Below are positions 1 through 63,780 of a stretch of DNA of 63,780 nucleotides, in pieces (within the stretch, counting starts at the first letter, position 1; every line of letters starts with the position of its first letter). Under the pieces are notes generated by a model, which made no database searches, was not told the origin of the DNA, and worked only from the letters and a program-made list of their open reading frames with translations. Made by a program: the position numbers and the translations under genes. This DNA is from an uncultured Acidimicrobiaceae bacterium (GTDB lineage Bacteria > Actinomycetota > Acidimicrobiia > Acidimicrobiales > MedAcidi-G1), in assembly GCA_913030665.1 (NCBI GenBank), contig CAJWFS010000004.1, positions 1 to 63,780 on the forward strand. Direction: 5' to 3'.

Positions 1-1
1 G

Positions 2-379
2 TCGTTCTTCTTCTTCGCCCCCGTGTTCATCCCCGTGGTGATCCTCGGGGTGCCGCTGTTCGACATGGCCTTCGCTGCCGTTCGTCGAGTGGCCACCCCG
101 GGTCTGAAGATGACGTCGCCGGACAAGGACCATCTGCACCACCGCCTGCTGCGCCTGGGCCACGGCCACCGCCGGGCCGTGTTGATCCTGTGGGGGTGGA
201 CGGCCCTGCTCTCGGGCTTCGTGCTCTGGCCCACCTATTCGGGTGACGGTGATGCCATCGTGCCGATCGGGGTATTGGCCCTCGGTCTTCTCCTCTTCAC
301 GGTGCTCCATCCGCGCCTCCGGGCATCGCCGGCGGGTGTGACCGATTCAGGGGTTGCCGGAGGGGGAGTTGGTGATTAG
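2..379 (+). CDS. Polyprenyl-phosphate GlcNAc-1-phosphate transferase (WecA/TagO family), C-terminal part
   Basis: Only about the last 125 residues lie in the window; the reading frame is open from base 2. Enzymes of this MraY/WecA/TagO family are integral membrane proteins that move a sugar-1-phosphate from a UDP-sugar to a polyprenyl phosphate carrier, the first step of several cell-envelope glycans. Visible support is a hydrophobic segment ending in VPLFD, then the cytoplasmic His-rich motif DKDHLHHRLL typical of the WecA branch, then two more hydrophobic segments and a Gly-rich tail. A WecA-like gene directly before the ATP synthase operon is a known actinobacterial arrangement. The precise sugar cannot be told. 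Confidence 0.75.
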   Translation, partial: SFFFFAPVFIPVVILGVPLFDMAFAAVRRVATPGLKMTSPDKDHLHHRLLRLGHGHRRAVLILWGWTALLSGFVLWPTYSGDGDAIVPIGVLALGLLLFTVLHPRLRASPAGVTDSGVAGGGVGD

Positions 380-470
380 ATTCACAAGCGCGTCCGGGGA
401 CCATCCTCACCGGACCACCACGTACGACGACCCTGGGCCCTGTGGCGCCCGCTGGCGGAGGACTTTCCCC

Positions 471-740
471 ATGGTGCAGGCCGATACGCGTAAGAGGCGA
501 GAGGGTTCGGGCGACGCATTCGCCGCCGCCTTCGAGCTCGTCGCAACGCCTGCCATCTTCGGCTTCCTGGGTTGGCTCCTGGACGGTCGCCTGGGCACCG
601 CTCCAATCTTCACCGTCGCCTTCGTCGTGATCGCCCTCGCCTATGCGTCATGGCGACTGGCCCACGACTACGGCGAGAGCCTGGAGCGGGCCCGCGTGGA
701 ACGACGGGCCGCATGGCGGGCCGAGGGTTCCCCACTGTGA
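471..740 (+). CDS. Small AtpI/AtpZ-like membrane protein
   Basis: An 89-residue protein with a charged N-terminus, two hydrophobic segments (roughly residues 20-40 and 43-62) and a basic, Arg-rich C-terminus (RARVERRAAWRAE). This is the layout of the ATPase_gene1/AtpZ group that precedes many F-type ATP synthase operons and is thought to help c-ring assembly or Mg/Ca handling. I chose the ATG at 471 because a GGAGG lies about 9 bases before it; an in-frame upstream start would overlap the previous gene and add a non-hydrophobic segment. Its stop overlaps the GTG start of the next gene, so the two are probably translationally coupled. Sequence conservation in this family is weak, so the name rests mainly on size, topology and position. 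Confidence 0.6.
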   Translation: MVQADTRKRREGSGDAFAAAFELVATPAIFGFLGWLLDGRLGTAPIFTVAFVVIALAYASWRLAHDYGESLERARVERRAAWRAEGSPL

Positions 741-1162
741 ACACGATCGCCGACATGGAATCCGCCGCCCCCGAGTCGGCGATAGCGCGCGACCTGGTCC
801 GCCGGGCGCTCTACGTGGCGCCAGCGTTCCTCCTCATGGGCCTGCTGGGTTGGGGCACCACCGGGTTGTTCTCCGCAGCCCTCAGCCTGGCGCTCGTGGC
901 CATCAACTTCCGCCTTGGAGCGGCGATCATCACCCGCGCATCGCAGATCTCGCTGAACGCCCTGTTCGGTGCGGTCCTGGGTGGCTACATCGTGAGGCTC
1001 GGCCTCATGACCGCCGTCGTGCTGGTCGTCAAGGCCGGCGGATGGCTCGCCACCGTCCCGTTCGCAATCACCCTGCTCGTCACCCATCTCGGCCTGTTGA
1101 CCTGGGAATCCCGGCACGTCGCAATGACGCTCGCCGCTCCCGGCCTCCGGCCTCCGCAGTAG
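737..1162 (+). CDS. ATP synthase protein I-like membrane protein
   Basis: A 141-residue protein with four predicted membrane helices (starting near residues 25, 45, 82 and 105) and short polar ends, the topology of AtpI (ATP synthase subunit I), which assists assembly of the c-ring. It starts at GTG 737 inside the stop codon of the preceding gene (GTGA overlap) and ends 23 bases before atpB. It is the second small membrane gene at the head of the operon. Functional assignment follows from position and topology; no catalytic motif is expected in this family. Confidence 0.6.
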   Translation: MNTIADMESAAPESAIARDLVRRALYVAPAFLLMGLLGWGTTGLFSAALSLALVAINFRLGAAIITRASQISLNALFGAVLGGYIVRLGLMTAVVLVVKAGGWLATVPFAITLLVTHLGLLTWESRHVAMTLAAPGLRPPQ

Positions 1163-1185
1163 ATCCCACAGGAGAAGCGCTCCAC

Positions 1186-2330
<1,145 letters not shown>

Positions 2331-2364
2331 TCCGGGCCTGACGAGCAGAGACGAGACGAAACTT

Positions 2365-3090
2365 ATGACCAACCGATGGAACCGCCTGCTGGCGGCCCCG
2401 CTGCTCGCCCTCCTGGCGCTCCTGGCCTTCGCCGGCCCGGCATCCGCTTCGGGGGAGAGCGTCGGCTCCTGTATGGCCGAGAAGCTCGAAGAACTGATCG
2501 AGGAGAGCCACGGTGACCTCGAGGAGGTCCTGCACGAGCTGCACGTGGATACCTCGATCGGTGACCACTTTGAGAAGAACTGCATCGAGGCGCCCAGCCC
2601 GATCCTGCCCGAGACGAACGAGATCATCTGGGGCGGCTCTGCCTTCCTGATCCTCTTCGTCCTGATGGTCAAGAAGGGCTTCCCGGCCGTGAGGGGTGCC
2701 ATGGACGCCCGTGCCGAGAAGATCCGGAGCGACCTTGACGCCGCCGAGCAGGCCAGGGTGGACGCACAGTCCGTCCAGTCCGACTACGAGGCCCGGCTGG
2801 CCGATGCCAAGACCGAGGCCTCCCAGCTGATCGACGAGGCCCGTGTGGCAGCGGACCAGCTCAAGGGTGACCTTGCAGAGAGCGCCGAGGTGGACATCGC
2901 CGAGATGCGCGAGCGTGCCGCTGTCGACATCGAGTCGTCACGTGCTCAGGCAATCGCCGACCTTCGGTCCGAGGTGGCTGGAATCGCCCTCGGTGCCGCA
3001 GAGCGCGTGGTCCACGCCAGCCTCGACGCAGAGGTCCAGAGCCGGCTCATAGACGCCTACATCGACGAGGTGGCCGGCACCGATGGCTGA
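2365..3090 (+). CDS. atpF: F-type ATP synthase subunit b with an added N-terminal region
   Basis: Subunit b anchors the catalytic head to subunit a as the peripheral stalk. This copy is 241 residues, against about 160-180 for a usual b. The normal b body starts near residue 75: a membrane helix (IIWGGSAFLILFVLMVKKG), then a long charged coiled coil, then a short C-terminal head. Ahead of it lies a signal-peptide-like stretch (LLAALLALLAF-type core ending near ASASG) and about 50 acidic residues with two cysteines (GSCMAEK and EKNCIEAP) that would be outside the membrane. The ATG at 2365 is the first plausible start. The 3' end overlaps atpH by 8 bases. There is one b gene and no b-delta fusion, unlike mycobacteria. 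Confidence 0.9.
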   Translation: MTNRWNRLLAAPLLALLALLAFAGPASASGESVGSCMAEKLEELIEESHGDLEEVLHELHVDTSIGDHFEKNCIEAPSPILPETNEIIWGGSAFLILFVLMVKKGFPAVRGAMDARAEKIRSDLDAAEQARVDAQSVQSDYEARLADAKTEASQLIDEARVAADQLKGDLAESAEVDIAEMRERAAVDIESSRAQAIADLRSEVAGIALGAAERVVHASLDAEVQSRLIDAYIDEVAGTDG

Positions 3091-3613
3091 TTCCAGGGTG
3101 GCTGGATACGCCGAGGCGCTGTTCGCCGTGGCGGCGGCCGAGGGAGATCCCTCCGCCGTCGAGGACGAGCTGTTCAGGTTCGCCCAGGCACTCCGGTCCG
3201 ACAAGGACCTGGGTTCCACCCTGGCTGACACCGGGCTGCCGCTGGCACGCCGCCTCCAGGTCATCGAGGACCTGTTGGGCTCCAGGGTGTCTGCCGTGAC
3301 CACGGCACTGGTCTCGATGGTGGTGGGTGCCGGACGCGCCGCCGAGCTACCCGACATCGTGGATGCCATGGTCGAACGTGGTGCGGCATCACGAAACAAG
3401 ACGGTTGCGACCGTTCGAAGCGCTGTCGACCTGACCGCCGACCAGAGCGAGCGCCTGGCCGCCGCCATCAACACCCGGACCGGTCGCGACGTCGAGGTGA
3501 GGGTGGTCATCGATCCCTCCGTCCTTGGCGGGGTGGTCACCGAGATCGGTGATGACATCATCGACGGCAGCGTCCGACGCCGCCTCAACCAGCTCCGCGA
3601 GAGCTTTCGCTAG
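3083..3613 (+). CDS. atpH: F-type ATP synthase subunit delta
   Basis: The 176-residue delta subunit links the top of the F1 head to the b stalk. The protein has the all-helical N-terminal domain (ADSRVAGYAEALFAVA) and the small C-terminal beta-alpha domain ending in the family signature ILGG-type turn (here VLGGVVTEIGDDIIDGSVRR) that contacts subunit b. The start overlaps atpF by 8 bases and lacks a strong ribosome binding site, suggesting translational coupling. Length is normal for a stand-alone delta subunit. Confidence 0.93.
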   Translation: MADSRVAGYAEALFAVAAAEGDPSAVEDELFRFAQALRSDKDLGSTLADTGLPLARRLQVIEDLLGSRVSAVTTALVSMVVGAGRAAELPDIVDAMVERGAASRNKTVATVRSAVDLTADQSERLAAAINTRTGRDVEVRVVIDPSVLGGVVTEIGDDIIDGSVRRRLNQLRESFR

Positions 3614-3643
3614 GCCACGGGCCAGAGACGAGAGAGACACACC

Positions 3644-5263
3644 ATGTCTGAATTGACGATCGATACGTCCCACATCGCAGCAGCGATCCGGAAGAACCTG
3701 GATGGCTTCGAACCGAGCCTGGAGCAGACCCAGGTAGGTCGGGTGCTCGAGGTGGGCGATGGCATCGCACGCGTCTCGGGCCTTCCCGACGTGGCCGTCA
3801 ACGAGCTGCTCCAGTTCGAGAGCGGAACGTTCGGCTTGGCCCTGAACCTGGACGAGCACTCGATCGGTGCCGTGGTCCTCGGCGAGGTGGACGACATCGA
3901 GGAGCGCCAGACGGTCCGCGCCACCGGCGACATCCTCTCGCTGCCGGTCGGTGACGGCCTCCTGGGCCGCGTGGTGAACGCCCTCGGCGAGCCGATCGAC
4001 GGCAAGGGCCCGGTGAGCAACACCCAGACCCGCCGCATGGAGATCCAGGCGCCGGGGATCATGGGCCGCAAGCCGGTGCACGAGCCGATGCAGACCGGCA
4101 TCAAGGCCATCGACTCCCTCATCCCAATCGGTCGCGGCCAGCGTGAGCTGATCATCGGCGACCGCAAGACCGGCAAGACGACGATCGCCATCGACACGAT
4201 CATCAACCAGGCCGGACAGGGCCTGAAGTGCGTCTACGTGGCCATTGGCCAGAAGGCCTCCACCGTGGCCCAGACCGTGGCGGTGCTGGAGGCCCACGGT
4301 GCCATGGAGTACACGGTCGTGGTGGTCGCTCCGGCGTCCGATCCGGCTCCGTTCAAGTACCTCGCCCCCTACGCTGGTTGCGCCATCGGGCAGCACTGGA
4401 TGGACAACGGCGAGCACGCCCTGGCCGTCTACGACGACCTCTCCAAGCAGGCCGAGGCCTATCGCCAGATGTCGCTGCTGCTGCGCCGCCCGCCGGGCCG
4501 CGAGGCCTACCCGGGCGACGTCTTCTACCTCCACAGCAGGTTGCTGGAGCGTGCCGCCAAGCTCAGCGACGACCTTGGTGCCGGCTCCATGACGGCCCTG
4601 CCGGTTATCGAGACCAAGGCCGGCGACGTGTCTGCGTTCATTCCGACCAACGTGATCTCGATCACCGATGGCCAGATCTTCCTGCAGGACGACCTCTTCA
4701 AGTCGGGCGTGCGGCCTGCCGTGGACGTCGGCATCTCGGTGTCTCGGGTCGGCTCGGCCGCCCAGGTCAAGGCGATGAAGACAGCGGTGGGCACGCTCAA
4801 GTCGGATCTCCAGCAGTTCCGCGAGTTGGAGGCCTTCGCCGCCTTCGGATCGGACCTGGACGCCGTCTCCCAGGCACAGCTGGACCGGGGCTACCGCCTC
4901 ACCGAGATGTTGAAGCAGGGCCTCAACTCGCCGCTGGTCGTCGAGGAGCAGGTCGTGCTGATCTGGGCCGGCACCCGGGGCCACCTCGACGCCTTTGAGG
5001 TGGCTGACGTGAAGCGCTTCGAGACCGAGGTGCTGGACTGGTTCCGTACCCGCCACAGCCATGTGCTCGCCGACATCCGGGACACGGGGAAGATCGCCGA
5101 CGAGGATGCCTTCGAGGCGTTGGTCGGCGCCTTCGCCGAGCAGTTCGAGGGTTCCACGCACGCCGCCGACACTGCCCCCGATGCGGAGTCGACCGGCACC
5201 GAGTCGAACATCGTGGATGCCACCACGACGCTTCCCGAAGAGGACATCTCGGAGACCGAGTGA
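3644..5263 (+). CDS. atpA: F-type ATP synthase subunit alpha
   Basis: The 539-residue alpha subunit alternates with beta in the F1 hexamer and carries the non-catalytic nucleotide sites. Visible features are the N-terminal beta-barrel domain, the P-loop GDRKTGKT (Gly172 to Thr179) and the SRVG segment whose Arg368 is the arginine finger reaching into the beta site. The C-terminal helical domain is followed by an acidic, Ser/Thr-rich tail of about 35 residues that looks unstructured and makes the protein longer than the usual 500-515. A GAGAGAG purine tract precedes the ATG. An 81-base spacer separates it from atpG. Confidence 0.97.
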
Positions 5264-5344
5264 GCACGCCGATCTGTCTGCAGGGCCTCGTGGCCCCCCG
5301 TTACGTCCCTGGGACGGGTGCGCCCTCGATGACGGGAGCGTCGC

Positions 5345-7742
<2,398 letters not shown>

Positions 7743-7750
7743 TCACGGCG

Positions 7751-8149
7751 ATGACGTTCCAGATCGAGTTGGTCTCGCCCGAGTCCATCTCATACAGCGG
7801 CGAGGCCGAGATGGTCATCGCCCGGACCCTGGAGGGAGGCGACATCGCCTTCCAGCCTGGCCACGTGCCCTTCGTCGGCGTGCTGGCGGTCTGGTCCGTG
7901 GACGTGATCCGCCCCGACGGGGACCGTGACACCATCGCCGTCCACCAGGGCTTCGTCCAGGTGGCCGGGACGAAGGTGAGCATCCTCTCGGACGTGTCCG
8001 AATCGGCGGACCAGGTCGACGTCGAGCGGGCCCGTGCGGCGAAGTCGACCGCCGAGGCCGCTCTCGTGGCCAACAAGGAAGACGCTGATGCGACAGGCGC
8101 TCTGGCCCGTGCCGAACTCCGCCTCCGGGTGGCCGGCGCCGAGGCCTGA
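7751..8149 (+). CDS. atpC: F-type ATP synthase subunit epsilon
   Basis: The 132-residue epsilon subunit binds the foot of gamma and can inhibit ATP hydrolysis. The N-terminal beta-sandwich (FQIELVSPESISYSGEAEMVIART) and the conserved GFVQV strand are clear, followed by an Ala-rich helical hairpin. Only eight bases separate it from atpD and there is no separate ribosome binding site, so translation is probably coupled. It is the last gene of the operon; a hairpin overlapping its stop codon may end the transcript. Confidence 0.93.
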   Translation: MTFQIELVSPESISYSGEAEMVIARTLEGGDIAFQPGHVPFVGVLAVWSVDVIRPDGDRDTIAVHQGFVQVAGTKVSILSDVSESADQVDVERARAAKSTAEAALVANKEDADATGALARAELRLRVAGAEA

Positions 8150-8167
8150 GCCAGGCCGACAGGCCTC
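8141..8167. terminator. Hairpin at the convergent ends of atpC and glpX
   Basis: Perfect inverted repeat GAGGCCTG (8141-8148) and CAGGCCTC (8160-8167) with an 11-base loop. The arms overlap the stop codons of both convergent genes. No T-run follows on either strand, so it would be the actinobacterial hairpin-only type if it terminates at all. Confidence 0.45.
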
Positions 8168-9155
8168 AGTAGACGGGCGAGAACGCCTCCAACTTGTCCA
8201 TGGCGTGGTGGGCGTCGATCATCCGCACCGTGCCGGACAGTGAGCGCATCACCAACGACTGGGTGTGGGCCGTTCCCGAGGTGTAGTGCACGCCCTTCAC
8301 CAGGTCGCCGTCGGTTATCCCGGTGGCTGAGAAGAAGCAGTTGTCGCCGGACACGAGGTCCTCGGTGGTCAGGACCCGTGCCAGGTCGTAGCCGGCCTCC
8401 AGGGAGGCGGTGCGTTCGGCCTCGTTGCGCGGCCAGAGGCGGCCCTGGATGGCGCCACCCATGCACTTCAGGGCGGCAGCCGAGATGACGCCCTCCGGCG
8501 TACCGCCGATGCCGAACAGCACGTCGGCACCCGAGTCTGGCCATGCCGACGAGATGGCACCGGCCACGTCACCGTCGGGAATGAGTCGGATGCGCGCACC
8601 GGCCGCCCTCACCTCGGAGATGAGCTCCGCGTGTCGGTCCCGGTCCAGGATCACCGCCGTGAGGTCCCGGACCTCCTCGTGCTTGGCCTCCGCTATGCGA
8701 CGCAGGTTCTCCGTGACCGACTCGGTGATGTCGATCACGTCGGCACACTGTGGGCCGACGGCGATCTTCTCCATGTAGACGCACGGACCCGGGTCGAACA
8801 TGGTGCCGCGATCGCTCACGGCGATCACGGCTATGGCGTTGGCCCTTCCCAGCGATGTCAGGGTGGTGCCGTCGATGGGGTCGACCGCGATGTCGGCGGC
8901 TGGCGGCTGTCCGTTGCCGAGGCGCTCGCCGTTGAAGAGCATCGGCGCCTCGTCCTTCTCGCCCTCGCCGATGATGACGATGCCGTCCATGGTGACGGTG
9001 TCCAGGACGTGGCGCATGGCGTCCACGGCGGCGGCGTCGGCTCCCTCCTTGTCGCCCCTGCCCATCCACCTGGAGGCGGCGAGTGCGGCAGCCTCGGTGA
9101 CCCTGCAGAGGTCGAGGGCGAGGTTGCGGTCGGGTACCTGAGCGTTGGCGGTCAT
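8166..9155 (-). CDS. glpX: Class II fructose-1,6-bisphosphatase
   Basis: Hydrolyses fructose-1,6-bisphosphate to fructose-6-phosphate in gluconeogenesis; actinobacteria rely on this GlpX class. The 329-residue product has the metal- and phosphate-binding motif VDPIDGTT, the upstream [11 protein letters not shown] acidic motif, and [20 protein letters not shown], all typical of GlpX. I chose the ATG at 9155: a TAGGTT box ends eight bases upstream with no Shine-Dalgarno sequence, which fits a leaderless mRNA, and the protein then begins like homologues ([20 protein letters not shown]). It converges on atpC. Confidence 0.93.
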
Positions 9156-9163
9156 GGAGGGTG

Positions 9164-9169
9164 AACCTA
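9164..9169 (-). promoter_or_regulatory. -10 box of glpX (leaderless promoter)
   Basis: TAGGTT on the minus strand, eight bases before the glpX ATG. The spacing would put transcription start at or beside the start codon. The same box-to-start spacing recurs at many genes of this window. Confidence 0.5.
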
Positions 9170-9233
9170 GCCCCGTCAAGGGTGGCACCGGGACCGAGCG
9201 CCGTGGCGTGGACGGGCGTTGAGGGGTGGCAGG

Positions 9234-10031
9234 ATGGCCTACATGTCATGGTGCTTCCAGTGCGGGATCCAGTACTCGATGGGCGTGGAGGACTGCGTGG
9301 AGTGCGGGGTGGCGCTGGTCGACGAGGCGCCGGCCGATGCGGTCGACGTTGGCACCAGCGACGAGGAGCAGTTGGCCTACGAACTGCACGAGTGGGCGGG
9401 GGAGAGCCGTCGGATCCTGGACCAGCTCCTTACCGGTGGTGGCATCGCCCATGCGTGGCAGGGCGCCACCCTGGTGGTGCGGGTGGCCGACGAGGAGGCC
9501 GTGGACCTGGCGGTGGCCGAAGCCGCCGACGCGGGGGGTCCGGCGCTGGATCCCGATGCCGAGAAGTTGGCATACGAGATGGGTGGATGGGCGGCTGACG
9601 AGCAGTCGGGGTTCAGTGAGTTGCTGGGGCGCCTGGGAGTCCCCCACGAGTTCGATGCCGAGGGCGACCTGCTTGTCCTGGCTGCCGACGAGGAGTCGGT
9701 GGAGTCAGCGCTGGATGCCTTCCAGGCCGGAGCCGACGACCGCCCGGAGCTAGAGGGCCTGGACGCCAACAAGCTCCTCAGCGACATGTTCGTGGCCTGC
9801 GACCGGCTCCGGAAGGACCCCAGGGACCTCATGGGCATCGAGCAGCTCATCCGGCTGGTCCCTGTGCTGGCGGGCCATCGCCCACCATTCGGGATCGACG
9901 GGCGGATGTGGAACGCGTTGGGGGAGCGCGCCACTGGCCTGGTTGACCTGCTGGGCACTGGCGACCCCGAGCCGATAGCGGTGTCGGGTGTGGCCGGAGA
10001 GCTGGCCGAGGTGCTCCGCCACCTGACGTAG
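9234..10031 (+). CDS. Zinc-ribbon protein with a duplicated small domain, function unknown
   Basis: A 265-residue acidic protein that I cannot assign to a known function. It opens with a CxxC...CxxC zinc ribbon (CFQCG, then CVECG), followed by two related segments of about 75 residues: one beginning [19 protein letters not shown] and one beginning [19 protein letters not shown]. Each ends in a strand-turn-helix with ADEE ([17 protein letters not shown] and [17 protein letters not shown]). The halves therefore look like an internal duplication. A helical C-terminal part follows. Two starts are possible: ATG 9234, used here, or ATG 9243, which lies seven bases after a CAGGAT box and would fit leaderless expression. 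The gene stands alone, divergent from glpX. Confidence 0.6.
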
Positions 10032-10086
10032 GGGCCACCTCGCCTGATCGTCGGATCCAGCCGCGGGTGATGCCCCGTCCGGCGGG

Positions 10087-10164
10087 TCAGTTGGCCAGGA
10101 ACTCGGCCAGACCCTGCATGCCGGCGCCGTGTACGACCCCGATCACCACCGGCCCAATTTCTAA
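10087..10164 (-). pseudogene. Possible remnant of a TraB-domain protein C-terminus
   Basis: Reading the minus strand to a TGA at 10087-10089 gives a short stretch including GPVVIGVVHGAGMQGLAEFL, which resembles the final VVGAGH-type strand and helix of TraB/PrgY proteins. No start codon or further similarity is visible upstream. It lies in the 234-base gap between two plus-strand genes. This may be gene debris or chance; confidence is low. Confidence 0.25.
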
Positions 10165-10265
10165 GAGGCGGGTTTCCCTGCAGGTTGCGTCGGTCCTCCC
10201 CGGTGGGCGATCCTCGTCTCCTTGGTCGGGACCTACCTGACTGCGGAGACGAGAGGGCGGAAACC

Positions 10266-10553
10266 ATGCGGTTCATCCAGATCATCGAGTCCGAGGGAGA
10301 TGTGGCCGAGGAACTGGCCGGCGTGCAGGGCTACGCGGAGCAGGCAGCCGGCGACGAGACCGTGAAGGTCGAGAGGGTCACCGTCTGCGGTGACCGGGAC
10401 CGTCCGGGGACCGTCATCATGATCGCCGAGTTCGCCTCGGCTGATGCCGCTAAGCAGAACGACGAGCACGAGATCACCCAGGAGGGGGCGGCCAACGCCT
10501 CCGACGGCACCACCTACCGAAACCTGGATGTCCACGGCGTCGTCGAGATGTGA
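10266..10553 (+). CDS. Small hypothetical protein, possible dimeric alpha-beta barrel
   Basis: A 95-residue acidic protein. The pattern of strands and helices (MRFIQIIES, a helix, VTVCGDRDRPGTVIMIAEFASADAAKQND) resembles antibiotic-monooxygenase-like dimeric alpha-beta barrel proteins, in which a strand such as IMIAEFAS is followed by a helix. No catalytic residue can be pointed out. The ATG at 10266 follows a purine-rich GAGAGGGCGG, a fair ribosome binding site. It lies downstream of the unrelated zinc-ribbon gene and converges on the desaturase. Function unknown. Confidence 0.65.
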   Translation: MRFIQIIESEGDVAEELAGVQGYAEQAAGDETVKVERVTVCGDRDRPGTVIMIAEFASADAAKQNDEHEITQEGAANASDGTTYRNLDVHGVVEM

Positions 10554-10589
10554 GCCACGGGCCGTGGTTGGCGGCCCCGACGACCAGCC

Positions 10590-11597
10590 TCAGCCGGCCC
10601 GCAGCGCCCGCCAGAGCGACCGGTAGGTCGGCCACTCCAGATCGCCCACGTAGCCGTCGGCGACCAGCGCGTCGTGCAGGCGTGGCAGGTTGCGATAGGG
10701 GACGGTCATGTCGGCGTGGTGGGCCAGGTGATAGCCCACGCCGATCGGCACCATCACCATTCGGGCGAGGCGCGACTGCCTGACGTGGTGCGTGGTCTGT
10801 CGCCGGTCCGGCGACCGGGTCATCCCGGCGTGTTCGGCGATGGCCCGAAGCCGGTTCAGCACCTGGTACAGCGTCGCCCACGGGAGCACCCATAGCCCCA
10901 CGTACAGCCACGGCTGTCCGGCCGACCAGAACGCTGCGAACACGATTGCCTGCCCCGACAGGAACATGTAGGTGAGGCGACGGTGGCGGGCCTCTCCCAG
11001 TCGTTGGAACCGGGGCCGCACGATCCGGAACGCCGATACCCCGGTCAGGTCCCTGCGGTGCTTGCGACGCATCGACGCACGGTTGATCGGGTACTGCGAG
11101 TAGAGCAGGAAGTCCGGTTCGCCGGGTCCGAATTCGTCACGATGGTGTCTGATGTGGCCGATCCGGTAGCCGTGGCCGCCGGTTCCGAATGTCAACCAGC
11201 CGATGAGGTTGATTCCGACCAGGTCGTTGACCCGACGGTTCGAGAACAGGACCCGGTGGGCGGCCTCGTGGTGGAGGATGAACAGGCGGTTCTGTGCCAC
11301 GGGCATGAGGAGGAAGGCCACCACCCAGGCGACAGGGTTGGCAATGGCCACTGCGGCCGCCACCACGGCGACCGGGAACAGGACCGCAGCGGCGACGGTG
11401 AGGGCGTTGTTCAGGTCCGATGTCCTGTGGAGAGAATCCCGGAACTCGCCCTTCGGCCGACCGTTGGGATGGAACCGGTCGCTTCCGGCGAAGGCCGGAA
11501 CCGAGGGCGCCATGCCACCGGTCATGGTGGTGAGGAGCGCCTCGTGGCGGGCAGCCTCGTCCACCGCGCTGGTGCTGTCCATGGGGACAGGATACAT
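10590..11597 (-). CDS. Membrane fatty acid desaturase family protein
   Basis: A di-iron membrane enzyme of about 335 residues that probably introduces a double bond into, or hydroxylates, a lipid chain. The three histidine boxes of the family are present in order: HHEAAH, HIRHH and HLAHH, spread around four or so membrane segments. The substrate cannot be read from sequence. I chose the ATG at 11597 because GGGAGG lies six bases upstream; a second ATG at 11582 follows a TATCCT box by six bases and could be a leaderless start. It is divergent from an alpha/beta hydrolase gene. Confidence 0.82.
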   Translation of the reverse strand: MYPVPMDSTSAVDEAARHEALLTTMTGGMAPSVPAFAGSDRFHPNGRPKGEFRDSLHRTSDLNNALTVAAAVLFPVAVVAAAVAIANPVAWVVAFLLMPVAQNRLFILHHEAAHRVLFSNRRVNDLVGINLIGWLTFGTGGHGYRIGHIRHHRDEFGPGEPDFLLYSQYPINRASMRRKHRRDLTGVSAFRIVRPRFQRLGEARHRRLTYMFLSGQAIVFAAFWSAGQPWLYVGLWVLPWATLYQVLNRLRAIAEHAGMTRSPDRRQTTHHVRQSRLARMVMVPIGVGYHLAHHADMTVPYRNLPRLHDALVADGYVGDLEWPTYRSLWRALRAG

Positions 11598-11663
11598 ATC
11601 GGTCCTCCCGTGGACCCGTTCGGGCCGGGCCATCGGGCTGCTGGCTGGGGCTACCCTCCGGCG

Positions 11664-12257
11664 GTGCCTGCCCCGCCTGTCCGTCGTCCGGGTCCGACCG
11701 GTCTGTTCCTGACCCCCGGAGCCGGCAGCGATCGCGACCACCCGGGCCTGGTGGCCCTCCAGGACCGACTGGCACCCCTACCGGTGGAGCGGATGGACTT
11801 CCCCTACCGGAATGCCGGAAAGCCCTTCCCGGACCGTGCGCCGGTGCTGGTCGGAGCAGTGCGCGATGGTGTCGCTGCGATGGCCGCCAGCCACGACCTG
11901 AACCCGGACCGGCTGGTGCTGGGCGGACGCAGCATGGGCGGACGGATGTGCTCGATGGCCGTCGCAGAGGGCCTGCCGGCGGCCGGTCTGGTGCTGGTCT
12001 GCTACCCGCTGCACCCTCCGAAGAAGCCGCAGAACCTGCGGGTCGGCCACTTCGGGTCCATCTACGTGCCGTGCCTGTTCGTGTCCGGGGACCGTGACGA
12101 GTTCGGAATGCCAGAGGAGTTCGACACCCACCTCTCGGCAATCGCCGGACCCGTGACCATCGTCCGCCTGCCCGGGAAGCGCCACGACCTGAAGGGCTGC
12201 GACGAACTCGTCTGCGACGCCGTCGAGGCCTGGCTGGCCGACACGTTTCTGACCTGA
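11664..12257 (+). CDS. Alpha/beta hydrolase (Tex30/KANL3-like)
   Basis: A 197-residue single-domain alpha/beta hydrolase. It begins with the oxyanion-hole strand GLFLTPGAGSDRDHPG, has the nucleophile elbow GRSMGGR (Ser), the acid position in VSGDRDEFG and the catalytic His in GKRHDLKG. The arrangement is that of the dienelactone hydrolase-like Tex30/KANL3 group, whose substrates are mostly unknown. The GTG start at 11664 lies six bases after TACCCT, with no Shine-Dalgarno sequence. The 15-base stretch around this start, TACCCTCCGGCGGTG, is repeated exactly at the enoyl-CoA hydratase gene at 15924. Confidence 0.82.
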   Translation: MPAPPVRRPGPTGLFLTPGAGSDRDHPGLVALQDRLAPLPVERMDFPYRNAGKPFPDRAPVLVGAVRDGVAAMAASHDLNPDRLVLGGRSMGGRMCSMAVAEGLPAAGLVLVCYPLHPPKKPQNLRVGHFGSIYVPCLFVSGDRDEFGMPEEFDTHLSAIAGPVTIVRLPGKRHDLKGCDELVCDAVEAWLADTFLT

Positions 12258-12277
12258 CCCGACCTGTCGCCGGCCAA

Positions 12278-13888
12278 TCAGATCCCGTCGGGGGCTGCGC
12301 TGTCCGATGATGCGCCATCCGGGTCGACGTCGCCGGGGTTGAGGACCTCCAACTCCACACGGGCCGTCTCCGGGAACCAGCGCAGTACCAGTACGGCGGC
12401 CAGAACGGGCCCGACGGCGACGACCGTGAAGGCCGGTCCGTACGATCCGAACCGGTCGGCCAGCATCCCCACCACCAGCAGCCCGGTGGCGCTGCCGGCC
12501 ACGCCGAGGGTGACGATCAGGCCGTTGGCCCGGGCCCTGTGCCTGGTCGAGAACAGTTCGGGCCCGTAGACGCCGAGGGCCACGGTCAACGATCCCAGCA
12601 CCGTGCCCGTGACGCTGGCCGCCCACATGGCGGCTCCAGCCGAGTGGTAGGCGACGAGGATGAAGGCCGTACCCCCGAGGAGTCCGACCGCCGCCACGCC
12701 CCTCCGCCCCCGGGTGTCGGCCAGTCGGCCGGCCATGAAGATGCCGATGCCGGCCGGAGTACTTGTCATGAGGGTGAACAGGGTGATGCCGGTGGCCGAG
12801 TAGCCACGGTGGTCCCGCAGGAAGTCGTTCTGGAACTGGCTGGCCGGTGCGGCGAACACCAGCAGGAGGAACGCCGCCGTGGCGAGCAGGAGCAGTCGGC
12901 GTCCCTCGATGCGCCTCAGGGCACCCTGGGACCGTCCGGTGGCGGTGGCGTCCGGGAGGTTGGCGGTGAAGCGGCGGGATTCAGGAAGACGCCGCCCGAT
13001 TCCCACCAGGCCCGGGACGGCCAGCAACGGCACCAGGTAGATCACCCGCCAACCCCGAGGGTCCAGGTCGGCTACGGGGAGCACCCACACGGCCATGCCG
13101 GCCCCCAGCGCGGCGCAGAGGGCCAGCACGCTCACCCCGTAGGCCCGTGAGCCGCGGGGGAGTTCCTCTGCTGCGAAGACCCCGATCAGGATCCCCATGC
13201 CTATGGTCAGCCCTCGGGCCACCATCTGGGTGCCCCCCAGGAACCAGAGTCCCGGTGAGAGGGCGCCGAGCGCCGTGGTTGCCACGGCCAGGATGGCGGC
13301 AGCCGTCAGGAGGCGTCGTCGGCCGTGGGAATCGGCTAGGGCGACTACGCCCAGTGCCACGACGATGCCGAGACGGACCACGGCCAACGTGACCCCCTGG
13401 GCGGTGGCGCTCCGCTGGAACTCGTCGCTGGCGAAGGTGATGGTCTGGGTGATGACGGTGCCCAGATAGCCGTCGATGACCTGGATGCAGGCCAGGAGGC
13501 ACAGCACCCGGCTGGCCCGTGCATCCAGGCGGTCGGGTGGCGCCCACCACGGCAACTTCCTGGATCGGACGGCGCGGCGTAGCGGGAGCGCGAACAGGGG
13601 TCGCCAGACACCGACGGCGGCCTGGTATTCGATGGTTTCCACCACCCGGTGGTGGCCGGCATCGGGTCGGCCGGTGTCCGGTGGGTCGACGGAGAGCGTT
13701 CGCACCCAGGCGTGGAACGGGCCGTGTGCCAGATCGAACCTGAGGGTCTCTCCGGGGGCCGACCCGCTCCGGTCGGTCGGCTCGGAGACCGGCTCGGGCG
13801 CGAGTTCGCGGACCAGGTCGTCGCGTGGTGCCCGGAGCTGGGACAGGCCGCGACCGTCCACCTCGTGGACGACCTGGACCGTCGTCAT
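12278..13888 (-). CDS. MFS transporter with an N-terminal soluble domain
   Basis: A 536-residue protein. Residues from about 135 on form a major facilitator with about 12 membrane helices, the loop-2 signature ADSHGRRRLL and its repeat ADTRGRRGVA, and an acidic C-terminal tail. The first 130 residues are soluble; they contain a beta-rich pattern ending in VVETIEYQAAVGVWRPLFA and PWWAPPDRLD. This resembles a SRPBCC (START-like) domain ahead of the transporter, an inference. The ATG at 13888 is the first start that does not run into the divergent murA promoter. Substrate unknown. Confidence 0.8.
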   Translation of the reverse strand: MTTVQVVHEVDGRGLSQLRAPRDDLVRELAPEPVSEPTDRSGSAPGETLRFDLAHGPFHAWVRTLSVDPPDTGRPDAGHHRVVETIEYQAAVGVWRPLFALPLRRAVRSRKLPWWAPPDRLDARASRVLCLLACIQVIDGYLGTVITQTITFASDEFQRSATAQGVTLAVVRLGIVVALGVVALADSHGRRRLLTAAAILAVATTALGALSPGLWFLGGTQMVARGLTIGMGILIGVFAAEELPRGSRAYGVSVLALCAALGAGMAVWVLPVADLDPRGWRVIYLVPLLAVPGLVGIGRRLPESRRFTANLPDATATGRSQGALRRIEGRRLLLLATAAFLLLVFAAPASQFQNDFLRDHRGYSATGITLFTLMTSTPAGIGIFMAGRLADTRGRRGVAAVGLLGGTAFILVAYHSAGAAMWAASVTGTVLGSLTVALGVYGPELFSTRHRARANGLIVTLGVAGSATGLLVVGMLADRFGSYGPAFTVVAVGPVLAAVLVLRWFPETARVELEVLNPGDVDPDGASSDSAAPDGI

Positions 13889-13967
13889 GCGACCGCTGGC
13901 GTCGGTGGGCGTGCTGGTGGTAATGGGCTGCCCTCCGGTCCGTCCGGCCGCCCACCATACTGAGGGG

Positions 13968-15266
13968 GTGGATGCCGCCTCCGACGATTCACCAGCAGGA
14001 ACCGGTGGTCGCTCGGTCATCCGGGTCCGGCGATCCGGTCCGCTGTCAGGTTCCGTGCGCATCTCGGGGGCGAAGAACTCCGTCCTGAAGCTGATGGCGG
14101 CCTCGGTGCTGGCCCCCGGTCGCTTCACCCTCCACAACGTTCCCCGGATAGCCGACGTGGCCCTCATGTCCGAACTCCTAGAGGGAATGGGAGCGACCGT
14201 CGCCCATGGTGCCGCCGGCTTCCCGCCCGATGTCTTGACCATCGACGTGCCCGAGGTGATGGTCCCGGAGGCGCCGTACGACCAGGTGGAGCGGATGCGC
14301 GCCTCCATCGTCGTCCTGGGCCCGCTGCTGGCGAGGTTCGGCGAGGCCCGGGTGTCGGTGCCCGGCGGTGACGACTTCGGCCACCGTCCGATCGACATGC
14401 ACCTCCGGGCCCTCGAACAGCTCGGCGCCACGTTCACGACCAGCCACGGATACATCCAGGGTCGGGCCGAGCGGCTGACTGGAGCACAGGTCATCCTGGA
14501 GTACCCGAGCGTGGGGGCCACCGAGAACCTGCTCATGGCGGCGGTAGGGGCCAAGGGAACGACGGTCATCGACAACGCGGCGCGGGAGCCCGAGATCGCC
14601 GACCTGGTTGCCTTCCTGAATGCCATGGGAGCCGAGGTGGATGGCGCGGGCAGCTCCACCATCACGGTCGAGGGCGTCGAGAGGCTGCACCCGGTTACCC
14701 ACACGGTGGTGCCGGACCGCATCGAGGCGGCCACCTACCTGGCGGCGGTCGGCATGGCCGGCGGCTCCATACGACTGCTCGGCGCACGGGCCGACCACAT
14801 GGTGATGCTGCTCGAGAAGCTCGGCGACATGGGTCTGCGGGTGGACGACGGCGGTGACGCCCTATGGGCCACGGCAACGGACCGGCTGCGTTCGGTGGAC
14901 GTGTCCACCCTGCCGTACCCAGGGGTGGCGACCGACTACAAGCCCCTGTTGGTGGCGCTGCTGTCGGTGGCCGATGGGGTCGGGATACTCACCGAAAACG
15001 TGTTCGCCGGCAGGTTCAGGTACATCCCGGAGCTCGTACGGATGGGTGCCGACATCCGCGTGGAGGGCCACCATGCGGTCGTCCGCGGGGTGGATGTGCT
15101 GTCGGGGGCACCGGTGCGTGCACCCGACATCCGGGCTGGCGCCGCCCTGGTGGTGGCTGGCCTCGCCGCCGAGGGTGAGACGCTGGTGGCCGATGCCCAC
15201 CACGTGGGGCGCGGCTACCAGGACCTGGTCGGCAACCTGGCCCGCCTGGGAGCCGACATTTCCTGA
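13968..15266 (+). CDS. murA: UDP-N-acetylglucosamine 1-carboxyvinyltransferase
   Basis: Catalyses the first committed step of peptidoglycan synthesis, transferring enolpyruvate from PEP to UDP-GlcNAc in the cytoplasm. The 432-residue enzyme has the Lys-Asn pair in GAKNSVLKLMAAS and two pseudo-symmetric domains. The active-site loop reads PGGDDFGHRPIDMH: Asp135 occupies the position of the catalytic Cys (C115 in Escherichia coli). The same Cys-to-Asp change in mycobacteria gives intrinsic fosfomycin resistance. The GTG at 13968 lies six bases after CATACT, fitting a leaderless transcript. The first 20 residues are extra compared with most homologues. Confidence 0.93.
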   Translation: MDAASDDSPAGTGGRSVIRVRRSGPLSGSVRISGAKNSVLKLMAASVLAPGRFTLHNVPRIADVALMSELLEGMGATVAHGAAGFPPDVLTIDVPEVMVPEAPYDQVERMRASIVVLGPLLARFGEARVSVPGGDDFGHRPIDMHLRALEQLGATFTTSHGYIQGRAERLTGAQVILEYPSVGATENLLMAAVGAKGTTVIDNAAREPEIADLVAFLNAMGAEVDGAGSSTITVEGVERLHPVTHTVVPDRIEAATYLAAVGMAGGSIRLLGARADHMVMLLEKLGDMGLRVDDGGDALWATATDRLRSVDVSTLPYPGVATDYKPLLVALLSVADGVGILTENVFAGRFRYIPELVRMGADIRVEGHHAVVRGVDVLSGAPVRAPDIRAGAALVVAGLAAEGETLVADAHHVGRGYQDLVGNLARLGADIS

Positions 15267-15280
15267 GGGTTGCCGTCAGG
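15262..15280. terminator. Short hairpin at convergent ends of murA and a small membrane gene
   Basis: CCTGA (15262-15266) and TCAGG (15276-15280) are complementary with a nine-base loop. Both arms contain a stop codon, so three of the five pairs are expected by chance. Weak evidence. Confidence 0.25.
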
Positions 15281-15437
15281 CGTCGTCCTTCGGGCGTCTG
15301 GAGAGACGCCGGGCCCGTCGGTCGGCCACCCAGAGGAGGGCGGCGATCACGGCCACGGGTACGGCCACCAGGCCGATCTCGTCCCAGCCGCCCTGGTGGG
15401 CGAGCAGCCTGATGTCCGGCAGGTGGTCTGGTGGCAC
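15276..15437 (-). CDS. Small single-pass membrane protein, 53 residues
   Basis: A minus-strand frame from GTG 15437 to TGA 15276 encodes a polar N-terminus with HQGGWDEIG, one membrane helix (LVAVPVAVIAALLWVA) and a strongly basic tail (DRRARRLSRRPK), a normal signal-anchor layout with the tail inside the cell. A TAGGCT box lies six bases before the GTG, the leaderless pattern seen at neighbouring genes. It is tucked between murA and the Nfu gene and ends ten bases from murA. Function unknown; the promoter and sensible topology argue for a real gene. Confidence 0.55.
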   Translation of the reverse strand: MPPDHLPDIRLLAHQGGWDEIGLVAVPVAVIAALLWVADRRARRLSRRPKDDA

Positions 15438-15520
15438 GGTTCGAGCCTACGACCACCACCCTTGGGGGTCGTAGGCCCGAACGCGGTGGTGTCGGCGCCA
15501 GATGCTGCGAGACTGCGGAC

Positions 15521-15850
15521 ATGTCGATCGACGTGGCAACCGAGCCGGCCCCCGGCCTCCGGGTACGGGTGGAGAAGGTCATAGAGATCATCCGTCCGGC
15601 CATCCAGGCCGACGATGGCGACATCGAACTGCACGAGGTGGATGAGGCGACCGGTGAGGTGACGGTGGAGTTGTCCGGCGCCTGCACCACCTGCCCAGCT
15701 TCTGACCAGACCCTGAAGGCCGGAATCGAGCGGATCCTGAAGGACCGGGTGGATGGTGTCACGTCGGTTCGCAACGTGGGCGAGACGCTCAACCCGGACG
15801 GTCCCATAGGAGCGCCCGACCCCGACGAGGGCACCGCCGTCTTCCTCTGA
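15521..15850 (+). CDS. NifU-like (Nfu) iron-sulfur scaffold protein
   Basis: A 109-residue protein equal to the C-terminal Nfu domain, which carries and delivers Fe-S clusters. The core (VEKVIEIIRPAIQADDGDIEL) and the cluster-binding CxxC in GACTTCPAS are intact, followed by the helix TLKAGIERILKDRV. A Pro/Asp-rich tail of about 20 residues is extra. The ATG at 15521 gives the normal N-terminus. A cysteine desulfurase gene lies 4.5 kb downstream rather than adjacent, so there is no local Fe-S operon. Confidence 0.88.
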   Translation: MSIDVATEPAPGLRVRVEKVIEIIRPAIQADDGDIELHEVDEATGEVTVELSGACTTCPASDQTLKAGIERILKDRVDGVTSVRNVGETLNPDGPIGAPDPDEGTAVFL

Positions 15851-15923
15851 GGAGGGCTCCAGGCCGGACCCGGGTGACCCGCCCGGTTCCATGGCAACCG
15901 GACCGGATGGTTACCCTCCGGCG

Positions 15924-16712
15924 GTGACCGAGATGACAGAACAACCCCTCCTCCGGGTCGACCGACGTGACGACGGCGTGCTCCTGGCCACCCTCGACCG
16001 GCCCAAGGTGAACGCCCTGGACACGGCGCTGCTCCACGAGATCGAGGCCATGGCCCGGGGCTGCACGGAGGATCCTCCGGGTGCCGTCGTCATCACCGGT
16101 GCAGGCCGCATGTTCGCTGCTGGTGCCGAGCTGGCAGGGTTCGCCGACCCGGACCTGCGTGGGGCCCAGGCTGATGCGTTCCGATCGGCGTTCGCAGCAT
16201 TGGAGCGGATCCCGTGCCCGACCATCGCCGCGGTGAACGGCCTGGCCCTGGGTGGGGGTGCCGAGCTGGCCTGGTGTTGTGACCTGAGGATCCTGGGGGA
16301 GCGCTCGGTGTTCGGCCAGCCCGAGGTGTTCCTCGGCATCATCCCCGGTGGGGGCGCCACCCAGCGCCTGACCCGTCTGGTGGGCCGGTCGACGGCGAAG
16401 CGACTCATCTGGGGCGGTGCCCAGGTGGACGCCTCCGAGGCCCTGCGACTGGGCCTGGCCGACGAGGTGGTGCCCGACGACGAACTGGTGGACCGGGCCC
16501 TAGCCCTTGCAGCCGGCTATGCCGCTGGTCCCCGGGTGGCCATCCGTGCCGCCAAGCGGGCCATCGACGAGGGCATCGAGATGTCCACGGCGGCAGGCGT
16601 GGACCTCGAGTTGGACCTCTTCATGGAGGTCTTCGAGACCGACGACGCACGACACGGCGTGGAGTCGTTCTTCGAGCACGGTCCGGGGAAGGCCACCTTC
16701 CGCGGCTGCTGA
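15924..16712 (+). CDS. Enoyl-CoA hydratase/isomerase family protein
   Basis: A 262-residue crotonase-fold enzyme that probably hydrates a 2-enoyl-CoA. Both oxyanion-hole segments are present (GAGRMFAAGAEL and NGLALGGGAELA), and both acid-base glutamates of hydratases can be placed: one in GGGAELAWCCDL and one in FGQPEVFLGIIPGGG. The GTG start at 15924 lies six bases after TACCCT, with no ribosome binding site. It sits directly before the DMSP-lyase-like cupin gene, so a role like acryloyl-CoA hydration is conceivable but unproven; general fatty-acid oxidation is the default. Confidence 0.85.
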   Translation: MTEMTEQPLLRVDRRDDGVLLATLDRPKVNALDTALLHEIEAMARGCTEDPPGAVVITGAGRMFAAGAELAGFADPDLRGAQADAFRSAFAALERIPCPTIAAVNGLALGGGAELAWCCDLRILGERSVFGQPEVFLGIIPGGGATQRLTRLVGRSTAKRLIWGGAQVDASEALRLGLADEVVPDDELVDRALALAAGYAAGPRVAIRAAKRAIDEGIEMSTAAGVDLELDLFMEVFETDDARHGVESFFEHGPGKATFRGC

Positions 16713-16801
16713 ACCGTGCACCGGTGGTGGCGCCTTCTTGCGACTGCCGAGGGGTGGACCGTACCGACCCCAGTCATTGGCGGCCTCCCGATTGCGGGGT
16801 C

Positions 16802-16807
16802 TAGGTT
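16802..16807 (+). promoter_or_regulatory. -10 box of the cupin (DMSP-lyase-like) gene
   Basis: TAGGTT ends seven bases before the ATG at 16815. A possible -35 element TTGGCG lies at 16777-16782 with a 19-base spacer. No Shine-Dalgarno sequence is present, so leaderless expression is expected. Confidence 0.45.
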
Positions 16808-16814
16808 CCGCACC

Positions 16815-17447
16815 ATGGATGATCCCTTCCTGACAGCCTTCCACGGCCTCGCCATTGCCGAGGGTGCCGACCGTCCCGGGTTGGAGCGGCCGATGGCCCA
16901 GCTGGCCGATGCGCTGGGCAGGGTCGTACCTGCGCCGGAGCGACCCCGGACCACCCTGCCGGTTGTGGACGAGCACCTGGCTGCCACCCTGGCGGCCGGG
17001 GTGGGGCCGGTGGCCGACCTGGCCCGGATGATCGCACCCCGGACCTCCTGGGCCGCGCCCTACCCCGACTACGCAGGGGAGCCGGACATGGATGCCATGC
17101 GCCTCGGCTACGCCTACTCGTCGATCATCGGAGCCGCCGAGGAGGCCGACTCGAGACGTGCGGTGACTCCCGTGTATCTCAGCGACGAGGTGTTCGCCGG
17201 CATGGTCCTCCAGGGTCCGGGCATCAACTACCCGTCCCATGCCCACAAGGCCGTAGAGGTCTACTGGGCGATCACCGGCTCGGCCGACTGGCAGAAGGGC
17301 GACGAGTGGTCGACCCACGGCCCGGGTTCGGTGATCCTCCACGAGACGGGCGTCCGCCACGCCACCATCACGCACAGCGAGCCCCAGTTGCTGTTCTTCG
17401 CCTGGGTCACCGACCCTGCATGCGAGCCGGTCATCATTCGCCTCTGA
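16815..17447 (+). CDS. Cupin protein of the DMSP lyase (DddQ/DddL/DddW) type
   Basis: A 210-residue protein with a helical N-terminal half and a C-terminal cupin. The first cupin motif reads HAHKAVEVYWAITG, fitting HxHxxxExYxxxxG; the second reads GPGSVILHETGVRH. The putative metal ligands His144, Glu148, Tyr150 and His182 have spacings 4, 6 and 38, identical to those I recall for DddQ (H125, E129, Y131, H163). Such enzymes split dimethylsulfoniopropionate into dimethyl sulfide and acrylate. Length also matches DddQ. The ATG follows TAGGTT by seven bases. It may instead be a related cupin with another substrate; activity would have to be measured. Confidence 0.68.
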   Translation: MDDPFLTAFHGLAIAEGADRPGLERPMAQLADALGRVVPAPERPRTTLPVVDEHLAATLAAGVGPVADLARMIAPRTSWAAPYPDYAGEPDMDAMRLGYAYSSIIGAAEEADSRRAVTPVYLSDEVFAGMVLQGPGINYPSHAHKAVEVYWAITGSADWQKGDEWSTHGPGSVILHETGVRHATITHSEPQLLFFAWVTDPACEPVIIRL

Positions 17448-17579
17448 GGTCGATCGCCCCTGCCTCGACGGGGAGTCGGGCGTGGTATCTCGCCGCCACC
17501 GGAATGGGTCGGGCTCTGGGGCCCTGTGGGCCACCCGGGGCGCACAGGGGTCCGTAGGCCCGGCCGGTACTGTTCGCCG

Positions 17580-18509
17580 ATGGACTCCCCGCCGGCCGCA
17601 GATGTCTGCCACTGGCATCCCCAGAACCGGGCTGGCGTGCGGTGCCAGCGCTGCGACCGGCGCATCTGTGCCCTCTGCATGCATTCCGCCTCGGTCGGAT
17701 TCCATTGCCCCGACTGCCTGGCGCCCAGGTCCTCCCAGCGGTTCTCTCCCCGTTGGGCGCCCTCCGCCGGAGGACTGGGAGTTCCCGCCCGGTCGGGAGG
17801 CGATGCCACGACAGTCCTCATCGGCCTGAACCTGGCGGGCTTCGCGCTCATGGTGCTGGCCGGCGGAACCGGCTCCCGCATCTATGACCGGTTCGCATCT
17901 GGTGGCGGTGCCGTAACCGGCGACCATGGCCTCCTCGGTGGGTGGGCGCCGTACGTCGGCATGGATCCGGTGATCGGCGTGTCAGCTGGCGAGTGGTGGC
18001 GCCTCGTGACAGGTGGGTTCCTCCACGGCGGCCTCCTCCACCTGGTTTTCAACATGTTCCTGCTCTGGATGCTCGGTCAGCAGCTCGAGCACCTGCATGG
18101 ACCGGTCCGGTACGTGGGCCTCTACCTGGGTTCGCTGGCGGCCGGTTCGCTGGGCGTGATGCTCATGGCGCCGATGTCGTTGACCGTCGGGGCATCGGGT
18201 GCAGTGTTCGGCCTGATGGCGGCCACCGTCGTCCACCAGGTGCACCGGGGCGTGAACCCGTGGCATACGGGCCTGGGTGGCCTGGTGGTGGTCAACCTGG
18301 TTTTCACCTTCGGCCGGCCGGGGATCAGCATCGGCGGCCACCTCGGTGGCCTGGTCGGTGGAGCGCTGCTGGCGTGGCTGCTGGACGCCTCTGACCGGCG
18401 ACGGTTCCGGTCCATGGTGGGGACGACGGTCCTCTACGGCCTGCTGGTGGCCTTCCTGGCCGCCGGAGTCTGGACGGCTGGGCAGTGGATGGACCCGCTG
18501 CTGGGCTGA
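17580..18509 (+). CDS. Rhomboid family intramembrane serine protease with N-terminal zinc finger
   Basis: A 309-residue membrane protein. Residues 8-45 form a B-box-like zinc-binding region with ordered Cys and His pairs (CHWHP, CQRC, CALC, HCPDC). About six membrane helices follow. The rhomboid catalytic pair is present: Ser206 in VGASGAVFG and a His in GGHLGGLVGG; the HGGLLHLVFNMFLLW helix is another family signature. Such enzymes cut membrane proteins within or near the bilayer. The ATG at 17580 lies six bases after TACTGT. The zinc finger plus rhomboid arrangement is known in actinobacteria. Confidence 0.9.
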   Translation: MDSPPAADVCHWHPQNRAGVRCQRCDRRICALCMHSASVGFHCPDCLAPRSSQRFSPRWAPSAGGLGVPARSGGDATTVLIGLNLAGFALMVLAGGTGSRIYDRFASGGGAVTGDHGLLGGWAPYVGMDPVIGVSAGEWWRLVTGGFLHGGLLHLVFNMFLLWMLGQQLEHLHGPVRYVGLYLGSLAAGSLGVMLMAPMSLTVGASGAVFGLMAATVVHQVHRGVNPWHTGLGGLVVVNLVFTFGRPGISIGGHLGGLVGGALLAWLLDASDRRRFRSMVGTTVLYGLLVAFLAAGVWTAGQWMDPLLG

Positions 18510-18535
18510 AGCCCTTCAGCGATCATGATCCGACC

Positions 18536-19216
18536 ATGGCCGACCATGCCGACATCGAGTTCTTCTGGGATCCGATCTGCCCGTTCGCATGGCAGACCTC
18601 CCGGTGGATCCGGCGCGTCGCCGGGTTGCGGGGCCTGACGATCGGGTGGCGTTTCATCAACCTGTCCATCCTGAACGAGGAGCGCTACGACGACGCCGAC
18701 TCCCTCGAGGGCAAGCGGGAGCCCCACGAGCGGGGCCGCCGGATGCTCCGGGTGGCCGCCTCGGTCCGTGCCGCCGAGGGTGACGCTGCCATGGGTCCGC
18801 TCTACGAGGCGTTCGGCGAGATGATCTGGTCCGACGAGGTGGAGCCCGGGGCCCACTTCCTCGCCCATGTGGCCACGGCCGAGCACCTGGAAGAGGTGCT
18901 CACGAGGGCGGGATTCGACCTCGGCCATGCCGAGGCGGCCGATGACCCGTCGTTCGACGACGTGCTGCGTGCCGAAACCGAGGAGGCCGTGGGTCGTACC
19001 GGTCGAGACGTCGGCACGCCGATCATCACCTTCGGACCCCCGGACGGGCCGTCAATCTTCGGGCCGGTCATCTCGGCCGTGCCCGACACCGACGAGGAGT
19101 GCCTCGAGTTGTACGACGCCACCTTCACGCTCTGCCGGTTCTCCACCTTCTCCGAGCTGAAGCGAAGCAACCGGCCGACGTTGGACCTTCCGGTTCTGGC
19201 CGGTCGGGCCAACTGA
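18536..19216 (+). CDS. DsbA-fold protein, Rv2466c-like (mycothiol-dependent reductase family)
   Basis: A 226-residue thioredoxin-fold protein with a helical insertion. The active-site region reads DPICPFAWQTSRWI, so the first Cys of the usual CxxC is kept and the second is Ala. In actinobacteria the similar Rv2466c protein is a mycothiol-dependent nitroreductase; mycothiol use here is inferred. A cis-proline loop is visible as GTPIITFG. The ATG at 18536 lies six bases after CATGAT. It sits 26 bases after the rhomboid gene. Confidence 0.7.
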   Translation: MADHADIEFFWDPICPFAWQTSRWIRRVAGLRGLTIGWRFINLSILNEERYDDADSLEGKREPHERGRRMLRVAASVRAAEGDAAMGPLYEAFGEMIWSDEVEPGAHFLAHVATAEHLEEVLTRAGFDLGHAEAADDPSFDDVLRAETEEAVGRTGRDVGTPIITFGPPDGPSIFGPVISAVPDTDEECLELYDATFTLCRFSTFSELKRSNRPTLDLPVLAGRAN

Positions 19217-19243
19217 ACCTGCCGTGGGTCGGTGCGATCCGGC

Positions 19244-20002
19244 CTACCGTTTCGACCAGACCGACACGTGGGCCGGTGACCGGTCGTCGAAGGTGGTTCC
19301 GTGCCAGTCCTCCCAGCGGTCCTCGAGTACCAGTCCGGCCGTCGTGGCCATGACGTCCAACTGCTCGGGAGTGGCGTAGCGAAGCACGTAGGGAAAGAGT
19401 CGGTTTCCAGCGGCGCTGATCTCGATCCGCTGGCCGGTTATCACCTGTTCGGCCTGATCCACCTTCACCACGTCCAGCAGCACCCGGTCCAGGTCCACTT
19501 CGCGGACTGAGACACCATCCCTGGCCACCTCCGGGTCCGGCACGAACGCCTCCATCAGCAATCGACCCCCGCTTCGCAGGAGGCGGGCCGTCGAGGCCAT
19601 GCACGCCGACTGGGCCTCAGCAGTTGTCAGGTTGAAGTAGGTGTTGAAGCCGACGAGGACCACGGCGAAGGTACCGTCGGCAAGGCCGGGAGGTGCCGCC
19701 ATGTCGCCCTCCACGAGGGTCAGGCGCTGCGATCCGGGCTTGGCCCGTAGGCGGTCGAGCATTGCGCCGGATGCGTCCAGTCCGGTGACGTCCAGGGAGC
19801 GGTCGGCCAGCGCCAGGGCCAGCCGTCCAGTACCTACACCCAGTTCCAGGACAGGCCCGCCCCCTGCCAGCCTGGCGACGCCATCGGCGACGTCCGCCGG
19901 GGTGCCTATCCGGGTGAGGGCCAACCCGCCGTCAACCCCGTACCACTCGTCGTAGACCTCGGCATGCCTGTCCCCGTAGGTGTGTGTCCCGTAGCCGTCC
20001 AT
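19244..20002 (-). CDS. Class I SAM-dependent methyltransferase
   Basis: A 252-residue Rossmann-fold methyltransferase. Motif I reads VLELGVGTGRLALALA, followed by an acidic end of strand 2 (VTGLDASGAML) and motif IV (FAVVLVGFNTYFNL). The N-terminus (YGDRHAEVYDEWYG) is common in small-molecule methyltransferases. The substrate cannot be predicted. The ATG at 20002 gives the expected start; longer in-frame extensions would cover the promoter of the divergent cysteine desulfurase. No operon partner is evident. Confidence 0.8.
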   Translation of the reverse strand: MDGYGTHTYGDRHAEVYDEWYGVDGGLALTRIGTPADVADGVARLAGGGPVLELGVGTGRLALALADRSLDVTGLDASGAMLDRLRAKPGSQRLTLVEGDMAAPPGLADGTFAVVLVGFNTYFNLTTAEAQSACMASTARLLRSGGRLLMEAFVPDPEVARDGVSVREVDLDRVLLDVVKVDQAEQVITGQRIEISAAGNRLFPYVLRYATPEQLDVMATTAGLVLEDRWEDWHGTTFDDRSPAHVSVWSKR

Positions 20003-20061
20003 GCGGCAGTCTGGTCTGATCCGGTGGGGGCACCAACCGGCTGGGTCGTAGCCTCGGACCC

Positions 20062-21213
20062 ATGGAGGGCGCCTACCTGGACCACGCGGCCAGCACGCCG
20101 GCCCGGCCGGAGGTGGTCGAGGCGATGCTGCCATGGCTGGCCGAGCACCCCGGAAACCCGTCGGGTGCCCATGCTGAGGCGCGTGCCGCCCGGCGGGCCA
20201 TCGACGATGCTCGGGACCTGGTGGCCGCCCTCGTGGGTGCCCAGCCGGGCGAGGTCGTGTTCACCAGCGGCGGTACGGAGGCTGACAACCTGGCCGTGGA
20301 CGGCGTGGTGCGTTCCACCGGTCGCCTGCCCGTGTGCAGTGCGGTCGAGCATCCGGCCGTGCTGGCCCCCGTGGCCGAGGCGGGCGGAATCGTGGTTCCG
20401 ACCGATGCCGGTGGTCGGATCGACCTCGGAGCCCTGGCCGAGGTCCTTCATGCGGTGGGCGGGATCGGGCTGGTGTCGGTGATGCTGGCGAACAACGAGA
20501 CCGGGGTCGTCAACGACCTGGATGCCGTCGCGGCGTTGCTGGTCGAGGCCGCTTCCGACGTCGTGCTCCACACCGATGCCGTCCAGGCCGCCGCCTGGAT
20601 GGAACTCGAGGTGGCCTGCCGTGGCGCCGGGCTGGTCAGCCTGACCGGCCACAAGCTCGGTGGACCCAAGGGAGCGGGTGCCCTGGTCGTCCGCTCGGGC
20701 GTGCCGCTGGCTCCCGTCCTGCGGGGTGGAGGCCAGGAACGCGAGCGCCGTAGCGGCACGCAAAACGTGCCTGCCATCGTCGGCCTCGGCGAGGCGGCGC
20801 GCCTGGTGGTGGCGGATCGTGCCACCACGGTGGAGCGTGTCGGGGCGCTCAGGGATCGCCTCGAGGCAGGCCTGCTGGCAGTGCCGGGGACCCGTCGAAC
20901 GGTCCCGGTGGGCACGCCGCGTACGCCCGCCATCGCCCACATCTGCTTCGACGGCGTCGAGAGCGAGTCGTTGCTTTTCCTGTTGGAACGCGACGGCGTG
21001 TCGGCCAGCGCTGGCTCGTCGTGTGCGAGCGGGGCCCAGGAGCCATCCCACGTGCTGGCCGCCATGGGCGTCGAGCGGGGGTCGGCCCTGGGATCTCTGC
21101 GACTCTCGCTGGGCCACGCCTCCGATGACGGCGACGTGGACCATGCCCTGGCGGTGATCCGGTCAGCGGTGTCCAGGCTCCGCGAGCACGACCCAGTCGG
21201 GGGATCGGCGTGA
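20062..21213 (+). CDS. iscS: Cysteine desulfurase
   Basis: A 383-residue PLP enzyme that takes sulfur from cysteine as a protein persulfide for Fe-S clusters and tRNA thiolation. The PLP lysine is Lys198 in SLTGHKLGGPKG, the cofactor histidine lies in SAVEHPAV, and the sulfur-carrying Cys321 lies in AGSSCASG. It overlaps mnmA by four bases, so its likely main client is the tRNA thiolase encoded next. The ATG at 20062 follows TAGCCT by seven bases with no ribosome binding site. Confidence 0.93.
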   Translation: MEGAYLDHAASTPARPEVVEAMLPWLAEHPGNPSGAHAEARAARRAIDDARDLVAALVGAQPGEVVFTSGGTEADNLAVDGVVRSTGRLPVCSAVEHPAVLAPVAEAGGIVVPTDAGGRIDLGALAEVLHAVGGIGLVSVMLANNETGVVNDLDAVAALLVEAASDVVLHTDAVQAAAWMELEVACRGAGLVSLTGHKLGGPKGAGALVVRSGVPLAPVLRGGGQERERRSGTQNVPAIVGLGEAARLVVADRATTVERVGALRDRLEAGLLAVPGTRRTVPVGTPRTPAIAHICFDGVESESLLFLLERDGVSASAGSSCASGAQEPSHVLAAMGVERGSALGSLRLSLGHASDDGDVDHALAVIRSAVSRLREHDPVGGSA

Positions 21214-22262
21214 CCGCCCGGACTGATCCCGCCCGGGTGATGGTGGCGATGTCGGGTGGGGTGGATTCCTCGGTGGCCGCGGCTCTCCTCCTGGAGGCCG
21301 GGTACGAGGTCGTGGGTGTGACGCTCCGGCTCTGGGGCGGCGAGTCGGATTCAGGCTGCTGTGCCGTGTCGGACGTGGACGATGCCCGGCGGGTGGCGGA
21401 TGCCCTCGGCATCGACCACCACGTGTTCAATCTGGGTGACCACTTCGAATCGATGGTGGTTGGTCCCTACGTTGCTGACCATGCGGCTGGCAGGACCCCA
21501 AACCCGTGCATCGAGTGCAACCGCCATGTCAAGTTCGGCCGTCTAATGGATCGCGCCGGGGCGCTGGGCTTCGGGCTGCTGGCCACCGGCCACCACGCCC
21601 GGGTGGTTGAGCGGCCCGACGGCACACGTCGCATCGCCCGGGCCGCCGATTCGGCCAAGGACCAGTCGTACGTCCTGAACATGCTGGGCCAGGACCAGTT
21701 GGCCGGCCTCCTCCTGCCGATCGGCGACCTGACGAAGGAGGAGGTGCGGCGACGGGCCACCGACCTAGGCCTCCGGACGGCGGACAAGCCCGACAGCCAG
21801 GACGTCTGCTTCATCACCCGCCAGCACGGCCGAGGGGACTTCCTCGGCCGGCGCCTCACCTTCACCCCCGGACGGGTGGTGGACGGGTCCGGTACCGAGG
21901 TGGGCTCGGTGTCCGCCGTCGAGCTGGTGACCATCGGACAGCGTCGGGGCATGGCCCTCGCCGGAGGAGCCGCACCCCGCTTCGCTGTCGACGTGGACGT
22001 GGCCGGCGCGACGGTCACGGTCGGACCGGTCGGGGACCTCATGGTCGACACCACACCGGTGGAGGCCTTCTCGTGGGCTGATGGTCCGATGGGGGGGACG
22101 CTCCTCGTGCAGACCAGCGCCCACGGTTCGAGCGATCCTGCGGTGCTGGACGGTGATGTGGTGCGCTGGTCCGAGCCCCACATGCGTGTGGCACCCGGCC
22201 AGAGCGTCGTGTTCTACGACGGCGACGAGGTCCTGGGCGGTTCCATCGCCCGCCAGGGCTGA
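21210..22262 (+). CDS. mnmA: tRNA-specific 2-thiouridylase
   Basis: Adds sulfur to position 2 of the wobble uridine (U34) in tRNAs for Glu, Gln and Lys. The 350-residue protein has the PP-loop SGGVDSS that adenylates the uridine, the catalytic Cys in TPNPCIECN and the second catalytic Cys in DSQDVCFI, followed by the C-terminal beta-barrel. The GTG start overlaps the stop of the cysteine desulfurase gene (GTGA), indicating coupled expression with the sulfur donor. Confidence 0.95.
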   Translation: MTARTDPARVMVAMSGGVDSSVAAALLLEAGYEVVGVTLRLWGGESDSGCCAVSDVDDARRVADALGIDHHVFNLGDHFESMVVGPYVADHAAGRTPNPCIECNRHVKFGRLMDRAGALGFGLLATGHHARVVERPDGTRRIARAADSAKDQSYVLNMLGQDQLAGLLLPIGDLTKEEVRRRATDLGLRTADKPDSQDVCFITRQHGRGDFLGRRLTFTPGRVVDGSGTEVGSVSAVELVTIGQRRGMALAGGAAPRFAVDVDVAGATVTVGPVGDLMVDTTPVEAFSWADGPMGGTLLVQTSAHGSSDPAVLDGDVVRWSEPHMRVAPGQSVVFYDGDEVLGGSIARQG

Positions 22263-22284
22263 ACCGGACAGACGGCGATCAGCC
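22257..22284. terminator. Hairpin at convergent ends of mnmA and a membrane-protein gene
   Basis: GGCTGA (22257-22262) pairs with TCAGCC (22279-22284) across 16 bases. Both arms contain the stop codons, so three of six pairs come free. No T-run. Confidence 0.3.
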
Positions 22285-23235
22285 GACGGGCAGCAGTCGT
22301 TGGGCGGCTGCGGCCAGCACCACGTCGGGTCGTACCGGCGAGCAGAGGAAGGCGTCTATCGACCGCACCTCCACCGCCCGTCCACCGGAGGAGCGACCCC
22401 TGCCGGCCGGGAGCACGTCATGGGGTTCCCGGCACATGACCTCCAGGGCCAGGCCACGGGCCTGCTGTGAGAGGTCCAGGGCATCGGTGTCCACCGGTGC
22501 CGCCCTGATCCACAACAGGCCCGACCGTTGGAGCAGCGTCGGCTCGGCCAGCGCCAGGTGGTCGTGGAGGACGAATCCGGCGGGCACGAGCACGATCCAA
22601 CGTCGGGACAGCCGGTGGAGTGCCCGGATGGCCACGGCTGCCGGCGGCACACCCACGATGGTGGCGATGGCCCCGGCCATCCAGCGACCGTCGAGCAGCA
22701 GCACCGGCCCCAGGGTCAGGCCGCCGATACCGACGAGGGTCGCAATCGGACCCAGTACCACGACCACGGGACCCGGTGCCCGGAGTTGGAAGCGCCGTTC
22801 GTCGCCGTAGGAGGCGCCGTCCACGAAACGGTCAGCCATCGGTGCCGAGAAGGCGGCCACCACAACCACCGTCGCCATGAGCAGTCCGGGCACCGGCGAG
22901 ATGGCCTCGCCGCCGGCAGCGGCACCCCAGACGGCCACGAGGGCCACTGCAGGGGCTCCCAGCCTCAGCGCCGTCAGCGACACCGGCAGCGGGATCAGCG
23001 TGGCCGTCAGGCCGATGGCCCAGAGAGCCCAGAGGGCCACCGATGCCAGTGAGCGGGGGCCGGTGGAGATGTCGTGCAGGGCGTCGTCCACGGCCGGTCC
23101 GAGCGCCACCGGCAGCACCAACCATGCACCCCGGAGGCCGGTCACGACGGCGTGTTCGCTGCGTCGACCCGGGACCCGGACATCGGCGACCTCCTGCCGG
23201 GTCGTGCTGCCTGCTCGGGAGGTGCGTGCCACCAC
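22279..23235 (-). CDS. Membrane protein of unknown function
   Basis: A 318-residue protein with about six hydrophobic segments between residues 30 and 205 (for example SLASVALWALWAIGLTATLI and GLLMATVVVVAAF) and a soluble C-terminal 110 residues that look like a small PH-like or DUF domain (RWIVLVPAGFVLHDHLAL). I do not recognise the family. The GTG at 23235 lies six bases after TATCCT, the local leaderless pattern, and is divergent from ligA. There is no co-directional neighbour to suggest a role. Confidence 0.75.
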   Translation of the reverse strand: MVARTSRAGSTTRQEVADVRVPGRRSEHAVVTGLRGAWLVLPVALGPAVDDALHDISTGPRSLASVALWALWAIGLTATLIPLPVSLTALRLGAPAVALVAVWGAAAGGEAISPVPGLLMATVVVVAAFSAPMADRFVDGASYGDERRFQLRAPGPVVVVLGPIATLVGIGGLTLGPVLLLDGRWMAGAIATIVGVPPAAVAIRALHRLSRRWIVLVPAGFVLHDHLALAEPTLLQRSGLLWIRAAPVDTDALDLSQQARGLALEVMCREPHDVLPAGRGRSSGGRAVEVRSIDAFLCSPVRPDVVLAAAAQRLLPVG

Positions 23236-23317
23236 CTCAGGATACGGGCCGTGGGATCCACCTACAGGCAGTCGGTTCCGGGCACCCGTCGGCCCGGAGG
23301 GTGAATCGGGCTACCGG

Positions 23318-25392
<2,075 letters not shown>

Positions 25393-25399
<7 letters not shown>

Positions 25400-25806
25400 T
25401 CCACCCGGAAGCACCAGTCGATGGTGGCGGTGCGGTCCGGGTTGCGGACCGGCCAGTAGCGGACGGTGGTGCATACCTCCTGGGCCGGCAGGCGGTCCAG
25501 GACGAGGCCTTCGTCGGGCCGGAAGATGATCGAGTTGAGGGCCTTCTGGATCCGCTGCTGGTCCAGCGGTATGACAGTTCCGCCGATGTGGAGGATCTCG
25601 CCGGCCCATCCGGCGGTGAGGATCGCTCCGACGTTGGCCTGGGGTAGGACGGTGTCGTCCCGCGGGGGTAGCAGTTCGCTGATCGCCGGGTTCGTGTCGA
25701 CGGACACGTCGCCTGGATTCCGAGTGGGCAGCAGCGCGGTCAGGACCAGTATTCCCACGCCCACGCCAATCATCACGCTGATCACGAGGGCATTTCTACG
25801 GGTCAC
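25393..25806 (-). CDS. Hypothetical membrane-anchored protein
   Basis: A 137-residue protein with one N-terminal membrane helix (ALVISVMIGVGVGILVLTALL) after a basic TRRN start, so most of it should lie outside the membrane. The remainder contains a pattern of short strands and two cysteines (EVCTTVRYW and IDWCFRVDG) that could form a disulfide. I do not recognise the family. The GTG start at 25806 follows TAGCCT by six bases. The promoter is back to back with that of the PASTA kinase, only 43 bases separating the two start codons. Confidence 0.65.
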
Positions 25807-25812
25807 CGGTGC

Positions 25813-25843
25813 AGGCTATCCACGGGGTCGGTACGGGTAGCCT
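25813..25843. promoter_or_regulatory. Back-to-back leaderless promoters
   Basis: Minus-strand TAGCCT at 25813-25818 serves the gene ending at 25393, and plus-strand TAGCCT at 25838-25843 serves the kinase. Each box lies six bases from its GTG. Only 19 bases separate the boxes, so each promoter's -35 region must overlap the other promoter. Confidence 0.5.
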
Positions 25844-25849
25844 CAGGGG

Positions 25850-27844
25850 GTGACCGACGGACCGTTCGGGGATGATCCCCGGTTATCCGCCAACGCCCCC
25901 ACTCGAGCATCGGGGTCGGCTGGCGCCCAGAGGCAGGCCATGGGAGGTCGGCTGCTCGGCGGACGGTACCGGCTGGGCGAGGCCATCGGAACCGGCGGTT
26001 CGGGCACCGTCTACCTGGCTGACGACCTCTCCCTCGGTCGTCAGGTGGCGGTAAAGGTCCTGCACTCCTCCCTGGTGGGCGACGAGGCCTTCGTCGAGCG
26101 ATTCCGGAGCGAGGCCCGCCTGGTGGCGTCGCTGGCCGATCCCCACGTGGTCTCCATATTCGACTGGGGGGTCGACGGACAGGCCTACCTGGTGACCGAG
26201 TACCTCGGCGGCGGCAGCCTCAGGAGCATCCTCTCGGCGGGCCGCACCCTCAGCCCATCCCAGATGCTGATGGTCTCCCTCGAGGCCTGCCGGGCCCTGG
26301 ACCACGCCCACAGGCAGGGCATCGTCCACCGGGACGTGAAGCCGGCCAACCTGCTGTTCGGGCAGGACGGACGCCTCCGCATCGCCGACTTCGGGCTGGC
26401 CGAGGCACTCACCGGGACGGCCAGCCGTGAGTTGTACGGCGGCGGTGGGGTGATAGGAACCGCCCGCTACGCCTCGCCTGAACAGGCACGCGGGGCAGCC
26501 CTTGACGGGCGATCCGACGTCTACGCGCTGGCACTCTGCATGGTCGAGGGGGTCACAGGCCACCTCCCGTTCGTGGCCGACACCCTGGAGGGCACCCTGA
26601 ATGCCCGCATCGGTCAGGACGTGCCCATCCCTGATGCCCTGGGGCCCCTGGTCCCGGTGGTCGCGCACGCCGGTGCCGCCGACCCGGAGAATCGCCCCAC
26701 CGCCCGCGAGTTGGGACGCATGCTGCTGGACATCGCCGGACGCATGGCGCGACCCGAGCCGCTGCCGCTGGTCGGTCCCGGCGAGGTGGGAGCAGCCCCG
26801 ATGCCGGGCGAGTCCGACAGGGTCGCCCCGACCGTGTTCCCGTCCCAGCCGGTGACGCCGATTCCTCCCTCACGGGCCTCGCAGAGGCCGGTCGGTCCCC
26901 GCCGTCGCTGGACCGGCGTCCTGCTGGCCGGCCTCCTGGTAGTGGGAGCCGTCGTGGGCGGCATGCTCGTCCGAGAGGTCGCTAGGCCCACGCAGCGTGC
27001 CCTGCCCACCCTCGTGGGTTCCTCGGGCGACAGCGCCCGCTCGCTGCTGACCGAGCTGGGCTGGTTCGTCGAGAGGCGTGACGTCCGGCGCAACGGCACC
27101 AGTACCGGTGAGGTACTGGACATGAGGCCGGTGGCAGGGACCCGCCTGGCGGCCGGCGAGACGGTCGTGCTGGAGGTCTCGCTCGGATCGGAGCGCCTGC
27201 CTGTACCGGTCGGCCTGGTCGGGGTGAGCCTGTCGGAGGCCGGTCGGCTACTTGCCGACGTCGGCCTGGTCGCCGGAGAGGTGACCCGCGTCAACAGCGA
27301 GGACGTGGCGGCTGGCCTGGTGGTGGAGGTCCTGACGGCGGCCGACACCGTCCCGATGGGCGACGCCGTCGACCTGCTGGTCTCGGACGGGCCCCTTCCC
27401 CGGTTCGTGCCACAAGGCCTGGTCGGTTTGATGCCGGCCGACGTGGTGGCCGAGCTGATCGCCATCCGGTTGGCTCCGACCATGGGCGAGGAGCACGACG
27501 AGTGGGTGGTGGCAGGTCGCGTCTCAAGGCTGGAGCCGGTTGCAGGCACACAGGTGAAGGTGGGCGACGACGTCCGGGTCGTGGTCTCCCTTGGCGCCCC
27601 CGAGCGGGCCATTCCGGCACTCGTTGGGCTGACCCTCGCATCGGCCCAGAGCCGGCTCCAGGTGTCGGGATTCCGCAACGTGGTGGTAGTAGGAGTACCG
27701 GAATCGACGGATGGGACGTCGATGGATCTCACGGACCTCGTGGTCCTGTCCCAGGATCCGCCGCCGGCCCGGCGCTCCTCGCCCGACGTCGAGGTAACCG
27801 TCGTCGTCGGCGCGGCGCTCGGCACCGTGGTGTCCGATGACTGA
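25850..27844 (+). CDS. Serine/threonine protein kinase with four PASTA domains (PknB-like)
   Basis: A 664-residue membrane kinase. The N-terminal kinase domain has the Gly-rich loop GTGGSGTVY, Lys69 (VAVKVL), the catalytic loop HRDVKPAN with Asp162 and DFGLAEAL. One membrane helix lies near residues 355-374. The outside part has four PASTA repeats (about residues 383-450, 451-515, 516-585 and 586-660), the type that senses peptidoglycan fragments. PknB-like kinases usually sit in the division cluster; here the gene lies before gatCAB and overlaps gatC by eight bases. The GTG start is leaderless in style. Confidence 0.92.
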   Translation: MTDGPFGDDPRLSANAPTRASGSAGAQRQAMGGRLLGGRYRLGEAIGTGGSGTVYLADDLSLGRQVAVKVLHSSLVGDEAFVERFRSEARLVASLADPHVVSIFDWGVDGQAYLVTEYLGGGSLRSILSAGRTLSPSQMLMVSLEACRALDHAHRQGIVHRDVKPANLLFGQDGRLRIADFGLAEALTGTASRELYGGGGVIGTARYASPEQARGAALDGRSDVYALALCMVEGVTGHLPFVADTLEGTLNARIGQDVPIPDALGPLVPVVAHAGAADPENRPTARELGRMLLDIAGRMARPEPLPLVGPGEVGAAPMPGESDRVAPTVFPSQPVTPIPPSRASQRPVGPRRRWTGVLLAGLLVVGAVVGGMLVREVARPTQRALPTLVGSSGDSARSLLTELGWFVERRDVRRNGTSTGEVLDMRPVAGTRLAAGETVVLEVSLGSERLPVPVGLVGVSLSEAGRLLADVGLVAGEVTRVNSEDVAAGLVVEVLTAADTVPMGDAVDLLVSDGPLPRFVPQGLVGLMPADVVAELIAIRLAPTMGEEHDEWVVAGRVSRLEPVAGTQVKVGDDVRVVVSLGAPERAIPALVGLTLASAQSRLQVSGFRNVVVVGVPESTDGTSMDLTDLVVLSQDPPPARRSSPDVEVTVVVGAALGTVVSDD

Positions 27845-28139
27845 ACGGATCACACGCCAGGACGTTGCCCATGTGGCGGACCTGGCCCAGCTCTCGCTGA
27901 CCGACGACGAACTGGATGCGTTCACCATCCAGTTGGCCGACATCCTGGACCATGCGGCCGACCTGGACGCACTGGATCTCGCCGACTTGCAACCCACCGC
28001 ACACCCGTTGCCGTTGGTCAACGTCTTCCGGGCCGACGTGGTCGGCCCGACCAGCGACAGGGACGAGGTGCTGGCAGCGGCGCCTGCGGTCGAGGATGCG
28101 CAGTTCAAGGTGCCGCCCGTGCTTGGGGAGGGCCCGTGA
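27837..28139 (+). CDS. gatC: Aspartyl/glutamyl-tRNA amidotransferase subunit C
   Basis: A 100-residue protein that wraps around GatA and stabilises the GatCAB complex, which converts mischarged Glu-tRNA(Gln) and Asp-tRNA(Asn) to the correct forms. The start [21 protein letters not shown] and the C-terminal [20 protein letters not shown] are typical. Its ATG lies inside the end of the kinase gene, and its stop overlaps the gatA start by four bases. Confidence 0.92.
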
Positions 28140-29578
28140 GCGCCCGCCACCTGGCGGAGGCCGTCAGGTCCGGCGCACGTTCCGCCCGTTCGGTGCTGGA
28201 CGAGCACCTGGATGCGATCGCGGCCCGTGAGCCGGAGATCCACGCCTTCAACGTGGTGCTGGCCGACGAGGCGCGGGTCGCCGCCGACGAGGTCGACCGT
28301 CGGGTGGCAGCCGGTGAGGATCCCGGACCGCTGGCCGGCGTCCCGGTCGCCGTCAAGGACAACATGTGCACCCGTGGGATCCCCACGACCTGCTCGTCTC
28401 GGATCCTTGAGGGGTGGATTCCCCCCTACGACGCCACCGTCGTGGAACGCCTGGCCGCCGCTGGTGCCGTCATGGTCGGCAAGACCAACCTGGACGAGTT
28501 CGCCATGGGCAGCTCGACGGAGAACTCGGCTTTCGGGGCGACCCGCAACCCACTGGACACCACGAAGGTTCCGGGTGGTTCGTCGGGTGGATCGGCAGCA
28601 GCGGTGGCGGCCGGCTTCGTGCCACTCTCGCTGGGTAGTGACACCGGCGGCTCGATCCGCCAGCCGGCGGCATTGTGCGGCGTGGTCGGCGTCAAGCCCA
28701 CCTACGGAGCGGTGTCGCGCTACGGCCTGGTGGCGTTCGCATCCAGCCTGGACCAGATCGGGCCGTTCGCCCGCACGGTCTCCGACGCCGCGCTGCTCCT
28801 GGAGGTAGTCAACGGACACGATCCGCTGGATTCCACGTCCATCCCGGAGACACCGGCCGACCTGACGTCGGTGCTGGACCGGGGTGTGGAGGGCATGCGC
28901 ATCGGCATCATCGAAGAGCTCTCGGGTGACGTCCTGGAGGGCATCGCCGGAGACGTACGGGCCCGGCTGGGTGAGGCCGCCGCCGCCCTGGAGGCCGCCG
29001 GGGCCACGGTGGAGACCACCTCGGTGCCATCCACCGTCTACGGGCTGTCGGCCTACTACGTGATTGCTCCGGCCGAGGCCTCCTCGAACCTGGCCCGCTA
29101 CGACGGCGTGCGGTTCGGTCTACGGGTGGACGCCCCGACATCAGGCGACATGCACACAGCGACGCGCACCGTCGGCTTCGGCGACGAGGTGAAGCGCAGG
29201 ATCATGCTCGGCACCTACGCCCTCTCGGCCGGCTACTACGACGCCTACTACGGCAAGTCCCAGAAGGTCAGGACGTTGATCGTGGACGACTTTGCCCGGG
29301 CCTACGGTCGCTACGACCTGCTCCTCAGCCCGACGAGTCCCACCACGGCATTCGACCTCGGCGAGAAGACTGCGGATCCCATGACCATGTACCTCACGGA
29401 CGTCTGCACCATTCCGTCGAACCTGGCCGGCCACCCGTCCATGTCGGTGCCGTTCGGGGTGGGGGACGACGGCATGCCGGTCGGCGTGCAGGTACTCGCC
29501 CCGGCCATGGGCGAGCCGGCGATGTTCAGGGCTGCGGCGGTGCTCGAGGCCGCCGCACCGCCCGGAGCGGCATCGTGA
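28136..29578 (+). CDS. gatA: Aspartyl/glutamyl-tRNA amidotransferase subunit A
   Basis: The glutaminase subunit that releases ammonia for the amidation done by GatB. The 480-residue amidase-signature protein has the Ser-cisSer-Lys triad environment: Lys in VAVKDNMCT, the Ser-rich [14 protein letters not shown] and the nucleophile region [14 protein letters not shown]. It starts with GTG overlapping the end of gatC and ends overlapping gatB by four bases, so the three subunits are made in step. Confidence 0.96.
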
Positions 29579-31017
29579 GCGGCACCGCTCCCGAGATCGT
29601 CCCCGGCTGGGAGACGGTCATCGGCCTGGAGGTGCACGCCGAGCTGGCTACGGTCACCAAGATGTTCAGCGGTGCGCCAAACCGCTTTGGTGGAGAGCCG
29701 AACACCAACATCGACCCGGTCTCGTTGGGCCTGCCCGGCACGTTGCCGGTGCTCAACGGCCGCGCCGTGGAGCTGGCCATACGGGTCGGCCTGGCGCTGA
29801 ACTGCACGGTCCAGCGGTCGGTGTTTGCCCGCAAGAACTACTTCTACCCGGACATGCCGAAGGACTTCCAGATCTCGCAGTTCGACCTCCCGATCAACGG
29901 TGAGGGCTGGTTGGAGCTAGCCGACGGTCGTCGGATCGGCATTGAGCGTGCCCACCTCGAGGAGGACACGGGCAAGAGTACGCACGTGGGTGGTGGGGGT
30001 CGGATCCACGAGGCCGGGCACTCCCTGGTCGATTACAACCGTGCCGGCGTGCCGCTCATCGAGATCGTGGGCAGGCCCGACCTCCGGGGTGCCGAGGACG
30101 CCCGCGCCTATGTCAGCGAGCTCCGCTCGATCCTCGTCGCCATCGGCGCCTCCGACGGGAAGATGGAGGAGGGGTCCATGCGGGTGGACTGCAACGTGTC
30201 GGTCCGCCCGGTCGGCCAGGAGGAACTGGGCACCCGCTGCGAAGTCAAGAACATCAACTCTCTGCGGTCCCTGGGTCGTGCCATCGAGTACGAGGCCCGG
30301 CGACAGGTGGACCTCCTCACCGCTGGCGAGCGCATCGAGCAACAGACCAGGCATTGGAACGAGGACGAGGGTCGGACCCACAAGCTGCGCTCCAAGGAGG
30401 AGGCCTTCGACTACAGGTACTTTCCGGAACCCGACCTGATGCCCGTCGAGCCGTCCGAGGAATGGATCGCCGAGATCCGTGCCGACCTGCCGCCGCTTCC
30501 CAGGGAGCGGCGGCACAGGCTCGCCGAGGCTGCCGGCATGGAGACGTCTGCCGCCGCCCTGACCGTGGACCGTGGCCTCGACGACCTCGCCATGGCCACG
30601 ATCGACCTGGGCGCCGACGCAGGCCGGGTGCTGGTGCACCTCGAAAACAACCTCGCTGACGGGGTGGGCCTCCTGACAGCCGGATCCTTCACAGACCTCA
30701 TCGCCCTGGAGACCGGGGGCGACCTGACCGCCACACAGGCCAAGACGGTGCTGGCCTCCCTCGTGGCCGAGGGTGGTGACCCGGCTGCCATCGCTTCGGC
30801 GAAGGGTTTCGAGTCCATGGACTCCGGTGAGTTGGAGGCCATCGTGGACCGCCTCATCTCCGAGCATCCCGACGACTGGGCCGCCCTCACCGCTGGTGAC
30901 GACAAGGAACGGAAGAAGAAGTCCGGATTCTTCGTCGGCGAGGTCATGAAGGCCACCCGGGGCCGAGCCGACGGCCGGGCCGTCAACGAGCTGCTGGCCC
31001 GACGCTCCGCCGGCTGA
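29575..31017 (+). CDS. gatB: Aspartyl/glutamyl-tRNA amidotransferase subunit B
   Basis: The 480-residue subunit that binds the mischarged tRNA, activates the carboxylate with ATP and amidates it. It has the N-terminal signature [15 protein letters not shown], the catalytic-site stretch [16 protein letters not shown], and the C-terminal helical and YqeY-like tail domain for tRNA binding ([17 protein letters not shown]). The GTG start overlaps gatA. It is the last gene of the operon and converges on the MATE gene. Confidence 0.96.
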
Positions 31018-31030
31018 CAGCCGACACCTC

Positions 31031-32368
31031 TCAGGGCCGCTCTGCGCCCACCACCTGCCAGCGATCCCCCAGGAACCGCAGGCCCAGGATCATCGACCTG
31101 GCGGCGAAGAACAGCCAGAAGGCCGCCCAGAGCCATCCGATGCCGAGGTCGGCCAGGCGGCCGACCACCATTGCGGTGACGGCCAGCCCGGCTGCACCGA
31201 CCATGGCCGCCGCCATGAAGCGCTGGTCGCCCGCCCCGATGAGGACCCCATCCAGTGCGAAGGCCACCGCTCCCAGCGGCGCCATGAGAGCCGAGTGCAG
31301 CAGCAGGAACCCGGCCACGGCCACCACGTCCGGGTCCGACGTGAAGATTCCCGCCACGTCACTGCGCCATGTCGCCAGGACCAGGCCACCGAGCACGCCG
31401 ACTGCCACCGACCAGAGGATGGTCCTCGTGCCGATCCGGCGCGCTGCTTCGGCGTCACCGGCGCCGAGGCGTTCGCCGACCATCGTCTGGGCGGCGATGG
31501 CCGCCGCGTCCATCATGAGGACCAGCAGCATCCACGTCTGGAACGCCACCTGGTGGGCGGCCACCTCCACATCGCCGATGCGGGCGGCGACGGCTGTTCC
31601 CACCAGGAAGGTTCCGGTGAGGGAGAGGTTGCGCACGAGGAGCTGCGAGCTGACCGCCAGGAGGCGCACGATGGACCCGGGTCGGGGCCGCAGCGGGACG
31701 TCGTGGCGACGCACCTCGCGACCGATCCAGATGATGAAGCAGCCGGCACCGGCCCACTGGGCGACCACGGTGGCCGCCGCCGATGCGCCTATGCCCATGT
31801 CCAGCCCGAATACGAGGACCAGCTCCAGGACCAGGTTCAGGACGGCGGTGCCCACCGCCACCCAGAGGGGCCTCACCGTGTCGCGAAGGCCACGCAGGTA
31901 GCCGACCCCGGCCAGCATCAGCAGCATTGCCGGTGCGCCCAGCAGGCTGATCCGCAGGTAGGTGCCTGCGTGGCGGGCGATATCTCCCTCCGCTCCCAGC
32001 ATCCCGAGCAGGCCGTCCGACATGGTGGATCCGGCTACGGCCAGGACCACGCCGAGGCCGAGGGCCAGCCAGAGGCTCTGGACGGCCTGCTCCGCGGCCC
32101 GACGCTGTTCGCCCGCTCCGGCCAGCCGGGCGACTGTTGCGGTCGTCCCGTAGGCCAGGAAGATGCACAGGCCGTAGCCGAACATGAGGGCGCCCGAGGC
32201 CACCCCGAGGCCACCCAGCTGGGCCGTGCCGAGGTGGCCCACGACGGCGGTGTCGGTCAGCACGTAGAGGGGTTCGGCCAGGAGTGCCCCGAGTGCCGGT
32301 ATCGCCAACTTCAGGAGTTCCCGGTCGTCGCGCCCCAGGCGGGGTCGGAAACGGGGGTGGGCGACCAT
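31031..32368 (-). CDS. MATE family efflux transporter (DinF-like)
   Basis: A 445-residue exporter with 12 membrane helices in two similar halves, using an ion gradient to expel toxic compounds. The start ([22 protein letters not shown] followed by AVVGHLG) is the classic MATE/DinF N-terminal signature, and the second half repeats it in [13 protein letters not shown] and [12 protein letters not shown]. The ATG at 32368 lies six bases after TACGCT with no ribosome binding site. It is divergent from ilvD. Substrate unknown. Confidence 0.88.
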
Positions 32369-32464
32369 CGGGCGAGCGTAGGACCCCTCCAGGGTCATGA
32401 CCCCACTGCACCGTCGGGTTCCGAGCGGGTGCGCGGGTCGTGGCTCCGCGTAGCCTTCATGACC

Positions 32465-34159
32465 ATGACTGATGCCACCCACGGGGGAATGAAGCCCCGC
32501 AGCCACGAGGTCACCGACGGCCCCAGTAGGGCACCTGCGCGAGCCATGCTCAGGGCGGTCGGCATGACCGAGGATGACTTCTCCAGGTCCCAGGTGGGCG
32601 TGGCGTCATCGTGGAACGAGGTGACACCCTGCAACCTGCCCCTTGCGGACCTAGCCAGGCATTGCAAGGAGGGGGTGGCCGCAGCCGGTGGCTTCCCCCT
32701 CATATTCAACACCATCGCGGTCAGCGACGGCATCTCCATGGGCCACGAGGGCATGAGGGCCAGCCTGGTGAGCCGTGAGATCATCGCCGACTCGGTGGAG
32801 GCGGTCATGCACGCCGAGCGCCTGGATGCCTTCGTGAGCTTCGCCGGCTGCGACAAGTCGCTTCCCGGGATGCTCATGGCAGCCGCCCGGGTGAACCTCC
32901 CGTCGGTGTTCGTCTACGGCGGTTCGATCATGCCCGGCGAGCACCCCGATGGTCGGAAGCTGGACATCGTGAGCGTGTTCGAGGCCGTCGGGGCCCACGC
33001 CGTGGGCGACATCGACGACGAGGAACTGCTGTCGATCGAGCGCTCCGCCTGTCCGACCATCGGCAGCTGTGCAGGGATGTTCACAGCCAACACCATGGCG
33101 GCGGTCGGCGAGGCCATCGGAATGTCGCTCCCGGGTTCGGCCTCGGCCGCAGCGGTCGACACCCGTAGGTCCGACATCGCGTTCGCCAGCGGCCACGCCG
33201 TGATGAACCTGCTGCGCCTGGACATCCGTCCGCGCCAGATCATGTCCCGGGGTGCCTTCGAGAATGCCATCGCCGTGGTCATGGCCCTGGGGGGCTCGAC
33301 GAACGCCGTGCTGCACCTCATGGCGATGGCCTTCGAGGCCGACCTGGAACTCGAGTTGGAGGACTTCAACCGGGTGGCCGCCCGGGTTCCCCACCTGGCC
33401 GACACGAAGCCGCATGGGAAGTACCACATGGTCGACATCGACCGGATCGGCGGGGTGCCGGTGGTGATGCAGATGCTTCTGGACGAGGGACTGCTCCACG
33501 GTGACGAGATCACCGTGACCGGTAGGACTCTGGCCGAGAACCTGGCGATGCTGGACGTGCCGGCTCCGGATGGCGAGGTCATCCATGCCTTCGACGATCC
33601 GATCAACGCCGTGGGCGGGCTGGCCATCCTCCGGGGCTCGTTGGCGCCGAAGGGTTCCGTGGTCAAGGTGGCCGGGCTGGACTTCGACCGGTTCGATGGT
33701 CGTGCCCGGGTGTTCGACGGCGAGGACCTGGCCATGGAGGCCGTGCTGGCCGGACGCATCGCGGCCGGCGACGTCGTCGTCATCCGCTACGAGGGACCCA
33801 AGGGGGGTCCCGGCATGCGCGAGATGCTGGCCATCACCGGTGCCATGAAGGGCGCCGGCAGGGGCGGCGACGCTGCGCTCATCACCGACGGTCGGTTCTC
33901 CGGCGGAACCCACGGCTTCTGCGTGGGACACGTTGCTCCTGAGGCCGTGGATGGTGGCCCGATCGCCCTGGTCGCCGAGGGTGACCGCATCCTCATCGAC
34001 GTCGCCAGCCACACCATCGACCTGCTGGTTGACGAGGCCACGCTTGAGCAGCGTCGTGCCGACCTGAAGGACTTCGAGCCCCGCTACACCTCCGGTTTCC
34101 TGGCCAAGTACGCCGCCCTGGCCCAGGGCGCCGACAGGGGTGCCATCACCCAGGCGTAG
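32465..34159 (+). CDS. ilvD: Dihydroxy-acid dehydratase
   Basis: Third step of valine, isoleucine and leucine synthesis: dehydrates dihydroxy acids to 2-keto acids using an Fe-S cluster. The 564-residue enzyme has the three cluster cysteines in [20 protein letters not shown] and [16 protein letters not shown], and the C-terminal [19 protein letters not shown] signature. Of two near ATG codons I chose 32465, eight bases after a TAGCCT box; ATG 32459 is in frame but only two bases from it. It is encoded 2.5 kb before ilvBNC, not in the same operon. Confidence 0.95.
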
Positions 34160-34179
34160 CCCCGCCTCCTGCGGCTACG
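34155..34179. terminator. Hairpin at convergent ends of ilvD and the 34175 gene
   Basis: CGTAGCC (34155-34161) and GGCTACG (34173-34179) pair perfectly across 11 bases, with a TAG stop inside each arm. Same arrangement as at 8141-8167. No T-run. Confidence 0.4.
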
Positions 34180-34804
34180 GGCTGCTGGCCCACATACCGG
34201 ACGACCGGGCGGCCGAGAGCATCATCCACGGTGCGCTCGCCACCGCCGTCGTCGACGACTGTCGGGCCACCCACCCGGGAACATCAAGCCGCACCTCGGC
34301 CGGAACGTGCAGGCCATCGCGTGGTGCCACGGCACAGGTGGGTAGGCGGCGTAGAGCTTCGGCCATCACCGCCTCGGCCCGGTCCGCCCGGGTTCCGGCA
34401 CCGGCTCCATTTCCACCGGCGTCCCCATGACGACCCCCATGCCCGTTCCCATAGAACGCCGGGTCGTGCAGTTGGTGCCACTTGTCGGCTCCCATGACCA
34501 CCACGTCGTATCCCGAGGCCATGTCGGCCACCAGCCGGGCGTCGCTTACCTCCACCTCCAGCCATGCATGGTCGTCGGCCACCGAGTCGAGGACGGCACG
34601 CCGGGCCTCCACGGTCGTCCGACCGCCCTGCTGCTTGCCGAGGGGATCGCGCGACAGGGCCCAGACCACGCTGTCTAGGTTCCAGCGGCGCCGTGCAGCG
34701 TCGGCGATGGCCAGGTGGGCCAGCGTAGGAGGGTCGAAGGAACCGGGTTGGATACCACTGCGCACGTTCCCATGCTTGCCGATGAGGTCGTCGGGTGGCG
34801 GCAC
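34175..34804 (-). CDS. Nucleotidyltransferase-fold protein (NadD/cytidylyltransferase-like)
   Basis: A 209-residue protein with the start of a nucleotidylyltransferase domain: GIQPGSFDPPTLAHLAIADAA matches the (H/T)xGH-type motif of NadD-like enzymes, with TLAH in place of the usual HxGH. A later VVMGADKWHQL stretch fits the nucleotide-binding part of NadD. Between residues about 115 and 140 there is a Gly/His-rich insertion (NGHGGRHGDAGGNGAG). The C-terminal ISTT-like motif is not clear. Adenylylation of nicotinate mononucleotide is possible but the altered motif makes that uncertain. The GTG start at 34804 is the longest choice; no promoter box is evident. Confidence 0.5.
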   Translation of the reverse strand: MPPPDDLIGKHGNVRSGIQPGSFDPPTLAHLAIADAARRRWNLDSVVWALSRDPLGKQQGGRTTVEARRAVLDSVADDHAWLEVEVSDARLVADMASGYDVVVMGADKWHQLHDPAFYGNGHGGRHGDAGGNGAGAGTRADRAEAVMAEALRRLPTCAVAPRDGLHVPAEVRLDVPGWVARQSSTTAVASAPWMMLSAARSSGMWASSP

Positions 34805-34853
34805 GGGCCCGCTGGGCCGTTCGCACGGTTTCGGTGATGATCGAAGTGACGGG

Positions 34854-34883
34854 TTGTGGTCGTCGGCGCCGTCGGCGCATAAT
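34854..34883 (+). promoter_or_regulatory. Promoter of the ilvBNC leader
   Basis: TTGTGG (34854-34859) and CATAAT (34878-34883) form a sigma-A-type pair with an 18-base spacer. CATAAT ends eight bases before the ATG of the leader peptide, so the leader mRNA would be leaderless. Confidence 0.55.
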
Positions 34884-34891
34884 TGCGATCC

Positions 34892-34942
34892 ATGCGGCCA
34901 TCTCCGACCACCTTCGCCCCTGAGGTAGCAGTACTGCCGTAG
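34892..34942 (+). CDS. ilvBNC leader peptide, 16 residues
   Basis: A short frame MRPSPTTFAPEVAVLP ends at TAG 34942, just before two hairpins and ilvB. Val, Val and Leu codons cluster at positions 12, 14 and 15, as expected for a peptide whose translation senses branched-chain aminoacyl-tRNA. The first hairpin begins at the stop codon. The number of regulatory codons is modest compared with other ilv leaders, so the assignment rests mainly on position and on the downstream terminator. Confidence 0.6.
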   Translation: MRPSPTTFAPEVAVLP

Positions 34943-34973
34943 GCACGCGTCCTCCGCCAGACGGTTGCGTGCC
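34942..34973 (+). promoter_or_regulatory. First hairpin of the ilv attenuator
   Basis: GGCACGC (34942-34948) pairs perfectly with GCGTGCC (34967-34973). Its loop contains CCTCC (34951-34955), complementary to GGAGG in the 3' arm of the terminator, so an alternative fold is possible. Confidence 0.55.
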
Positions 34974-34974
34974 T

Positions 34975-35009
34975 CGACCTCCCGTAGCGGGAGGTCGTTT
35001 CACTTTTCG
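34975..35009 (+). terminator. Intrinsic terminator (attenuator) before ilvB
   Basis: A ten-pair perfect stem, CGACCTCCCG (34975-34984) and CGGGAGGTCG (34988-34997), with loop TAG, followed by TTTCACTTTT. It is the only hairpin in the window with a real T-rich tail and lies 28 bases before the ilvB start, between promoter and gene. Confidence 0.75.
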
Positions 35010-35036
35010 TCACGATTCCCCGAAAGTCAGAGCCCA

Positions 35037-36779
35037 ATGGCAACAGAACAGATGGACGGCGGCAGAGCCCTCATCCGTGCCCTCGAGAACGAGGGCGTCG
35101 AGGTCATGTTCGGGCTGCCTGGCGGGGCGATCCTGCCTGTCTACGACCCGATCATCGATTCGTCGATCCGGCACATCCTGGTCCGCCACGAGCAGGGCGC
35201 CGGTCACATGGCCGAGGGCTACGCACACGCCACGGGCCGCCCGGGTGTCGCCATGGTCACCTCCGGCCCGGCGGCCACGAACATCGTCACCCCGCTGTGC
35301 GACGCCTACATGGACTCGGTCCCGATGGTCGTCATCACCGGACAGGTCCCGACCGGCGCCATCGGCACCGACGCCTTCCAGGAGTGCGACACGACCGGCA
35401 TCACCCAGTCGATCACCAAGCACAACTTCCTCGTCACCGAGGCCCAGGACATCCCGAGGACCATCAAGGAGGCGTTCCACATAGCGACCACCGGTCGCCC
35501 GGGTCCAGTCCTCGTGGACATTCCGAAGGACATCGTGGATCCGGGCAACCCGCGGTCGGCCATGACCTGGACCGATGACGTCACCATCGACCTGCCGGGC
35601 TACAACCCGCAGACCGAGGTCGACCCGGAGGCCATCCGGGCCGCGGCGGAGCTCATCCGAGCATCCGAGCGACCGGTGCTGTACGTGGGCGGTGGCATCC
35701 TCAAGGCCCGTGCCGCCGACGCTCTGCGGGAGCTGGCCGAGCTGACCGGAATCAGCGTGGTCACGACGCTTATGGCCCGGGGGGCCTTCCCGGACGGCCA
35801 CGACCTCTGCCTCGGCATGCCGGGTATGCACGGCAACTTCACGGCGGTCACCGCCATGCAGGAGTCCGACCTGCTCATCGCCCTGGGTGCCCGTTTCGAC
35901 GACCGGGTCACCGGCCGCCTGGACGGCTTCGCTCCCGACGCCAAGATCGTCCACGCCGAGATCGACCCCGCCGAGATCGGCAAGGTCCGCCGACCGGACG
36001 TGGCCATCCAGGGTGACGTGAGGCTGGCCATCGAAGCCCTCGTGGCCGAGTTGGCGACCAACGGCACCGGCGACGTCGACCGCGACGCATGGAGGTCGAG
36101 GCTGAGCGGCTGGCAGGAACGGTTCCCGCTGGCCTACGAGCAGTGGGTGCCCGGCGACCCCCTCAAGCCCCAGTACGTCATCGAGTGCCTGCGCGACAGC
36201 ACCCCGGACGACACCATCGTCGCTTCCGGCGTCGGCCAGCACCAGATGTGGGCCAGCCAGTACTGGAAATTCGACCATCCCTACACCTGGATCAACTCCG
36301 GCGGCCTCGGCACGATGGGCTTCTCCATCCCGGCGGCCATCGGTGCCAAGGTGGCCTTTCCGGACCGCATGGTGTGGGCGGTGGACGGTGACGGCTGCTT
36401 CCAGATGACTGCCCAGGAACTGGTTACGGCGACGGTCGAGAACATTCCGATCAAGGTGGCGCTGCTCAACAATTCGTACCTCGGCATGGTCCGGCAGTGG
36501 CAGGAGATGTTCTACGAGGAGCGGTACTCGGAGGTCTTCCTGTCAAAGGACGTTCCTGACTACAAGATGTGGGCCGAGTCGATGGGCTGCGTGGGCATCA
36601 GGGTCGACGACCCCGAGGAGGTCGAGTCGGCCATCGCCAAGGCAAACGAGATCGACGACCGACCCGTGGTGATCGACTTCCGTGTGGACGCAGCCGAGAA
36701 GGTCTATCCGATGGTCCCATCGGGGGCCACGAACTCGGAGCTGGTGGTGCCGCCCTTCCAGCAGGACCAGCCCCGATGA
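35037..36779 (+). CDS. ilvB: Acetolactate synthase large subunit
   Basis: Makes acetolactate or acetohydroxybutyrate, the first common step of branched-chain amino acid synthesis; needs ThDP, FAD and Mg. The 580-residue catalytic subunit has the N-terminal VMFGLPGGAILPVYD with the catalytic Glu supplied in RHEQGAGHMAEGYA, and the ThDP motif AVDGDGCFQMT ending in ALLNNSYLGMV. I chose ATG 35037 because the next residues match homologues; an earlier frame would run through the attenuator. The stop overlaps the ilvN start. Confidence 0.96.
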   Translation: MATEQMDGGRALIRALENEGVEVMFGLPGGAILPVYDPIIDSSIRHILVRHEQGAGHMAEGYAHATGRPGVAMVTSGPAATNIVTPLCDAYMDSVPMVVITGQVPTGAIGTDAFQECDTTGITQSITKHNFLVTEAQDIPRTIKEAFHIATTGRPGPVLVDIPKDIVDPGNPRSAMTWTDDVTIDLPGYNPQTEVDPEAIRAAAELIRASERPVLYVGGGILKARAADALRELAELTGISVVTTLMARGAFPDGHDLCLGMPGMHGNFTAVTAMQESDLLIALGARFDDRVTGRLDGFAPDAKIVHAEIDPAEIGKVRRPDVAIQGDVRLAIEALVAELATNGTGDVDRDAWRSRLSGWQERFPLAYEQWVPGDPLKPQYVIECLRDSTPDDTIVASGVGQHQMWASQYWKFDHPYTWINSGGLGTMGFSIPAAIGAKVAFPDRMVWAVDGDGCFQMTAQELVTATVENIPIKVALLNNSYLGMVRQWQEMFYEERYSEVFLSKDVPDYKMWAESMGCVGIRVDDPEEVESAIAKANEIDDRPVVIDFRVDAAEKVYPMVPSGATNSELVVPPFQQDQPR

Positions 36780-37297
36780 ACACCCAGGCACCGGACTACC
36801 GGTACCACACGTTGGTCGTGACCGTGGAGAACAAGTCGGGCGTCCTTGCCCGTGTCGCCTCGCTGTTCGCCCGTAGGGCGTTCAACATCGAGTCGCTGGC
36901 CGTGGCTCCGACCGATGACGAGCTGTTCAGCCGGATCACCGTGGTCGTGGACCTCGAGTCGGCTCCGCTGGACCAGATCGTCAAGCAGTTGGACAAGCTG
37001 GTCAACGTGGTGGAGATCCGTGAGCTGTACCCGGGACACGCGGTGGAACGCGAGCTGATGCTCGTGACGGTTTCGGCTGAGCCGGATCGCCGGGACGAGA
37101 TCGTCGAGCACCTGGACCGGGCCGGCGGAAAGGTTCTGAGCGTGGGCACCGACCGCATGATGCTGTCGCTCGTCGGCCTGCCCGCCCGGGTGGACGAGTT
37201 CGAGGACCTGCTCCGGCCGTACGGGATCGTCGAGCTGCAGCGCACCGGCCGGGTGGCCCTGGCCACCCTGGATGACCACGACGGCCCGGGCCGGTGA
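36776..37297 (+). CDS. ilvN: Acetolactate synthase small (regulatory) subunit
   Basis: A 173-residue ACT-domain protein that activates the large subunit and gives valine feedback inhibition. The ACT domain is clear ([20 protein letters not shown], then [11 protein letters not shown]), followed by the C-terminal regulatory domain ([20 protein letters not shown]). The ATG at 36776 overlaps the ilvB stop (ATGA), so the two subunits are coupled. Confidence 0.95.
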
Positions 37298-37391
37298 CAA
37301 CTTCCAGCGGCGGACACCGATATCCAATCCATACCAGCAAGCCAGCCAAGACCATCAAGCCCTGATCCAGACACCAAGCCAGGAGAATCCC

Positions 37392-38423
37392 GTGGCCAAC
37401 ATCTACTACGAGACCGACGTCGACCGTTCGGCGATCGCCGACCGGAAGGTGGCGATCCTGGGGTACGGCTCCCAGGGGCATGCCCACGCCCTGAACCTGA
37501 AGGAGTCCGGCATCGACGTGTGCGTCGGCCTGCGCGACGGTTCCCCGTCGGCGGCAAAGGCCGGAGAGGCCGGACTCGACGTGCGGTCGCTGGCTGATGC
37601 CTCGGCGTGGGCTGACGTGATCATGCTCCTGCTACCCGACACAGACCAGGCTGCGGTCTACGAGGAGCACATCGCCCCGAACCTCCAGGCAGGCGACGCC
37701 CTGGCGTTCGCCCACGGCTTCAACATCCGGTTCGACCTGATCCAGCCGCCGGCCGACGTTGACGTGATCATGGTCGCCCCCAAGGGCCCCGGCCACCTGG
37801 TTCGCAGGACCTATGAGGAGGGCGGCGGCGTGCCGTGCCTCATCGCCGTCGAGCAGGACCCGTCGGGTGGCTCCAAGGCGCTGGCCCTGGCCTACGCCGA
37901 CGGCCTCGGCGGTGCGCGGGCGGGCGTGATCGAGACGACGTTCACCGAGGAGTGCGAGACAGACCTGTTCGGCGAGCAGGTGGTGCTCTGCGGTGGTGTC
38001 ACCGAGCTGGTCCGCAGCGCCTTCGACACGCTCGTGGACGCCGGCTACCAGCCGGAGATCTGCTACTTCGAGTGCCTCCACGAGCTGAAGCTCATCGTGG
38101 ACCTCATGTACGAGCAGGGCATCGGCGGGATGCGCTTCTCGGTGTCGGACACCGCCGAGTACGGCGACCTCTCCCGCGGCCCGCGGGTCATCGATGACAA
38201 CGTGCGTGCGACCATGAGCGAGATCCTCTCCGAGATCCAGAGCGGCGAGTTCGCTGAGGAGTGGGTCGCCGAGGCCCACAGCGGGCGGGAGAACTTCTAC
38301 CGCCTGGAGGCGGAGGGCCGCCAGCACCGAATCGAGAAGGTCGGCAGCGACCTGCGGGCGATGATGCCGTGGATCAGCGCAGGCAAGGTCTCGGTCCAGG
38401 ACGCCTCCGGCGGCCAGGGCTGA
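37392..38423 (+). CDS. ilvC: Ketol-acid reductoisomerase, class I
   Basis: Second step of the branched-chain pathway: isomerises and reduces acetolactate using a nicotinamide cofactor and Mg. The 343-residue enzyme is the short class I form. The nucleotide loop reads [17 protein letters not shown], and acidic metal ligands lie in the knotted C-terminal domain (EVV-type helix [17 protein letters not shown]). The GTG at 37392 has AGGAG about seven bases upstream; upstream in-frame sequence is low in complexity and not conserved-looking. A 94-base spacer separates it from ilvN. Confidence 0.95.
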
Positions 38424-38506
38424 CCGACTGGCCCGACCCCGGGCAACCGTAGTTTTCGCTGCGATCTCGAGTGTCCGAGGCGGACCACCGCCCGCCGGTG
38501 ACGCCG

Positions 38507-38519
38507 CTGACCTGGTCAG
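38507..38519. terminator. Short palindrome between convergent ilvC and thiolase genes
   Basis: CTGACC-T-GGTCAG is a perfect palindrome in the 109-base convergent gap; GGCGG (38479-38483) and CCGCC (38488-38492) form another small hairpin nearby. Either could end transcription. No T-run. Confidence 0.25.
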
Positions 38520-38532
38520 TCGAGGCGCTGGG

Positions 38533-39735
38533 TCAGCTCAGACGCTGCACGACCATGGCCATGCCCTGGCCTCCGCCCACGCACATGGACTCGACGCCGA
38601 ACTCGCCGTCGGTGTCCTCGAGGCCGTTCAGCAGGGTGGTCATGATGCGTGCGCCGGTCATGCCGAACGGATGTCCGAGGGCGATGGCGCCGCCGTTCAC
38701 GTTCAACTTGTCCAAGTCGATTCCGATCTCATCGGCCGAGGGCAGGACCTGCGCGGCGAAGGCCTCGTTGATCTCGAACAGGTCAATGTCGTCCGGTGTC
38801 ATGCCGGCCCGACCGAGGGCCTGACGGATGGCCTGGATGGGGCCCAGTCCCATGATCTCCGGGCTGAGGGCCGAGACGCCCGACGAGATGATCCTGGCCA
38901 GCGGCTTAATGCCCAGCTCGGCTGCACGGGTGTCGCTCATGACCACCACGGCGGCGGCCCCATCGTTTAGGGGGCAGGCGTTGCCGGCCGTCACGGTGCC
39001 GTCGGGACGGAACACAGGCGAGAGCTGTGACACCTTCTCGTAGGTGGTGCCGGGCCGGATGCCGTCATCGGTGGATACCACGGTGCCGTCCGGAAGCGTG
39101 TACGGGGAGATCTCCCTCTCGAAGAAGCCACGGGCCTGGGCGGCCTCGGCCCGGTTCTGGGAACGCACGCCCCATTCGTCCTGGGCTTGACGCGACACCC
39201 CCATGTGTTCGGCCACGTTCTCGGCGGTCTGGCCCATGGCGATGTAGACGTCCGGCAGGCCGGAGGGCGGGGACCATGCACCGGAGCCCTCCCCGGTGCG
39301 TTCGGCGGTGCGGCCCTCTGCGTCGCTGAAGCGCGGGTTGTGGGAGCCGGTGTCGGATGCGCCGAACTGGAAGCGGCTCACGCACTCCACGCCGCCGGAC
39401 ACGAAGGCGTCGCCTTCGCCGGCCAGGATGGCGTGGGCGGCCATCCTGATGGTCTGGAGCGAAGACGAGCAGTAGCGGTTCACGGTGGTGCCCGGGGCGT
39501 CCAGGCCGGCCAGCAGCCCGGCCACGCGACCCAGGTTGTAGCCCTGCTCGCCCCCCGGCTGGGCGGTGCCCCAGATGACGTCCTCGATCTGGTCGCGTGG
39601 AAGCTCGGGGACCTTCCCCAGGACATCGTCGATGATGAAGGCGGACATGTCGTCGGGACGGACGTCCACGAAGCTGCCCTTTCCTGCACGGCCGATGGCG
39701 GTGCGGCTGGTGGCGACGATTACGGCTTCGGCCAT
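38533..39735 (-). CDS. Acetyl-CoA C-acyltransferase (thiolase)
   Basis: A 400-residue thiolase that cleaves or forms 3-ketoacyl-CoA. The nucleophile Cys is in NRYCSSSLQT, the His in GHPFGMTGAR and the second Cys in CVGGGQGMAMV; NEAFAAQ completes the site. Degradative beta-oxidation is more likely than biosynthesis given the neighbours. The ATG at 39735 has GAGAGGA upstream, a real ribosome binding site, and a promoter with a palindrome lies 60-90 bases upstream. Confidence 0.92.
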   Translation of the reverse strand: MAEAVIVATSRTAIGRAGKGSFVDVRPDDMSAFIIDDVLGKVPELPRDQIEDVIWGTAQPGGEQGYNLGRVAGLLAGLDAPGTTVNRYCSSSLQTIRMAAHAILAGEGDAFVSGGVECVSRFQFGASDTGSHNPRFSDAEGRTAERTGEGSGAWSPPSGLPDVYIAMGQTAENVAEHMGVSRQAQDEWGVRSQNRAEAAQARGFFEREISPYTLPDGTVVSTDDGIRPGTTYEKVSQLSPVFRPDGTVTAGNACPLNDGAAAVVVMSDTRAAELGIKPLARIISSGVSALSPEIMGLGPIQAIRQALGRAGMTPDDIDLFEINEAFAAQVLPSADEIGIDLDKLNVNGGAIALGHPFGMTGARIMTTLLNGLEDTDGEFGVESMCVGGGQGMAMVVQRLS

Positions 39736-39793
39736 TTGAGTGGTCCTCTCGCTGGTTGGTGCGTGCCGGGCTGCGGCGGTCCGTCGGCTACCG

Positions 39794-39824
39794 ACAGGTA
39801 ACCCTGTGACCGCCGGGGAGCCTA
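39794..39824 (-). promoter_or_regulatory. Promoter and possible operator of the thiolase gene
   Basis: TAGGCT (minus strand, 39819-39824) is a likely -10 box. Eleven bases downstream lies the inverted repeat ACAGG-N4-CCTGT (39794-39807), placed like the operators at 42433 and 60401. Confidence 0.4.
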
Positions 39825-39859
39825 ATCCCGGGCCTGTCTGTGGTCACACCCGGGGCGGG

Positions 39860-40519
39860 TCAGTGTCTCCGTACCAGGGTGACGCCGTCTCCGATGGACA
39901 GCATGACCACCTCCACGCGGTCGTCGGTGACCACGCGCGCGTTGAACTCCCGGAGGGCCACGGTGTCGGGGTCGACGACCGACGGGTCCATGACCCGGCC
40001 GGACCACAGCACGTTGTCCACGACCAGGATGCCGTGGTCCGACAGGCGTGGGACCAGTTCCTCGTAGTAGGCGAGGTAGCCGGTCTTGTCGGCGTCGATG
40101 AAGGCGAAGTCGACCGGCATGTCGTCCGGCAGCGCACGCAGCGTCTGGATGGCAGGCGCTATTACCAGGTCGATCCGGTCCGACACGCCGCCGGCTTCCC
40201 AGTGGCGCCTGGCGATAGCGGTCCACTCCTCGGAGACGTCGCAGCAGAGCAGGCGTCCGCCGTCGGGTAGTGCCCGGGCGATGGCCAGGGAGGAGGCACC
40301 GGTGAAGGTGCCCACCTCGACGGCCAGCCGGGGCCGGACGGCGGAGACCAGCATCGAGAGGAACAAGCCCTGGTCCCTGGCGACCTGCATGCGCGCGACG
40401 CCGCCGAGTTCCCGGGTGGCCTCGGACAGCGACTCGTCCACCGCGTCGCCAGCGGTGGTGTTGGCCAGCACGTAGTCGTGCAGGGCCTCTCCCAGGAAGA
40501 AGGAACGGTGGTCGGCCAC
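39860..40519 (-). CDS. O-methyltransferase (caffeoyl-CoA type)
   Basis: A 219-residue SAM-dependent O-methyltransferase of the cation-dependent caffeoyl-CoA group. Motif I is VEVGTFTGASSLAIARAL, and the metal-binding stretch FIDADKTGYLAYYE plus VDNVLWSGRV match the family. Substrate unknown; catechol-like compounds are typical. The GTG at 40519 has GAGGAG seven bases upstream. It follows the amidohydrolase gene by 19 bases on the same strand and probably shares its transcript. Confidence 0.88.
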   Translation of the reverse strand: MADHRSFFLGEALHDYVLANTTAGDAVDESLSEATRELGGVARMQVARDQGLFLSMLVSAVRPRLAVEVGTFTGASSLAIARALPDGGRLLCCDVSEEWTAIARRHWEAGGVSDRIDLVIAPAIQTLRALPDDMPVDFAFIDADKTGYLAYYEELVPRLSDHGILVVDNVLWSGRVMDPSVVDPDTVALREFNARVVTDDRVEVVMLSIGDGVTLVRRH

Positions 40520-40538
40520 GGCGGTGCTCCTCTCCGGG

Positions 40539-42248
40539 TCAGCGGCTGTCGGTGCCGCTGCGGAGCACCCGTCCGGGTCGGGCACGGGTGAACGTTCCGG
40601 CCTCGACGACCGCAACGCCCGCCACCAGGACCTCGTCGATGCCCGAGGCGCCCGCGTAGAGGCGAGCGGCGCCACCCGGTAGGTCGGGGCGCATGGAGAC
40701 GGGGTCGCTGTCCACGGCGGACTCGTCGATGAGCAGCACGTCGGCGTGGGCACCCTCGTGGAGCCTTCCCCGGTCCACGAGGCCGTAGAGGTCCGCCTGG
40801 ACTGCGGTCATGAGGTGAACCGCCTCCTCCAGCTCCAGCAGGCCGTGCTGCCTGACCGGCTCGGCCAGGACCCTGGTGGGGTAGTTGAAGGTGGCCAGCA
40901 GGTCCAGGTGGGCGCCGGCATCCGAGGCACCGATGACCGCACGGCCGTCCCGCCAGATCCCCACCCGTGCCTCCCAGTCCTCCCGGCTGGCGGGCATGTC
41001 GGCCCGACCGAAGGAGGTTTGCAGGTCGTCGGCGAGGGCAATGTCGAGCAGGGCGTCGAACGGGTCGCAGCCCAGCTCGGCGGCGATGTGTGCCACCGTG
41101 CGCCCGTCGAAACGGGCGTTCACCGGGTTCACGGTGTCGAAGATGGTGAGCGCCCCCCAGTTGGCCAGTCGCCGGAGCGGGTGGTCGCCCTGGGCCAGGT
41201 CGTCTAGTCGCCTGCGTTGCGCGGGGTCGGCCAGGATCTGCTTCTTCTCCTCGCGGGGAAGGAACATGACCTCTTCCCAGCCCGGGATCGCATCCAGCAC
41301 GAAGCCGCTGGCCAGCGAGAGGCGGGCTGCGATGAGCGTGGGCACGGTGAGGGCCACGACCTTGGCGCCCCGCTCGGCCGCATGGGTTCCCGCCTCCAAC
41401 TTCAGCAGGCACTCGTCGACGTTCCCAGCTGTGACCTGCATGACGTTCCAGTTGAGCTGCCTGCCACCGGCGGCCAGCGACATGTCGGTGAGGAGTTGTC
41501 GCGACTCCTCGTCGACCGGCCCGCCGATTCCGGGCAGGAACTCCAGGCCGGTGCCCGGGAAGTCCACGAGCACAGAGCAGAGGTGGATGAGCTCGCTGCG
41601 TGACGCATGCCGGCTGGGTACCGGTCGGCCCTCGGCGTCGTTGTGGGTGGTGGACCAGGTCGACGAGAATCCTATGGCGCCGGCTGCCAGCCCTGCCCTG
41701 AGGAGTTCGGCCATGGCGGCCACCTCGACGTCGGTGGCCTCCCGCTGTACGGCATCGTCGCCCATGACGACCCGCCGTAGCGCTGAATGCCCGACCTTGT
41801 AGCCGGCGTTTATAGCCAGCAGCGGGTCGACGGCATCCAGGAACTCGGCGGTGCTCTTCCAGTCCCAGGGCACGCCCTCCTGGAGGGACTCCAGAGGCAT
41901 GCCTTCCACCCTCGACAGCATCCTCATCAGGTACTCGCCGTCGGCCGGGTCGTCGGAGAGCGGGGCGATGGTGAAGCCGCAGTTCCCGCCGATGACCGAC
42001 GTGACGCCGTGTAGTGGCGACGGGCTGAGGGTGCCGTCCCAGAACGGCTGGGCGTCGTAGTGGGTGTGGACGTCCACGAATCCGGGACACACGATCCGGC
42101 CGTCGGCATCCAGCACCGTCGCGTCTGCGGTGTCCAGGTCCGTTCCGATGCCGGCGATGCGCCCGTCCACGATGCCCACGTCGGCACGGCGCCGTGGGCC
42201 GCCGTCGCCGTCCACGACCCAGCCTCCCCGGATCAAGGTGTCGAACAT
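40539..42248 (-). CDS. Amidohydrolase family protein (D-aminoacylase type)
   Basis: A 569-residue metal-dependent hydrolase similar to N-acyl-D-amino-acid deacylases. The metal site starts with VDVHTHYDAQPFWD; the later GGNCGFTIAP and ASDAGAHLDLL (with the catalytic Asp) follow the family order. The N-terminal and C-terminal parts form the small beta-sandwich domain (ADVLLIDESAV). The true substrate could be another cyclic amide or acyl compound. ATG 42248 has GGGAG upstream. It is divergent from the aldehyde dehydrogenase gene across 259 bases, with an inverted repeat GGCCCGC-N8-GCGGGCC at 42349-42370 between them. Confidence 0.82.
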   Translation of the reverse strand: MFDTLIRGGWVVDGDGGPRRRADVGIVDGRIAGIGTDLDTADATVLDADGRIVCPGFVDVHTHYDAQPFWDGTLSPSPLHGVTSVIGGNCGFTIAPLSDDPADGEYLMRMLSRVEGMPLESLQEGVPWDWKSTAEFLDAVDPLLAINAGYKVGHSALRRVVMGDDAVQREATDVEVAAMAELLRAGLAAGAIGFSSTWSTTHNDAEGRPVPSRHASRSELIHLCSVLVDFPGTGLEFLPGIGGPVDEESRQLLTDMSLAAGGRQLNWNVMQVTAGNVDECLLKLEAGTHAAERGAKVVALTVPTLIAARLSLASGFVLDAIPGWEEVMFLPREEKKQILADPAQRRRLDDLAQGDHPLRRLANWGALTIFDTVNPVNARFDGRTVAHIAAELGCDPFDALLDIALADDLQTSFGRADMPASREDWEARVGIWRDGRAVIGASDAGAHLDLLATFNYPTRVLAEPVRQHGLLELEEAVHLMTAVQADLYGLVDRGRLHEGAHADVLLIDESAVDSDPVSMRPDLPGGAARLYAGASGIDEVLVAGVAVVEAGTFTRARPGRVLRSGTDSR

Positions 42249-42413
42249 CGGTGCTCCCGTCCCTGTCTCGTCCTGCGGTGTCGTGATCTGCAGGAACTTG
42301 AAGTGTCGTCCAAGGGTGCGGGTGCGTCCAACCGCGTGGGCGGTGTCCGGCCCGCGCGAGGGTGCGGGCCAGCGCTCCGGTGGGCCGGTGGGGGGCCGAA
42401 CGGGGCGTCTCGG

Positions 42414-42447
42414 TACCCTCTGGCGAGAACATCTGACGTCGTGTCAG
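42414..42447 (+). promoter_or_regulatory. Promoter and CTGAC-N5-GTCAG operator of the aldehyde dehydrogenase gene
   Basis: TACCCT (42414-42419) is a likely -10 box. Thirteen bases on lies CTGACGTCGTGTCAG (42433-42447), an inverted repeat with five-base arms. The same half-sites and spacing occur at 60401-60415 in the same position relative to a -10 box. A TetR-type repressor is the likely reader. Confidence 0.55.
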
Positions 42448-42507
42448 GCGCCCGGGGCCGGTCCCGAGCGAGACGACGCCCGATCTGTACCGGGGAGAAC
42501 CAGTGCC

Positions 42508-43980
42508 ATGGGTGAGATCGCCGACATCGATCCGCAGGAGGAGTGGAAGCTCCTGGTCGGAGGGGAGTGGACGTCCACGTCAGGTACCTACGAGGTCGTG
42601 GATCCAAACACCACCGCCGTGGTGGGTCATGCCCCCGATGGGTCGGTTGCGGATGCCGAGGCGACCGTCGCGGCGGCGAAGGCTGCCCTTCCGGGCTGGC
42701 GTGATACCCCGCCGGTCGAGCGTGGAGCACTGCTGGGCCGCCTCGCCGATGTGCTCCGTGAGCGGGCGCCCACATGGTCGGCGCTGGTACAGGCCGAAAC
42801 GGGCGCCACCATCAAGGTGGCCGAGACCATGCAGGTCGGACCGAACCTCGCCGACCGCTATGCCCAGTACTCCATCCCCCGCGACCTCGACCGGGCCGAG
42901 CTGCCGGTCGCCCAGGCCGCCTCGGCCCTGGGCCCCGCAGGCCTGGTGGGAGCGGTCTCGTATCGCCAGCCGGTCGGTGTCGTCGCCTGCATCACCTCTT
43001 ACAACTTTCCCCTTGTGAACGTGGCCGGCAAGCTGGCTCCGGCGCTGGCCATGGGAAACACCTGCATCATCAAGCCGGCTCCCCAGGATCCGCTGGGCGT
43101 TCTGCGACTGGGTGAGGCGGTGGTCGAGGCCGGCTTCCCACCCGGCGTCGTGAACATCCTGACGACCTCTGGCGTGGAGGCATCCGCTGCCCTGGTCGCC
43201 TCGCGGGACGTGAACATGGTCAGTTTCACGGGATCCTCGGCGGTGGGCAAGCGGATCATGGCCGACGGTGCGGCATCGATGACCCGGGTGCTGATGGAGC
43301 TGGGCGGCAAGGGCGCCATGGTCATGACCGAGGATGCCGACGTGAACGCAGCCGTCGGGGCGATCGCCAGCGTGTGGGGCTTCCACAGCGGACAGATCTG
43401 CACGGCACCCACCAGGGTGATCTGCCACCGCAGCATCTACGACCAGCTCGTGTCGACGCTGGAGTCGGTGGCCGGGATGCTCAAGGTCGGCGATGCCACC
43501 GAGCGAGACACCCTCGTCGGCCCGCTGGTATCGGAACTCCAACGCGACAGCGTGGAGGCGTTCATCCGCAACGGGGTGGACGGTGGCGCCACGCTGGTGT
43601 GCGGAGGCGATCGTCCGGACCTACCCGGCTACTTCGTGGCACCGACCCTGCTGGCCGACTGCACGTCCGACATGCACGTCGTGCGGGAGGAGGCGTTCGG
43701 ACCGGTGGTGGTGGTGTTGCCCCACGACGGCGACGACGAGGCTGTGGCCATCGCCAACGATTCCGCATACGGGCTCTACAGCTACGTGTATGCCGGCGAC
43801 ATGGCACGCGCCTATCGCATCGCCCGCCGCCTGGAGTCCGGCAACGTGGCCCTGAACAGCATCGTGCCCCACCCGAACGCTCCCTTCGGAGGGTTCAAGG
43901 AGTCTGGGATAGGCCGTGACCGTGGCATTGCCGGCCTTGAGGCCTACAGCGAGGTCCAGGCGATCTCCTGGATGGCCTGA
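42508..43980 (+). CDS. Aldehyde dehydrogenase
   Basis: A 490-residue NAD(P)-dependent aldehyde dehydrogenase. Signatures in order: NFPLVNVAGKLAPALAMGN for the cofactor site, FTGSSAVGKRI, the general base Glu in MELGGKGAMV, and the nucleophile Cys in HSGQICTAPTRV. Its aldehyde is unknown. The ATG at 42508 has GGGGAG about eight bases upstream. The leader of about 80 bases holds a CTGAC-N5-GTCAG operator, so the gene is probably induced by a substrate-derived ligand. Confidence 0.93.
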   Translation: MGEIADIDPQEEWKLLVGGEWTSTSGTYEVVDPNTTAVVGHAPDGSVADAEATVAAAKAALPGWRDTPPVERGALLGRLADVLRERAPTWSALVQAETGATIKVAETMQVGPNLADRYAQYSIPRDLDRAELPVAQAASALGPAGLVGAVSYRQPVGVVACITSYNFPLVNVAGKLAPALAMGNTCIIKPAPQDPLGVLRLGEAVVEAGFPPGVVNILTTSGVEASAALVASRDVNMVSFTGSSAVGKRIMADGAASMTRVLMELGGKGAMVMTEDADVNAAVGAIASVWGFHSGQICTAPTRVICHRSIYDQLVSTLESVAGMLKVGDATERDTLVGPLVSELQRDSVEAFIRNGVDGGATLVCGGDRPDLPGYFVAPTLLADCTSDMHVVREEAFGPVVVVLPHDGDDEAVAIANDSAYGLYSYVYAGDMARAYRIARRLESGNVALNSIVPHPNAPFGGFKESGIGRDRGIAGLEAYSEVQAISWMA

Positions 43981-44010
43981 CCCGGTCTCGGGCCGGACGG
44001 CCTGGGCGCT

Positions 44011-44016
44011 AGGTTC
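44011..44016 (+). promoter_or_regulatory. -10 box of the selenocysteine peroxiredoxin gene
   Basis: TAGGTT 35 bases before the ATG; with GGAGGAG between them this gene has a normal leader with a strong ribosome binding site, unlike most neighbours. Confidence 0.4.
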
Positions 44017-44051
44017 GGGCAGCGACACACCATGTGACCGGAGGAGACGGG

Positions 44052-44504
44052 ATGCTCGAAGTTGGAACCACGGCGCCGGGCTTCGCCGTGTCCGACCAGG
44101 ATGGTCAGGTCGTGACCCTGGAGAGCCTGCGTGGCCACTGGGTGGCTCTCTGGTGGTACCCGGTCGCATCCACCCCCGGTTGAACGCTTCAGGGTGGTGG
44201 GTTCCGTGACCGAGCCCCGGACTATGAATCAGCCGACGCGGTGATCGTCGGCGCCAGCTTCGATACCGTCGAGGCGCAGAAGAACTTCGCTGACGGGCAG
44301 GGTTTTCCATTCCGCCTGCTGGCCGACACCGACAAGGTGATGGGTACGGCCTACCTGGCCGTGCAGGCGGACAAGGGCTACCCGAGGCGCATCAGCTACC
44401 TGATCGACCCCGAGGGCACCATCGTCCGTACCTACGATCTGGCCGGTGAGGACCTCAACGGACACGCCTCGACCGTCCTGGAAGACATACGGGCCCTCTC
44501 CTGA
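44052..44504 (+). CDS. Peroxiredoxin with in-frame TGA at the peroxidatic Cys: candidate selenoprotein
   Basis: Reading from ATG 44052, after the strong ribosome binding site GGAGGAG, gives a complete 150-residue peroxiredoxin if the TGA at 44181-44183 (codon 44) is read as selenocysteine. The N-terminal half (VGTTAPGFAVSDQDGQVVTL and ALWWYPVASTPG) runs in the same frame into TLQGGGFRDRAPDYE and the normal C-terminal half (GFPFRLLADTDKVMGTAYL). In cysteine homologues this site is TPGCT; here Cys is replaced by TGA and nothing else is damaged. There is no other Cys, so the enzyme would need a partner thiol. The enzyme would reduce peroxides. Routine gene calling would miss the N-terminus or call it broken. 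The alternative is a recent nonsense mutation. Confidence 0.85.
44192..44217 (+). other. Candidate bacterial SECIS hairpin
   Basis: Within the coding RNA, GGG-TGGT (44192-44198) can pair with ACCG (44209-44212, one T-G wobble) and CCC (44215-44217), with a two-base bulge. The ten-base loop starts with G residues 16 bases after the TGA, inside the range known for bacterial SECIS elements. Folding was done by eye. Confidence 0.5.
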
Positions 44505-44529
44505 ACCTCCCGGTCGGTTGGAGGAGGTG

Positions 44530-45756
44530 GTGACCGCCCCACTGGAGGGCCTTTCGGTCGTGGAGGGCACGGCCTTCGTGGCAGCGCCGTCCGGCGGGAT
44601 GGCATTGGCCCAACTGGGCGCCGACGTCATCCGCTTCGACCAGGTGGGTGGAGGCCTGGACCACCACCGTTGGCCGTTGACCGCCGACGGCGTCAGCCTC
44701 TACTGGAACGGCCTCAACCGGGGCAAGCGCTCGCTGGCCGTGAACCTGCGGGATCCCGAGGTGACCGAACTGCTGTCCGAGCTGATTGCCAGGGCCGGCA
44801 ACTTCCTCACGAACTTCCCGGCGGTGGGGTGGATGTCATACGACGAGTTGCGGTCCCGTCGCGAGGACCTGGTGATGCTCGTCATCACGGGCTCGCACGA
44901 CGGCACCAGCGCGCTCGACTACACGATCAACTGCGCGGTCGGTTATCCGGCCATGACAGGCCACCCGGACGACCCGCGCCCGGTGAACAACGTCGTTCCT
45001 GCCTGGGACCTGGTCTGCGGGCAGATGGCGGCGCTCGGCCTGGTGGCCGCCGATCGGCACCGCTATCGGACCGGCGAGGGCCAGCAGGTCACCATTGCCC
45101 TTTCCGACGTGGCGCTGGCCACGGTGGGATCCCTGGGGAACCTGGCGGAGGCCCAGGTCAACGGCGAGGTCCGTGGTCGGGTCGGCAACGCCATCTACGG
45201 GGCCTTCGGGCGGGATTTCACGACGGCCGACGACCGGCGGGTGATGGTCGTGGCGATCACCCCGAAGCAGTGGCGGGGCCTGCTGGAGGTGACCGGAATG
45301 GGCAGCGAGGTGGCCGCCCTCGCCGACGAATTGGGTGTGGACTTCGCCGACGAGGGTGCGAGGTATGTGGCCACCGGACGGCTCTGCGACCTGTTCGATC
45401 CCTGGTTCGCGGCACGCACCCTCGCCGAGGTGGCCAACGGGCTGGACGCACACGGCGTGTGCTGGGGTCCGTACCGGACGGTCGCCGAACTGGTGGCCGA
45501 GGACCCCAGGTGCTCGACGGCCAACCCGCTGTTCGCCGAGCTGGACCAGCCGGGCGTGGGCACGCACCTAGTTCCCGGATCCCCGCTGGCCTTCGGTGGC
45601 TCCGCGGTTGCCGTCGGTGGCGTCGCCGACAGGGGTGCGCAGGTGGCACCGCTGCTGGGCCAACACAGCGTGGAGATCCTGACCGGCGATCTGGGCCTCA
45701 CCTCGGCCGAGGTGGGTGTGCTCATCGACCGGGGAGCAGTGGCGACCGCAGACTGA
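44530..45756 (+). CDS. CoA-transferase family III (CaiB/BaiF)
   Basis: A 408-residue family III CoA-transferase, which moves CoA between carboxylic acids. The N-terminal LEGLSVVEGTAFVAAPSGGM with LGADVIRFDQ, the WNGLNRGKRSLAVNL stretch and the catalytic Asp in ALDYTINCAVGYPAMTG are all present. Substrate unknown. The GTG at 44530 has GGAGG five bases upstream; a second GTG lies three bases earlier. It follows the peroxiredoxin gene by 25 bases, so the two may be co-transcribed. Confidence 0.88.
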   Translation: MTAPLEGLSVVEGTAFVAAPSGGMALAQLGADVIRFDQVGGGLDHHRWPLTADGVSLYWNGLNRGKRSLAVNLRDPEVTELLSELIARAGNFLTNFPAVGWMSYDELRSRREDLVMLVITGSHDGTSALDYTINCAVGYPAMTGHPDDPRPVNNVVPAWDLVCGQMAALGLVAADRHRYRTGEGQQVTIALSDVALATVGSLGNLAEAQVNGEVRGRVGNAIYGAFGRDFTTADDRRVMVVAITPKQWRGLLEVTGMGSEVAALADELGVDFADEGARYVATGRLCDLFDPWFAARTLAEVANGLDAHGVCWGPYRTVAELVAEDPRCSTANPLFAELDQPGVGTHLVPGSPLAFGGSAVAVGGVADRGAQVAPLLGQHSVEILTGDLGLTSAEVGVLIDRGAVATAD

Positions 45757-45851
45757 GTTGCCGTCTCTGACTGCGGGGCACGCGATCCGGACTCGCATCG
45801 ACGTTGTGTGGTCGGAGTACGCGATTCGGGAACGCTCCCGGCGGGTACTGC

Positions 45852-46892
45852 TCAGGCGCCCCAGGTCACGACGCGCCAGTCCAGGACCGGGACGGCCTCG
45901 CCACCGCGATCGCTGTCCACCTCGACCCTCACGGCCCGGAGTCGACCGCCGGCGGCGGGCTTCTCGTCGAGCAGCGTGTGGTGGCAGGCCAGCACGTCAC
46001 CCTCGAATACCGGGGCCAGGTGGTCGCAGGCCTGCCAGCCGAGCACGGTGGCCGTGTCCGGCAGCATCCGGATTAGGGAGGCCTGGGCCAGACCGATGGT
46101 GTGGCCCCCGTATACGAGTCGCCGGCCCTCAGGCCCCAGCGTCGGATCCCGGTGTACGGGGGCCTGGTTCTGGGTGAGGCGGGCGAGTTCCGTGGCCAGG
46201 CCGACGGTGTCCCTGAGCCTGTCGCTGCGTCGGACGCCGACACGCCAGCCCTCGACGGTTACCGGGCTGAGTGGCGTGGGATCCCACCCGGACGGGATCC
46301 GATCCATCCAGTCGTCGAGTCGGATGTCGAGGGCGACGGCTCCCAGGTCGTCCTCGTGTCCGGTCATCGTGGTGGCATCCCGGAACCGCAGCATTGCGCA
46401 CCGCTCGTAGTCGGCCACGGTGGCGCCGTCGTCGACCCGCACGGTGTGGATGCCCAGCAGGGCCAGGCCTCGGGCGGGGCGGTCGTCGCGTCGTCTCAGC
46501 TCGGAGAGGCCCCGGACCTCGACGGTGGTGTGGAGGGTTTCGCCGTGGCGGACCGGTTGGTGGAGGACGACGCCCCGGTAGAAGAGGTTGGCAATCACGC
46601 GACGGGTCGCCACCGTGCTCTGGCCGATCGACACGTGGAGGACGAGCGCCGGGTTGACCAGCGCACCTGGCTGGCCTGTGACCGCTTCGGCCAGTGGGTG
46701 GCTGAGCGAGGTGGCCAGGGGGTCACCGCAGATGGCCTGGTAGATGGCCGCTTCTCCGGGTCCGATCGTGACGGCCGGTGCCGGCTGGAGGGTCTGTCCG
46801 ACGACCAGGTCGTCGAAGTAGGGGCCTGGGTCGTGGTCCTCGTTGTCCACGTGGGTCTCGTTGTCCATGTTGATCAGGGAATCGTCGGGCAC
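45852..46892 (-). CDS. MaoC-like double hot-dog dehydratase/hydratase
   Basis: A 346-residue protein with two hot-dog domains, similar to actinobacterial acyl dehydratases and mesaconyl-C4-CoA hydratase-like proteins. The first half begins YFDDLVVGQTLQPAPAVTIG; the second has the hydratase-type region NQAPVHRDPTLGPEGRRLVYGGHTIGLA with candidate Asp/His residues. It probably hydrates an enoyl-CoA made by the neighbouring CoA pathway. The GTG at 46892 lies six bases after CAGAGT; an internal ATG (eight codons later) is a second choice. Confidence 0.8.
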   Translation of the reverse strand: MPDDSLINMDNETHVDNEDHDPGPYFDDLVVGQTLQPAPAVTIGPGEAAIYQAICGDPLATSLSHPLAEAVTGQPGALVNPALVLHVSIGQSTVATRRVIANLFYRGVVLHQPVRHGETLHTTVEVRGLSELRRRDDRPARGLALLGIHTVRVDDGATVADYERCAMLRFRDATTMTGHEDDLGAVALDIRLDDWMDRIPSGWDPTPLSPVTVEGWRVGVRRSDRLRDTVGLATELARLTQNQAPVHRDPTLGPEGRRLVYGGHTIGLAQASLIRMLPDTATVLGWQACDHLAPVFEGDVLACHHTLLDEKPAAGGRLRAVRVEVDSDRGGEAVPVLDWRVVTWGA

Positions 46893-47131
46893 GGTGCCAC
46901 TCTGGCAGCCTCGGGTGGGCGATGCACGACCCGGGTGGATGTGGTCCGACGGGAGACGCCGCAGGGGTGTCGCCGTGGGGGGGGTTGGCCGGTTTGTTAC
47001 CCGATGGTCATCGTGGACAGGTATTCAACATGAATGAATGATCGCTTAAATAGATAGATAGGTTCTCTAACAATCATCGCGAAACACTGGAGCGCGTCGG
47101 ATGGGATTCCTACGATCTCAGGGCAGGCGAG
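46893..47131 (+). promoter_or_regulatory. AT-rich control region of the whiB-type gene
   Basis: The stretch 46995-47090 is far richer in A and T than the rest of the window. It contains two tandem copies of TGAA (47031-47038), three of TAGA/TAGG (47051-47062) and TAGGTT (47059-47064), a likely -10 box about 67 bases before the ATG. Confidence 0.45.
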
Positions 47132-47536
47132 ATGACGACATCCGCAGAGGGACAATCCGTCCCATCCGGTCGAGGTGTCCGAGGAAACGAGGGAACCGTG
47201 TCAGATGCAGTGGTGAACCTGTACGTCGACTCGCAGGCGATGAACTGGGTGGATGACGCCCTGTGTGTGGGCAGGAGCGACCAGTTCTTCGCCCCCTTCG
47301 CCGAGCGTCCCGAGGCCAGGGTCCGCCGGGAGGTGCGTGCCGCAGAGCTGTGCGCCGCCTGTCCAGCCATGGACTCCTGCCGTGAGTACGCCCGTGACAA
47401 GCGCGAGCTGGGATTCTGGGGCGGAGAGTCGGAGGCCGAGCGGGCCACGGCCGGGTTCGCCCCGACCACGCCCATCATCGGGCGTCGCCAGGTGGCCGCA
47501 CGTCGTGCCGCCGCCGCACTCGCCGAGGTGGGCTGA
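47132..47536 (+). CDS. WhiB-family transcriptional regulator
   Basis: A 134-residue Fe-S protein of the actinobacteria-specific WhiB family, which senses redox or NO and controls transcription with the main sigma factor. The four cluster Cys are in DDALCVG and ELCAACPAMDSC (CxxC then Cx5C), followed by the family turn GFWGGESEAER and an Arg-rich C-terminus. The first 35 residues are extra compared with short WhiB proteins; a GTG start at about residue 23 is an alternative. No ribosome binding site is strong. It has a long AT-rich upstream region, unlike most genes here. Confidence 0.92.
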   Translation: MTTSAEGQSVPSGRGVRGNEGTVSDAVVNLYVDSQAMNWVDDALCVGRSDQFFAPFAERPEARVRREVRAAELCAACPAMDSCREYARDKRELGFWGGESEAERATAGFAPTTPIIGRRQVAARRAAAALAEVG

Positions 47537-47559
47537 AGCCCCAGGCACACGCCGCCCGG

Positions 47560-48345
47560 TCAGAGACCAAGGAAGCCGCCACCGTCCACGCAGAGCGTCT
47601 GTCCGGTCATGAACCGTGCCATGTCGCTGGCCAGGAACACCGCTGCAGGGCCCACGTCACCCAGCGGGTCGCCGATCCGACCCAGTGGCGTCCGCTCCAG
47701 CAGTCGCTCCTGTAGTACCGGGTTCTCGTCGTAGGCGCGCTCCATCGCCGGGGTGTCGGCCACCGGTGCGATGCAGTTGACGCGGATCCCGTCGGCTCCC
47801 CATTCCGCCGCCAGTCCCTTGGCCAGAGTGCGCTGGGCCGCCTTCACCATGGCGTAGACGGGGAGGCTGGCGCTTCCCTCCATGCCGGCCGACGACGTCA
47901 TGAGGATCATCGAGCCGCCAGCCTCACGCAGGTGCGGGTGGGCCGCCCGGGCTCCCTCGAACGTGGCCCGGATGGCCGTGGCCACCATGGCGTCCCAGTG
48001 GTCCTGCGCCACGTCCTGGATCCGGGTGGGGCCACCGGTCGGGGCGATGGCGTTGTGGACCATGCAATCCAGCCGCCCATGGGCCGTGACCGTCGCATCC
48101 ACGGCGGTTCGGAGGTCGTCGGCCGAGGTCACGTCGCAACGGACGCACCGGACGTCGTGTCCGGCCTCCCGGAGCCCGGCGGCGGCGGGCTCGCCGGTCT
48201 CCGATCGTCGACAGGCCAGCACGACCGCCGCCCCGTGCGCCGCCATGGCCGTGGCCATACCGAGGCCCAGGCCTGACGCACCACCGGTGACCAGCACCAC
48301 GCGGCCTTCCAGCAGTCTGCCTCCCGGTACCAGGCCCGGGTTCAC
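47560..48345 (-). CDS. Short-chain dehydrogenase/reductase (complete member of a pair)
   Basis: A 261-residue SDR with the NAD(P) motif TGGASGLGLG, the Ser in LMTSSAGMEG and the catalytic YAMVK. The C-terminal MTGQTLCVDGGG is standard. The GTG start overlaps the stop of the upstream SDR-like gene, which lacks the catalytic residues, so the two are co-translated and may form a mixed complex. Substrate unknown; a hydroxyacyl-CoA is likely from context. Confidence 0.88.
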   Translation of the reverse strand: MNPGLVPGGRLLEGRVVLVTGGASGLGLGMATAMAAHGAAVVLACRRSETGEPAAAGLREAGHDVRCVRCDVTSADDLRTAVDATVTAHGRLDCMVHNAIAPTGGPTRIQDVAQDHWDAMVATAIRATFEGARAAHPHLREAGGSMILMTSSAGMEGSASLPVYAMVKAAQRTLAKGLAAEWGADGIRVNCIAPVADTPAMERAYDENPVLQERLLERTPLGRIGDPLGDVGPAAVFLASDMARFMTGQTLCVDGGGFLGL

Positions 48346-49034
48346 GGTGCCATCCAGACGCCGCCGTCGGCCACCAGCGTCGCACCGGTCATGAACCGGG
48401 CTGCCGGATCGGCCAGTAGGTCGAGTAGGGGGGCGATGTCCCCGAAGGCGTCCCCCGGTCGACCCAGGGCCGGACCGGCGGTCGCCGATATCCGCGCTCC
48501 AGCGCCCGCGTCGGATGGAAAGGCCAGCTCGGGTGCCACGGCCAGCACCGCCGTGGTCAGGCCCTCTGGCCCCCACTGCCTGGCGGCGCTCTTGGCCAGG
48601 GCGCGGATCCCCTCGGAAGCCGCTGCTGACCCGACGAAGCCTGCGGCTCCACCCATGGCGACGGTCGGCACGACCCACACCAGGCGTGCACGGTCGGAGA
48701 GGTGCGGCCGACAGGCCCGGGCCACGGCGAAGGCCTCGGCCATGGGTGCCTCGCAGGCTTCCACCCACCGCTGCGTGGTCTGGTCGACGAGCGGCACGGG
48801 GCTGGCCGGGACCGGTGGGACGTGGACCACGAGGTCGGGCCGGCCGATCAGGCTGACGCCGGCACCTATGCCCGTGCTGATGCCCGTGCCTGTACCCGCC
48901 TCGATGCCCGTCCCACCGTCGGTGCGCACAGGCACCACCTGGGCCACCACGTGGCCACGGTCCACGAGGCCGTCGTGCAGTCCATCGACGAGCGGTCCGT
49001 CGCCGACAAGCAGGGTCCGGGTCCCGTCAGCCAT
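48342..49034 (-). CDS. SDR-like protein lacking catalytic residues
   Basis: A 230-residue protein with an SDR fold but no working site. The N-terminal nucleotide motif is reduced to LLVGDGPLVDGL, the YxxxK is replaced (SAAASEGIRALAK) and the C-terminal MTGATLVADGGVW is kept. A Gly/Thr/Ile-rich low-complexity run (TGIEAGTGTGISTGIGAG) lies near residue 43. It overlaps the active SDR gene. Active/inactive SDR pairs are known, for example BbsC/BbsD of anaerobic toluene degradation, where one subunit is structural. ATG 49034 has GGAAG upstream. Confidence 0.7.
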   Translation of the reverse strand: MADGTRTLLVGDGPLVDGLHDGLVDRGHVVAQVVPVRTDGGTGIEAGTGTGISTGIGAGVSLIGRPDLVVHVPPVPASPVPLVDQTTQRWVEACEAPMAEAFAVARACRPHLSDRARLVWVVPTVAMGGAAGFVGSAAASEGIRALAKSAARQWGPEGLTTAVLAVAPELAFPSDAGAGARISATAGPALGRPGDAFGDIAPLLDLLADPAARFMTGATLVADGGVWMAP

Positions 49035-49046
49035 GGGCTTCCGGGC

Positions 49047-50315
49047 TCAGGGGAAGATTCCCCGCTGCTCGTACACGACCTGCAGGCGTCGGAGGGCCAC
49101 TGCGTAGGCGGCATCCCGGCGGGACGCGATCTCCAGCTCGGAACGGATGTCGACCACCTCGTCGCAGGCCTTCCACAGGATCTCCCGCAACTTGAAGTCC
49201 ACGTCTTCCAGGTCCCAGCGCTGTGCCGAACGGTTCTGCAACCACTCGAAGTACGAGACCACGACGCCACCGGCGTTCACCAGGATGTCTGGTAGCACGT
49301 CGATGCCGCGCTGTTCGAGGATCTTCTCCGCCTCCAGCGTCGTCGGACCGTTGGCTGCTTCGACCACGACCCGTGCCTGGATGCGTCCCACGTTCGCGGC
49401 GGTGACCTGGTTCTCCAGGGCGGCCGGCACGAGGATGTCGGCCGGCACCGACCAGAAGTCCTCGTCGTCGATCCACATGGCCTTCGGGAATCCGGCCACC
49501 GAGCCGTGTTCCCGGACCCAGTGGGCCAACTCGAAGGCGTCGATGCCGTCCTCATCCGTGATGGCCCCGGCGTGGTCGGCCACCGCCACGAGCCTGGCTC
49601 CGTGCACCTGCAGTATCCGTCCCGTTGCGCTGCCCACGTTGCCGAAGCCCTGGATGCTGACCGTGGCCCCGACCAGGTCGAAGCCGACCTCGTCGGCCCA
49701 GTGCTGGAGGCAGAACACGACCCCCTGTCCGGTGGCTTTCTCGCGGCCGGGGCTGCCTCCCGTCTCCAAGGTCTTGCCGGTGACGATCCGCTTCACGTTC
49801 TGGCGCTCCGTCGCCCCGGTGGAGTTGGCATACGTGTCCATCATCCAGACCATCGACTGGGCGTTGCTGCCCAGGTCGGGGGCGGGGATGTCGTGGTCGG
49901 GACCGATGTTGGTCCCCAGGGCGTGGGTGAACCGTCGGACCACCCGCTCCAACTCGTCGGCCTCGAGCGCTGTCGGGTCGAACGAGATGCCGCCCTTGGC
50001 ACCCCCGAACGGAATGTCGCAGAGGGCCGACTTCCATGTCATCCATGTGGCCAGGGCCTTGACCTCGTCCAGGTCCACCATCGGGTGGAACCTCACCCCG
50101 CCCTTGTACGGGCCCAGCAGGTTGCTGTGCTGGATCCGGTAGCCGCGGAACACCCGGTAGGACCCGTCGTTCATGAGGACCGGGAAGTTGACGATGATCT
50201 CGTTCTTGGGCTGCGAGAGGATCGACCTGAGGTCGCCGGGGAGGTCGATGATCTCGGCGCCACGGTTGAACTGGTCCAGGGCTGTGGCGAAGAGGCTGTT
50301 GCCGGTGTCGGTCAT
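49047..50315 (-). CDS. Glu/Leu/Phe/Val dehydrogenase (glutamate dehydrogenase type)
   Basis: A 422-residue amino-acid dehydrogenase, most like NAD-linked glutamate dehydrogenase, which interconverts glutamate and 2-oxoglutarate plus ammonia. Substrate-site lysines are in YKGGVRFHP and PFGGAKGGISFDP, the catalytic Asp in DIPAPDLGSNAQ, and the nucleotide fold in SIQGFGNVGSATG. ATG 50315 has GAGGGG upstream. A TAGCGT box (minus strand, 50370-50375) and the inverted repeat GGATC-N6-GATCC (50339-50354) lie in its leader. Leu or Val specificity is less likely given length but not excluded. Confidence 0.9.
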   Translation of the reverse strand: MTDTGNSLFATALDQFNRGAEIIDLPGDLRSILSQPKNEIIVNFPVLMNDGSYRVFRGYRIQHSNLLGPYKGGVRFHPMVDLDEVKALATWMTWKSALCDIPFGGAKGGISFDPTALEADELERVVRRFTHALGTNIGPDHDIPAPDLGSNAQSMVWMMDTYANSTGATERQNVKRIVTGKTLETGGSPGREKATGQGVVFCLQHWADEVGFDLVGATVSIQGFGNVGSATGRILQVHGARLVAVADHAGAITDEDGIDAFELAHWVREHGSVAGFPKAMWIDDEDFWSVPADILVPAALENQVTAANVGRIQARVVVEAANGPTTLEAEKILEQRGIDVLPDILVNAGGVVVSYFEWLQNRSAQRWDLEDVDFKLREILWKACDEVVDIRSELEIASRRDAAYAVALRRLQVVYEQRGIFP

Positions 50316-50406
50316 CGGGGACCCCTCGGGTCGGGCGAGGATCGCCGTTGATCCCCATGTTGCCCGGTGACGCTAGTCGCGGGCCTCCTGTGGCTGGTCC
50401 GGCGGT

Positions 50407-52770
50407 CTAGCGCCGTGCCGGCAATCGGTCGAGGAGCCGTGGTAGGACGGCCACCAGCAGGCCACCTACTGCCGTGCAGACCGCAGCGGTCAGCCACGCT
50501 GACGTGGGTGGAATCACCAGTTCGAAGTAGTCGCGGGGGAATGACCAGGCCATGGTGAGGGCATACCAGGCACCCATGGCGCCGGCCAGCCCGACCTTCC
50601 AGGGTCTGAGCGGGCGGCTTATGCCGAGCAGGACGACGAGGCTGATGCCCAGGAGCGTGAGGGTCGCCGAGGTGCGAGCTGCCTCCAGGGTGGCGTCGCT
50701 CCGGCGGACCACCTCGTAGGCCGCGAAGGTGGCGGCAGCGGCCGCCGTGCCGGCCGGCACGGCGTAGCGCAGCACCCGGGGCAGGAACCCCGGCCTGACG
50801 AGGGAGGCATCGGGAGCGAGGGCCAGGAAGAAGCCGGGTACCCCTACGGAGATGGTGCCGATGAGGGTCAGCTGCTTCGGCAGGAACGGGAACGGAACCC
50901 CGAACAGGCCCACCAGGGCGGTGAGCAGGACGGCGTAGGTGGCCTTGGTGATGAACAGGTTCGCCACCCGTTCGACGTTGTTGATGACCCGACGGCCTTC
51001 GGCCAGCACCCTGGGCAGCGTCGAGAACTGGTCGTCCAGCAGGACCAGCTGGGCGACCGCCCGGGATGCCGAGCTGCCCGAGCCCATGGCTATACCCATG
51101 TCGGCGTCCTTCAGGGCGAGCACGTCGTTCACGCCGTCGCCGGTCATGGCGACCGTGTGGCCCCGGGACTGCAGGGCGTCGATCATGGCCCGTTTCTGGT
51201 GTGGTGTGACACGCCCGAACACGGCCCCGGCGGCCACCGCATCGGCCAGGGCTTCCGGGTCGTCGGGGAGGTCCCTGGCGTCGATCCAATGGTCGGCTCC
51301 GGGTACGCCGGCCCGCCGGGCCACCGCGGCGACCGTGGCGGGGTGGTCGCCGGATATCACCTTGAGGCTCACGCCCTGTTCGGCGAACCACGCCAGGATC
51401 TCGGGTGCCTCGGGCCTGACCGTGTCCTCCAGGAGGATCAGGCACATCGGCAGTCGGGCTGCGGGAAGGGTCTCGGTACCACACGTGCCGGCACTCGAGC
51501 GGGTGAGCACGAGGACCCGCTGGCCCGTCTCGGCCAACTCGGCGACCCGCTCACGCGCAACCGCCCACTCACCCTTCGGTAGGAGGATGTCGGGTGCTCC
51601 CAGGTGAAAGGTGGCCCTGCTGTCGAAGTCGGCTGCCGCCCACTTGCGGGCCGACGAGAACGGAACGGTCGTCGTGGCGGTCCAGTCGGGTGCATCCAGG
51701 GCGGAGGCCAGGGCGGCGAGCGTGGCGTTGGGGGCGGGGTCGACCGCTGCCATGGCGCCCACGGCTCCGGCTGCCTCGTCGGCAGTGGTGGCGCCGATCG
51801 TCTCGATGCCGGCGAAGGCGATATCGCCGGTGGTGATCGTGCCGGTCTTGTCCAGGCAGAGGATGTCGACCCGGGCCAGGAGCTCCACCGAGGCCAGCTC
51901 GCGAGCCAGGGCCTTGCGCCTTGCTAGGGCGACCACCCCGACGATGAACGAGAGGCTGGTCAGCAGGACCAGGCCGTCCGGGACCATGGCGACGGCGGCG
52001 GCCACCGTGCCCCGTAGCGCCTCCTCCCAGAGGTCCTCGGTGACGAGGAGCCGGAGCAGGAGCAGGCCTGCGGCCGGGGGGATGATCACGGTCAGCCACC
52101 GGAGGATGGAGTTCACTCCCGACCGGAGCTCGCTGTCGACCAGGGTGAATCGCCTGGCCTCTTCGGCGAGGGCGGCGGCATACGACTCGGAGCCGATCCC
52201 TGTCGCCCGGACGTGCCCCGTGCCGGCCGCCACGAAGCTTCCAGACAGGACCCTGTCACCGACCGTCTTGTCCACCGGGTCGGCTTCACCGGTCAGGAGG
52301 GATTCGTCCACCTCCAGGCCGAGGGCGTCGACGACCACGCCGTCCACCACGACCTGGTCTCCGGGTCGCAGTTCCAGCAGGTCGTCCGCCACCACGCTTG
52401 ACACGTCGATGTCGATGGCAGTTCCGTCCCGTACCGCCCTGGCTCCGGGAGCCGAGAGGACGGCGAGGTTGGTGAGGGTGCGTCGGGCCCGAAGTTCCTG
52501 GACGGTCCCGATGATGCTGTTCGAGACGATCACCCCGGCGAAGAGGGCATCGCCTGGGAATCCGGCCACGAGGATCAGCGCGAACAGGGCGCCCATGATG
52601 GCGTTGATCGGGGTAAGGACGTTGGCCCGGAAGATCTCTCTGGTCGTCCTGACCGGAGCGTCCGGTACGTCGTTCACCCGGCCGTCGGCGAGGCGTTCGG
52701 CCACCTCAGCAGTGGTGAGGCCGGTAAGGGCTGGCGCGTCCTGCACGGTCGTCTTCGGTGTGTTGTCCAC
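50407..52770 (-). CDS. Cation-transporting P-type ATPase (CtpE-like)
   Basis: A 787-residue ion pump. The phosphorylated Asp307 lies in CLDKTGTITTG, the actuator motif is LTGEADPV, and TGDGVNDVLALKDAD is the hinge. The helix-4 motif VPDGLVLLTS resembles mycobacterial CtpE, proposed to handle calcium; no metal-binding N-terminal domain or CPC motif is present, so copper or zinc is unlikely. About ten membrane helices are visible. The GTG at 52770 lies eight bases after TACGAT, in leaderless style. Confidence 0.88.
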   Translation of the reverse strand: MDNTPKTTVQDAPALTGLTTAEVAERLADGRVNDVPDAPVRTTREIFRANVLTPINAIMGALFALILVAGFPGDALFAGVIVSNSIIGTVQELRARRTLTNLAVLSAPGARAVRDGTAIDIDVSSVVADDLLELRPGDQVVVDGVVVDALGLEVDESLLTGEADPVDKTVGDRVLSGSFVAAGTGHVRATGIGSESYAAALAEEARRFTLVDSELRSGVNSILRWLTVIIPPAAGLLLLRLLVTEDLWEEALRGTVAAAVAMVPDGLVLLTSLSFIVGVVALARRKALARELASVELLARVDILCLDKTGTITTGDIAFAGIETIGATTADEAAGAVGAMAAVDPAPNATLAALASALDAPDWTATTTVPFSSARKWAAADFDSRATFHLGAPDILLPKGEWAVARERVAELAETGQRVLVLTRSSAGTCGTETLPAARLPMCLILLEDTVRPEAPEILAWFAEQGVSLKVISGDHPATVAAVARRAGVPGADHWIDARDLPDDPEALADAVAAGAVFGRVTPHQKRAMIDALQSRGHTVAMTGDGVNDVLALKDADMGIAMGSGSSASRAVAQLVLLDDQFSTLPRVLAEGRRVINNVERVANLFITKATYAVLLTALVGLFGVPFPFLPKQLTLIGTISVGVPGFFLALAPDASLVRPGFLPRVLRYAVPAGTAAAAATFAAYEVVRRSDATLEAARTSATLTLLGISLVVLLGISRPLRPWKVGLAGAMGAWYALTMAWSFPRDYFELVIPPTSAWLTAAVCTAVGGLLVAVLPRLLDRLPARR

Positions 52771-52817
52771 GGTGGCCGATCGTAGGTGGGGTGGGTGTGA
52801 AGTGTGGGCGCGACCGG

Positions 52818-53579
52818 TCAGGACCGGTCGTCCTCGAACCGGTACCGGTCCTCGACCATCGTCAGGCGATGCCTGGCGCCCGGCATGGTCGGATCGTTCG
52901 TCTCGTATCCGCCGTCGCCCTCCCACATGGCGACCGGACCGTTGTCGGTACGCGCCATGTGCGTCTCGTAGAGGGCCGGCTCGGCTGCCTCCATGTCGGC
53001 CAGTGCACCGGCGACGTCGGTGTAGCGGGCCAACTGGTTCAGCGTCACCCAGGTGGGCGGTGCCAACTCGATCGCGCCGGCATCGCGCCGGTCCATCGCA
53101 TCGGCTGGACGCATCCACTCGTGGTCGGTGATCTCGCCGTCGTCTATGGCGACCGACCCGGCGTCGCCCTCCAGGCGGGCGGCGAAGAAGAAGGTGTCGA
53201 ACCGCTTGGGCATGACGGTTGGCGGTCTCCAGCGGGCGAACCAGGCCATTTCGTCCGGGTCTACGGTCACCGATGCCTCTTCGGCCGCCTCCCTCGCCGC
53301 TGCTGCTGAGGCCGTGGCCAGCTCGTCGGGCCTACCGTTCTCGTCGAGGACCTCGTCGGCGTCGTCGATGCGGCCACCTGGGAACACCCACATGCCGCCG
53401 AAGGCGATCTTCGAGTTCTTGTGGAGCATCAGGGTCTCGAGGCCGTCAGGGGTGTCCCTCAGGACGATGACGGTGGCTGCCGGGATGAGTTCCGTCGAGC
53501 CGTGCTCGTCGTGGTGTGTGGTAAAGGCGTCGTATCGCTTGTGGTCGCGGTGCTCCCGGCCTGCCAGGCCGTCGATCAT
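52818..53579 (-). CDS. Nudix hydrolase (NUDT7/NUDT19-like)
   Basis: A 253-residue protein. The Nudix box is split by an insertion: FPGGRIDDADE, about 17 residues, then AAAREAAEEASV with the metal-binding REXXEE. That layout is typical of the NUDT7/NUDT19 group, which cleaves CoA derivatives, and it suits the CoA-transferase gene with which it overlaps by four bases (ATGA). Trimming acyl-CoA or CoA is a fair guess. Confidence 0.83.
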   Translation of the reverse strand: MIDGLAGREHRDHKRYDAFTTHHDEHGSTELIPAATVIVLRDTPDGLETLMLHKNSKIAFGGMWVFPGGRIDDADEVLDENGRPDELATASAAAAREAAEEASVTVDPDEMAWFARWRPPTVMPKRFDTFFFAARLEGDAGSVAIDDGEITDHEWMRPADAMDRRDAGAIELAPPTWVTLNQLARYTDVAGALADMEAAEPALYETHMARTDNGPVAMWEGDGGYETNDPTMPGARHRLTMVEDRYRFEDDRS

Positions 53580-54763
53580 CCGACCACCCCTGCCGCTCGC
53601 AGTTCGTCGATTCGATCAGAGCGACCGGTCTCGGCCAGGATCTCGTCGGAGTGCTGGCCGAGCGTCGGGGCGGCCGGTTCACGGAGCTCGGTCGGAGTGC
53701 CGTGGAATCGGGTGGGTGGCCGGTGGTGTCGCACCCGACCAGCCGCCGGATGGTCGAACTCGGAGAAGACCCCGTTTGCGATCACCTGCGGATCGTTCTG
53801 GATCTCGTCGACGGCACGCACGATCCCGAACGGCACCTGGTTGGCCTCCAGCAGTGCCTCGGCCTCTGACACGGTGAGCCTCGTTGCGTTCTGGCGCACG
53901 GCACGGTGGACGGCCATCGCCTTTTCGCGGTTGGTGGTCCGGTCCCTTATGGTTGCGAGACCGGGATCCGAGCTGTCCACGCCCATTGCCCGGGCCAGGC
54001 CGTGGAACTCCTTGTCGGTGGGAACCGCCACGGCGGCGAAACCGCCGTCTAAGGCCAGCGGGGTGTTGTTGGCGGCAACCGATTGGGGTCCGGAATGGTC
54101 CCCGTCCAAGATGACCTCGTGGTCGGCACCGTCCACGAACAGGAAGGCGATGCAGGCATCCAGCATGCTCAACTCCATGTGCTGGCCGCCGGCGCCCCGA
54201 CTCCGTGCGAAGAGGGCCGCTGTGATGGCCTGGCAGGCCGTGTAGGCGGTGACCTTGTCGCACACAAGTTGCTTGAGGAACTTGGGCTGGTCGTCGTTGA
54301 GGCCGGTCTGGCTGGCCGCCAGGCCTGACTGCGCCTGGATGACCGTGTCGTAGACACGGCGGTGGCTGTAGGGGCCGCTGGTTCCAAAGCCGGTGAGGTC
54401 TGCGTAGACGATGTCGGGTCGGATGGACCGTATGTCCTCGTAGGCGACGCCCAGGCGTTCCGCCACGCCGGGTCGGAAGTTCTGGACCAGCACGTCAGCG
54501 TCGGCGACCAGGTCCCGGAGGATGGCCAGGCCGTCGGCCTGACGGAGGTCCAGCACGATCGACCGCTTGCCCCTGTTGGCGGCCTGGAACATCGCCGAGA
54601 TCCCGGCGACCGTGCTGCCCAGCCATCGAACCACGTCGCCGGTGGGCGCCTGCTCGACCTTGACGCAGTCGGCGCCCTGGTCGACGAGCATCCCAGCGGC
54701 CAGCGGGCCGGTGATGGCGACGGACAGGTCCACGATCCTGATTCCGTCGAGGGGCCCGCTCAT
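53576..54763 (-). CDS. CoA-transferase family III (CaiB/BaiF)
   Basis: A 395-residue family III CoA-transferase, second of the window. Typical parts are LDGIRIVDLSVAITGPLA, QGADCVKVEQAPTGD, NRGKRSIVLDL and the catalytic Asp in VYDTVIQAQSG. The ATG at 54763 lies six bases after TACCGT. Its stop overlaps the start of the Nudix gene. Alpha-methylacyl-CoA racemases belong to the same fold, but the active-site pattern here suits a transferase better. Confidence 0.88.
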   Translation of the reverse strand: MSGPLDGIRIVDLSVAITGPLAAGMLVDQGADCVKVEQAPTGDVVRWLGSTVAGISAMFQAANRGKRSIVLDLRQADGLAILRDLVADADVLVQNFRPGVAERLGVAYEDIRSIRPDIVYADLTGFGTSGPYSHRRVYDTVIQAQSGLAASQTGLNDDQPKFLKQLVCDKVTAYTACQAITAALFARSRGAGGQHMELSMLDACIAFLFVDGADHEVILDGDHSGPQSVAANNTPLALDGGFAAVAVPTDKEFHGLARAMGVDSSDPGLATIRDRTTNREKAMAVHRAVRQNATRLTVSEAEALLEANQVPFGIVRAVDEIQNDPQVIANGVFSEFDHPAAGRVRHHRPPTRFHGTPTELREPAAPTLGQHSDEILAETGRSDRIDELRAAGVVG

Positions 54764-54794
54764 GGGTCGACGGTACCCGTGGCTTACCGGAGTG

Positions 54795-54816
54795 GGCGTG
54801 CCGGGCGGGGCACGCC
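54795..54816. promoter_or_regulatory. Inverted repeat between divergent CoA-transferase and SDR genes
   Basis: GGCGTGCC (54795-54802) and GGCACGCC (54809-54816) are perfectly complementary with a six-base gap, in the 155-base divergent region. It could be an operator for either gene. The leftward start is 32 bases away. Confidence 0.35.
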
Positions 54817-54918
54817 ATCGGCCCCGACGGCAGGGGTGCCCGACTGCGACTGTTGGCCCGGCATGGGCTTACCGTCTGGGCACAGAGACAGGTGGCCGGT
54901 GGACTACGGGGGTACTTC

Positions 54919-55740
54919 ATGCTCGAGGAACTGGACGGACGGGTGGCCGTGGTCACCGGGGCGGCTTCGGGCATTGGCCTGGCCATGTCGGAGGCCTTCC
55001 TCGCCGAGGGCATGCAGGTTGTCCTCTCGGACCGCGACGAGGCTTCCCTCGACGCCCAGGTGGCTAGGTTGGCCGAAGCCGGAGGTTCGGTCTCCGGGGT
55101 GGTCTGTGACGTGGTCGATCCGGAGGCCGTCGCCGCCCTGGCCGATGCCGCCTGGGACCGCTACGGAGCCGTGCACCTCCTGTGCAACAACGCAGGCGTG
55201 GGTCCTGCAGGGCCGATGCTGCAGACGACGCCGGCGGAATGGCGGTGGACCTTCGACGTGAACGTCCTCGGCGTGGCACACGGCGTCACGACCTTCGCCC
55301 CACGCATGGTGGCTGCCGGCGAGGGGCACATAGTGAACGTGGCATCCCAGGCCGGTGTCATGACCACCGAGCTGCTGGGCATGTACTGCGCCTCGAAGCA
55401 CGCCGTGGTCGGCCTCTCCGAGGCGCTATACCGCGAGCTGGAGCCGACTCCCGTTGGAGTGTCCTGCCTCTGCCCGGAACTCGTCCGGACGGAGATCTTC
55501 GACGTGGGCCGGCTCCGGCCCGACTGGGTGGACGTACACGGGTCCAGTGGGGCGACGCAGGCGGCCCTCGGCGAGATTCTGGACGAACGTGGGATCGAGC
55601 CGGCCGAGGTGGCGGCCCGGGTGGTCGAGGCCGTGAGATCCGGTCGGTTCTGGATCTTCACCCACGACGTCACGCTGGGGATGGCCATGCGAAGGTTCGA
55701 GGACCTTCAGGCGGACCGGAACCCGACGATCATCGGCTAG
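54919..55740 (+). CDS. Short-chain dehydrogenase/reductase
   Basis: A 273-residue classical SDR: TGAASGIGLAM for the cofactor, NNAGVGPAGP, the Ser in VASQAG and the catalytic YCASK. The C-terminal region is longer than in FabG types and ends in a helix. Substrate unknown. Residues around Asp (LSDRDEASLD) suggest NAD preference. It is divergent from a CoA-transferase operon; the ATG at 54919 follows a run of G residues that may serve as ribosome binding site. Confidence 0.88.
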   Translation: MLEELDGRVAVVTGAASGIGLAMSEAFLAEGMQVVLSDRDEASLDAQVARLAEAGGSVSGVVCDVVDPEAVAALADAAWDRYGAVHLLCNNAGVGPAGPMLQTTPAEWRWTFDVNVLGVAHGVTTFAPRMVAAGEGHIVNVASQAGVMTTELLGMYCASKHAVVGLSEALYRELEPTPVGVSCLCPELVRTEIFDVGRLRPDWVDVHGSSGATQAALGEILDERGIEPAEVAARVVEAVRSGRFWIFTHDVTLGMAMRRFEDLQADRNPTIIG

Positions 55741-55758
55741 GTGCCTGTTCGGGTGGCC

Positions 55759-56184
55759 TCAGAAGGGAGCGCGGTCGAACCAGGCGGATTCCTCGCGGAG
55801 TCGCCGGCTGCGCCATCCGTCGGCCGTTCGCACCAGGTCGTGGTGGTACCAGCCGCCCGTGAACCAGGTATCGCCGCCCGGTAGCCGCATCGGGTTGTTG
55901 AACATGGCGGTCACCCGGGCGGTGTCGCCGTCCACCTCGACCTCCAGGTTGGCCACCAGGTGCTGGGTCATCTCGAAGCCGGACAGCACCTCGTCCAGGA
56001 ACGCCACGACCTCGTCCACGGTTCCGGCGATTCCGCCTGCCGACGTGTAGTCGATCTCGGCGTCGGTCGTGAACACGGTCCGGTAGAGGTCCCAGTTGCG
56101 GCGGTCCACGGCGGTGGCGTAGCGAGTCAGCAGGTCCCCAATGGCCACCCGGTCTGTGAGCAGTCTGATCGGATCGATGGTCAT
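55759..56184 (-). CDS. SnoaL-like/NTF2-fold protein
   Basis: A 141-residue protein of the cone-shaped NTF2-like fold. The start (LLTDRVAIGDLLTRYATAVDRRNWDLYRTVF type helices and FTTDAEIDYTSAGG) and the repeated strands (TARVTAMFNNPM, WFTGGWYHHDLVRT) match the SnoaL_4 group often found beside steroid or aromatic degradation genes. Asp and His residues that could act in isomerisation or dehydration are present (DRRNW, YHHDL). The ATG lies six bases after TAGATT. It is divergent from the P450 gene. Confidence 0.82.
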   Translation of the reverse strand: MTIDPIRLLTDRVAIGDLLTRYATAVDRRNWDLYRTVFTTDAEIDYTSAGGIAGTVDEVVAFLDEVLSGFEMTQHLVANLEVEVDGDTARVTAMFNNPMRLPGGDTWFTGGWYHHDLVRTADGWRSRRLREESAWFDRAPF

Positions 56185-56246
56185 GGCCCGAATCTAAGCG
56201 GCCGACGGCTACCGGCCCGGATCGGGAGGGAGGCCGATGCACCGCG

Positions 56247-56252
56247 TAGGTT
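56247..56252 (+). promoter_or_regulatory. -10 box of the cytochrome P450 gene (leaderless promoter)
   Basis: TAGGTT ends seven bases before the ATG at 56260. No ribosome binding site. The opposite-strand TAGATT of the SnoaL-like gene lies about 55 bases away. Confidence 0.45.
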
Positions 56253-56259
56253 CGGGCCG

Positions 56260-57522
56260 ATGGGATCCACCGACGCTGACCTTGCCGAAATCGACCTCTC
56301 CGACGTCGACCCGTTCTGGTCGGGGCCGATGGTCGACCGGTACGCGGGTTTCGCCACCCTTCGCCGGGAGGACCCGATCCGCTTCTTCGCCGAGGTGGGG
56401 AACGACTTCCTTCCGGCAGGGCCCGGCTACTGGGCCATCACCCGCCATGCCGACGTGATCGAGGCCAGCCGCCACCCGGAGTGGTTCTGCTCGGGAGAGG
56501 GAACCAACATCTCCGACCTGCCACCGGAGTTCCGCGAGTTCTTCGGGTCCATGATCTCCATGGACGACCCCCGCCACGCCCGACTCCGCAAGGTGGTGTC
56601 GGCCGGCTTCACGCCGCGCATGATGCGTTCCCTCGAGGACGGCGTAGAGCGGACGGCCGCAGCGATCGTGGATGACGTGGCTGAACGTGGAGAGTGCGAC
56701 TTCGTGACCGAGGTGGCGGCCCGCCTTCCGCTGGCGGTCATCTGCGACATGATGGGAATCGCCCCTGATCGCTACGACGAGGTGTTCAACCACTCCAACG
56801 TCGTGCTCAGCCAGGGCGACCCGGAGTACATCCCGGTGGATGTCAACCCCCTGGAGGCGCTGCTGGGCGCCGGCGCCGGCCTGGCGGCCATCATGCACGA
56901 GACGGCCGAGGGCCGACGCGGTGGTGACGGCCAGGACCTCACCTCGCTGCTTGTGAACGCCGAGGTGGATGGCGAGCGCCTCTCCGCCGACGAGTTGGCG
57001 TCGTTCTTCGTGCTGCTCTGCGTGGCCGGCAACGAGACGACCCGCAACGCCATCTCGTGGGGCCTGCACTACCTGACCGGGAACCCCGACCAGCGCACCA
57101 TCTGGCTGGCTGACATCGACGGTGTGACGCCGACCGCTGTGGAGGAGATCGTCCGGATGGCCAGCCCGGTCACCCACTTCCGGAGGACGGTGACCACCGA
57201 CGGCGTGCGGCTGGGGGGCCACGAGTTCAAGGCTGGCGAGAAGGTGGTGCTCTGGTACAACTCGGCCAACCGGGACGAGGCGGTGTTCGATGGTCCCGAC
57301 CGGTTCGACGTGAGGCGTGACCCCAATCCACACGTCGGCTTCGGTGGTCCCGGCCCCCACTTCTGTCTGGGGGCGCACCTTGCCCGGCGGGAGGTGGGCG
57401 TGATGTTCCGGCACCTGCTCACCAGGTTGCCCGACATCCGTTCGACCGCCGAGCCGGACCTGCTGCGAACCAACTTCGTGAACGGGATCAAGCACCTGCC
57501 GTGTGCGTGGACTCCGGCCTGA
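56260..57522 (+). CDS. Cytochrome P450 (CYP125/CYP142-like)
   Basis: A 420-residue soluble P450 monooxygenase. The oxygen-activating I helix reads AGNETTRN, the ExxR motif is EEIVR and the heme loop is GFGGPGPHFCLGAHLARRE with Cys369. That heme loop is typical of actinobacterial CYP125, CYP142 and CYP124 enzymes that oxidise the side chain of sterols or other isoprenoids. Redox partners are not encoded nearby. The ATG at 56260 is leaderless in style. Confidence 0.92.
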   Translation: MGSTDADLAEIDLSDVDPFWSGPMVDRYAGFATLRREDPIRFFAEVGNDFLPAGPGYWAITRHADVIEASRHPEWFCSGEGTNISDLPPEFREFFGSMISMDDPRHARLRKVVSAGFTPRMMRSLEDGVERTAAAIVDDVAERGECDFVTEVAARLPLAVICDMMGIAPDRYDEVFNHSNVVLSQGDPEYIPVDVNPLEALLGAGAGLAAIMHETAEGRRGGDGQDLTSLLVNAEVDGERLSADELASFFVLLCVAGNETTRNAISWGLHYLTGNPDQRTIWLADIDGVTPTAVEEIVRMASPVTHFRRTVTTDGVRLGGHEFKAGEKVVLWYNSANRDEAVFDGPDRFDVRRDPNPHVGFGGPGPHFCLGAHLARREVGVMFRHLLTRLPDIRSTAEPDLLRTNFVNGIKHLPCAWTPA

Positions 57523-57578
57523 GCGCTGCCTGCGCCTGCGGGCTCCTCACGGCGTAGGCGTTCGCCCGTGCGTGGGTC

Positions 57579-58499
57579 TCAGCAGTCGGCCGGGCCTGTC
57601 CGTTGGTCCAGCATGGCCACCATGCCGTCCCGCCAGCCAACGGTGCATGGACCCGTGAGCGAGAGACGCTTCGTCGGGTCGGCGGCACTTCCCGGCTGGC
57701 TGCCCGGAAGGTCGTAGTAGGACAGCTCGGGTTCGATCCCGAGGCGTTCGCCGAACAGGGCGCACCACTGTTCGGCCGTCACCGTCTCGTCCCCGCACCA
57801 GTTCACGATCGTGGCCGGTGCCGACGCAGCGTCCAGCAGCGGCGCCACCTGCCCAGCCAGGTCCTCCTCGTGGATCGGGGTGTACGGGGACTGGTCGGGG
57901 GATCGCAGGAGAACAGCGTGGCCGGCTGCGATCGCGTCGCAGTGGTAGGCGGGGAGGCCGCCGTTGGGTCCGTAGCTGGCGTTGATCCGGGCGATGGTCG
58001 TCGGCAGGTCCAGTGCCCGCGCCATGGTGCGCGCGACCGCCTCCTGGCCGACCTTTGAGACGGCGTAGGTCGGGCTGTGTGGTGCCGTCGGAACGCCCAG
58101 GGGGTCGGTCTCCAGATAGGCGTGCCAGGGGTCCTCGTTGGGCCGGTAGACGGTGTTCGTGGAGGCGATGAGGGCTGCCTCGGCGTGCCGGCAGTGCGCC
58201 ATGAGCAGTCCGGTGGCCTCGGCGTTGGCCCGCATCGCCCGGTCGAAGTCGGGGGCCGGACCCTGCCAGGCGGCGAAGTGGACGAGGTGGGTGAAGTCCG
58301 TCGGCAGGTCCCCGTAGTCGCCGGTCTCCAGGTCGGCCATGTGGGGGTGGACCCCTATGGCCTCGGCCCGCTCCCGACTGCCATCGGCCGAGTAGCGGGC
58401 CACCCCCCACACCTCGTTGTCAAGTGCAAGGAATCTGGCCACTGGATGGCCGATCTGGCCGGTCAGGCCGGTGATGAGGATCTTGCGGTCCGAGGGCAT
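57579..58499 (-). CDS. NAD-dependent epimerase/dehydratase family protein
   Basis: A 306-residue extended SDR. The cofactor motif is ITGLTGQIGHPVARFL, the Ser is in ASTNTVYRP and the catalytic YxxxK is YAVSK. Such proteins act on nucleotide sugars or related alcohols. The start at ATG 58499 follows TAGCGT by seven bases. It lies ten bases after the beta-propeller gene on the same strand, suggesting joint work on a carbohydrate or a glycoside-like compound. Confidence 0.8.
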   Translation of the reverse strand: MPSDRKILITGLTGQIGHPVARFLALDNEVWGVARYSADGSRERAEAIGVHPHMADLETGDYGDLPTDFTHLVHFAAWQGPAPDFDRAMRANAEATGLLMAHCRHAEAALIASTNTVYRPNEDPWHAYLETDPLGVPTAPHSPTYAVSKVGQEAVARTMARALDLPTTIARINASYGPNGGLPAYHCDAIAAGHAVLLRSPDQSPYTPIHEEDLAGQVAPLLDAASAPATIVNWCGDETVTAEQWCALFGERLGIEPELSYYDLPGSQPGSAADPTKRLSLTGPCTVGWRDGMVAMLDQRTGPADC

Positions 58500-58509
58500 G
58501 GCCCTGACG

Positions 58510-59445
58510 CTAGGGCGGCTCCGGGAGCCGGACGACACCCAGGGCGAACTCGCCGGCTGCCGCGTAGTAGAGCCACCGCTCTCCGTCGTCGTCCAGGACG
58601 AACGGGTCCCGCAGGCCGTTCTGGGGTTGGAATGCCGGACCCCTGGTGGTGGGCTCCACCGGCAGGTCGGCTCCTTCCCAGGGCTCTGCCGGGCGAAGCA
58701 CCTCGACCGGTTCGGAGGGCGTCCAACCGGTCCAGTCGTCCCGGAGGTCGACCCGGCACTCCATGATCCGCTCGGGGGCGTCACCGGCCCTCGTGAACCA
58801 GATCCGGAGGTGGTGGCCGTCGACCAGGACGCCGCTGTGCCGGATCTCGGCGTCGTCGAACAGGGTCGGCCCGTACTCGTAGCCGGAGAGCCCGTCGACC
58901 GACCGCACGAGCTGTGATGGCATGGACAGCCCGTAGCACCATCCGCCCCAGGCGAAGCCCCGTTGGTAGGAGGGGGAGATGGCCGGGCCGTCGAGCAACG
59001 GGAGGAAGCGCCGACCGTCCTGAGAGGTGGCCACCAGCGTGTGCTGGTCGTAGGTGGGGTAGGCACCCCAGGAGGGCAGGTGGCCTCCGGCTGAGGGGGA
59101 GACATGGCCGTGGAACGTCATGCGGAGGCGGCGGTCCTCCTCGTCGACCTGGACGTCGGGCGAGGCCACGTGCAGGTTCGGGTGGTCGGCGGGCAGGACC
59201 GGTGCGGCATCCTCGGCGTTGAGAACGTCGCTGGAGACCAGGTGCCATGGGCCGGCGGGATGGTCGGAGGCCGCCAGCCGGATGGAGGCCCCGCGGTGGT
59301 GGGCGAAGTAGAGGAGGTAGGCGCCGGGTGGATCGGGAAGCCAGGTGGGGCAGCGGATGACCGATGGCCCCTGCACGTTGAAGTCGCCGTGCTCGGTGGG
59401 TATCCCCGCCATGCCCCTCGGCACGACCACGTGTCGCTCGCTCAA
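58510..59445 (-). CDS. Five-bladed beta-propeller protein, glycoside hydrolase-like
   Basis: A 311-residue protein with repeated strands typical of the GH43/GH32/GH68-type five-bladed propeller: FNVQGPSVIRCPTWL, LYFAHHRGASIRLAASDHPAGPW, VASPDVQVDEEDRRLRMTFHGH and GLRDPFVLDDDGERWLYYA, each blade with a conserved Asp or Trp. Acidic catalytic residues may be in ASPDV and LRDPF. The exact family cannot be fixed. I chose TTG 59445 because GAGGA lies six bases upstream; an ATG 12 codons later is an alternative. Confidence 0.6.
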   Translation of the reverse strand: MSERHVVVPRGMAGIPTEHGDFNVQGPSVIRCPTWLPDPPGAYLLYFAHHRGASIRLAASDHPAGPWHLVSSDVLNAEDAAPVLPADHPNLHVASPDVQVDEEDRRLRMTFHGHVSPSAGGHLPSWGAYPTYDQHTLVATSQDGRRFLPLLDGPAISPSYQRGFAWGGWCYGLSMPSQLVRSVDGLSGYEYGPTLFDDAEIRHSGVLVDGHHLRIWFTRAGDAPERIMECRVDLRDDWTGWTPSEPVEVLRPAEPWEGADLPVEPTTRGPAFQPQNGLRDPFVLDDDGERWLYYAAAGEFALGVVRLPEPP

Positions 59446-59482
59446 TGCCACTCCTCGGGACGTGGATCCGGACGGTCGGGAA

Positions 59483-59503
59483 GTACCGTCGGGCCGACCG
59501 TAC
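59483..59503. promoter_or_regulatory. Palindromic operator between the propeller and SDR genes
   Basis: Arms GTACCGTCGG (59483-59492) and CCGACCGTAC (59494-59503) match in nine of ten pairs around a central base. It lies 16 bases before the SDR ATG and 37 bases before the propeller start, so one regulator could control both. Confidence 0.5.
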
Positions 59504-59519
59504 GGGAGGGGACAACACC

Positions 59520-60296
59520 ATGCTGGATCGAGACGGGGTGGCTGCACTCCACGACCTGACCGGACGGGTGGTGATCGTGACCGGTGGGAGTCGGGGCATA
59601 GGTCGGGCGGTCGCCGAGGCCTTCGCCGCCCAGGGAGCCAGCGTCGTGGTGTCCAGCCGCAAGGCCGATGCCTGCGATGAGGCCGTGGCCGCCATTCGTG
59701 CCGCCGGCGGCGAAGCCCTGGCCGTTCCGGGCCACGCGGGAGACCTCCACGACCTGGACAGGCTCGCTGCCACGACGGCCGACGCCTACGGCGGTATCGA
59801 CATCCTGGTCAACAATGCGGCCAACCCGGTGGCCCAGCCCATCGGGGAGATCACGCCGGAGGCGTTCGCCAAGTCCTTCGACGTGAACGTGCGGGGTCCG
59901 TTGTTCCTTTTCCAGGCCTGCCTGCCCCACCTGCTGGTCTCTGACCACGCCTCGGTCGTCAACGTGATCTCGGCGGGAGCGTTCCTGAACACCCCCGGGA
60001 GGTCCATGTACGGGGCTGGAAAGGCCGCCCTGCTGCACTTCACCCGGTCGATGGCCGCCGAGTACGCCTCGCGTGGCATCCGTGTCAACGCCCTGGCCCC
60101 GGGGCCGGTCGATACGACCATGGTCCGCAACATCGGGCCCGAGCGTGCCGCTGGGATGGCCCGGTCCAACTACATGAAGCGACTGGGCGAGCCCGACGAG
60201 ATGGTCGGGGCAGTCCTGTACATGGCGTCGGACGCGGGCAGCTTCATGACCGGCCAGTGCCTCACCGTGGATGGCGGGATGGTCCCGGCGCGCTGA
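59520..60296 (+). CDS. Short-chain dehydrogenase/reductase
   Basis: A 258-residue classical SDR with TGGSRGIGRAV, NNAANPVAQP, a Ser in VISAGAFL and YGAGK as the catalytic Tyr/Lys. C-terminal MTGQCLTVDGGM is standard. RKADA after strand 2 suggests NADP use. The start is ATG 59520, with GGGAGGGG about seven bases upstream. It is divergent from the propeller/epimerase pair across a strong palindrome. Confidence 0.88.
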   Translation: MLDRDGVAALHDLTGRVVIVTGGSRGIGRAVAEAFAAQGASVVVSSRKADACDEAVAAIRAAGGEALAVPGHAGDLHDLDRLAATTADAYGGIDILVNNAANPVAQPIGEITPEAFAKSFDVNVRGPLFLFQACLPHLLVSDHASVVNVISAGAFLNTPGRSMYGAGKAALLHFTRSMAAEYASRGIRVNALAPGPVDTTMVRNIGPERAAGMARSNYMKRLGEPDEMVGAVLYMASDAGSFMTGQCLTVDGGMVPAR

Positions 60297-60351
60297 GCGT
60301 GGACGACCGGACGGTTCCGGAGCGATAACCACCGACCCACTGGTTCCGCTT

Positions 60352-60369
60352 CTCCGACCGGGGTCGGGG
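60352..60369. repeat. Inverted repeat upstream of the 60457 gene
   Basis: CCGACC (60354-60359) and GGTCGG (60362-60367) pair across two bases, and one wobble plus one further pair extend the stem. It may end the previous transcript or bind a regulator ahead of the next promoter. Confidence 0.3.
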
Positions 60370-60383
60370 ATCGGGTCCGCCGC

Positions 60384-60415
60384 TAGGGTTGCCACTTGAT
60401 CTGACGGACCGTCAG
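60384..60415 (+). promoter_or_regulatory. Promoter and CTGAC-N5-GTCAG operator of the 60457 SDR gene
   Basis: TAGGGT (60384-60389) is a likely -10 box. Eleven bases on, CTGACGG-A-CCGTCAG (60401-60415) is a perfect palindrome. Half-sites, spacing and position match the operator at 42433-42447. Confidence 0.6.
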
Positions 60416-60456
60416 GTCCATTCACCCCCTGATCGCACTACCCCCGGGAGCAGACC

Positions 60457-61383
60457 ATGGCCGGCCATCTGGCAGGAAAGAACATCGCCGTCACCGGTGC
60501 CGGGAACGGGATCGGCCGGGGCATCGCGCTGGCCTGCGCCGCCGAGGGCGCCAACGTCGTCGTCGCTGACTACGGGGTGACCATGGACGGCAGCGATCCG
60601 TCCAGCGAGGTCGCCGACGTTGTGGTGGACGAGATCCTGGCGGCGGGTGGCACGGCGATGGCGGTGGCCGGTGACGTGTCGGAGATGGCGGTCGGACAGC
60701 GCATCGTCGACACGGCGGTCCAGAACTGGGGGACCATCGACGGCGTGGTCTGCGTCGCCGGCATCGTGCGGGAGCGGATGCTGTTCAACATGAGCGAGGA
60801 GGAGTTCGACCACGTGGTCAGCGTCCACCTGAAGGGCCATTTCACGCTCTACCGGGCCGCCTCGGCGGTCATGCGAAAGCAGGAGACGGGCGGCAGCCTG
60901 GTCGGGTTCACGTCCGGTGCCTTCGTGGCCTCGACGGCCCAGGCCAACTACTCGGCGGCCAAGGGCGGGATCGTGTCGCTCACCCGCAGCGCCGCATTCG
61001 CCCTCCGGCGCTACGGCATCAACGCCAACTGCATCGCACCGGCTGCGATGACCCGCATGTCGGAGAACGTGCCGTTCGAGATCGAGGCCGGTGGACCCGA
61101 GGCGATCGCCCCCCTGGCCGTCTACCTGCTCTCGGACGCCGCCCGGGACACGACGGCCCAGATCTACACCTGTACCGGGAAGCGGATCGCCGTCTGGAAC
61201 CAACCGGAGGAACTGCGACACATGTCGGCTGACGACGGCGAGATGTTCACTGTCGACGAGATCGCCGAGAGGCTCCCGACCGCCATCGGAGCCGAGGAGA
61301 TGCCGATGTTCGCCGACCTTGAGCGGCGCATGAGGGAGATGGCCGAGAGGAAGGCCGCCGAAGGGGCCGGGGCGGCGTCATAG
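60457..61383 (+). CDS. Short-chain dehydrogenase/reductase (MFE-2/17beta-HSD4-like)
   Basis: A 308-residue SDR with TGAGNGIGRGIALACA, the insertion DYGVTMDGSDPSSEVAD typical of peroxisomal multifunctional enzyme 2-type hydroxyacyl-CoA dehydrogenases, and YSAAK as the catalytic pair. A C-terminal extension of about 70 residues follows the core. Action on a 3-hydroxyacyl-CoA is likely. ATG 60457 has GGGAG upstream, with a 60-base leader holding a palindromic operator. The next SDR gene follows by 31 bases. Confidence 0.88.
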   Translation: MAGHLAGKNIAVTGAGNGIGRGIALACAAEGANVVVADYGVTMDGSDPSSEVADVVVDEILAAGGTAMAVAGDVSEMAVGQRIVDTAVQNWGTIDGVVCVAGIVRERMLFNMSEEEFDHVVSVHLKGHFTLYRAASAVMRKQETGGSLVGFTSGAFVASTAQANYSAAKGGIVSLTRSAAFALRRYGINANCIAPAAMTRMSENVPFEIEAGGPEAIAPLAVYLLSDAARDTTAQIYTCTGKRIAVWNQPEELRHMSADDGEMFTVDEIAERLPTAIGAEEMPMFADLERRMREMAERKAAEGAGAAS

Positions 61384-61414
61384 GCACCGTCTCCGGAGCG
61401 CCTACCCTCCTGCC

Positions 61415-62191
61415 ATGACCGCTCCCCCCTACGTAGAGGGCCACGGCCTGCTGGACGGCAGGATCGTCGTCGTCACTGCTTCAGCCGGTGCCGGCATCGG
61501 GTTCGCCGTCGCCCGACGGGCGGTCGAGGAGGGCGCCACGGTCGTCATCTCGGACGTCCACGAGCGACGCCTGGCCGAGGCTGCCGATGCTCTCGAGGTC
61601 GTGGCCGGGTCGAGGCCCCTCGCCCTTGTCTGCGACGTCCGAGACGAGGCCGACGTCCAGGGCCTCATGGACGCAGCACTGTCTGAGCACGGGCGGATCG
61701 ACGTGCTGGTCAACAATGCCGGCCTGGGAGGCGACACCCGTCTCGTGGACATGGCCGACGAGGAGTGGGACCGGGTGCTGGACATCACCCTGACCGGCAC
61801 CATGCGCTGCACCCGGGCTGCCCTGCGGATCATGGAGGCCCAGGGCCACGGCGTGATCGTGAACAATGCCTCGGTGGTCGGATGGCGGGCCCAGACCGGC
61901 CAGACCCACTACGCGGCGGCCAAGGCGGGCGTGATGGCCCTCACGCGGTGCTCCGCCATGGAGGCGGCCGGATCCGGGATCCGGATCAACTGCGTATCGC
62001 CGAGCCTCGCGATGCACCCGTTCCTGGCCAGGACCAGTAGCGATGAGCTGCTGGAGTCCCTGGTGGGCGACGAGGCGTTCGGCCGGGCCGCCGAGCCGTG
62101 GGAGGTGGCCAACGTGATCGTGTTCCTGGCCAGCGACTACTCGTCCTACATGACCGGCGAGGTCGTCTCGGTCTCCAGCCAGCACCCGTAG
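61415..62191 (+). CDS. Short-chain dehydrogenase/reductase, IpdF-like
   Basis: A 258-residue SDR. The cofactor loop is unusual, VTASAGAGIGFAVARRA, with an extra Ala before the GIG; ISDVHERRLAEAADAL follows, and YAAAK is the catalytic pair. From memory, this pattern and the C-terminal end SVSSQHP closely match mycobacterial IpdF, the dehydrogenase acting on the steroid C/D-ring propionyl-CoA intermediate. The ATG at 61415 lies six bases after TACCCT, so it has its own leaderless promoter despite the short gap. Confidence 0.85.
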   Translation: MTAPPYVEGHGLLDGRIVVVTASAGAGIGFAVARRAVEEGATVVISDVHERRLAEAADALEVVAGSRPLALVCDVRDEADVQGLMDAALSEHGRIDVLVNNAGLGGDTRLVDMADEEWDRVLDITLTGTMRCTRAALRIMEAQGHGVIVNNASVVGWRAQTGQTHYAAAKAGVMALTRCSAMEAAGSGIRINCVSPSLAMHPFLARTSSDELLESLVGDEAFGRAAEPWEVANVIVFLASDYSSYMTGEVVSVSSQHP

Positions 62192-62211
62192 CCGGACCCA
62201 TCAGGGGTTCG

Positions 62212-63174
62212 TCAGGCCAGGCGCCAGTCGGCCTTCCAGTCGGATTCGTCGCCCGAGGCGAGGCTGTCCACCCGACCCGCCCGTGACAGGGCCAGTAGGT
62301 GTGCGTACACCGAGGCGCCGGCGGCCTTGTGCAGCTTCGGATCTATGTCGGCGTAGAGCCCCCCCACGATCGAGATGATGTTGCGTGGGCCGTCGGCCAG
62401 GGCGTCCACGATCTGGCGCTCCCGCATCCTGCGATGTTCGATGAGCGCCGAGACGTACGGGATGGGATCGGTGATCGCCGGCCCGTGTGTCGGCCGGTAG
62501 GTGGTCTCCGGGCGATCCAGGAGGCGTTCCAGGTTCTCCAGGTAGTCGTTCAGGTCGCCGTCGGGTGCCGGGACCACCGAGGTGGACCAGCCCATGACGT
62601 GGTCCCCCGTGAACAGCGTGGCCTCCTCCCGGAAGGCGAAGCAGAGGTGGTTGGAGATGTGGCCCGGCGTGTGGAGCGCTTCGAACGTGAAGTCGGCACC
62701 GGTGATCACGTCACCATCCGTAGTCACCACGTCGGGGACGAAGTCACGGTCACCCGATCCCTCCCCGTCATCGGCCTCCGGCTCCTCGCCTGCCTCGATG
62801 GCGCGGCGGACCCGTTCGTCATGGGCCCGGATGGCCTCGGCGGGGTGTGGGCCGAACCCGTGGGTCACCGCTCCCGTGGCCGCCTTCACGGCGGCCGCCG
62901 CGGGGGAGTGGTCGGGGTGGGTGTGGGTGATCAGCAGGTGGGTGACGCGCTGGCCCTCCACGGCTCGCAGCAGGGCGGCCACGTGGTCGTCGTCGGCAGG
63001 GCCCGGGTCGATGATGGCGACGTCGCCGCCGGTGGCCGGGCCGACGATGAACGTGCCCGAGCCGTGGTAGGTGAACCTGGACGGGTTGTTGGCCACCACC
63101 CGGCGAACGAGGGGTGACACCTGTTCCACCTCGCCGTAGGGCGGGGTTTCCTCGGTGCTGAACTCAGGGGCCAT
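62212..63174 (-). CDS. Metallo-beta-lactamase fold hydrolase (LACTB2-like)
   Basis: A 320-residue protein with the zinc motif THTHPDHSPAA, an invariant Asp/His in FTGDHVMGW and a His in TYRPTHGPAI. The C-terminal 80 residues form a winged-helix domain (RRMRERQIVDALADGP), as in LACTB2-type hydrolases. An acidic insertion (EEPEADDGEGSGDRD) interrupts the core. I chose ATG 63174, six bases after CAGAAT, over ATG 63192. Substrate unknown; thioester or RNA cleavage both occur in the family. Confidence 0.85.
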   Translation of the reverse strand: MAPEFSTEETPPYGEVEQVSPLVRRVVANNPSRFTYHGSGTFIVGPATGGDVAIIDPGPADDDHVAALLRAVEGQRVTHLLITHTHPDHSPAAAAVKAATGAVTHGFGPHPAEAIRAHDERVRRAIEAGEEPEADDGEGSGDRDFVPDVVTTDGDVITGADFTFEALHTPGHISNHLCFAFREEATLFTGDHVMGWSTSVVPAPDGDLNDYLENLERLLDRPETTYRPTHGPAITDPIPYVSALIEHRRMRERQIVDALADGPRNIISIVGGLYADIDPKLHKAAGASVYAHLLALSRAGRVDSLASGDESDWKADWRLA

Positions 63175-63235
63175 GGCGGGATTCTGCCCCATGGTCGGAG
63201 CCGTCGTCGCTACGGGCGACGCCGGTGGCTCCGGA

Positions 63236-63780
63236 TCAGGTGGCGCACTCCGACTCGCCGATCTCGGCCACGTATGGGCCGGTCTCGTCGTAGTCCACGT
63301 AGAACTCGGGTCCCTCGTCCGGCGTCGGGAACTCGTCCAGGTCCTTCAGGCCGGCGGCCACCTCGCTGGCACCGCCGGAGCGCTCCAGCCAGTCGATGAA
63401 CCGCTCGCCCGCCTCCCGCTCTCCGGCGAACCTGCCGACCACCCGTACCGTGGCTTCGGCAGCGTTCTTGGCGGGCAGCCGCAGCGCCTTCCTGCCGAAG
63501 TGGATCTGTTCCTGTCCCACGTAGCCACCCAGCAGCATCTGGTAGCCGGGAGCCGGTTGGCCATGGGCACGACGTTCGGCGCCGAAGAAGCCGATGTCGG
63601 ACGTGTGGTGCTGGCCGCAGCTGTTGGTGCATCCCGAGATGTTCACGCGCAGTCCACCCACCTCGGCCAGGCCGGCCTCTTCAAGGGCGGCTCCGATGGC
63701 GCTGGCCAGGCCGCGGCTCTGGGTGACGGCGAGGTTGCAGGTGTCGGCACCGGGGCAGGCCACGACGTCGCGTGACAACT
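63236..63780 (-). CDS. Nitrite/sulfite reductase (ferredoxin type), C-terminal part
   Basis: The C-terminal 180 or so residues of a siroheme and 4Fe-4S enzyme; the rest lies beyond the right edge. The cluster motif is complete: CPGADTC (Cx5C) and GCTNSC (Cx3C), in which the last Cys bridges to siroheme. The family reduces sulfite to sulfide or nitrite to ammonia with ferredoxin; the two cannot be separated from this fragment. The C-terminus has an acidic tail. The reading frame is open to the last base, so no start is given. Confidence 0.88.
   Translation of the reverse strand, partial: LSRDVVACPGADTCNLAVTQSRGLASAIGAALEEAGLAEVGGLRVNISGCTNSCGQHHTSDIGFFGAERRAHGQPAPGYQMLLGGYVGQEQIHFGRKALRLPAKNAAEATVRVVGRFAGEREAGERFIDWLERSGGASEVAAGLKDLDEFPTPDEGPEFYVDYDETGPYVAEIGESECAT

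Follow-up and report, generated by a model that had tools for sequence, protein, structure and literature searches.

In the window, by which we mean the whole stretch of 63,780 nucleotides analysed here, a peroxiredoxin reading frame is interrupted by a TGA codon at the position where homologous proteins carry their catalytic cysteine. This raises the question of whether the codon ends the protein or is read as selenocysteine (Sec). An earlier note on this DNA had proposed a Sec peroxiredoxin, and we found this reading to be favoured by the Sec machinery of the assembly, by the conservation of the TGA codon and by a SECIS-like hairpin downstream of it. The replacement of the catalytic Cys by Sec in some bacterial peroxiredoxins, to which the note referred, is already known (PMC2398784).

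Reading frame of the predicted Sec-peroxiredoxin

The following features were assigned to the gene:

44040 to 44046, forward strand: ribosome binding site GGAGGAG, 5 nt before the ATG, by direct reading
44052 to 44504, forward strand: predicted Sec-peroxiredoxin gene, 150 codons plus stop, with UGA codon 44 as Sec and UGA codon 151 as the stop
44181 to 44183, forward strand: TGA, predicted to encode Sec at the peroxidatic site of the PxxxTxxU motif (P37, T41 and U44), the same codon in 48/48 family genomes

Direct reading of the window agreed with the earlier note that a continuous frame without frameshift, preceded by a strong ribosome binding site, is broken only by this TGA. The frame extends from the ATG at 44052 to the terminal TGA at 44502-44504, and the interruption at codon 44 lies in the context STPG-U-T. 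The read-through protein comprises a full AhpC-TSA domain (PF00578, E 4.7e-29, covering profile positions 1-122 of 124), with a score of 101 bits where the cut-off is 26. Since the natural stop of the gene is also TGA, a detail that the earlier note left out, UGA would have two meanings within one mRNA. Standard annotation would split the gene or call it a pseudogene, and this applies to dozens of genomes.

Conservation of the TGA codon and phylogeny

As evident from the search of 81 genomes, the gene, with its TGA at codon 44, was present in 48/48 genomes of the same family and in 5/33 genomes that belong to other families of the order, which is far beyond chance, and no Cys form of the clade was found among them. 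The named relatives in the species collection were Acidimicrobiia/Acidimicrobiales assemblies. In a class-wide sample of 296 genomes, 22 matches were obtained at E 1e-30 or better, and 21 of these contained the internal TGA. The single exception (L118) had TCA, encoding serine, and its SECIS hairpin and loop motif were also gone (-2.3 kcal/mol); this protein is possibly a redox-dead homologue. A phylum-wide sample revealed seven further TGA genes, and the three weaker matches without TGA had TGC at the site and kept the resolving Cys at +5.

The alignment of homologues thus showed that the TGA at codon 44 is kept while the remainder of the protein is conserved, with no Cys codon in the clade. 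In particular, the 44-row alignment contained 34 invariant columns, which lay on both sides of the TGA, and T41-P-G-U44 and R113 were among the invariant residues. The scattered inactivating mutations in related strains that had been named as counter-evidence were not found; no other inactivating change was present in the gene across the 48 family genomes or the distant families.

In a quick tree of 89 rows, with support by SH-aLRT only, 75 TGA proteins and the one Ser protein formed a clade of 76 members apart from the Cys PrxQ proteins (SH-aLRT 99), and the branch leading to this clade was long, at 0.68 changes per column. Two further proteins (L083 and L085) had TGA at the peroxidatic site and kept the resolving Cys. 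As these were placed outside the clade, beside a Cys protein, more than one exchange between Sec and Cys has probably taken place in PrxQ.

Sec machinery in the assembly

The assembly that holds the window comprises 1.94 Mb in 177 contigs and is 88% complete. The search for selA, selB, selC and selD suggested in the earlier note revealed all four, so that the Sec machinery, whose absence would have spoken against the proposal, is present. The tRNA-Sec (67.5 bits) has a UCA anticodon, SelA has 446 aa, SelB (572 aa) contains the C-terminal SelB winged helix, and SelD (362 aa) carries a predicted Sec, encoded by TGA in the active site, in its GUGCK motif.

A strong tRNA-Sec (>60 bits) was found in 42/48 family genomes, including every one that is at least 90% complete; none of the remaining six exceeds 85% completeness. 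These counts and the following ones were made by eye on the result tables. All five genomes of the order outside the family that carry the TGA gene also have a strong tRNA-Sec, and the TGA gene of the clade is missing from each of the 13 genomes of the order in which no strong tRNA-Sec was found. Another 15 genomes of the order have a tRNA-Sec and no TGA gene of the clade, and there the tRNA-Sec presumably serves other selenoproteins.

A SECIS-like hairpin downstream of the TGA

The putative SECIS element was divided into the following components:

44199 to 44204, forward strand: 5' arm of the upper stem, GGGTTC; most relatives have one additional outer pair, which is absent from the window
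44205 to 44211, forward strand: apical loop CGUGACC, with the clade motif CGUGAY, 21 nt downstream of the UGA
44212 to 44217, forward strand: 3' arm of the upper stem, GAGCCC

In alignment A1 of the region downstream of the TGA, columns 18-24 paired with columns 32-38, and 96.9% of the cells were standard pairs; the pairing fell to 12-64% in slid registers. The covariation score was 0.336 compared with 0.228 +/- 0.013 in shuffled alignments, and 27 double changes were present in the stem compared with 8.8 in the shuffles, although these figures are not probabilities because the shuffles leave relatedness in place. None of the 500 shuffles was as high in pairing, covariation or double changes. 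Two of the five pair measures, which count the pair types and the pairs that show a double change, did not rise above the shuffles. The same helix was recovered unaided by RNAalifold.

The double changes span codons and alter amino acids (GGATTC/GAATCC versus GGGTTC/GAACCC versus GGGCTC/GAGCCC), with Leu51 mostly paired with Ala55 and Phe51 often paired with Thr55. Because the amino acids change together while the base pairs are kept, the comparative case that the hairpin makes for a bacterial SECIS within coding sequence is unusually clear. Additionally, codon 52 was CGT in 73/76 genes, whose other Arg codons are CGT in only 13% of cases, and codon 54 was CGA in 53/76 genes, compared with 8.5% of the other Arg codons. 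The GLRDQ group had a different stem (GGGCCTG/CAGGCCC) with a shorter loop and mostly retained the CGUGAY motif.

The bacterial SECIS model describes an apical loop of 3-9 nt with G in the first two loop positions, a stem of 4-16 bp, a distance of 16-37 nt from the UGA and a minimum free energy of <= -7.5 kcal/mol (PMC13188914). The window hairpin lies within these limits (loop of 7 nt with G second, followed by U; 21 nt; 6-7 bp; -8.0 kcal/mol), and fits the published model. When the window sequence is folded by itself, however, another structure is more stable (-12.2 kcal/mol) than the consensus hairpin (-8.0 kcal/mol), and the pairing probability of the hairpin is about 0.16. Since single-sequence folding of the hairpin was no better than for shuffles, comparative evidence was used. 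An Rfam scan of the window gave no matches.

Structural comparison with homologous proteins

The structure model of the read-through protein had a pLDDT of 97.3 and placed residue 44 in the first turn of the helix formed by residues 42-53. A fold search revealed the BCP/PrxQ proteins and the 1-Cys enzyme AhpE as the nearest structures. The fold and active-site frame are shared with the Cys form of PrxQ/BCP (PRK09437; PDB 3drn, 5iiz and 5epf), although the score against PRK09437 was 83.5 bits and the cut-off is 140. The resolving residue also differs; TPGCTxxxC in the Cys forms places a resolving Cys at +5, whereas the window protein has UTxxGxG, with Gly49 at this position. The resolving Cys was absent from 74/75 TGA members of the clade, and while some relatives have one Cys elsewhere in the protein, the window protein contains no Cys at all, a point not raised in the earlier note.

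Mycobacterium tuberculosis AhpE (PDB 1xxu and 5id2; TM-score 0.92-0.93) likewise has a single peroxidatic residue and no resolving Cys, which points to an external reductant. It differs in having Cys instead of Sec and shares about 30% identity with the window protein. Being without Cys, the window protein is predicted to act as a one-Sec peroxidase and to depend on reduction from outside.

The TxxU Sec peroxiredoxin (COG1225/PF00578) is an established selenoprotein family, known experimentally from Eubacterium acidaminophilum and among the abundant selenoproteins in marine metagenomes, with 253 GOS sequences (PMC2398784, PMC9312934, PMC13188914). The window gene belongs to this already described kind and shares with it a predicted UGA-encoded Sec at the peroxidatic TxxU position, the AhpC-TSA domain and the predicted downstream SECIS. 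It differs from it in having neither a resolving Cys nor any other Cys, and the Sec-only clade without the resolving Cys is possibly a distinct variant of the family. Against the NCBIfam model for PrxU (NF040737), the window protein scored 40.5 bits, below the cut-off of 270, and none of the NCBIfam models scored above its cut-off on this protein.

Symbiobacterium, formerly counted among the Actinobacteria, is now classified elsewhere. It was the richest organism in the 2006 survey in which Actinobacteria were named as rich in selenoprotein families (PMC1794560). With Sec in actinobacteria already known (PMC1794560, PMC2398784), the statement in the earlier note that selenoproteins are rarely reported for such organisms has to be tempered, while its reading of the gene as a Sec peroxiredoxin stands. 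For Acidimicrobiia, literature searches on selenoproteins yielded only a mention of SelA and SelB among bins of sponge symbionts that belong to various phyla (PMC5649159). The present analysis adds a Sec-only, mostly resolving-Cys-free clade that is fixed in one actinobacterial family, and it predicts four further selenoprotein genes in the assembly.

Alternative readings of the TGA codon

If the TGA were a real stop, as it is in translation table 11 and at the end of this very gene, the locus would be a pseudogene or encode a 43-residue peptide. This is highly unlikely, as the codon recurs without further damage throughout the family and in distant families, between conserved halves, in genomes that have the full Sec machinery, and the hairpin behind it is under constraint. 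A sequencing or assembly error at 44181-44183, which had also been named as counter-evidence, might be suspected in a fragmented assembly of this kind, yet independent assemblies from many projects share the codon. Its presence in 48 family genomes and five others of the order excludes such an error, which we regard as practically impossible. The frame would likewise stay open if UGA encoded an ordinary amino acid genome-wide, but UGA terminates the Sec-peroxiredoxin gene itself and many of its neighbours, and the internal UGA falls exactly at the catalytic Cys of the homologues in a genome with tRNA-Sec, SelA, SelB and SelD; a changed genetic code is extremely improbable here. These three explanations were rejected on conservation, on the independent genomes and on the UGA stops together with the Sec machinery, respectively.

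In some systems, Cys is known to be inserted at UGA. UGA44 might be read through with Cys inserted sometimes or even mainly, as in selenium-poor cells, and the enzyme would then be partly a Cys form. We consider this very unlikely, because no member of the sampled clade has a Cys codon in place of the TGA, and this suggests a need for Sec.

Proposed mechanism

The gene almost certainly encodes a PrxQ/BCP-type peroxiredoxin with a peroxidatic selenocysteine at position 44, which would be inserted via the Sec system and the SECIS and reduced externally. The analysis shows the gene, the Sec machinery, the conservation, the covariation of the hairpin and the predicted fold; from there on, the insertion of Sec, the peroxidase activity, the reductant and the weight of the enzyme in peroxide defence are inferred. 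Ser charged on the tRNA-Sec with the UCA anticodon would be converted to Sec by SelA, using selenophosphate from SelD. SelB would bind the hairpin just 3' of UGA44 and bring the Sec-tRNA-Sec to the ribosome, where UGA44 would be decoded as Sec and translation would run on to the UGA at codon 151. In the folded protein, the selenolate at the helix start, positioned by PxxxTxxU and the invariant Arg113, may attack the peroxide and yield a selenenic acid. Without Cys in the chain, the selenenic acid at Sec44 would be reduced from outside. Judged from the 1-Cys AhpE, the likeliest reductant would be a low-molecular thiol or a protein of the thioredoxin type.

Possible role in peroxide defence

The query found a single peroxiredoxin, the Sec one, in most family genomes; other families of the order mostly had 2-6. 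The assembly of the window contains four other AhpC-TSA proteins. No haem catalase was found in 30 family genomes (G000-G029), while it was present in 7/18 other genomes of the order, and a KatG-type peroxidase occurred in 2/19 family genomes, in one of the two in pieces. With no haem catalase in the 30 sampled family genomes, the Sec enzyme may be a main H2O2 scavenger, and much of the family's defence against H2O2 may depend on it. Sec would then be fixed family-wide at the catalytic site of what is possibly the chief peroxide-reducing enzyme, with the Cys fallback absent from the sample.

We propose tentatively, giving it somewhat less than even weight, that the main peroxidase of this lineage is obligately selenium-dependent, being a one-Sec enzyme of a PrxQ clade with neither a resolving Cys nor a sampled Cys orthologue, in genomes without haem catalase. 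If so, the selenium supply would limit the peroxide tolerance of these marine bacteria. Earlier surveys associated the use of Sec with anaerobes (PMC1794560). A peroxidase with obligate Sec, in a family represented mostly by marine assemblies, would therefore be useful for testing why organisms retain Sec.

The gene order aldehyde dehydrogenase, Sec-peroxiredoxin and CaiB-type CoA transferase (42508-45756 in the window) is usual in the family, as judged from gene names compared by eye and with flanks that were too short at some loci.

Other predicted selenoproteins

Four other genes of the assembly have an in-frame TGA in addition to the peroxiredoxin gene, which brings the predicted selenoprotein genes to at least five. 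The selD gene (L097:4800-5888, minus strand, contig C1) has an in-frame TGA in HGAGUGCK, which we take to be the usual Sec position of that enzyme, and SelD itself is thus a predicted selenoprotein. Two UGSC-family genes (L130 and L131, on contigs C20 and C13) each have TGA at the U of UGSC. A 345-codon TlpA/AhpC-like gene (L102:1186-2223), which is one of the four other AhpC-TSA proteins, contains an in-frame TGA in STWUGC and is perhaps near the WAxxUGC family. The UGSC, SelD and WAxxUGC selenoproteins share the genome and the Sec system with the window peroxiredoxin but belong to different protein families. In a scan of the window for TGA read-through genes, several candidates outscored the peroxiredoxin, such as one at 49047 on the minus strand, which lies between two separate genes.
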